From contig CAMDFL010000037.1 in NCBI GenBank assembly GCA_945897475.1, forward strand, positions 1 to 33,483: a DNA stretch of 33,483 nt, read 5' to 3'. The DNA is from Bordetella parapertussis. Lineage in GTDB: Bacteria > Pseudomonadota > Gammaproteobacteria > Burkholderiales > SG8-39. The stretch's first letter is position 1. Each line of letters starts with the position of its first letter. Positions 1 through 33,483 of this stretch are shown one piece after another. The translations under genes were made by a program, and so were the position numbers. Below the pieces are notes generated by a model that made no database searches, was not told the origin of the DNA, and was given only the letters and a program-made list of their open reading frames with translations.

Positions 1-2
1 GC

Positions 3-521
3 AAATTCTACTATGGCTCACAAGGATCAGGCTCACCCACGCACTTGATCGGCGCCGCGTTCAGCCAGATCACCGGCAATTCCATGGTGCATATTCCCTA
101 CAAAGGAACGCCCCCCATGGTGCAAGCCATGCTCGCCGGCGACATTCAAGTGACGTTTGCCTCCATGACGGCGCTGCTGCCGCAGATCAAGGCAGGCAAG
201 CTGCGCCCGCTGGCCGTGATGGGCCGCAATCGTCAGGCCGAGTTTCCCGATCTGCCCACCACTGTCGAAGCAGGCTTTCCGCAATTGGTAATGTCCAACT
301 GGTGGGTGCTCGCCGCACCCAAGGGAACGCCGGCGCCGATTCTCAATCGCCTCGGATCAGAGTTCCGCACAGCGCTTGCCGACCCGGAAGCGCGCAAAAA
401 AATCTCCGGATTTGGACACAACCCGGTGGGCCTGACGCCGGCGGAAACCGCGGCGTTCGTGCGCACGGAATCGGCGCGCTACAAATCGATTATCGAGCAG
501 GGCAAGATCACGTTGAATTAA
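3..521 (+). CDS. Bug/TctC-family tripartite tricarboxylate transporter substrate-binding protein, 3' part (5' truncated by window edge)
   Basis: Frame open from base 3 (KFYYGSQGSGSPTHLIGAAFSQITG...VHIPYKGTPPMVQAMLAGDIQ), typical Bug family C-terminal half; stop TAA at 519-521. Confidence 0.9.
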   Translation, partial: KFYYGSQGSGSPTHLIGAAFSQITGNSMVHIPYKGTPPMVQAMLAGDIQVTFASMTALLPQIKAGKLRPLAVMGRNRQAEFPDLPTTVEAGFPQLVMSNWWVLAAPKGTPAPILNRLGSEFRTALADPEARKKISGFGHNPVGLTPAETAAFVRTESARYKSIIEQGKITLN

Positions 522-551
522 AAACAAATGGATTAACGCCCGACAAGGCAA

Positions 552-575
552 GCGCCAAGATGTGTTTCTTGGCGC
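552..575. terminator. Hairpin between convergent genes (GCGCCAAG-8 nt-CTTGGCGC)
   Basis: 8-bp perfect inverted repeat in the intergenic gap between converging CDSs. Confidence 0.5.
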
Positions 576-585
576 CGGCGTGAAA

Positions 586-1938
586 TTAAGCCAACGCCAC
601 CTTGAATTCACACCCCGTCTTCGCGGTCACTTGATCCACCGTAACCCCGGGGTGCAGCTCTTTCAACACCAGTCCCTTGCCATTCTCCACCTGGAAAACG
701 CAAAGATCGGTGATAATCATCGAGACCACGCCTTTCGCTGTCACCGGCAACTTGCAGTCTTTCAAAATTTTGGGGCTGCCATCACGCGAGGTGTGTTCCA
801 TCAGCACGATCACGCGCCGTACTCCCGCCACCAGATCCATGGCGCCGCCGGGGCCTTTCACCATCGCGCCGGGCACCATCCAGTTGGCGAGATCGCCGTT
901 TTCGGCCACCTCCAGACCTCCGAGAATCGCCAGATCGATGTGACCGCCGCGGATCATCGCGAAGGAATCGGCGCTTGAGAAAAAGCTGGAGCCGGGAATG
1001 GTGGTCACCGTCTGCTTGCCAGCATTGATGAGATCGGGATCGATTTTGTCCTCGGTCGGGAACGGACCGATGCCCAGCAATCCATTTTCCGATTGCAGCG
1101 TGACGTTCACACCCGCCGGAATGTAATTGGCCACCAGCGTGGGCATGCCGATGCCCAGGTTGACGTAATAGCCGTCGCGCAGCTCCTTGGCCGCGCGTTG
1201 CGCGATCATGACGCGCATCGGCGATTCCTTTTTTGATGCCGCCTGACCGGAGACCGTGCGAAACTCGATACGCTTCTCGTAACTCGCACCTTGCACGATA
1301 CGATCCACATACACGCCTGGCGTGTCGATGCCATCAGGATCGAGTTCGCCGATTTCAACCAACTCCTCCACTTCCGCGACTGTTATCTTTCCACAGGTGG
1401 CGATCATGGGATTGAAGTTCATCGCCGTTTTGTTGTAGATGAGATTGCCCGCTTTATCGCCCTTCCACGCCTTGACAATGGACAGATCGGCGCGGATTGC
1501 CTCCTCCAGGACAAAGTTCTCGCCATCGAATTGCCGCGTGTCCTTGCCTTCGGTCAACTTGGTGCCAAAACCCGTGCGCGTATAAAAGGCCGGGATACCG
1601 GCGCCACCGGCGCGCAGCTTCTCCGCGAGCGTGCCTTGCGGCGTCAAGGTGAGATCGAGTTCGCCGGCCAGGACCTGGCGCTCAAATTCCTTGTTCTCCC
1701 CAACGTAGGAGGCGATCACCTTTTTAACCTGACGGGATTTCAGCAACAGGCCCATGCCAAAATCATCCACGCCGGCGTTGTTGCCAATGATGGTGAGATT
1801 CTTAACACCGCTCTCGACCAGGCCATGAATCAGATTCTCGGGAATGCCACAAAGGCCAAATCCGCCGGCGGCAATCGACATTCCGTCTTTGAGCAAACCA
1901 TCCAGGGCCGCTTTGGCGTTTGGAAATACTTTTTTCAT
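586..1938 (-). CDS. Fused 3-oxoacid CoA-transferase (A and B domains in one polypeptide, SCOT-like)
   Basis: A domain [14 protein letters not shown] domain with [10 protein letters not shown] (catalytic Glu) and [11 protein letters not shown]; likely start MKKVFPNAK at 1938 rather than 2004. Confidence 0.9.
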
Positions 1939-2081
1939 TGGAGCATCACCTAAAAAGGATATCGGAAAGAAATTATAATCTCCCATGAACCTGCCACCAC
2001 GCAATGCTTTTTATCAGGATGCTGGATACCTGCCACATAAACAAGTCTGCGTACCAGCATTTTCTCAATTACGGATGAATC

Positions 2082-3728
2082 ATGGCCGAACGTGACGTTA
2101 TGGAGTACGACCTAGTCATTGTCGGCGGCGGACCCGCGGGCCTGGCCACGGCCATTCACGCCCGGCAGCTTGCCGCGCAACTCGGTATAGAGATCAGCGT
2201 CTGCGTCTTGGAAAAGGGCTCCGAGATCGGCGCCCATATTCTCTCCGGCGCGGTGATGGACCCACGCGCCATCACCGAACTCATCCCCGATTGGAAAGCA
2301 CAGGGCGCCCCGCTGGATGTCGCAGTGACCGAGGATCGCTTCCTCTTTCTGACCGAATCCAGCGCGAAACGCGTGCCCAATGCGCTGTTGCCCGATTGCT
2401 TTCGCAATCACGGCAACTACGTGGTGAGCTTGGCCAACATCTGCCGCTGGATGGGAAAAAAAGCCGAGGAGCTGGGCGTCGATCTGTATCCTGGCTTCGC
2501 CGCCGCGGAAATTCTATTCAATGATCATGGCGCGGTGAAGGGCGTTGCAACCGGCGACATGGGCATAGGGCGCGACGGAAAGCGCGGCGCACGGCATCAG
2601 CCCGGCATCGAGCTGCATGCCAAATACACGATTTTTGCCGAAGGTTGCCGCGGACATCTGGGTCTTCGTTTGATGGAACAATTCAAGCTGCGCGCCGATT
2701 GCGATCCCCAGGTACATGGCATCGGATTGAAAGAGCTATGGGAGATAGATCCCGCGAAGCACCAGCCAGGCTTAGTAATTCATTCGGCGGGCTGGCCGCT
2801 TCAGTCTGACACCTACGGTGGTTCATTCCTCTATCACATGGAGAACAACCTGGTTTCGGTTGGTTTCGTCCTAGGTCTGGGCTTTGAGAATCCTTACCTC
2901 AGCCCATTTGAGGAGTTCCAGCGTTATAAGACCCATCCGGCAATCAAAACTTTTTTCGAAGGCGGTAAGCGTCTAGCATACGGTGCACGCGCGATCGCGG
3001 CAGGCGGTGTACTTTCCCTGCCCAAACTCTGCTTTCCTGGCGGCTGCCTGGTGGGCGACGACGCTGGGTTTCTCAATGCTTCGCGCATCAAAGGCAGTCA
3101 CGCCGCGATCAAATCGGGCATGCTGGCCGCGCAAGCGGCAGTCCTGGCGATAAACGCGGACCGTTCCCACGATGAGTTGACGACCTATCCGGAATCGTTC
3201 CAGAAATCCTGGCTGTTCGAGGAGCTGTGGCAGGCGCGTAATTTCAAGCAATGGATGTCAAAGGGGCTGTACACCGGTTCGGTGATGGTGGGCATGGAGC
3301 AGTGGCTGCTTGGGGGAAAATTCCCCTGGACTTTGCATCACCAGCACGCCGATCACGAAACCTTGAAGCCCGCAGCCGAATGCACGCCGATTGAGTACCC
3401 CAAGCCAGATGGGAAAATCAGCTTTGATCGCATGTCCTCGGTCTTCATCTCAAACACCAATCACGAGGAAGATCAACCCATTCACCTCGGCTTACGCGAT
3501 TCCGCGGTTCCGGTATCCGTGAACCTCGCAAAATTTGCCGGCCCGGAGGCGCGCTACTGTCCGGCTGGCGTCTATGAATTCGTGAAAAACGAAGACCATA
3601 CCGACAGATTGCAAATCAACGCTCAGAACTGCGTTCACTGCAAGACCTGCGACATCAAAGACCCCACCCAAAACATCATCTGGGTCACACCCGAGGGCGG
3701 CGGCGGTCCGAATTATCCGAATATGTAA
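2082..3728 (+). CDS. Electron transfer flavoprotein-ubiquinone oxidoreductase
   Basis: N-terminal FAD motif DLVIVGGGPAGLATAI; C-terminal 4Fe-4S segment CVHCKTCDIKDPTQNIIWVTPEGGGGPNYPNM. Confidence 0.95.
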   Translation: MAERDVMEYDLVIVGGGPAGLATAIHARQLAAQLGIEISVCVLEKGSEIGAHILSGAVMDPRAITELIPDWKAQGAPLDVAVTEDRFLFLTESSAKRVPNALLPDCFRNHGNYVVSLANICRWMGKKAEELGVDLYPGFAAAEILFNDHGAVKGVATGDMGIGRDGKRGARHQPGIELHAKYTIFAEGCRGHLGLRLMEQFKLRADCDPQVHGIGLKELWEIDPAKHQPGLVIHSAGWPLQSDTYGGSFLYHMENNLVSVGFVLGLGFENPYLSPFEEFQRYKTHPAIKTFFEGGKRLAYGARAIAAGGVLSLPKLCFPGGCLVGDDAGFLNASRIKGSHAAIKSGMLAAQAAVLAINADRSHDELTTYPESFQKSWLFEELWQARNFKQWMSKGLYTGSVMVGMEQWLLGGKFPWTLHHQHADHETLKPAAECTPIEYPKPDGKISFDRMSSVFISNTNHEEDQPIHLGLRDSAVPVSVNLAKFAGPEARYCPAGVYEFVKNEDHTDRLQINAQNCVHCKTCDIKDPTQNIIWVTPEGGGGPNYPNM

Positions 3729-3832
3729 CAAGGGAGGAGACGCGATGGCGCATGCGTGCGCTCCCATTCACGCCCGATAAAATTCTCGCCAGCCTAAGCT
3801 AGGGGCGAATCATCAACCAAGGAGAGCACAGC

Positions 3833-4330
3833 TTGCCAAGCGCCAGTCTTACGATTACCTGGGATGCATCGATGAACCGCAATACCGCGCACCACATGAG
3901 CGGCCGGGAGTACATCGAAGCCGGAATTGCCGGGCGAGTACCGCGTTCACCCATGTCGCAATTAATGGGCTTCACCACCGTGGAAGTCGGCGAGGGTTTC
4001 ATCGCGGTCGAATGCACGCCGGGGGAACATCACTACAATCTTCTCGGTAGCGCGCATGGCGGATTGGCGGCGACGCTACTCGACAATTGCATGGGCGGAG
4101 CCGTGCAATCGACCATGCCTGCGGGATTATTCGCCACCACGATCGAGATGAAAGCCAACTTTGTGCGCGCCATTAGCGCCGCTTCGGGTAAATTGCGCTG
4201 CGAAGGCCGTGTCATTCATCCCGGAAAACGCGTCGCGACGGCTGAAGGTCGTATCCTCGATGCATCAGGAAAACTCTACGCCCACGGCAGCACCACCATG
4301 ATGATTTTACCTATGAAGGAAAATGCATAA
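3833..4330 (+). CDS. PaaI/hotdog-fold thioesterase family protein
   Basis: GEHHYNLLGSAHGGLAATLLDNCMGGAVQS...VRAISAASGKLRCEGRVIHPGKRVATAEGRI; TTG start preceded by AAGGAGAG. Confidence 0.85.
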   Translation: MPSASLTITWDASMNRNTAHHMSGREYIEAGIAGRVPRSPMSQLMGFTTVEVGEGFIAVECTPGEHHYNLLGSAHGGLAATLLDNCMGGAVQSTMPAGLFATTIEMKANFVRAISAASGKLRCEGRVIHPGKRVATAEGRILDASGKLYAHGSTTMMILPMKENA

Positions 4331-4348
4331 GCGGGTTACAGAACCCGC
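4331..4348. terminator. Hairpin GCGGGTT-acag-AACCCGC between convergent genes
   Basis: 7-bp perfect stem directly after the thioesterase stop codon. Confidence 0.45.
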
Positions 4349-4381
4349 CTACGCGGCTAGAGTTCAATTTTGCATTACGGA

Positions 4382-5563
4382 TCAGGCCGCTTGCTTGAGC
4401 ATTGCCTCACTATCGGCCTGCAATCGCGGCAACACTTCCTTGGCCAGCAGAGTCAGGCTGTCCACAGTGTCTTCGTGCGACAGGTGACCAGCCTGACACA
4501 TCGCCAGCAGATTACCCAAGCCGCCGCAACGGTCACGGAAGCTAACAATTTGCTTGTAGACCTCATCCGGTGTACCCGCGAATATGACGCCGGAGTCGAT
4601 CAAGTCTTGTACGCTGCCTTCCAAAATGTTGACGCTCTTGCCCTCGCGGGTCATGGTCGCTCGTTTCACGTTCGACTTGAGTTGGCGCACCGCGTCCGTC
4701 GGTGAAAAATATCCCGGCGGCGTCTTAAACGGATCAGCGACGATGCTGCTGGTCTTTATGTATCCCATTAAAATTTCGGCGCGCCGCAGTGCCTCCTGAG
4801 TGGTTGAGGCAACCGCGACCAGCCCCAGATAGGCGAAGCGATCAGGCGTAGGTTGCGGCCGCCCCAATTCGACACACGCGGCACGATAGTGATCGAAGAG
4901 ATCCTTGGTCCTGAACCCGGACAGAAACGTCGCCAGGACATAGCCGCGCGCGGCAATCTCACGAATATTGATCGGCGCCGCACCAGTGATCCATACCGGC
5001 GGATGCGGCTGCTGCCAGCACTGCGGCCAAACATTGACATTGCGATATTGAAAATACTCGCCCTGCCAATCGAACGGGCCGTCGCGCGTCGACAATGCCT
5101 TCAGGATCAGGTCGTGTGCTTCCCAGAACCGGTCCATCTGCCCGACAGCGGAACGCGGCGAGACCGCGAGCTCGTAAGGAACACCCCGCACCAGCCCCAT
5201 GTCGAAGCGCCCGCGCGAGATCACATCGATGGTGGCGAATTCTTCGGCGATGCGCACTGGATCGACGCGGTTCGCAATCGGCATACCCAGGGTCAGAATC
5301 CGAGCGCGTTTGGTGATTCGCGCGAGTATCCCCAGCGTAATGGTGCAAACCGAGGTGATGCAGGTCGCGGTCGCATGGTGTTCATTCACCATGATGTCCA
5401 GGCCCAGTTCGTCAGACAAACACCATTCGTCTTCGTGACGATGATAGATGTCGGCCGCGACACGCGGATCGCATTCGCGGTTGGGTAAATTGACGCGCAA
5501 TGACGCAACACCATCGCGCCAAGCATTGGGATACGGTTGCTCGGTAAAGTGATAAATCCTCAT
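4382..5563 (-). CDS. LLM-class (luciferase-like) flavin-dependent oxidoreductase
   Basis: VNEHHATATCITSVCTITLGILARITKRARILTLGMPIANRVDPVRIAEEFATIDVISRGRFDMGLVRG is characteristic of the bacterial luciferase-like family. Confidence 0.9.
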   Translation of the reverse strand: MRIYHFTEQPYPNAWRDGVASLRVNLPNRECDPRVAADIYHRHEDEWCLSDELGLDIMVNEHHATATCITSVCTITLGILARITKRARILTLGMPIANRVDPVRIAEEFATIDVISRGRFDMGLVRGVPYELAVSPRSAVGQMDRFWEAHDLILKALSTRDGPFDWQGEYFQYRNVNVWPQCWQQPHPPVWITGAAPINIREIAARGYVLATFLSGFRTKDLFDHYRAACVELGRPQPTPDRFAYLGLVAVASTTQEALRRAEILMGYIKTSSIVADPFKTPPGYFSPTDAVRQLKSNVKRATMTREGKSVNILEGSVQDLIDSGVIFAGTPDEVYKQIVSFRDRCGGLGNLLAMCQAGHLSHEDTVDSLTLLAKEVLPRLQADSEAMLKQAA

Positions 5564-5593
5564 GACTTCCCTTCCTCGTTATTCATTAAAACA

Positions 5594-5697
5594 GGGTCAG
5601 AGTGACATTAACCAATCTAACTCTGACCTCGATTGATTATTTTAAAACCGGATCAGAGTGACATTGACTAATCTGACTCTGACCTCGATTGATTAAG
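5594..5697. repeat. Two direct copies (56-bp period) of a palindromic element, GGTCAGAGT...ACTCTGACCTCGATTGATTA
   Basis: Copy 1 dyad 5595-5628 (9-bp arms); copy 2 core dyad 5653-5682 (7-bp arms); near-identical sequence and spacing. Confidence 0.85.
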
Positions 5698-6475
5698 CTG
5701 CGATGGGCTGGCCTGCGAATTCCAGCAGCAGGGTCGCCAGCGCCTGCGGTTGCTCGATGTGCGGGAAATGACCGGCGGCGGGGATTTCCTGGTACGCGGT
5801 GGTCCCGGATCCGGGGATGGCTTGGGCATAACGAAGCCCCCATCCCGGGGCCATCATGCGATCGCTTGCGCCGCACAGCACCAGGCTGGGGATACGTATG
5901 CGGTGCAGCCTTTGTGCCAGCTTCGGGTTATGCATATAGGGATTCCACGCGTAGAGCGCGGAGGACTGCCGGTTCCTGGCGATGATTGCGAGATCATCGT
6001 CGCTGAACGACGCGTAGTCGCGCTGCGCTTTGGCGACGTCGTGGAAAGCCAGTTCATGCAGTTTGGGCTGCGGCACCGCGAAAATATCGGCCACATCGCT
6101 AGTCTCGCGCGACCCGAACTTGGCCCCTACCGGATCGAGCAGTACCAGCTGGGAAATACGCTGCGTGTTCTTGATCGCCAATTCCATAGCGATCCACGCA
6201 CCGAACGAAGAACCCACCAGCAGCACATCGCGAAGATCGAGTTGATCCATCAGGTCCAGATAAAAATAGGCAATGTCGTCAACAGTGGTAAATCCCTTGG
6301 GCAGTCCGGTGCCGCCAAAGCCCGGATGCGAAGGGGCCAGTACCCGCCAATCGGCCGCTAAGCGATCAATAAACGGCTTGGCGCCATGCAGGCCTATGTG
6401 CGGATGCAGGAAAAGGATGGTCTTGCCCTTTCCCTGTTCAATCATTTCCAGTTGCGTTCCACGTACATCCACCAC
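5693..6475 (-). CDS. Alpha/beta hydrolase
   Basis: Nucleophile elbow GSSFGAW, PSHPGFGGTG, C-terminal AAGHFPHIEQP. Confidence 0.9.
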   Translation of the reverse strand: MVDVRGTQLEMIEQGKGKTILFLHPHIGLHGAKPFIDRLAADWRVLAPSHPGFGGTGLPKGFTTVDDIAYFYLDLMDQLDLRDVLLVGSSFGAWIAMELAIKNTQRISQLVLLDPVGAKFGSRETSDVADIFAVPQPKLHELAFHDVAKAQRDYASFSDDDLAIIARNRQSSALYAWNPYMHNPKLAQRLHRIRIPSLVLCGASDRMMAPGWGLRYAQAIPGSGTTAYQEIPAAGHFPHIEQPQALATLLLEFAGQPIAA

Positions 6476-6620
6476 TTGCTCTCCTTTGACGGTCTATCTT
6501 CAATTGCGAATAAAAAACTGCCGCGGATCAAAAAACTGCCACGACCCCCAAACCTTCCGCTGAGCCATCCCCTAAGCCGGCGGAGCCGAAACCAAACAGA
6601 GTGGCATTGAGGCCACCTTT

Positions 6621-6668
6621 CCCGCCAAAATGTAGCGTTGCAAAAAGCGCAAACCTACATTTAGCGGG
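6621..6668. repeat. Long imperfect palindrome (CCCGCCAAAATGTAG...CTACATTTAGCGGG)
   Basis: Inverted repeat read directly; inner GTTGC/GC(G)CAAAC extends the stem. Confidence 0.7.
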
Positions 6669-6723
6669 ACGCATACAAACTCTGATTCTTTGCCAGTATT
6701 TTCAACACTCAACCTGTAAGTGA

Positions 6724-8538
6724 CTAAAACTGCTCCTCGGTCAGTGCCATCACGCCCGCCGCACCGTATAGCACGGTATCGCGAAGGCCGCCAGCCTGAC
6801 TGAGAAGGTGGCCGGCATAAAAACGCGCAGAAATGATTTTCGCCTGATAAAACACCGCATCCCCCGATGCGGCGGCAAGCTGCCCCGATACAGTGGCAAG
6901 CAGCCTATTGGCCGCCAATGCAGCTCGCGCCATCTGCCAGCCGCCGCAAACGATGCCCATCAGCTTGAGAAACGGCACAGCGCCCGCGTGCGCGGCCTTG
7001 ATGTCAACCGCATACGTAGCCACGATCCAGTCAACACATTCGGATACCGCGGCTATGCCCCGGCCCAGCGACTCGCGGATCACGGTGAAGTCCTCCCCCG
7101 ATACCCTGGCAAGATCGGATTCGGCGGCGCGCATCAAGGCAATCAACTCGCGCGCGGTGGCGCCGCCATCGCGCGCAATCTTTCGTCCAATAAGATCGTT
7201 GGCCTGAATGCCGGTGGTGCCCTCGTAGATGGTGATGATGCGCGCATCGCGCAAATGCTGAGCGGCGCCGGTCTCCTCGATAAAGCCCATGCCACCGTGA
7301 ATCTGCACACCGGTGGTGGCCACATCGATACCGGTCTCGGTGCTCCAACCCTTGACCACCGGTATCATCAAGTCAACGAAAGCCTGTTGCCTGGCGCGCT
7401 CCGACTTGTCCGCATGCCGATGAGCCGCGTCCATGGCCGCTGCCACCACATAGGCAAGCGCGCGCATGGCCTCGGTCTGAGTTTTCATGCTCATCAACAT
7501 GCGACGTACATCGGGCTGACGAATGATGGGCACCGACTTTGCGCCGCCCGCGAGGTCACGGCTCTGGATGCGTTCGCGAGCAAAGGCCAACGCCTGCTGG
7601 TAGGCACGCTCGGCGATCGCCACGCCTTCCAGGCCCACGGCAAAGCGCGCCGCGTTCATCATGATGAACATGTATTCGAGACCACGATTTTCCTCGCCGA
7701 CCAGCGTGCCAATCGCACCCTGTTTCTCCCCGTAGATCATCACCGCTGTGGGGCTGGCATGGATACCAAGCTTGTGTTCGAGAGAAGCACACTTAACGTC
7801 GTTGCACTCACCCGGCGTGCCATCAGCATTGAGCACAAATTTAGGCACGATAAATAAGGAAATGCCGCGCACACCCTCGGGCGCATCGGGTGTTCGCGCC
7901 AGCACCAGATGCACGATGTTCTCGGTGAAATCCTGCTCACCCCAGGTGATGAATATTTTCTGGCCGTGGATGCGGTAGCTGCCGTCGGGCTGACGCTGGG
8001 CGCGCGTCTTGATGAGACCAAGATCAGACCCCGCCTGCGGCTCGGTGAGATTCATGGTGCCGGTCCAGGCGCCCTCGACCATTTTCGGCAGATAGTTTTT
8101 TTTCTGCTCGTTGGTGCCGCGAAGCAACAATGCTTCGATAGCGCCAGCGGTCAACAGTGGGCACAATGAAAAGGATAAATTGGCCGACTTCCACATTTCC
8201 ATGACCGGCGTGGATACGAGCTTGGGCAGGCCCTGTCCACCGTATTGCGCTGGAAATTGCAAAGCGTTCCAGCCGCCTTCGACGAATTGCCGATAGGCAT
8301 CCTTGAACCCCTTTGGCGTGGTGACGGCGCCGTCTTTGAGTACTGCTCCTTCCTGGTCGCCACTTTGATTCAAGGGGGCAAGTACCTCCGAGGAGAAACG
8401 GCCGTTCTCCTCAAGAATCTGCCTCACCAGTTCTTCACCGACATCTTCGCAACCGGGAAGGCTGGCGACTTGATCCAGACCGGCAAGTTCACGCAGCACG
8501 AAGAGCATGTCCTTGATTGGGGCCTTGTACTGGATCAT
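6724..8538 (-). CDS. Acyl-CoA dehydrogenase, about 600-aa DmdC-like subfamily
   Basis: MNLTEPQAGSDLGLIKTRA, HIHGGMGFIEETGAAQHLRDARIITIYEGTTGIQANDLIGRKI; extended C-terminal domain. Confidence 0.93.
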   Translation of the reverse strand: MIQYKAPIKDMLFVLRELAGLDQVASLPGCEDVGEELVRQILEENGRFSSEVLAPLNQSGDQEGAVLKDGAVTTPKGFKDAYRQFVEGGWNALQFPAQYGGQGLPKLVSTPVMEMWKSANLSFSLCPLLTAGAIEALLLRGTNEQKKNYLPKMVEGAWTGTMNLTEPQAGSDLGLIKTRAQRQPDGSYRIHGQKIFITWGEQDFTENIVHLVLARTPDAPEGVRGISLFIVPKFVLNADGTPGECNDVKCASLEHKLGIHASPTAVMIYGEKQGAIGTLVGEENRGLEYMFIMMNAARFAVGLEGVAIAERAYQQALAFARERIQSRDLAGGAKSVPIIRQPDVRRMLMSMKTQTEAMRALAYVVAAAMDAAHRHADKSERARQQAFVDLMIPVVKGWSTETGIDVATTGVQIHGGMGFIEETGAAQHLRDARIITIYEGTTGIQANDLIGRKIARDGGATARELIALMRAAESDLARVSGEDFTVIRESLGRGIAAVSECVDWIVATYAVDIKAAHAGAVPFLKLMGIVCGGWQMARAALAANRLLATVSGQLAAASGDAVFYQAKIISARFYAGHLLSQAGGLRDTVLYGAAGVMALTEEQF

Positions 8539-8572
8539 GGCTGAATTTTCAAAAAAATTCGGAAAGCTTCAG

Positions 8573-8608
8573 AACGGGGGAAGGGACAGTTCCGTCCCTT
8601 CCCCCGTT
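8573..8608. repeat. 15-bp perfect stem hairpin AACGGGGGAAGGGAC-agttcc-GTCCCTTCCCCCGTT
   Basis: Perfect inverted repeat in the acd-etfA intergenic gap. Confidence 0.85.
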
Positions 8609-8674
8609 ACCCCCAACCCTGCCTAAAAAAACCGTGCCGTGTTTGCGCTGGTACGGTCATTTTATTTGTTCCGC

Positions 8675-9607
8675 CTAACCCAATTCCTTCACCAGTTCGG
8701 GCACGATCTGAAACAAATCTCCCACGATGCCGTAATCGGCCACTTGAAAGATAGGTGCTTCCTCGTCTTTATTGATAGCCACGATCACGCGGCTGTCCTT
8801 CATTCCCGCCAGATGCTGAATGGCACCTGATATTCCGATTGCGATATACAAATTGGGCGCCACGATCTTGCCTGTCTGCCCGACCTGCCAGTCGTTGGGC
8901 ACGTAGCCCGCGTCCACCGCGGCGCGAGAGGCCCCCATGGCGGCATTCAATTTGTCGGCCAGAGGTTCCAATATTTTGAAATTTTCACCCGACCCCATGC
9001 CGCGTCCGCCAGAAACAATGACTTTTGCAGCGCTAAGCTCCGGGCGTTCGGACTTGCTCACACTGCGCCCGACGAAACTGGATAGTCCTGCATCGGCGCC
9101 GGCAGCGATATTTTCAATAGCAGCGGTTCCGCCTTCTGCCGACACCGCATCAAATCCGGTGGTGCGCACCGTAATGACCTTCAGCTTGTCCTTGGACTGA
9201 ACCGTAGCCAGCGCATTACCGGCATAAATCGGCCGCACAAAGGTATCCGCGCTCTTGACTTCAATGATGTCGGAGATCTGCGCCACATCCAGCAGCGCGG
9301 CAATTCGCGGCGTGATATTTTTTCCGAAGCTGGTGGCGGGCGCGAGGATGTGGGTATAGCCGCAAGCCATCCCCACCACCAGCGCCGCAACGTTCTCCGC
9401 CAAGTGCTCGCCGTAATGCGTCGCGTCGGCGATCAGCACCTTACCGACCCCTGAGATGGCCGCCGCGGCCTTCGCCGCGGATCCACAACCGGACCCCGCG
9501 ACCAGCACGGACACCTCCGCGCCGAGCAATAAAGCCGCCGCCACCGTATTACGTGTCGAGGCAAAAACCTTTTGATTGTCGTGCTCCGCGATGACAAGAA
9601 CGCTCAT
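8675..9607 (-). CDS. etfA: Electron transfer flavoprotein alpha subunit
   Basis: C-terminal FAD motif [35 protein letters not shown]...[29 protein letters not shown]. Confidence 0.96.
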
Positions 9608-10356
9608 GCGATCACCTTGGCTTCATTCCTGAGCTTGTCCACCAGCGTCTTTGCGTCCGGGACCTTGATGCCGGCCTTGCGTTTGGGAGGCTCGTCCACT
9701 TTGAGCGTCACCAAGCGCGGCGCCACATCCACGCCCAGCGCATCGGGCTTGATCACATCCATTATTTTCTTCTTCGCCTTCATGATATTGGGCAGCGTCA
9801 CATAACGCGGCTCGTTCAGGCGCAGATCGGTTGTGACCACCGCCGGCATCGCCAGCAGAACGGTCTCCAGTCCAGCGTCGACTTCACGCGTCACCGCGAG
9901 CTTGTCCCCCTCGCGAACGACTTTGGAGGCAAACGTCCCCTGCGACCATCCAAGCAGCGCGGCCAGCATCTGCCCGGTCTGATTGCAATCATCGTCGATT
10001 GCCTGCTTACCCAGAATCACCAGTCCAGGCTGCTCCTTCTTCGCGATGGCGGCAAGCAACTTTGCTACCGCCAGTGGCTGCAAATCTTCATTGCTCTCCA
10101 CCAGAATCGCCCGATCCGCGCCAAACGCGAGCGCCGTTCGCAGCGTCTCCTGGCAAGCAGTGGTGCCGCAGGAGATCGCAACAATTTCAGTGGCGATACC
10201 CGCCTCCTTGATGCGCAATGCTTCCTCCAGCGCGATTTCATCGAAGGGATTCATCGACATCTTGACGTTTGCCGTTTCCACACCGCTTCCGTCGGATTTG
10301 ACCCGGACTTTGACGTTGTAATCGACCACGCGCTTAACCGCGACCAATATTTTCAC
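9604..10356 (-). CDS. etfB: Electron transfer flavoprotein beta subunit
   Basis: [51 protein letters not shown]; 4-nt overlap with etfA. Confidence 0.96.
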
Positions 10357-12506
10357 TGCGAACCTGTATCGCTATTTTGATTGACGATTAAGGCATCCAA
10401 GGCCAGAACGCCTTTCCCTTCTGCAAATACCAGCAGTGGATTGACATCGATTTCGACAATCGATGGCACAGTCAGCATTAATCGTCCAATCGCAGTCACG
10501 CTACGGGCCACGGCCTCGACATCCACGGCGGGGGAGCCGCGAAAGCCATTCAACAATTTTGCGGATCGCAATTTTTGCAATTCTTCGATGACCGTTTCTT
10601 CGGTGACGCTGGCGGGCACCAGGCGCACGTCGCCCAATGCTTCTACCCATATGCCGCCCAGGCCAAGCAACAGTACGGGCCCCCATTGAGGGTCGCGTTT
10701 GGCGCCCACCATCAGTTCCAAACCTTTCGATGCCATGGTTTCCACCAGAGCGCCATCAAGCTTCAAGCCAGGTTGAGCGCGCGCAATATTCTGCTGCAAG
10801 GTATTCCAGGCATCGCGAAGCGCGGTTTCATCTCCTACATTGAGAATCACGCCGCCGGCTTCGGTCTTGTGCAACAACTCGGCGGACTGAGCTTTGATGA
10901 CCACCGGATAACCGATTTGTTTCGCGGTCGCAACCGCTTCATCCAGCGTTTTCGCCAGTGCGCCCGCGGGAACGCGTATGCCCGCGGCAGCGAGAACTTT
11001 CTTGCCCAACCATTCAGGCGCAGCGCCCTCGCCCATCGCGGGTAGACCGGAAAATGGCGCCGGATTGGCATTGCCACGGGGCCGGGCGAGGAGACGTCCA
11101 TAGCGATGAAAATGCGTGATGGAGCGCAAGCACCGGTCCGAAGACCGATGAAACACGAACGGGCCCGCATCAGCCGCCGCCTGAAGCTCGGGTATCAAGG
11201 GTGAACCATCGCCAAGCGCCACCAACACCACCGGTTTGGTATTGCCTTCCATGCCTTTGACGAATTCGCCGATGCTGGTGACGCCTTTGGGCCCGGCAAT
11301 AGGATAGGAAATGAACAAACTGCCGACATTCGGATCTTCAAGCAACGCACGGGTCATCGGGACGTTAGAGCCCGGCGCCGAGCCTGCCGTGGTATCGAGC
11401 GGATTACTGGGCGTCCCGAACGAAGGCAAGGCCGCGCGCAGTTTCTCCATGGTTGCCGGCGTCAGCGCGGGGAACTCCAGGCCGATGGTTTCCGAAAAAT
11501 CATTGATTAGAGCGACGAACGCGCCCGACGCAGTCAGCACCGCGGGACCCTTCGCGGGTGGGTTGGGATAATGAGTGAGCAACTCCGCGACATCCATGAC
11601 CTCGTCCATGGTATCGACCACCAGCACACCGGCATTGGCAAGATTTGTCAACATCGCACCGTGGTCGCCAACCAGCGCTCCGGTATGCGAGGCCGCCGCC
11701 GCGCGCGCCTTGGCGCCACGACCAGGAGCCAACACCACCACCGGTTTTTTCGCGGCGCGCGCGCGCTCGCACACGGCCATGAATTCCCGCGGACGGCGAA
11801 TCTGCTCCGCATAAAAAACCATGACGTTCGTATGCGCATCTTCAAGCAGGAATTCGGCGAAGTCGGCCAGATCGAGACCGGCTTCGTTGCCTGTGGTCAT
11901 CAAGTAGGAGATGGTCATTCGGCGCGCTTCCGCGGCACGGTGCATGTGTCCTATCATTCCCCCGCTTTGCCCTACAAAGGCAATGCCGGGTTTGGCGCCG
12001 GCTTTCCATTTATTGGCTGGCCCCGCGAACAACATATGCAGTGAAAAGCCATCGACGTTATTGGTGTATCCCAGGCAATTCGGGCCGACAATGGCGAGGC
12101 CGCCTTCGCGTGCGGTTTGCGTGACCTCGGCTTGAACATCGTGCTGCCCGGTTTCGGCGAACCCTGCTGCAAACACCAGTGCCGCGCCGACTTTTCGCTG
12201 CACGCATTCAACCACGGCGTCCTTCACCCCTGCCGCTGGCAAAGTGAATACGGCGAGATCGACACCCTCGGGCAATTCCATTGGGCTCGATAGCAACTTG
12301 CGTCCGTCGATCGGCTCGGGATTGCGCCCCACCAGGTGGATGTCCCCCTGAAAATTATTGGCCTTCAGGCCGTTGAGAATATTCTGCCCGGCGGAACCAG
12401 GCCGCGCGGAAATGCCGATGATTGCGACAGACTTGGGCCGAAAGACCTTTGCAACCGCCTTGGGACCGCGCGCCAGGGCCGACAGGCCCGTAATCGCTCT
12501 ACTCAT
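10353..12506 (-). CDS. Acetate--CoA ligase family protein (NDP-forming acyl-CoA synthetase, fused alpha and beta domains)
   Basis: N-terminal CoA-binding [47 protein letters not shown]-terminal ATP-grasp [26 protein letters not shown]. Confidence 0.93.
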
Positions 12507-12544
12507 TTTCTATCGACTCCAATGTAATTTTTCAAAGTAAGTAA

Positions 12545-12985
12545 TTATGTGTCGGGCTGGAACATCAGCAAGTTGGTGCCGTCATCCATGGGCATCCAAT
12601 ACGGCTTGACCTTCATGCCGACTTTGAGATCCTCTTCCTTGCAATTCACCATATTGGCGATGTGATTCACGCCGGCGCCATCGAACGTCACGCAGGCGAC
12701 CGCATAAGGTTCCACGGCACGAAAACGATCTGTGCCACGATAAGTGACTGTGTAGGAAAAAATTTCGCCTTTGCCGGATATTTCACGCCATTCGATGTCG
12801 CCCATCTTGCCGGTAAAAATACTGGTGGGACGTGGAAAATGTTGGAATTTTTTCGTCGCCTTGCAGTACTGAATCACCACTTTTTTCTCGCGTGTGCCCT
12901 CCCAGTAGGGTTTGGCGAAGCCGTAGGATCGGATCTCGCGCTTGAGGCCAAGCGTGTCATTGAGTGGTCTGGTTTCTTTGTTCAT
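12545..12985 (-). CDS. DUF35 / OB-fold protein with degenerate zinc ribbon
   Basis: YWEGTREKKVVIQYCKATKKFQHFPRPTSIFTG...GEIFSYTVTYRGTDRFRAVEPYAVACVTFDGAG; adjacent to thiolase; start probably MNKETRPL. Confidence 0.85.
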   Translation of the reverse strand: MNKETRPLNDTLGLKREIRSYGFAKPYWEGTREKKVVIQYCKATKKFQHFPRPTSIFTGKMGDIEWREISGKGEIFSYTVTYRGTDRFRAVEPYAVACVTFDGAGVNHIANMVNCKEEDLKVGMKVKPYWMPMDDGTNLLMFQPDT

Positions 12986-13036
12986 ATATGCCTCTACCTC
13001 GTTTGTTGCCATCTGATTTTTAATTGCCGGGGCCAT

Positions 13037-13100
13037 ACAAGGGGGAGGCACTCCCCCTTGTTCTCCACCTACTTACAAGGGGGGAGGCATCCCCCCCTGT
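13037..13100. repeat. Two adjacent G-run palindromes (ACAAGGGGGAG-gca-CTCCCCCTTGT and ACAAGGGGGG-aggcat-CCCCCCCTGT)
   Basis: First perfect 11-bp stem; second has one mismatch; both lie between thiolase and DUF35 genes. Confidence 0.85.
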
Positions 13101-13103
13101 TAT

Positions 13104-14273
13104 TTATTCTCCGGGAACCAGAACCAGCGCGGCGCTTGAGCCCCAGTTCCTGCCGTAATTGATCCAGCCGATGCCGGTGTTGAGCGCGTTCTTGATGTTC
13201 TTCATCTGACGCGCGCCGCCCTCGCCCATCAATTGGCGCACAGCTTCGATCAGATTATGCGAAGAACACGCCGCCTGTCCCGCGGAAATCTGTCCGCCAC
13301 CGGTGTTAAGAGGCAAATTGCCAGAAAACGACAAATCGTTGTCGCGGATGAAATCGCAACCCTGGCCTTGTTTGCAGAAACCGAAATTCTCATACTGCAG
13401 CATGATGGCGATAATAAAATCGTCATAAGGGTGAAAAGAAGCGACATCCTTAATACCGATGCCGGCTTGCTTGAGCGCTTTTTCTCCCGCGACTTTGTGG
13501 CCGGAGAGGGAAGGATCCACCAGGTTCATCGCCCCGCCGTAATTGGTGCGCTCGCCATAGCCGATTGGGATAACCGTTTTACTCAGGCCCTTTTTCTTCG
13601 CCATGGCCTTACTCATCATGATGAGGCCCGCGGCGCCATCGGCAGGCATCACGCAGTCGAGCAGCCGTATCGGGTCGGCGATCATGCGCGAATTCATGTA
13701 GTCGTCGATGGTGATGGGTTTGCGCAATTTTTCACACGCGTTCTCGTTCATCACGGCGTGATTACGCTGGGTGACCGCGAGCTTGCCGAGCATTTCGTAA
13801 TCCAATCCGAACTGGGATTCATAGCGTTTGGAGAGCAGGCCGAACGCACCGGGTGGCCCCATCAATCCATAGGGTTCGATCCATTCGCGCCGATAGCTGC
13901 GCTCGACGGTGTTATTTTCGCGACGACCGGTATCGGCGAACAGCAAAAACGCGATATTGCATAGCCCCGCGTCGATGGCCATCGCCGCGCGCGCCACGCA
14001 TCCCGCCGCAGAACAACCACCAAGGTGGACTTGTTCGCAGAAATCGACCTCAAGACCGAGTTGGTCGGCAGTAGTCTGCGCCCAGAAGACGTTTCCCGCG
14101 CCAGTGCCGGTAAGGCCCGCCATCACCAAACCGTCGATCTCGGCCTTGTCGATTCCGGTTTTAACGAGTAAGGACTCGAGGATTTCCGCGTCCAACACCC
14201 ACACATCGCGGTCGCTCACATCCATCACCTTGGTCTCGGCGTAGGCCACAATGGCCGAATCGCGCAAGCTCAT
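13104..14273 (-). CDS. Thiolase-superfamily protein (SCP2/lipid-transfer type), divergent catalytic motifs
   Basis: QVHLGGCSAAGCVARAAMAIDAGLCNIAFLLFAD; NTGGGQISAGQAACSSHNLIEAVRQLMGEGGARQM; paired with DUF35; strong RBS AGGAGG upstream. Confidence 0.9.
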   Translation of the reverse strand: MSLRDSAIVAYAETKVMDVSDRDVWVLDAEILESLLVKTGIDKAEIDGLVMAGLTGTGAGNVFWAQTTADQLGLEVDFCEQVHLGGCSAAGCVARAAMAIDAGLCNIAFLLFADTGRRENNTVERSYRREWIEPYGLMGPPGAFGLLSKRYESQFGLDYEMLGKLAVTQRNHAVMNENACEKLRKPITIDDYMNSRMIADPIRLLDCVMPADGAAGLIMMSKAMAKKKGLSKTVIPIGYGERTNYGGAMNLVDPSLSGHKVAGEKALKQAGIGIKDVASFHPYDDFIIAIMLQYENFGFCKQGQGCDFIRDNDLSFSGNLPLNTGGGQISAGQAACSSHNLIEAVRQLMGEGGARQMKNIKNALNTGIGWINYGRNWGSSAALVLVPGE

Positions 14274-14365
14274 GTTCTTCCTCCTGACTGATAACCTATT
14301 TGTTATAAAATTTTATGAATTACTCTTGGCTTAAAAATTATTTTTTGTAGAATGTTAAAAATTAT

Positions 14366-14390
14366 CTCTGTATCAGTGATATGTACAGAG
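14366..14390 (-). terminator. Candidate rho-independent terminator after the Rieske oxygenase gene
   Basis: Minus strand CTCTGTA-11 nt-TACAGAG followed by ATAATTTTT. Confidence 0.45.
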
Positions 14391-14400
14391 TGTTTTACAT

Positions 14401-15711
14401 TCAATCCTGGGATACGGAACCCTGGGATACGGGTAGCTTCCATCCCATGGCTTCGTTATATTCGCGCTTGATTTCCTCTGGCTGACCGACCAGCCAGACA
14501 AATTCGCGCATCCCGGTCGCTCCCAGCGTCGAGTTGGAATTGCGCGCCTCGACGCGATCAAAAGCCTCGCGCGACAAACCGTCGACCAGGGGTTTGCGGC
14601 CGGGCATCGGTAGCGCCAGACATTGATTAGTTTTTTCATCGCGCACCACGGCCTTGGGGTCTCCGCCCGCCTTCACGATATCGATGTCAGCCAGGAAACG
14701 CTTCCTCATCATGGCAATGCCGCGATCAGATAAGCCAAGGTGCTCCCTGGTGCGGTCGGCGATCACACCCTGCCCCACCCAGGCCACATAATCCTGATTC
14801 ATGGTGTGCGAGGTAATCCAGCGCCCGGTTTTCTCGTCGCGAATGGGACTCACCCAGTAGGGAATGCGCTGTTGCACATACGGCTCGCAATCATTCGGCA
14901 CGCGGTTGAAAAACCAGCCAACCGAAAGCGTGGTGTGGTCATCGATCGGAACACGCCATTCGAAGTGGCTGCCCGTAAATAAAGCATGTGGCCAGAGGCA
15001 AACGCGACCGATGGTCCATAGCGGATGCTTTTCATCCGTATCTTCCCGGATGCGCTTGTAGACCATGCCCCAATCGAATTCATCAAATTCAATTTTCAGG
15101 TGCTTGGGACCATAAGGCGCATCCGCGCCCTTTTTCTGCCGGATGCTCCAGTTCTCGTGCATCCATTCGAAATGCACTGGATCAATCGAGTTCTCCTGGC
15201 ACTGAAACCAGTTGCAGGGAATCTCGGAGAACACAATCTGAACGAAACCATTGGCCCAGGTGAAAGGTTCCCAGTTGGGAACCAGGGGTGCAGGCTCCGG
15301 GCCCATATAAGCCCATACAAGACCGGCCTTCGCCGCAGCCCGATACGCACGGACACTGGCTTGTACTTTCCCACGAAATTCCGGACGCGCGGTTTCCTCG
15401 AAGGGCCGCTCAATGGCCTCGCCTTTGTGGTCGTAGAGCCAACCGTGGTAATTGCAGCGCAAACCGACATTTTCGACAAAACCATAGGAAAGATCTGCGC
15501 GACGGTGGGCGCACTGGCGGTCAACCAAACCATAATTTCCGCTGAAATCTTTATAGAGGACAAGGTCTTCGCCCATCAGACGCACCGGCATGACGGGCTT
15601 GTCTTCCAATTGCGCCACCGCCGCGATCGGATGCCAATAGCGGCGCATGAGTTCGCCCATGGGAGTACCCGCGCCTACTTGCGAAAGAATCTGATTGGTT
15701 TCGTTATCCAT
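14401..15711 (-). CDS. Rieske-type aromatic ring-hydroxylating oxygenase alpha subunit
   Basis: Rieske motif CAHRRADLSYGFVENVGLRCNYHGW; mononuclear Fe region DPVHFEWMHENW. Confidence 0.93.
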   Translation of the reverse strand: MDNETNQILSQVGAGTPMGELMRRYWHPIAAVAQLEDKPVMPVRLMGEDLVLYKDFSGNYGLVDRQCAHRRADLSYGFVENVGLRCNYHGWLYDHKGEAIERPFEETARPEFRGKVQASVRAYRAAAKAGLVWAYMGPEPAPLVPNWEPFTWANGFVQIVFSEIPCNWFQCQENSIDPVHFEWMHENWSIRQKKGADAPYGPKHLKIEFDEFDWGMVYKRIREDTDEKHPLWTIGRVCLWPHALFTGSHFEWRVPIDDHTTLSVGWFFNRVPNDCEPYVQQRIPYWVSPIRDEKTGRWITSHTMNQDYVAWVGQGVIADRTREHLGLSDRGIAMMRKRFLADIDIVKAGGDPKAVVRDEKTNQCLALPMPGRKPLVDGLSREAFDRVEARNSNSTLGATGMREFVWLVGQPEEIKREYNEAMGWKLPVSQGSVSQD

Positions 15712-15856
15712 GGCGCATGTGGGGAATCATCAAAGAAAAAGGGTATTGGATAGCGGATCGACTGGGCAAAAACCGTTGCTCTTGGCGCCAAACATGGCGC
15801 TATGCCGCTAACCCACGCATATTATAGCGGGCGATGCCAAAACTTTTCCTGGGCGT

Positions 15857-16234
15857 TCAGTAAACCAGCGTGGCCCACGCCTCATCGAGGGTTCGTCCGA
15901 CGAACGCCGCGGCGCCGCCGATTTCTATGGGCTCTTCGATAAACTGCGAGCGCGTGAGGCCGTGTTCGTCCATGGCCTCGCTACAGGCGAAAAATTTCGC
16001 TCCGTGCTCGGCGGCGTGGCGCATGAATCCCTGCACCGTTTCACGGCCACGCGGTCCCGAGAACAAGGCCGCCGCGACACCCTGTCGCAAGAGCTTAATC
16101 GCGCTTGCCGTGAAATAGATTTCCACCTCAGTGTCCATGGCCGCCGCAGCAGCCGCATGAAAAAACGGCGCGCTGCAAAGATGCGGCGCGTCGGGATTGG
16201 CTGCCCAGAGCAGAATCGCCAGATGCTTTTTCAT
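15857..16234 (-). CDS. DsrE/DsrF-like family protein
   Basis: Small alpha/beta protein with MDTEVEIYFTASAIKLLRQG and AKFFACSEAMDEHGL (DsrE-type Cys). Confidence 0.75.
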   Translation of the reverse strand: MKKHLAILLWAANPDAPHLCSAPFFHAAAAAAMDTEVEIYFTASAIKLLRQGVAAALFSGPRGRETVQGFMRHAAEHGAKFFACSEAMDEHGLTRSQFIEEPIEIGGAAAFVGRTLDEAWATLVY

Positions 16235-16668
16235 CTTATCTCCCGGCCGGTGAAATTATCCAGGTCCATGGCAGCCTCGAAGGCTGAACCAATGGCGTCG
16301 CCGCAAACCAAGTCATCGGGACTCCACTGTCCGACGTTCAATCGAATCAGCCACCCAGCGTGGTAGGGGGCCGATGCGATCAAGGAGGGATCGGCAAGCG
16401 CCGCCGCGTTGGCCGCGATAATCACGCCACTCACCGGAGTTCGCACCGAGACCATGGCTTTGGAGAGCTCCAGCAGACCCACCGCTCTGCCCGCGTCAAT
16501 CTCGGTGCCCACGGCCTTGGGAAGGAAGGCAACAAACTCCACCGCCAGAGCAACGCCAAAGGCAGTTGCACCGATCAACACCACACCGGGGGACTCCTCC
16601 TTCACCCAGACATTGAAATCCACGTGGTAATGGCGGTCCTCGGGAAACTCGCAGCCGCGAACAATCAT
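16231..16668 (-). CDS. Glycine cleavage H-like / LbpA-like lipoyl-carrier protein
   Basis: GVVLIGATAFGVALAVEFVAFLPKAVGTEIDAGRAVGLLELSKAMVSVRTPVSG...SAPYHAGWLIRL aligns with GcvH; candidate lipoyl-Lys in ELSKAM; 4-nt overlap with the DsrE gene. Confidence 0.85.
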   Translation of the reverse strand: MIVRGCEFPEDRHYHVDFNVWVKEESPGVVLIGATAFGVALAVEFVAFLPKAVGTEIDAGRAVGLLELSKAMVSVRTPVSGVIIAANAAALADPSLIASAPYHAGWLIRLNVGQWSPDDLVCGDAIGSAFEAAMDLDNFTGREIR

Positions 16669-16707
16669 CGACGCACTCTGCGCTGGCGACGCGTCATGCC
16701 TGCTAGC

Positions 16708-17718
16708 TCAGCTTTGACCAGGAACGAATAACAAATTCGGGCTGAGACGCTCATAGCCCGATTCATCCATCAGAACATCGAGCGCAAGCGAAGCCAAGTC
16801 GTCGGCGACCGGGTCGGCAAGCGGGTCTTGTTCCCGGTTGAGGATTTTCAGGTAGCCACGGCAATCCTCGCAGGCCTCCGCTTTGATCGCCGTACTACCC
16901 CCTTCAATATGGTAGTAGGCGATCTTTTCGCGCGAGTCGCACTGCGTGCATTGGCCGCGCGAAAAATGCCAATCGGTGCCGCATAAGGTGCAGCAAAGAT
17001 AGCGCGCGCCAGGCACGGGGATATCGATTCGAAGCACGCTTGCCACCGGCGGCGAACCGCATACCGGGCAGATGGCGGGAATATCCAATTTTCGGAACGA
17101 TGCCTCGCCGCAGCCATGGGCGCGCTTGACCCAATGCACTTGCAAGGCCGCACCCAGAAATGCCACCGCGATCGGGTCGAGAGCCGGGTAGTCGAATGCC
17201 AGCAGGCGATCGGCCATGGCATCAAGCTGCGCGCCAGATGCGTATTGCAGTTGCCGAAGCACGGCTTGCGCTGGCGCGGGAGCTGCATCCATCACCTCGT
17301 CGATGATTTCAGCAAGCGCACCGCGCCAGGCGGCATCGCGAGCGCCATCCTTGGGCAGTGGCGGCAAGGCGTGCCGGTGACACAACTCAAGTTTAGTAGC
17401 ATCAATGGCGCTTGATGCAGGATGCGCATCGAGAGCCAATTGCTGTGCTTGCGCGACACGCTCCATCAACAGAAGAAACGACTGGTCCGCATGGCCCGAG
17501 GCCGCCAGGGAAGCAAAGCGACTGGCCCGATCGGAGAAAAAAACGCTTGGGTCAGCCAACCGCAAGGCCGGCGGCTCGCCAACACCACCCGGAACCTCTC
17601 CTTGCGGAACAATTCGGATGGCAGAATTTTGATTAGCGATACTGCCCCCTTTTTCGTCGCCCGGCACTACTTGCCGGTCATTTCGCGATACCAGGCGCGA
17701 TGGTGGGTTTTGGCCCAT
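16708..17718 (-). CDS. fdhE: Formate dehydrogenase accessory protein FdhE
   Basis: CPVCGSPP, CCTLCGTDWHFSRGQCTQCDSREKIAYY, CEDCRGYLKI; position after FDH gamma; annotated start overlaps the gamma gene by 52 nt and could be further downstream. Confidence 0.9.
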   Translation of the reverse strand: MGQNPPSRLVSRNDRQVVPGDEKGGSIANQNSAIRIVPQGEVPGGVGEPPALRLADPSVFFSDRASRFASLAASGHADQSFLLLMERVAQAQQLALDAHPASSAIDATKLELCHRHALPPLPKDGARDAAWRGALAEIIDEVMDAAPAPAQAVLRQLQYASGAQLDAMADRLLAFDYPALDPIAVAFLGAALQVHWVKRAHGCGEASFRKLDIPAICPVCGSPPVASVLRIDIPVPGARYLCCTLCGTDWHFSRGQCTQCDSREKIAYYHIEGGSTAIKAEACEDCRGYLKILNREQDPLADPVADDLASLALDVLMDESGYERLSPNLLFVPGQS

Positions 17719-18281
17719 TTCTCGCTGACGCTACCTCGTACCATGGCTTGTACGCTGCCTTTAACCCAGATGGCTGCATAGATATGCACGATGATCCCAA
17801 GAATCAGCACAAACGCCGATAGCGCATGCACCACCACAGCTACGCGTATGAGATCAATAGGAATTTGCTCAGCCAGATAAGGCCGCCACATCAAAAGGCC
17901 GCTCAACAGCAGCAGGCCCAGGCACACCACAATAGTCCAAAAAAGGTATTTTTGGGCAGCGTTGTATTTGCCGACTTCGGGCAAGCCCTCATCCCGATTC
18001 ATGATGACATCGCGCAAACGCTGTATCCACTTCCTATCGTTATCGGTGATGCGATTGTGATTCCAGAACCGCATCATGATGGCCAGAAAAAAGAATGCCA
18101 TCAGTACGCCCACAAAGGGATGCAGGATGCGGTTCCAGGGTCCGCCGCCCAATATCGAAGCCATGAAATAAAACGACGGATGGAACATCGCCAACCCTGA
18201 ACACGCCGCCACGATAAAGCAGATGGCGACCAGCCAATGGTTGCCGCGTTCGTGCGAGGTATAACGCTGAAGGTCGCTCAT
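17667..18281 (-). CDS. Formate dehydrogenase gamma subunit (cytochrome b556)
   Basis: [34 protein letters not shown], multiple TM helices with His, [33 protein letters not shown]. Confidence 0.93.
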
Positions 18282-19204
18282 GCTGTCTCCTTTTCGCCCT
18301 TGGCACCAGCCCGGCCTTTATCGTCCCTGTCGTTATCGTCACCATCCTTATCGGCCCCACCCTCATCGACTTCCTTGGGACCCACGGTGACGTAGTGCAG
18401 GAATCCACCCAATACCGACAGACCCAGGATTGCGGATGCAATCGGCTTGGTGATGCCCTTCCAGAACGACACCATCGGGCTGATCCGGGGATCTTTGGGC
18501 AGGCCCTCCAATTCCGGTTTGTCGGCGTGTTTCATCACATACATGACGTGGGTTCCGCCCACGCCTTGCGGATCGTACAAACCGGCATCCTTGAATCCAC
18601 GCTCCTTCAACTCTCCGACGCGACGCTCGGCGTAGCCCAGCATGTCTTCTTTGGTGCCAAAACCGATTGCCCCGGTCGGGCAGGCCTTGACACAAGCGGG
18701 CGCCTGGCCTACCGCGACGCGGTCCGAACACAGCGTACATTTGTAGGCCTTGTTATCCTTCTTCGATATTCGCGGCACATCGAACGGGCAGCCTGCCACG
18801 CAATAACCGCAGCCAATGCAGTTATCGGAAATGAAATCGACGATGCCGTTCGAATATTTCACAATGGCCCCTGGCGCCGGACACGCCTTCAGGCAACCCG
18901 GGTCGGCGCAATGCATGCAGCCGTCCTTTCGGATCAGCCACTCCAGATTGTTGGGGGTGGTCTCAACCTCGAAGAAACGCATTACTGTCCACGAATTCGG
19001 GGTGAGGTCGGTGGGGTTGTCATACACCCCGATGTTGGTCCCAATTTCGTCGCGCAAGTCGTTCCAGTTCATGCAGGCGACCTGGCAGGCCTTGCAGCCT
19101 ATGCATTTCGATTCATCGATGAGTTTCGCGACTTGCGCAGTCTGCCTCACTCCCGGCGAAGGAGTGGTAGTTGCCGAACGCGCCATGATATCCAGTGCTG
19201 ACAT
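18278..19204 (-). CDS. Formate dehydrogenase beta (iron-sulfur) subunit
   Basis: Four ferredoxin-type Cys clusters ([66 protein letters not shown]) and C-terminal TM helix. Confidence 0.95.
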
Positions 19205-19212
19205 GTCCCCTC

Positions 19213-22200
19213 CTAGGCTTTTTCGATGTTGACGAGAAACGCCTTGTACTCCGGCGTCTGCGAATTGGCATCACCCACATACGGCGTCAAGGCGTTGGCG
19301 AGATAACCATTTTGCGTCACCCCCTTGAAGCCCCAGTGGATCGGGATGCCCACGGTGTGCACTTTCTTACCGTTCACCTCCAGCGCGCGGATGCGTTTGG
19401 TGACCACGCAAGCCGCCTTGACCTCGCCGCGGTTGGATTTAACACGCACCATCTGGCCATTCTTGATGCCTTTTTCCTTCGCCAGTTCCTCGCCAATCTC
19501 CACAAACGGCGCGGGTTGAACGATGGCGTTGGAACGTGCGTGCTTAGTCCAGAAGTGCAGATGTTCGGCCAGGCGATAAGTGGTCGCAGCGTAGGGAAAT
19601 TCGGCGGCTTTGCCGAAAGCCTCCATATCGCCCTTATAGACCCGTGCGGTGGGATTGCTGATCGCCTTTGGATTGGTCGGGCACATCAGGTTGACACCTA
19701 CCGGATTCTCGAACGGCTCGTAGTGCTCCGGGAACGGGCCTTCGCTCATGCCGATTGCGTACAACCGCGCCACGCCTTCCGGATTCATGATGAAGGCACC
19801 CACATTTTCAGCAGGCGCTGCATCGGCGCGCATATCGGGAACGTCCGCGCCGGTCCAGCGTGTGCCATCCCATCGCATATAGCTTCGCGAGCTGTCCCAG
19901 GGTTTGCCATCGGCGTCCGCCGAAGCGCGGTTGTAGAGGATGCGGCGGTTGGCTGGCCAGGAAAATCCCCATCCCGAATACACACCCAAGCCCGATGGAT
20001 CGGATGTATCGCGGCGCGCGGTCATATTACCGGCCGGACTCCACGAACCGCAGTAGATCCAGTTGCCGCAACTGGTCGAGCCGTCGGCTTGCAGCAGAGC
20101 GAAAGCGGGCATTTGCGCGCCCGCGGGCACCAGCACCTTTTTGGGATCCTTCGGGTCCAGCACATCAGCCAGCGCCCGCCCGTTGATTTCGCGCAGCACT
20201 TCCTCGGGCGTCGGCATATCGGCCTTGAGATAGGGCCAAGCCATATTGAGTATGGGTTCGGGCAGCTTGCCGCCGTCCTTGCGATACAGATCCCTCAGTT
20301 TCACGAATAGCTTGGCGATGATTTCCGAATCAACCTTGGCCTCACCGGGGGGTTCCACGGCGCGCTCTTTCCAGGCAATCACCCGGCTGGAATTGGTGAA
20401 GGTTCCGGCTTCCTCGGCAAAACAGCTGGTCGGCAGACGGAACACCTCGGTCTGGATTTTCGCTGGATCCACGTCGTTCAATGGACCGTAGTTTTTCCAG
20501 AACTCTGAGGTCTCGGTGGCCAGCGGGTCCAACACCACCAGAAACTTCAATTTGGCGAATGCCTCGCTTTGTTTCTTTTTATTCGGCAACGCCGCCAAAG
20601 GATTGAACCCCTGGCACAGGAATCCACTCATGCGCCCCTGATGCATGCGCTCGAAGATCGCCAGTACGTCGTAGGCGCCATCGCGCTTTGGCAGCCAGTC
20701 GTAGGCAAAATCATTCTCCTTGGTGGCCGCAGCGCCATACCAGGATTTCATCAGGCTGGTGTGCCACTTGGGAAAATTCTGCGTGAAAGTCATCTGATTC
20801 GGACGCAACGGCTTGCCGGTGCGCGCGGCCAAGTAGGCCTCGCGCGTCACATCGCCATCGCCGGGCGCACCCAGATATCCGGGCAGCACCTCCGAGTACA
20901 GCGCCATATCGGTGATGCCCTGCACATTAGCGTGGCCGCGAAGCGCGTTGACGCCGCCGCCGGGCCGGCCCATGTTGCCGAGCAACAACTGGATCATCGC
21001 CATGGTGCGGATGTTCTGCGAACCCACCGAATGCTGAGTCCAACCCAAGGCATACAGGATGGTCATCACCTTGTTGGCCGCCGAGGTCGAGGCGATTTGT
21101 TCAGCCACTTTCAAGAACGCGTCTTTTGGCGTGCCGGTGATTTTACTCACCAGCTCGGGGGTGTAGCGCGAATAGTGTTTTTTCAGTTGCTGAAATACGC
21201 AACGCGGGTTTTGCAGGGTGTCGTCAACCACGACGAAACCATCTTTGCCCAGCTCGTAGCCCCAGGTGGCTTTGTCGTAAGTACGCTTGGCCTCGTCGTA
21301 GCCGCTGAAAAAACCGTTTTCGTAGTTGAAACCCTCTTTGGTGAGGAAGCTGGCATCGGTGTTTATCTTGATGTAATCGTGATGCAGCTTGTCATTAGCA
21401 AATAAATAATTGATTACCCCGCCCAGGAAAGCGATGTCGGTGCCCACGCGCAGCGGCGCGTAGAGATCGGCGACCGCAGCGGAGCGCGTAAACCGCGGGT
21501 CAACAACGACCAGCTTCGCCTTCCTTTGCTGCATTGCCTCGGTCACCCACTTGAAACCACAGGGGTGGGCTTCCGCGGCGTTTCCGCCCATCACGAGAAC
21601 CAGATCGGCATTCTTGATGTCGACCCAGTTGTTGGTCATCGCGCCTCTGCCGAATGTGGGGCCCAAACTGGACACCGTGGGTGCGTGTCATATTCGTGCC
21701 TGAGTATCGAAGGCAACCATTCCCAAGCCGCGCGCGACCTTGACACTTAAATAGCCCGATTCGTTCGAGGCAGCACTCGATGCCAGAAAGCCGACGGTGT
21801 TCCAGCGATTGACGGTTGTGCCCTTGTCGTTCTTTTCGACAAGATTCTTATCGCGATCATCCTTCATATGGCGGGCGATGCGATTCAAGGCATCGTCCCA
21901 GGAGAGGCGCTTCCACTCGTTGGAACCCGGCGCGCGCACCTCCGGGTAACGCAGCCGATTCGGGCTTTGAATCATATCGAGCACGCCCGCGCCCTTGGCG
22001 CATAAGGTTCCGCGATTCACCGGATTATCAGGATCGCCTTCAACGTGAATGATGGAAGTCTTCACGTTTTTCGATTTATCACCCAGGGTGTACATGATCA
22101 TGCCGCAACTCACCGAACAATACGGGCAGGTACTGCGCGTCTCCGTAGTGCGCGCCAGCTTGTAGCCGCGTACATCGTTGGCCATGGCCGATGGGGCATA

Positions 22201-22281
22201 CCCCATCATGGCAAGGCTTGAGCCTCCCATGCCGCCTGCGCAAATTCTAAAAAACTGTCTGCGTGAAACTTTGACGTCCAT
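19213..22281 (-). CDS. Formate dehydrogenase alpha subunit, selenocysteine-containing, Tat-exported (UGA readthrough joins ORFs 21688..22281 and 19213..21675)
   Basis: Tat signal [12 protein letters not shown]; 4Fe-4[11 protein letters not shown]...GTLCAKGAG; reading through UGA gives [38 protein letters not shown], matching the FdnG/FdoG Sec region; same frame on both sides. Confidence 0.95.
21659..21675 (-). promoter_or_regulatory. Putative bacterial SECIS apical hairpin (UCC-AGUUU-GGG)
   Basis: AGU at nt 22-24 counted from U of UGA, the same offset as GGU/AGU in E. coli fdhF/fdnG SECIS as remembered; short flanking stem. Confidence 0.65.
21688..21690 (-). other. In-frame UGA selenocysteine codon (codon 198)
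   Basis: Minus-strand ATA TGA CAC GCA CCC ACG GTG TCC; context identical in register to other FDH Sec sites. Confidence 0.94.
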
Positions 22282-22786
22282 GGGCTATTCCTTCAATATG
22301 TTTTTGTCATAATTTTCGGGATGCGCAGGCAATTTACACGCGGGGATCGCGTAAAGCAACGGCTTCCGCGCACTATCCATCGAACAGAATCACCGGAGAT
22401 TCTGGTGCTGCTTTGCAACGTTATTTGGGCAAGTTTGATATCTGTCGATATCTATCGAGGCAAATACTATTGGGATAAGCACCTAATTCGGCACAGCAGT
22501 GCATCCATTCCAGATGATATTTTCGCACCGCAACAATGCGATGGAGAAGCCACAGAGAGCCACAGAGAGCTACCGAAAGCCATCGAGATCCACCAACAAA
22601 CAAGCTTTACCCGTGCGAGCTAATTCCGCTACACTCCAAAGGGTCACCTACCGCCACAGAATCAAGAGAAAAAAGCAAGAGCGTGACAAAACTGAGCCGG
22701 CACAGCACAGCTTCTGGGAAATTCCATGGCAAACGGTGCGCGGCCAATCCAAGTAAAGTATTTCCTGAACAAGGGGTCAAAGTTAC

Positions 22787-23542
22787 ATGAAAGCGGAACA
22801 GATTTTAAAACTGCCTTCGATGCCGGCCGCAAGTCCGAGCTATCCGATGGGTCCCTATCGATTTGTCAATCGCGAATTCCTGATTGTCACCTATGAAACA
22901 GATCATGATCTTTTGCGCCAAGCGGTGCCCGAACCACTGGAGCCAAACAAGGATGGTCATGTGCTCTACGAGTGGATACGCATGCCCGACAGTTCCGGTT
23001 TCGGCGACTACACCGAAAGCGGTGTAGTAATCCCCTGTACGTTCCAAGGCGAGCCGGTCAATTTCACCGCCCAGATGTATCTGGACGACGAGCCTCCTAT
23101 CGCCGGTGGACGAGAAATCTGGGGCTTCCCCAAGAAGTTTGCCAAACCGAAACTGGAAGTCTGCGGGGATACGCTGACCGGCACGCTGCACTACGCCGGC
23201 CAATTGGTCGCGATGGGCACCATGGCCTTCAAGCACCAGCAGTCCCCCGGCGGTGTCGAAGCACAAGCCAAGGGTATGACCAAAACAAGTTGCAATTTAA
23301 AGATCATTCCGGATGTCGATGGCAGTCTCAAAATCTGCCAACTGGTGGCCTATAACCTGAAGGACATCACCGTCAAAGGCAGCTGGATTTCGCCCGCACG
23401 CTTGCAACTGATTCCACACGTCAATGCACCTGCGGCCGATTTGCCGATCAAGAAGATCATCAGCGGCAAACATTTCATCAGCGATCTGACCCTGCCGCAT
23501 GGCCGCGTCATGTTCGACTACATCAAGGACCAAGCCCCTTAA
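22787..23542 (+). CDS. adc: Acetoacetate decarboxylase
   Basis: PMGPYRFVNREFLIVTY; YEWIRMPDSSGFGDYTESG; YLDDEPPIAGGREIWGFPKKFAKPKL with the KK pair matching K115/K116. Confidence 0.93.
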   Translation: MKAEQILKLPSMPAASPSYPMGPYRFVNREFLIVTYETDHDLLRQAVPEPLEPNKDGHVLYEWIRMPDSSGFGDYTESGVVIPCTFQGEPVNFTAQMYLDDEPPIAGGREIWGFPKKFAKPKLEVCGDTLTGTLHYAGQLVAMGTMAFKHQQSPGGVEAQAKGMTKTSCNLKIIPDVDGSLKICQLVAYNLKDITVKGSWISPARLQLIPHVNAPAADLPIKKIISGKHFISDLTLPHGRVMFDYIKDQAP

Positions 23543-23578
23543 GCGGGCGCGAGATGACCCAATAAAAGAAAGCGCAAA

Positions 23579-24322
23579 ATGAAAAAAAGCGAAGTAATGC
23601 AACTGCCGTCGATGCCCCTGCAGAGTCCGACTTATCCGCGCGGACCCTACCGGTTTTTCAACCGCCAGTACATGGTAATCAGCTATAAAACCGATGCCGA
23701 TGCGATCCGCGAGGCGCTGCCCGAACCACTGATGCCAGCTGGCGATACCGTGTCGGTGCAGTGGCTGGATCTGCCTGACGGTGAGGGTTTTGGCGCCTAC
23801 ACCGCCACCGCGCAAATCATCCCATGTACTTTCAAGGGAGAAGCCTGCAATTTTGTGAGCCAGATGTACGTGGATAACACGCCGCCGCTTTCGGGTGGTC
23901 GTGAGATCTGGGGCTATCCGATGAAGCACGGCGATGCCACGCTCAAGGTCATCGGCGACACCTTGACCGGTACCTTGCATTACGCCACCGAGCGCGTCGC
24001 CACCGGAACCATGGTTTTCAAACATGACGCGTTCCGTACCGACTACTCGCACGAGCAAGGCCTGCTGGCACGAACCCAGGTTACTTTGAAATTGATTCCC
24101 GACATCGATGGCACGCCGGCAATTGCACAATTGGTAGCGGTCAAGTTCGAGAATATCTCGCTCAAAGGCGCCTGGGCCGGTCGAGCCAGCCTGGAACTGG
24201 TACCCGCAGTGAACTGCCCCTTGTCGGACCTGCCGGTGCGCCAAGTCTCAGGCGGACTGCATATGGTGACCGACATGACACTGCCCTACGGCAAGGTGAT
24301 ACACGACTACCTGGCCAAATAG
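23579..24322 (+). CDS. Acetoacetate decarboxylase-like paralogue with substituted catalytic residues
   Basis: Full-length homology to the preceding gene (SPTYPRGPYRFFNRQYMVISY, YVDNTPPLSGGREIWGYPMKHG, GTLHYATERVATGTMVFKHD). Confidence 0.92.
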   Translation: MKKSEVMQLPSMPLQSPTYPRGPYRFFNRQYMVISYKTDADAIREALPEPLMPAGDTVSVQWLDLPDGEGFGAYTATAQIIPCTFKGEACNFVSQMYVDNTPPLSGGREIWGYPMKHGDATLKVIGDTLTGTLHYATERVATGTMVFKHDAFRTDYSHEQGLLARTQVTLKLIPDIDGTPAIAQLVAVKFENISLKGAWAGRASLELVPAVNCPLSDLPVRQVSGGLHMVTDMTLPYGKVIHDYLAK

Positions 24323-24329
24323 GCGGGTT

Positions 24330-24360
24330 GCTTACTGAGCGACAAGCAAGCTCAGTAAGC
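24330..24360. terminator. Hairpin GCTTACTGAG-11 nt-CTCAGTAAGC
   Basis: 10-bp perfect inverted repeat 8 nt after the ADC-like stop. Confidence 0.55.
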
Positions 24361-24373
24361 GCCAAAAAAAAAT

Positions 24374-24413
24374 GGGGCGGATGGCTCAGTTTCTTGACTG
24401 AGCAATTCGCCCC
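24374..24413. terminator. Bidirectional rho-independent terminator (GGGGCG..GCTCAGT-ttcttg-ACTGAGC..CGCCCC)
   Basis: Two-part perfect stem; followed by GTTTT on the plus strand and preceded by A9 (T-run on the minus strand); lies between convergent genes. Confidence 0.8.
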
Positions 24414-24419
24414 GTTTTC

Positions 24420-24590
24420 GTTTCAATCAATCGCTTTGGTTTCGACCTGCTGATTTCGTTTCAGTCGACCAATGTAGTCTCGGCCGGCTGATTTGGTTTC
24501 AGTCGGCTGATTTGGTTTCAGTCGGCCGATCTCGTTCCCGCCGGTTGATCTTGTTTCGACCGCCCGACTTCGGTTCGCTCCTTCTATTCC
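24420..24590. repeat. Degenerate 19-bp tandem repeat, about 8-9 units, consensus GTTTCAGTCGGCTGATTTG
   Basis: Manual 19-nt register with no indels: 24420, 24439, 24458, 24477, 24496, 24515, 24534, 24553, 24572. Confidence 0.85.
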
Positions 24591-24594
24591 CCGC

Positions 24595-25659
24595 CTAAAG
24601 GAACTCTTTCTTCAAGTCCACGGTAGAGCGCACGCCAAGGTGCTCAAAATTGTGCGTGAGCCACTCTCCGGCCAATGCACGACCGCGATCGCGCAAGGTT
24701 GTCAGGAATTTCCAGTCGCTGCACATCTTGCTTTCGGCCGACATGTCGGATAGCGCGTTATCGGCGCGCACCGAATGGATCAAAACATACTTGAATTTAT
24801 CCTTGTGCTCGTCCTTGATCATGCCGTTGTCGAGCAACTGCTGCACGAAGTAGACCGAGCGTAATTCCTTGATCAACGAAGAATTAAAGGTGATTTCGTT
24901 GAGCCGATTGTGAATATCGGCCGACGTGGTGGGAAGCCCCGGTCTTTCAATCGGGTTGATATGCAGAATCACCACGTCGCGCGAATCGGTATGGTAGAAC
25001 AGGGGGTAGAGAACAGGATTACCCATGTAACCGCCGTCCCAGTAATGCTCGCCATTGATTTCGACCGCCTGAAACACCTGCGGCAGGCAAGCGGAAGCCA
25101 AAACAACATCGCAAGTGACTTCACTGGTATTGAATATTTTCACCTTACCGGTGCGTACATTGGTTGCGCAGATGAACAGCTTTGTCCCCTGGCTTCTCTC
25201 GAGCGCCTCGAAATCAACCTGTTTCTCCAGCACCTCTTTCAAGGGGTTGTAATTCATCGGATTCATCTGATAGGGCGACATGGTCCCCATGAGCGTTTTC
25301 ATCAGACCCTGCATGGGGCTTTCCTTGGGTAACACTTCGGTGTCCCAAGGCATGCGTGGCGGCTTGAATTTCGACCCAGCATCCGCGATTGCCTTCCAGA
25401 AGTTATGCAAGGCCTCGCGTGCACCGTCATTGCCGCGCAGTTTGCCGTAGGCGTACACCACGGCGTTCATCGACCCAGCACTCGTGCCAGAGACGCCTTC
25501 GATCTCGATGCGCCCATCTTCGAGAAATTTGTCCATCACACCCCAGCCAAATGCGCCGTGGGATCCCCCGCCTTGCAAGGCCAGATTAATGGTCTTCATT
25601 TTCGTATCTTTAGTGACCTGAGGATCGGATATTTCCGATTGTCTTGTTTTAGTTGCCAT
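24595..25659 (-). CDS. Patatin-like phospholipase family protein
   Basis: NLALQGGGSHGAFGWGV, GVSGTSAGSMNA (GxSxG), YWDGGYMGNPVLYP (DGG); internal start MKTINLALQ possible. Confidence 0.92.
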   Translation of the reverse strand: MATKTRQSEISDPQVTKDTKMKTINLALQGGGSHGAFGWGVMDKFLEDGRIEIEGVSGTSAGSMNAVVYAYGKLRGNDGAREALHNFWKAIADAGSKFKPPRMPWDTEVLPKESPMQGLMKTLMGTMSPYQMNPMNYNPLKEVLEKQVDFEALERSQGTKLFICATNVRTGKVKIFNTSEVTCDVVLASACLPQVFQAVEINGEHYWDGGYMGNPVLYPLFYHTDSRDVVILHINPIERPGLPTTSADIHNRLNEITFNSSLIKELRSVYFVQQLLDNGMIKDEHKDKFKYVLIHSVRADNALSDMSAESKMCSDWKFLTTLRDRGRALAGEWLTHNFEHLGVRSTVDLKKEFL

Positions 25660-25702
25660 GGTTAGTCTTTCTATCGGGTACGGCGAAAAATGGACGCATC
25701 AA

Positions 25703-25810
25703 CGACCTAATAAGTGTCAGACCGATCTAATAAGTCTCAGATCGGTCTAATAAGTGTCAGATCGATCTAAAAAGTGGCAGATCGACCTAACAAGTGTCAG
25801 ATCGACCTAA
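25703..25810. repeat. 20-bp tandem repeat, 5 units plus partial, consensus CGAYCTAATAAGTGTCAGAT
   Basis: Units at 25703, 25723, 25743, 25763, 25783, with partial at 25803, no indels. Confidence 0.92.
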
Positions 25811-26589
25811 TGCGCTGTCCAGCCGCCTTCGACCATAATATTGGTACCGGTAATCGACGCCGCCGAATCGCTGCAAAGGAATATGGCGGTACCCGCAATT
25901 TCCTCGACCGTGACGAATTTCTTGGTCGGCTGCGCGGCCAGCAGCACATCGCGCTTGACCTGCTCCTCGGTAATGCCGCGTGCTTTGGCGGTATCCGGAA
26001 TCTGCGCCTCGACCAGCGGCGTCAAAACGTATCCAGGGCAAATCGCGTTCACGGTAATGCCATGCTCTGCGACTTCCAGGGCGATGGTCTTGCTGAAACC
26101 CATGATGCCGTGTTTGGAGGCGACATAAGCTGATTTGTATGCCGATGCCACCATCGCATGCGCCGAGGCGACATTGATAATGCGACCCCATTTTTTGGAT
26201 TTCATATAGGGCACCGCTATCCGCGTGGTGTGAAATGCCGAGGAGAGATTGATCGCGATGATCGCATCCCACTTGGCAAGCGGAAACTCCTCAACCGGCG
26301 CAACGTGCTGAATACCGGCGTTATTGACGAGGATGTCCACTCCACCGAGGTCGGCTTGGGCCTTCTTCATCATCGCTTCAATTGAAGCTGGTTTGCTCAT
26401 GTCCGCGCCATCGTACAAAACCTTGACGCCATACTTGGAGGCAAGGCCTGCGCGCAGCTTTTCGATTTCCGCCGCGTCGCCGAAGCCGTTGAGCACCAGG
26501 TTCACACCTTCTTTGGCAAATCCTTCGGCAATTCCCAGGCCAATACCGCTGGTGGACCCCGTTATTAATGCATTTTTACCTTTAAGCAT
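25807..26589 (-). CDS. bdhA: 3-hydroxybutyrate dehydrogenase (SDR family)
   Basis: GSTSGIGLGIAEGFA, NNAGIQHVAPVEEFPLAKWDAIIAINLSSAFHTTRIAVPYMK, YVASKHG, PGYVLTPLVEAQI. Confidence 0.94.
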   Translation of the reverse strand: MLKGKNALITGSTSGIGLGIAEGFAKEGVNLVLNGFGDAAEIEKLRAGLASKYGVKVLYDGADMSKPASIEAMMKKAQADLGGVDILVNNAGIQHVAPVEEFPLAKWDAIIAINLSSAFHTTRIAVPYMKSKKWGRIINVASAHAMVASAYKSAYVASKHGIMGFSKTIALEVAEHGITVNAICPGYVLTPLVEAQIPDTAKARGITEEQVKRDVLLAAQPTKKFVTVEEIAGTAIFLCSDSAASITGTNIMVEGGWTAH

Positions 26590-26737
26590 GTTTCATTACT
26601 CCCTGATTAAATTATTAAGATTTTTATTAGAAAACTGCAAAACCCAGCAATCTATCGCGCCCATACAACTCAATTGGCATGATATCAAAAGCGCAACGGA
26701 ATTTCCGTTTCGCAAAGTACGCCCTGGAAGGTGCGTA

Positions 26738-27283
26738 CTATTTCTTGCTAGCTATATCGGTCACCGATCCGGTCATTTTTTCTGCTGCGGCGCCACCCTG
26801 CTTGGAATTGGCACTGGCAATATTAGCCATCTGGCTTGCTACCGTGGTAATACTCTCAAACGCCTTGGTGGTCTGGTCCAGCATGTTTTTCATAGTATTG
26901 GCCATGACATCCGAGCCTGCCATTTTTGATTTACCGAGGGAGGCCATCGCCGTTTTGGAGAACTGCTGCTGGTTCGCCTGCATCACCTTTGTGACGTCCT
27001 TTTGCATGGTCGAGACAAGGTCATGCAATTTACGCCAGTATTCGATCATGCCCTCAGGCTTCATCATCTGCTCGCGCACACGGCCCAGGTCGGACATATC
27101 CTTGGAGGATGCCAAGGTACTTGACAGGTCAGCGGTGCTCGAAAATCCTGCTTGCGCCGTGGATTTGTTGAGTTCGGCGATACGCTGCATCCCCTCGAAG
27201 GACATGCGGGTAATGGTAATCATCATTTCCGCGGTGGCCTGCTGCGAAGTGGCCAACTGCTCTATTATTTCTGGCTTATTCAT
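26738..27283 (-). CDS. Phasin-like granule-associated protein
   Basis: Met/Ala/Gln/Lys-rich, likely helical 181-aa protein (QQATAEMMITITRMSFEGMQRIAELNKSTAQAGFSST...), next to bdhA. Confidence 0.7.
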   Translation of the reverse strand: MNKPEIIEQLATSQQATAEMMITITRMSFEGMQRIAELNKSTAQAGFSSTADLSSTLASSKDMSDLGRVREQMMKPEGMIEYWRKLHDLVSTMQKDVTKVMQANQQQFSKTAMASLGKSKMAGSDVMANTMKNMLDQTTKAFESITTVASQMANIASANSKQGGAAAEKMTGSVTDIASKK

Positions 27284-27318
27284 TGCGCTCTCCTAAAATT
27301 ATTTACGATCTAAGAAAC

Positions 27319-27337
27319 GTCGGATTCTCGATCCGAC
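27319..27337. promoter_or_regulatory. Dyad GTCGGAT-tctcg-ATCCGAC upstream of the phasin-like gene
   Basis: 7-bp perfect inverted repeat about 36-54 nt upstream of the ATG. Confidence 0.35.
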
Positions 27338-27630
27338 ATTCCGATTCGGGATATGACATTGCGAAACACTCGCCATACAAGGAATGAATTTCAGATTGCG
27401 ATGAATATAAATTGAATTGCCGACGGTCATTCGTAGGGGTTCTGATTGCCCCCTGTCGTTCAGTTTTTTTTATATTCAGAACACAATAGCACAATGGGCA
27501 TTACATTGTCATTGCAAGCCCGCGCTTTCAGCGCCTGCCAAAAACACTTGGCCAACGGTTGTGGCGTCAAGCACCGTGTACGAGTCCGGCTAATTTCCAA
27601 AGACCTTGAAAAAACCCAAGCCGCCACGAA

Positions 27631-28638
27631 TTACAGTTGGCGCAATGCCGGCATGACTTCACCAACAAAAAGCGCCAGGGAGGCAAGTGTTTCATCCAGT
27701 GACAAATCACCAAAGGCAAATTGTCCGACCAGATAATTGCTGCCGGTATCCACCAGTTGCTTGGACAGAAACGCGGTAACAGTGGCCGGCGATCCGGCAA
27801 TACCCTGCCCGGTCTGCGTCAATTCGTCATAGGTGGGGGGGCGCGGATGGAGATTGATGCGATTATGCGTTCGTCGCAAGTGGGTAAAGCTTGCATGCCA
27901 ATGAGGATAGGCACGCCGGGCGATCGCAACAGCCTCGGCATCGGTTGGCGCCACCACCACGAAACGCCCGATTCCCATCAGTGGCAACGCCGTTTCGCCC
28001 TGCGATTCGCGCCAGGCAGCCCTGAAACTGTCAAACGAGAGACGTATTTCCTCTGGTGGGTCAAGTGCAATCACCTTCAATCCACGCCGCGCCGCGCGCG
28101 CCGCGCTCTCAGGGGCGTGCGCCCCGTACCAGATCGGTGGGTAGGGCTTCTGGAAAGGCTCCAGTTCCATAGGCACGTTGTCGAAATTGAAAAATTGACC
28201 GTGATAGGTGAGGGTTTTTTCCGTCAAGCCTTTGAGAATCATTTCCACCCCCTCGGTGTAAATCTGTTGCGCATTCTTCGGGTCCTGCCCGTAATACTCC
28301 AGCTCCGTGGACGAAGCGCCACGCCCGAAGCCTATCTCCAGTCGCCCGCCGCTCATCTGGTCGAGCATGCAGATCTCCTCGATCATGCGTATCGGGTGAT
28401 ACAGAGGCAGCGCATAGATCATCGGTCCGAAACGCAGGCGTTTAGTACGTTGCGCCACAGCGGCCAGAAACACGCTGGGGCTTGGCGCCATGCCCAAGGG
28501 CGTCTGGTGATGCTCGGCGATGTGATAGGCGTAAAAGTCGTTGCGGTCGTAGTACTCAACCAACTTCAATCGCGCTTCGTAGTACTCGTGCAGTGGCAGA
28601 TGTGAGCGATCCACATGATCGAAGATGCCGAATTTCAA
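27631..28638 (-). CDS. LLM-class flavin-dependent oxidoreductase
   Basis: LKFGIFDHVDRSHLPLHEYYEARLKLVEYYDRNDFYAYHIAEHHQTPLGMAPSPSVFLAAVAQRTKRLRFGPMIYALPLYHPIRMIEEICMLDQMSGGRLEIGFGRG; TTG start with AGGAG upstream, so the track's longer ORF is over-extended. Confidence 0.9.
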   Translation of the reverse strand: MKFGIFDHVDRSHLPLHEYYEARLKLVEYYDRNDFYAYHIAEHHQTPLGMAPSPSVFLAAVAQRTKRLRFGPMIYALPLYHPIRMIEEICMLDQMSGGRLEIGFGRGASSTELEYYGQDPKNAQQIYTEGVEMILKGLTEKTLTYHGQFFNFDNVPMELEPFQKPYPPIWYGAHAPESAARAARRGLKVIALDPPEEIRLSFDSFRAAWRESQGETALPLMGIGRFVVVAPTDAEAVAIARRAYPHWHASFTHLRRTHNRINLHPRPPTYDELTQTGQGIAGSPATVTAFLSKQLVDTGSNYLVGQFAFGDLSLDETLASLALFVGEVMPALRQL

Positions 28639-28693
28639 ATTTGATCTCCTGGGTTTATGTGACTCGCCAATGTGGCGACAGAGTAGTGCACGC

Positions 28694-29734
28694 TTATTCG
28701 GCCTTGATGTCAGCCGCCTTGACAACGCGCGCCCATTTCTCGGTTTCCTGGCGGATGAACGTGGCAAAGGCGTCGCTCGATCCACCGATGGCTTGCAGTT
28801 CCTGCGAGGCAAACTGCTTCCTGACATCAGGCATGGCAAGCACCCGCGCTGCTTCCTGATTGAGGCGCAAAACGATGGCGGGCGGCGTTGCCCCAGGCGC
28901 ATTCAGCCCGAACCACAGGCCAGCATCGAAGCCTGCCACGCCGCTTGATGCAAGCGTGGGCACCCCGGGTAGCGACGCAAGCGGATCGCGACCGATTGAG
29001 CCCAGTGCAATCAGCTTGCCCGCCTTGATCGGACCGATAACCGATGCCGCAGGCGTGAACAGCAGCTTGATATGCCCGGCCATCAGATCGATCTGCGCCT
29101 GGCCACTGCCTTTGTAGGGCACGTGGGCCAGCTTTACACCCGTAGCCAAATTGAACAACTCGCCATAGAGATGAGTAACAGTTCCGGTCCCCGCCGACGC
29201 ATACGAGATGCCGCCTGCCTTGGTTTTCGCCTGCGCAATCAGCTCGCGCACGTTGGGTGGCGCCGAAGGATGCGCGGCCAGCAGGCCTGGCGTTTCCGCT
29301 AGGAGCGCGACCGCCGCGAGATCCTTCTGAAAATCGAATGGCACTTTGAACAGGCTGGGATTGATGCTGTTTGCGATGGTTGAGAGAAGCAGTGTGTAGC
29401 CGTCGCCCGGCGCGCGCGCCACCGCCTCGGCGGCAATGCTGCTGCCCGCGCCGGCGCGATTCTCCACCAGCACCTGCTGGCCAATGGTTTCCGACATTCT
29501 GCTGGCGAGTTGACGCGCGACGATGTCGGCGGTGCTGGCCGCGGGAAAGCCCACCAGGATACGCAAGGGCTTGTTGGGAAAATCCGTTTGCGCATGGAGC
29601 GTGAATGGCATCGCCAATGCAGCACACGCGAAAATTCTCCATGATGACGAACGCCGATGCACCGCTAATGCCCCAGATCCAATACCACTAATGCAATTTA
29701 AATCGGCCATTGGCCCTCGCTGATTGGACTTCAC
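28694..29734 (-). CDS. Bug/TctC-family solute-binding protein
   Basis: FPNKPLRILVGFPAASTADIVARQLASRMSETIGQQVLVENRAGAGSSIAAEAVARAPGDGYTLL. Confidence 0.93.
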   Translation of the reverse strand: MKSNQRGPMADLNCISGIGSGALAVHRRSSSWRIFACAALAMPFTLHAQTDFPNKPLRILVGFPAASTADIVARQLASRMSETIGQQVLVENRAGAGSSIAAEAVARAPGDGYTLLLSTIANSINPSLFKVPFDFQKDLAAVALLAETPGLLAAHPSAPPNVRELIAQAKTKAGGISYASAGTGTVTHLYGELFNLATGVKLAHVPYKGSGQAQIDLMAGHIKLLFTPAASVIGPIKAGKLIALGSIGRDPLASLPGVPTLASSGVAGFDAGLWFGLNAPGATPPAIVLRLNQEAARVLAMPDVRKQFASQELQAIGGSSDAFATFIRQETEKWARVVKAADIKAE

Positions 29735-30777
29735 TCTGGTTTAATTCCGGCATTTTTAACAACGTCTCGCCACTTGAGATGGTCCGACACGATGCGTTTC
29801 TGAAACTGTTCAACCGACTCTCGCATCGGCAGAATGCCCGCGCCTATGAGTTGCTCCGCCGCCTTGGGATTCTCGAAGGCCTGGCCGATGTGATTATTGA
29901 GTAGCGCGACGATTTCACGCGGAGTGGCAGCGGGGGCCAGCACGCCGAACCAGTTGGTCACCTCGTATTGAGGAAGGCCCGCCTCGGCAAAAGTCGGCAC
30001 ATTGGGCAGCGCCGCGATGCGCTTGGGTGCCGCCACCGCAAGCACGCGCACGGTGCCTGCCGCCAACTGCGCACGCACCGAACCAACACCGAGCAGGGAA
30101 ACCTGGATACGACCGGCAGCAAGATCGACACCCGCCGGCGCCGCGCCCTTGTAGGGCACATGCACCATTTTCACCCCAGTCAGAAACGACAACAATTCCG
30201 CGGCAAGGTGCGGCATGGTGGCCTGTCCGGCCGAGCCGTAATTGATCGCCCCTTGATTGGCTCGCCCATATTCAATGAATTCCTTGAGCGTTTTAACAGG
30301 CAGAGTGTTCGGAATAGCGACCACGCTGGGCACCTCGGCCACGGCGGCAACGCCCACCAGATCCTTCAAGGGATCGTAGGGAAGGTCCTTGGTGACCCAG
30401 GGCGCGATCGACGCATTGCCAACATTGACGATGACCAGCGTATAGCCGTCCGGTGCGGACTTTGCGGTGTAGTGAACCGCCGTGCTGCCACCGGCGCCTG
30501 GGCGGTTTTCCACGATCATCGGCTGACCAATGGTGCGCAGAATGTTCTCCGACATGATGCGCGTCATGATATCGGTGATGCCGCCGGCGGCCGCGGTGAC
30601 CACCATGCGGATGGGTTTCACCGGATAGGATTGAGCGATGCCTGGTGTGGCCACCGCCGACAAGGCGATCGCGGCAACTGCGCCGCACACCATCGTTTGT
30701 CTGCTTGACTTGATCACTTGTCTGCTTGACTTGATCACTTGTCTGTTTGACTTCATAGCTGGTCCGTTCTGCTTCAT
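29731..30777 (-). CDS. Bug/TctC-family solute-binding protein
   Basis: YPVKPIRMVVTAAAGGITDIMTRIMSENILRTIGQPMIVENRPGAGGSTAVHYTAKSAPDGYTLV; 4-nt overlap with the next TctC gene. Confidence 0.93.
   Translation of the reverse strand: MKQNGPAMKSNRQVIKSSRQVIKSSRQTMVCGAVAAIALSAVATPGIAQSYPVKPIRMVVTAAAGGITDIMTRIMSENILRTIGQPMIVENRPGAGGSTAVHYTAKSAPDGYTLVIVNVGNASIAPWVTKDLPYDPLKDLVGVAAVAEVPSVVAIPNTLPVKTLKEFIEYGRANQGAINYGSAGQATMPHLAAELLSFLTGVKMVHVPYKGAAPAGVDLAAGRIQVSLLGVGSVRAQLAAGTVRVLAVAAPKRIAALPNVPTFAEAGLPQYEVTNWFGVLAPAATPREIVALLNNHIGQAFENPKAAEQLIGAGILPMRESVEQFQKRIVSDHLKWRDVVKNAGIKPE
30697..30759. repeat. 21-bp in-frame tandem repeat (3 units) in the N-terminal coding part of the TctC gene
   Basis: TTGTCTGCTTGACTTGATCAC at 30697 and 30718, variant at 30739; encodes KSNRQVIKSSRQVIKSSRQ. 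Confidence 0.9.
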
Positions 30778-30831
30778 GATTCCTCCAAAATTTTTATCGC
30801 GCTGCCGCTCTTCAGGTTAGCTGGCTGCAAC

Positions 30832-33165
30832 TTATCGAACGCCCGCGTCCCGGATCGCGGCCCACACGCGTCCCGGCGAGGCCGGCATGGTGAAATTTCG
30901 CACCCCTAGCGGCGCCAAAGCGTCATTGATCGCGTTCATCACCACGGCGAGGCCACCTACCGTACCGCACTCGCCCGCGCCCTTAACGCCAAGGGGATTG
31001 GTTTTAGTCGGCACAGGATGGCTGCCGACATCGAAATTGCACAAGTCCGCGGCGCGCGGCATGGCGTAGTCCATGAAGGAACCCGACAGCAACTGGCCGT
31101 TATCTTCGTCATAGGTGATGAGTTCCATCAGCGCCTGCCCGGCCGCCTGCGCGATGCCACCATGCACCTGCCCGCCAACCAGCAAGGGATTGAGCTCCAC
31201 ACCGACATCGTGAACCGCGCTGTAACGAGAAAGCTCAATGGTTCCGGTCTCAGGATCGATCTCCAATTCGCACACATGGCAGGTATTGGGGATGTTCTGA
31301 ACCTTGGAGGACCAGGTCGCAGTCTCGTACAGTCCGATTTCAATGTCAGAGGGCAACTTTGCCGGGTTGAATGCCGTCTTGGCCACGTCAATGAACTTCA
31401 CCTTGCGATCGGTGCCGGCAACTTTGTAACTACCATCGCCAAACTCAATATCTGCGGGCGCCGCTTCAAGAATGTGCGCCGCAATGCGTTTGCCTTTTTC
31501 GATCACCTTGTCTACCGCCATGTACACCGCGCCGCCGCCGATAGTGGCGGTGCGCGCCGCGCCGGTGCCTGTGCCCCACGAAAGTTTGTCGGTATCACCC
31601 TCGACCACGCGTATCGATTCGGCTTCCAGCCCCAGTCGGTCTGAGACGATCTGCGTATAAATGGTTTCGTGACTCTGACCACCGGCAGTGGAACCCACCA
31701 GCACCGTCACATTGCCGCCCGGATCAAAACGCATTTCCGCGGTCTCCGGGGACGGCCCAGCAGAAGGATCGACGCTTTGCGAGATACCCACGCCGTGCAG
31801 CTTACCGCTTGCCTTGGCTTGGGCTTTCCGATTCGCAGCACCTGCGTAGTCGGATAGTTTCAGGGCTTTGTCGAGCACTGCCTCAAAATCGCCGCAGTCG
31901 TAGCTCGCGCCATTGGGAAGTTTGCAAGGCATCGCGGACACCGGAATGAGATTACGCCTGCGAATTTCGGCCGGATCGATATTCAAATCGCGCGCGGCAA
32001 TATCGATCATGCGCTCCAGCACGTAGGTGCCCGGCGTGCCGGCGGGCGCGCGATAGTTCGACACCGGCACGGTATTGGTCAATACCGCTGAACCACGGCC
32101 GTGCACCGCCGGCGTGGCGTACACGCCCACGGTGTTATCGGCTATGCCACGCGTCGAGAGAAAACCGATCATGGTGATATAGGCGCCCACATTGTTATTC
32201 GAGGTCACGCGAACGCCCAGAAATTTTCCGTTCGCATCCAGCCCCAGTTCGGCGTGCACATCCATGTCACGCGCCTGATCATCGGCGAGCAAGCCTTCGC
32301 TCCTCTCGCAAGTCCACTTGACGGGTCGCCCCAGGCGTTTGGCTGCCCATGCGGCCACCGGTACTTCCGGATACAAACCGCCCTTCATGCCAAACGAGCC
32401 GCCCACATCCCCGGCAATCAGCGTCATGCTGTGCTCGGGGACCTTGAAAATATCCTGGGTCATCAGCGTGCGCCAGATATAGGGGCGCTGCATGCATGCG
32501 TACACGGTGAAATGCCCGCGTCCTTCGTCGTAGTTCGCCACCACAGCGCGCGGTTCTATGGCGTTGGCGGCCACGCGGCTGACCGGAAAATATTCTTTAA
32601 CAATGTGCGCAGCCTTGGCCATCGCCGCATCGACCGCAGCGCCATTGCCCAGCTCGACAAACACGGCTTCGTTATTGGCGCAATCGGTCCAGATCGCCGG
32701 CGCACCAGGCTGATTGGCCTTCGCCGTGGAGGTGTGTGCGGGCAGCACCGCGTATTCCACCTCGATGGCCTCCGCCGCATCCTTCGCCTGATTCACCGAC
32801 TCCGCAATCACCACCGCCACCGATTGACCGATATGGCGCACCCGGTCACGCGTCAGCGCGGGCCGTGGAGGCCGATACATGGGCGAGCCATCGCGACGCT
32901 TAAACGGCGCCATGCCCGCGAGCCCTCCCAGGCCGTCAGTTGCATAGTCTTCGCCGGTCAACACCTCCAGCACGCCCGGCATGGCCTTGGCAGCCGCAGT
33001 ATCGATGCTGACAATATCGGCATGCGCATGCGGTGAACGCAGGAAATAGGCGAAGCACTGGCGGTCGAGATTGACGTCGCTGGTGTAGCGTCCCTTGCCT
33101 TTCAACAGGCGCGGCGCCTCTACCTGGGTGACAGGTTGACTGATTGCGTAGCGGGCCATCGGCAT
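30832..33165 (-). CDS. Xanthine dehydrogenase/CoxL-family molybdopterin-binding (large) subunit
   Basis: GKGRYTSDVNLDRQCFAYFLRSPHAHADI, AGDVGGSFGMKGGLYPEVPVAAWAAKRLGRPVKW, GVKGAGECGTVGGLAVVMNAI (catalytic Glu); start within MRFHRECMPMARY uncertain. Confidence 0.92.
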   Translation of the reverse strand: MPMARYAISQPVTQVEAPRLLKGKGRYTSDVNLDRQCFAYFLRSPHAHADIVSIDTAAAKAMPGVLEVLTGEDYATDGLGGLAGMAPFKRRDGSPMYRPPRPALTRDRVRHIGQSVAVVIAESVNQAKDAAEAIEVEYAVLPAHTSTAKANQPGAPAIWTDCANNEAVFVELGNGAAVDAAMAKAAHIVKEYFPVSRVAANAIEPRAVVANYDEGRGHFTVYACMQRPYIWRTLMTQDIFKVPEHSMTLIAGDVGGSFGMKGGLYPEVPVAAWAAKRLGRPVKWTCERSEGLLADDQARDMDVHAELGLDANGKFLGVRVTSNNNVGAYITMIGFLSTRGIADNTVGVYATPAVHGRGSAVLTNTVPVSNYRAPAGTPGTYVLERMIDIAARDLNIDPAEIRRRNLIPVSAMPCKLPNGASYDCGDFEAVLDKALKLSDYAGAANRKAQAKASGKLHGVGISQSVDPSAGPSPETAEMRFDPGGNVTVLVGSTAGGQSHETIYTQIVSDRLGLEAESIRVVEGDTDKLSWGTGTGAARTATIGGGAVYMAVDKVIEKGKRIAAHILEAAPADIEFGDGSYKVAGTDRKVKFIDVAKTAFNPAKLPSDIEIGLYETATWSSKVQNIPNTCHVCELEIDPETGTIELSRYSAVHDVGVELNPLLVGGQVHGGIAQAAGQALMELITYDEDNGQLLSGSFMDYAMPRAADLCNFDVGSHPVPTKTNPLGVKGAGECGTVGGLAVVMNAINDALAPLGVRNFTMPASPGRVWAAIRDAGVR

Positions 33166-33446
33166 GCACTCTCTGTGGAATCGCATTAGCGGGGCCCGGA
33201 TTATGCCATTCGCTCAAAAAACACGATGCTCACTAAATCTGCCAACAACGCGCCACAGGTCGATTACTTTCTCCACCGAATTAATTCCTCACTCCAAACG
33301 CTCGATGCCTTTCTGTATGTCATCTATTGAGATATGCAGCACGTTGCAAGTTGTCACGCGCAAGGTTTGCTGTCATGGGGTTACTCTGAACCTATCTGTC
33401 CTGCCTTGGCTTGACCCAATCCATCATTTGATGTAAAAATGTTTTT

Positions 33447-33483
33447 ATGCGCACCACCCTTGATATGCCCGACGAAACATTCC
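33447..33483 (+). CDS. Probable VapB-type antitoxin N-terminus (truncated by window edge)
   Basis: ATG CGC ACC ACC CTT GAT ATG CCC GAC GAA ACA TTC = MRTTLDMPDETF, typical opening of VapB-like antitoxins. Confidence 0.5.
   Translation, partial: MRTTLDMPDETF

Follow-up and report, generated by a model that had tools for sequence, protein, structure and literature searches.

A lipoyl H-like protein and a DsrE-like protein encoded as a recurrent pair in selenocysteine formate dehydrogenase operons

Lipoyl proteins of the H type are recognised in two roles, one in glycine cleavage and the other in sHdr sulfur oxidation. The locus examined here raises the question of what such a protein, paired with a DsrE-like sulfur carrier, does behind the genes of a formate dehydrogenase (FDH). 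In the window, meaning the whole 33,483-nucleotide stretch of DNA that was analysed, the minus strand carries fdhA/fdnG for the FDH alpha subunit (19213..22281), fdhB/fdnH for the Fe-S beta subunit (18278..19204), fdhC/fdnI for the cytochrome b gamma subunit (17667..18281) and fdhE for the FDH accessory protein (16708..17718, with an alternative start possibly at 17667), the last identified by TIGR01562 (244 bits against a cut-off of 188). The fdhA frame is split by one in-frame TGA for selenocysteine (Sec) at 21688-21690, codon 198 of the frame read. Beginning 39 nt past fdhE, and likewise on the minus strand, are the H-like gene (16231..16668), encoding 145 aa with the lipoyl Lys70, and dsrE (15857..16234), encoding 125 aa with Cys84. 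Both open reading frames were found where the first-pass annotation had placed them, and so was the 4-nt overlap between them: the H stop and dsrE start share an ATGA (context GATAAGATGAAA), with the dsrE ATG within the TGA of the H gene. A promoter and terminator scan of 15500-17000 gave no signal above shuffled sequence. A Rieske-oxygenase gene lies 145 nt downstream of dsrE; since the sister species G001, which retains the fdhABCE-H-dsrE order, has a thiolase gene directly after dsrE instead, the Rieske-oxygenase gene was deduced to be outside the unit.

The H-like protein was assigned to the GCV_H family by PF01597 (70 bits against a gathering score of 22). The lipoyl lysine and the H-protein fold that mark GcvH are present, and the AlphaFold model (pLDDT 89.6) had GcvH structures as its top PDB matches, with a TM-score of 0.79 (by query length) and 27% identity to 1onl. 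The protein nevertheless scored under the GcvH equivalog cut-offs, at 49.5 against 115.85 for TIGR00527 and 70.4 against 117 for NF002270. The phylogeny proposed in the first-pass annotation was computed from 151 H-type proteins over 148 columns, grouped by the motif around the lipoyl lysine, and its deep forks are weak. In this tree 12 GcvH proteins formed a 100/100 clade that excludes the window's protein, 18 sHdr LbpA proteins of one type formed another 100/100 clade, and the 78 FDH/Sec-linked H proteins, the window's included, lay outside both. The four labels required 3 changes together, the minimum possible. The 78 were not a single clade in the free tree (2 changes), and a single clade was not rejected (AU p 0.338); the divergent proteins of L093 and L182-L184 attached weakly (75/69) to the GcvH branch, where the program flagged possible long-branch attraction.

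The residues bearing on function were then compared. Lys70, picked correctly as the lipoyl site in the first reading, is invariant in 151/151 H-type proteins and 78/78 of the FDH/Sec-linked ones. According to the available text of PMC6067878, sHdr LbpA has two conserved cysteines, N- and C-terminal. The C-terminal one corresponds to no conserved column in the 78 FDH/Sec-linked proteins, and the N-terminal one is retained in 34% of them, no cysteine column exceeding 50%; the window's protein keeps Cys6 and has no C-terminal cysteine. The earlier claims that this is not a glycine-cleavage H protein, and that it is related to sHdr LbpA yet distinct, are thus borne out by its position outside housekeeping GcvH and by LbpA being its nearest outside group, separate in the tree. 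Judged from these alignments, the FDH/Sec-linked H proteins would be a third group beside GcvH and sHdr LbpA.

The DsrE-like protein matched PF02635 at 41 bits against 22.7. Foldseek with its model (pLDDT 94.5) returned DsrE/DsrF proteins as the best matches (2qs7, 3mc3), followed by DsrEFH and TusBCD. Both the fold and the conserved cysteine of the DsrE/F family are present, and Cys84, also correctly singled out in the first reading, is kept in 76/76 relatives. The 125 residues hold a single DsrE domain rather than the two-domain TusA-like plus DsrE-like architecture of YedF/FdhU; TIGR03527 was not found for this protein among the matches listed, and the context of Cys84 is ACSEA, not CGXC. 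Close DsrE relatives were also seen alone beside housekeeping genes, with no H, FDH or sel gene, in L111, L114, L116, L120, L122, L126 and L149.

The window's genome, G000 (92% complete, 296 contigs), encodes one GCV_H protein, which is the window's H-like protein, and no other H protein. No PF02347 (GDC-P) match for GcvP was found in G000 (10/14 controls positive), nor was a match for HdrB1 of sHdr, in a search run with no positive control. The first-pass observation that gcvT, gcvP and lpd are missing from the window therefore extends, for the P protein, to the genome. With neither GcvP, a second H protein nor HdrB1, neither known H-protein job seems available, and the genome retains an H-type protein although the searches found neither of the pathways known to use one. 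By comparison, G001 has a separate gcvT-H-P cluster besides its FDH-linked H gene. G000 also carries LipA, SelB and SelD, and FdhD on another contig, by which the possibility that FdhD is missing and replaced was ruled out. The SelB of this genome (L180, G000:C83, 7642-9558, minus) is very divergent, with an end branch of 2.3 on the SelB tree, and has neither selA nor FDH genes as neighbours, even though Sec is required by the window's fdhA.

The surroundings of the pair were surveyed with an alignment of 12 DsrE proteins, scanned against 84,980 species genomes, the best 80 of 208 matches being taken as L100-L179. Genes were called with a codon-usage gene finder, as ORF picking by length gave false genes in GC-rich loci. 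The finder under-calls low-GC loci (few or no useful genes in L187, L219 and L220), and the absence of the pair from the L219 and L220 genomes is taken from genome-wide searches rather than gene calls. Among these best 80 of 208 matches, H and DsrE were both called in 65 loci and 13 were DsrE-only with unrelated surroundings; in L115 H was called and DsrE uncalled, and in L112 the stretch ends before H. As the query was DsrE, the loci cannot show how frequently the H gene occurs without it. With 11 loci from other searches the pair set came to 76, or 72 distinct pair loci among the matches listed after removal of 4 duplicates. FDH or Sec genes adjoin the pair in 68 of these 72: 45 have FDH and sel genes, 12 FDH only (including the window, where the pair is by fdhE and selAB is not in the stretch) and 11 sel only. 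Four have neither, namely L103, which begins at a contig edge, and the exceptions L146, L154 and L177, where H-DsrE occurs with no FDH or sel genes in the stretch; contig ends account for some of the partial loci.

The typical order is fdhA-fdhB-fdhC-fdhE-selA-selB-H-dsrE, SelA and SelB being identified by Pfam in one locus and by similarity in the others. Among the matches listed the partners share a strand in 71/72 pairs, and 54 of the 71 overlap, 40 by exactly 4 nt. Matching loci occur in genera including Thauera, Zoogloea, Hydrogenophaga, Variovorax, Roseateles, Rubrivivax, Ottowia, Sulfuritalea and Sulfurisoma. The adjacency is thus widespread and not unique to this genome. Given its presence in 11 families of the order, and the overlap in most of the same-strand pairs listed, it was concluded not to be due to chance, and the coupling with DsrE proposed in the first reading is supported. 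Beyond the order, DsrE profile matches were present in 50 of 274 class genomes, and 29 DsrE loci (besides the window's) had no H-like gene within about 1.5 kb; a plasmid search gave only three Acidithiobacillus matches, in another context. The gene content of several environmental MAGs suggests mislabelling as Bordetella parapertussis (L101-L103, L106 and L112) or, for L151, as Chitinophaga pinensis.

Among the neighbours, a YdjA-like nitroreductase gene is near the pair in 15/76 loci of the matches listed, directly after dsrE in 14; in E. coli, ydjA adjoins selD. Genes for mobA, moeA and a tungstate transporter were also observed, some names resting on sequence reading alone. No selD was seen in the pair clusters, no LipS1 or LipS2, which together with sLpl modify sHdr LbpA in place of LipB/LipA, was called beside the 72 pairs of the matches listed, and no hdr-like genes occur at the pair loci. 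In L080, L094, L101, L103-L106, L108 and L112 the pair or dsrE is followed by a tungstate-type ABC transporter (tupBCA by similarity), and in some of the tungstate-transporter loci a gene for a PepSY membrane protein separates fdhE from the H gene. An FCSD_central flavoprotein, flavocytochrome-c sulfide-dehydrogenase-like (L092, 4245-5579), is upstream of the pair in 9/76 loci, mostly between selA and selB, and a transglutaminase-like protein is present in 4 pair loci. A 405-aa protein lies between selA and selB in L148 (6065-7282) and 2 more loci; its weak, below-cut-off TusA-like N-terminus and AurF-like part would make it a possible further sulfur carrier.

Co-occurrence was analysed in 399 genomes of the window's order, of which 106 had SelB over the cut-off, 84 had FdhE at E <= 1e-20 and 71 had both. 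A non-sHdr H-DsrE pair was present in 21 genomes from 11 families, all of them SelB+FdhE+ (21/71 against 0/328 others; Fisher p 1e-17, relatedness ignored). The pair was absent from the 35 SelB+FdhE-, the 13 FdhE+SelB- and the 280 genomes with neither. The 21 were assembled from search lists with limits of 1e-14 and 1e-12, and because the H proteins of G159, G240 and G470 were noticed only in SelB neighbourhoods, doubly divergent pairs could be missed elsewhere; in G340 and G472, also counted among the 21, other genes or a longer gap lie between or before the partners. The pair was deduced to be dispensable, as 50 of the 71 SelB+FdhE+ genomes do without it. Ten of the 13 FdhE+SelB- genomes were inspected further: seven have cysteine at the Sec position (L215, L216, L217, L219-L222) and for three the stretch contains no FdhA. 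TGA stands at all of the remaining 47 readable FdhA sites, whether or not the locus has the pair. None of the 7 Cys-FDH genomes has the pair, although the contrast for the FdhE+SelB- genomes (0/13) is small (p 0.03, relatedness ignored). On a tree of 81 SelB proteins, which are not a random draw, the pair label changes 7 times, at least 4 of these forced by starred branches, so its association with SelB and FDH is not one event. The SelB proteins of SelB+FdhE- genomes (L203-L206, L208-L211) form a separate clade (SH-aLRT 95), and several adjoin a protein of about 300 aa. The tie to Sec-FDH asserted in the first reading is therefore upheld by the in-frame TGA of fdhA, by all 21 pair genomes being SelB+FdhE+ and by the lack of the pair in Cys-FDH genomes.

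The recurrence of the pair in Sec-FDH operons suggests that the enzyme has a helper, so far undescribed, for handling sulfur or selenium. We tentatively interpret it, at somewhat under an even chance, as a dedicated, optional accessory of the membrane FDH-N/O type of Sec-FDH that would act as a chalcogen relay; the linkage is observed, and the mechanism is one that we infer from sequence. DsrE would carry sulfur or selenium on Cys84, in the form of a persulfide or perselenide. Its H-like partner would bear lipoate on Lys70, presumably attached through LipB and LipA; this route is an assumption because, according to the available text of PMC6067878, neither the E. coli nor the B. subtilis machinery lipoylates sHdr LbpA. 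The lipoyl group could then serve as a swinging dithiol, taking over or reductively freeing the DsrE-borne atom near the site of FDH synthesis.

Two end points are conceivable for this chalcogen relay, with a slight lean towards the former: selenide supply for SelD/SelA during Sec-FDH production, or reductive insertion or repair of the Mo/W sulfido ligand. The selenium end point is favoured by the Sec-only distribution, the position behind selB and the YdjA-like nitroreductase in 15/76 loci of the matches listed, and it has a precedent in YedF/FdhU, whose TusA-like and DsrE-like domains are linked to Se-dependent FDH in Campylobacter (PMC5322559, in the part available). Against it are the 35 SelB+FdhE- genomes that have no pair, a result which also weakens a general selenium-supply reading, the lack of selD in the clusters and the 12 FDH-only loci with no selAB in the stretch. 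The sulfido ligand of FDH is described, in the accessible portion of PMC12140954, as lost in O2 and as requiring a reductant for its chemical insertion with sulfide. The mobA, moeA and tungstate transporter neighbours favour this second end point, against which stand the FdhD already present in G000 and the Cys-FDH genomes that have no pair. Cys-FDH is taken to need the sulfido ligand too.

The first-pass annotation had offered a sulfur-relay or redox module for FDH, or a lipoyl-linked formate/C1 module. The tie to Sec-FDH holds, and for bis-MGD sulfuration FdhD is available in any case; the formate/C1 module found no support. A reading confined to FDH sulfuration was checked by FdhD presence, the Cys-FDH contrast and the neighbours, and FdhD is there. 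The data point to a Sec-specific role, in selenium or chalcogen handling, as at least as well indicated as bis-MGD sulfuration. In one form, which we regard as possible although rather unlikely, the role would be a lipoyl-dependent selenium relay, with a perselenide on Cys84 of DsrE and the lipoylated H-like protein freeing selenide for SelD/SelA or guarding the nascent FdhA selenol.

The distribution on which the chalcogen relay rests, Sec-only and optional, would also suit protection or repair, an unlikely alternative in which the lipoyl dithiol keeps the FdhA selenol/selenenyl or the Mo/W site reduced on O2 encounter and DsrE returns lost sulfide, a safeguard that only the Sec enzymes, as the more O2-labile ones, would require. 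The aerobic or facultative lifestyle of Hydrogenophaga, Variovorax and Zoogloea counts for it. The catalytic subunit of FDH-N should, however, face the outer side of the membrane, so that any action of a pair in the cytoplasm would have to precede export. Loss of the FDH sulfido ligand in O2 (PMC12140954, available part) is consistent with protection as well. That the FDH-sel blocks gain or lose the pair, as deduced from the 7 changes on the SelB tree (at least 4 forced), would be expected if the pair had an unrelated job and were merely carried on a mobile FDH-sel block, and L146, L154 and L177, beside neither FDH nor sel, agree with this. Such hitch-hiking is nonetheless quite improbable, since among the matches listed the pair stays with FDH when sel is elsewhere (12 loci) and with sel when FDH is not in the stretch (11), and since it is absent from the 328 genomes that are not SelB+FdhE+.

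The two known H-protein jobs fare worse. A moonlighting or relic sHdr LbpA-DsrE pair for sulfur oxidation would account for the adjacency of the two genes, as in sHdr loci, and for LbpA being the nearest outside group. It is very unlikely given the missing second H protein and HdrB1 (no positive control) in G000, the loss of the second conserved LbpA cysteine, the FDH/Sec linkage in 68/72 loci with no LipS1/LipS2 called beside the 72 pairs (both among the matches listed) and the separate sHdr locus that G436 also has (L098). An ordinary GcvH for glycine cleavage, here by chance, is hardly credible: the GCV_H fold and the sole H protein in G000 would fit, but the genome has no GcvP, the protein fails the GcvH cut-offs and is excluded from the 100/100 GcvH clade, and G001 carries both the FDH-linked H and a gcvT-H-P cluster.

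If the preferred chalcogen relay is correct, the third H-type group would implicate lipoate in the handling of chalcogens for a selenoenzyme. The selenium relay, if true, would give H-type lipoyl proteins a third function in the cell and, to our knowledge, their first in selenium metabolism. The questions touched are by what route SelD obtains selenide and how FDH acquires, and later recovers, its labile sulfide. A two-gene cassette that some Sec-FDH operons have and others lack allows both to be tested directly. The pair could also help the production of active FDH for CO2 reduction.

No description of the pair with FDH or sel genes was found in the open-licence literature, which is not proof of absence, and comparison was made with systems containing related parts. 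The closest is sHdr, in which, in the available parts of PMC6067878 and PMC10332631, a GcvH-like lipoyl carrier adjoins a DsrE-family protein. Its LbpA proteins are the nearest sequences outside the FDH/Sec set, at about 42% identity to those of the same family. They differ from the FDH/Sec-linked proteins in the C-terminal cysteine, which the latter lack, and in the N-terminal one, kept in only 34%; moreover, no hdr, tusA or lipS genes lie beside the FDH/Sec-linked pair, which is separate in the tree and restricted to SelB+FdhE+ genomes in the 399-genome sample. As both the C-terminal cysteine and the sHdr linkage are lacking, the pair was not counted as sHdr LbpA. GcvH has the fold (1onl, TM-score 0.79) and the lipoyl lysine in common with the H-like protein, which differs in its 27% identity to 1onl, its place outside the clade and the lack of GcvP in G000. 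YedF/FdhU likewise has a DsrE-like domain tied to Se metabolism and Se-dependent FDH, together with a CGXC motif (PMC5322559, available part), unlike the window's DsrE, which has no TusA domain, no such motif at Cys84 (ACSEA) and a lipoyl partner instead. FdhD-IscS sulfuration of bis-MGD is a sulfur relay serving FDH, as is proposed for the pair, although the families are unrelated and FdhD is separately present in G000. The parts thus come from known families, and what is new, relative to the open-licence literature, is the combination and the group of H proteins.

Follow-up and report, generated by a model that had tools for sequence, protein, structure and literature searches.

The second of two adjacent acetoacetate decarboxylase (ADC) family genes in a 33,483-nt stretch of DNA (the window) encodes a paralogue, called ADCv here, that has lost the Schiff-base lysine and both active-site glutamates. 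These losses are fixed among its homologues, the gene is under selection, and it is strictly associated with a canonical ADC, which two relatives retain without it. From sequence comparisons, ADCv appears to be an anciently duplicated ADC paralogue maintained by purifying selection, and it almost certainly functions, in a role other than that of the enzyme. ADC is a textbook example of catalysis through a Schiff-base lysine of perturbed pKa. ADCv offers a natural experiment on the capacity of the ADC pocket without that lysine and with both glutamates neutral, selected strictly beside the live enzyme.

The ADCv gene encodes a complete protein of 247 aa, which is full length for the ADC family. 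Its setting is ketone-body and polyhydroxybutyrate metabolism: genes for 3-hydroxybutyrate dehydrogenase (BDH), a phasin and a patatin-like protein adjoin the pair, and a class I PHA synthase is present in the genome. The features of the locus, with catalytic residues in C. acetobutylicum numbering, are as follows.

22787..23542, plus strand: canonical acetoacetate decarboxylase, R/E/E/K/K, 251 aa (NF002614, E 3e-106)
23543..23578, plus strand: intergenic gap of 36 nt between the ADC and ADCv genes (in relatives usually 3-26 nt or an overlap)
23579..24322, plus strand: ADCv, ADC-family paralogue without the Schiff-base lysine, signature R29/Q61/A76/M115/K116, 247 aa (PF06314, E 3.5e-63)
23759..23761, plus strand: codon CAG for Q61 (E61 in ADC), read directly
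23804..23806, plus strand: codon GCC for A76 (E76 in ADC), read directly
23921..23923, plus strand: codon ATG for M115 (Schiff-base K115 in ADC), read directly
24369..24418, plus strand: probable terminator, a strong hairpin followed by a U-rich tail (-35 kcal/mol, z -7.4)
24595..25659, minus strand: patatin-like phospholipase, often a neighbour of ADC whether ADCv is present or not (family profile match and neighbourhood comparison)
25807..26589, minus strand: BDH, which produces the ADC substrate acetoacetate (TIGR01963, 378 bits, cut-off 307)
26738..27283, minus strand: phasin, a polyhydroxybutyrate granule protein (family profile match)

The hairpin probably ends the adc-adcv unit ahead of the convergent patatin gene, and a short tandem repeat array (24435-24576; 19/57-nt period, unit near GCTGATTTGGTTTCAGTCG) lies between the two. 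A third, distant ADC-family gene is found on a separate contig of the same genome. Elsewhere in the window, the formate dehydrogenase alpha subunit gene (19213-22281, minus strand) has one in-frame TGA at codon 198 and likely encodes a selenoprotein, which simple ORF calling renders as two separate frames, while two adjoining genes at 28694-30777 (minus strand) resemble, by eye from their translations, Bug-type tripartite tricarboxylate receptor proteins. No RNA family scored above the Rfam gathering cut-offs anywhere in the window.

Alignment of ADCv to the C. acetobutylicum structure 3BH2 using phmmer (E 5e-59) places Gln at position 61, Ala at 76 and Met at 115, with R29 and K116 kept, whereas the upstream ADC has R/E/E/K/K in the equivalent columns, its own numbering being one residue higher. 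Together with the codons, this result bears out a first-pass annotation of the window, made from the letters alone, in which E61Q, E76A and K115M were proposed for the second protein with R29 and K116 retained, and all five catalytic residues for the first. Its coordinates, frame and stop for the ADCv gene, including the ATG that replaces the lysine codon, were likewise correct. No other lysine can take the K115 place: throughout the alignment, the GREIWGYP-M-K motif pairs with GRE(L/I)..(Y/F)P-K-K, and no row needs a gap. Substitutions at K115 are given as inactivating ADC (Highbarger 1996, cited in PMC4520260), and with this residue gone we regard it as close to certain, on sequence grounds, that ADCv is without Schiff-base chemistry. 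On the same cited work, the earlier description of the protein as non-decarboxylating holds for the Schiff-base route. ADCv is a member of the ADC sequence family that is not expected to be an acetoacetate decarboxylase.

ADCv scores 213.7 bits against PF06314 (cut-off 29.8) and 296.7 bits against NF002614 (cut-off 150). The latter model carries the NCBIfam name acetoacetate decarboxylase and is matched by all 28 of the ADCv members sampled, which reveals a systematic misannotation. An AlphaFold2 model built from a 28-row alignment (pLDDT 79.6) has the ADC fold. Its best PDB matches in Foldseek were the ADC structures 3BGT, 3C8W and 3BH2 (TM 0.85-0.86), with the aldolase-dehydratase/MppR group next, and none of the solved relatives listed by Foldseek is described by its title as lacking the lysine. 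At E<=0.001 only PF06314 was matched, with no match to PF09844 (DUF2071), and a score of 22.3 bits against the MppR-type model TIGR04460 (cut-off 380) places ADCv outside that group.

With ADCv as the sole query, 46 loci were recovered from 85,000 species genomes. When the proteins from these and from later loci, spanning Alpha- and Betaproteobacteria, were aligned, R29, Q61, A76, M115 and K116 were present in 47/47 distinct ADCv sequences, such that every member lacks the Lys115, Glu61 and Glu76 of the enzyme and every member keeps its Arg29 and Lys116. The canonical neighbours read R/E/E/K/K with a sole exception, the ADC at L026:5237-6001, which has K115N plus odd F113V and V140G changes at conserved sites and is either a decayed ADC or the product of draft-assembly errors. 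Because EIWGYPMK was among the search words, M115 was favoured in this locus set; Q61 and A76 lay outside the search patterns. The ascertainment worry was removed, for the taxa sampled, by four motif-free profile scans of 399 phylum, 398 order, 401 Sphingomonadales and 386 class genomes (the samples overlap slightly). These found ADCv in 15 genomes including the window's own, all reading R-Q-A-M-K, and intermediates between the ADC and ADCv signatures were seen in none of the four. The other ADCs in these scans had only R/E/E/K/(K or R), except for one reading G/E/E/K/R (L088), whose garbled N-terminus is probably a frameshift in a draft genome. A Methylobacterium bullatum plasmid match (52.6% identity) was considered as a further ADCv and rejected, as it is a canonical YEW-type ADC with K115.

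ADCv sequences form a single clade (support 100/100) inside the YEW-type ADCs. Their median dN/dS is about 0.22, compared with 0.14 for the paired ADCs, and the distance matrices of the two proteins are strongly correlated (Mantel r 0.86, 0/999 permutations as high). To locate the changes, 82 near-invariant positions were defined by conservation of at least 95% across 69 ADCs other than ADCv, and a replacement was counted if it was fixed in at least 90% of ADCv. Nine positions qualified: E61Q, M65L, S68G, E76A, L98V, D100N, I104L, F113Y and K115M. All nine lie within residues 61-118, a span that holds 29 of the 82 positions and contains the catalytic and several pocket residues, and they include three of the five catalytic sites. 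The other 73 positions show no fixed replacement in ADCv. Among the pocket residues named in PMC4520260 are E76, L98, Y113 and K115; three others on that list, F26, Y74 and M96, are invariant in ADCv. The earlier view that the gene looks selected rather than decayed is therefore strongly supported by the fixed signature, the low dN/dS, the confinement of change to the pocket region and the constant pairing with ADC.

This pairing is strict wherever it could be checked. Canonical ADC was found beside ADCv in 45 of the 46 loci from the large scan, the remaining one (L041) starting at a contig end, and in 15/15 genomes of the motif-free scans. The orthologues sought by the first-pass annotation, sharing the Q/A/M residues and co-occurring with canonical adc, thus exist, and the ADC adjoins in all checkable loci. 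The ADC gene is usually upstream, and most of the 42 distinct same-strand pairs are separated by 3-26 nt; three pairs overlap, and in four the spacing is wider (36-91 nt). In one genome (L045/L116), which carries the most divergent ADCv lineage, the two genes are convergent and not tandem, yet still adjacent. Sphingomonad pairs nest in a mainly betaproteobacterial range in both the ADC and the ADCv subtrees, and the pair therefore appears to have been transferred between classes together. A patatin-like gene and a BDH gene are near most of the loci (two patatin-like genes at L014, L016 and L017) and are not near L021, L043, L044 and L045, which marks the two genes, and not the wider neighbourhood, as the conserved unit. 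Patatin and BDH were considered as specific ADCv partners and rejected: both genes also occur beside ADC where ADCv is absent, and some ADC-ADCv loci lack them. Gene fusion was likewise rejected as proof of a complex, since the long open frames at some loci overlap the neighbour in another frame and do not represent fusions.

The association does not hold in the opposite direction. Most YEW-type ADCs encountered in the phylum by the motif-free scans are solo. Moreover, in two relatives of L024, L031 and L034, namely G460:C22 (L112) and G572:C17 (L113), ADCv is absent while ADC is intact and synteny is kept. In G460 both flanks align to ADCv-bearing relatives; in G572, whose contig stops within the ADC gene, the comparison covers the downstream flank and ADC only. 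The two ADCs have about 90% DNA identity to those of their relatives, with the protein altered at few positions, and they nest in the paired clade, which makes loss of ADCv the likelier direction. Retention of ADC thus does not need ADCv, and ADCv looks like an accessory that depends on ADC as opposed to an obligate half-enzyme. G460 and G572 represent a natural adcv deletion for comparing acetone physiology.

The reading we favour, with confidence a little short of even, is that ADCv is a ligand-binding pseudoenzyme, without Schiff-base chemistry, that modulates ADC, probably by assembling with it into mixed oligomers. ADCv would be co-produced with canonical ADC and act as its accessory. Since K115M and E61Q are near-isosteric neutral swaps and E76A adds space, the pocket would stay open but chemically silenced, with R29 and K116 leaving it positive; the near-isosteric neutralisations suggest that it has been kept in shape and is used. 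Most likely it would bind acetoacetate, 3-hydroxybutyrate or a similar carboxylate unreacted, and ADCv may in this way tune the activity or stability of ADC inside mixed ADC-fold oligomers. A non-catalytic, ligand-binding companion that modulates ADC, most simply from within mixed oligomers, would fit a protein that depends strictly on ADC, has kept the scaffold almost unchanged and has a positive but silent pocket.

That the genes lie in tandem and are apparently transferred together would be expected no less of a separate enzyme acting in the same pathway than of an ADC partner. Such an enzyme would act on a related beta-keto or beta-hydroxy acid without forming a Schiff base: R29 and K116 would hold the carboxylate, and the chemistry would fall to Q61, Y113 or other polar residues. 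We consider this possible but unlikely. It would fit a pocket that has been remodelled to one fixed alternative in all 47 proteins and not emptied at random, with Y113, Q61 and N100 at or near fixation across the clade. On the other hand, the pocket shows no sign of a new acid, base or nucleophile specific to the clade, since E61Q, E76A, K115M and D100N all remove or neutralise charge, and ADCv was never found without ADC, whereas an independent enzyme would sometimes be expected to occur alone. More doubtful is a free-standing binding protein that stores or senses acetoacetate, 3-hydroxybutyrate or acetone without touching ADC. A positively charged and chemically silent pocket would be appropriate for this role, as would the ketone-body and polyhydroxybutyrate neighbourhood, but ADCv is without a fused output domain, no regulator consistently adjoins the pair in the loci compared, and the strict dependence is on ADC and not on BDH or patatin.

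We think it very improbable that the two proteins are obligate partners in a hetero-oligomeric decarboxylase, with ADC inactive on its own. Although the tight pairing and mirrored trees would be expected of such a complex, and precedents exist for a required dead paralogue (PMC5201418, PMC3663545), ADCv is cleanly absent in G460 and G572 beside an intact and almost unchanged ADC, and many solo ADCs occur in the same wider clade. The two relatives thus oppose the hetero-oligomer partner of the first-pass annotation in its obligate form; the accessory or regulatory form is not opposed by them. Finally, a decaying duplicate, a sequencing or assembly artefact or a misaligned lysine has nothing in its favour other than the origin of the window in a draft assembly of 296 contigs, and is refuted by the conservation of ADCv, whose signature is fixed under purifying selection and in a gapless alignment across 47 distinct proteins from independent assemblies, including the isolates Sphingomonas ursincola KR-99, S. 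natans and Sandarakinorhabdus limnophila DSM 17366.

With two genes, the idea that a paired pseudoenzyme regulates the formation of acetone from acetoacetate becomes directly testable. We see about an even chance that a new ADC-fold protein class is represented here. One form of it would be a hetero-oligomeric acetoacetate decarboxylase, the first of its kind, equipped with a dedicated subunit that is non-catalytic and senses ligand; the other would be an enzyme free of Schiff-base chemistry that arose by concerted K115M/E61Q/E76A exchange and travels with ADC as a two-gene unit. A literature search, mostly outside subscription journals, found no work joining ADC with the term pseudoenzyme or treating the ADCv subfamily; in the literature searched, the only ADC-like proteins recorded as lacking K115 belonged to the distant DUF2071 family (PMC4520260).

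Compared with ADC itself (PF06314/NF002614; C. acetobutylicum Adc 3BH2, 3BGT/3BH3; Legionella 3C8W), ADCv shares family, length and fold, as well as R29, K116, the GREIWG-Y-P motif and an NCBIfam score far above cut-off. Every ADCv nevertheless differs at K115 (Met), E61 (Gln) and E76 (Ala), and six more near-invariant positions, from 65 to 113, are altered. Proteins of the DUF2071 family (PF09844, in the ADC-like clan) have an ADC-like fold and are described as being without Lys115 but with E76 kept (PMC4520260); ADCv likewise lacks the lysine, but has A76. The fold is also shared with MppR, the S. bingchenggensis aldolase-dehydratase and Swit_4259 (TM 0.64-0.77), though identity to ADCv is 17-21% and the TIGR04460 score is far under cut-off. 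Furthermore, the title of 4ZBT describes a Schiff base between the S. bingchenggensis enzyme and pyruvate, whereas ADCv has no lysine there. A parallel in organisation is provided by the trypanosomatid AdoMetDC prozyme and deoxyhypusine synthase paralogue, dead proteins that accompany live enzymes and without which those enzymes do not reach full activity (PMC5201418, PMC3663545). ADCv, too, would be a dead paralogue accompanying a live enzyme, although the folds are unrelated. In contrast to the need for the partner in those systems, G460 and G572 have kept ADC in the absence of ADCv.
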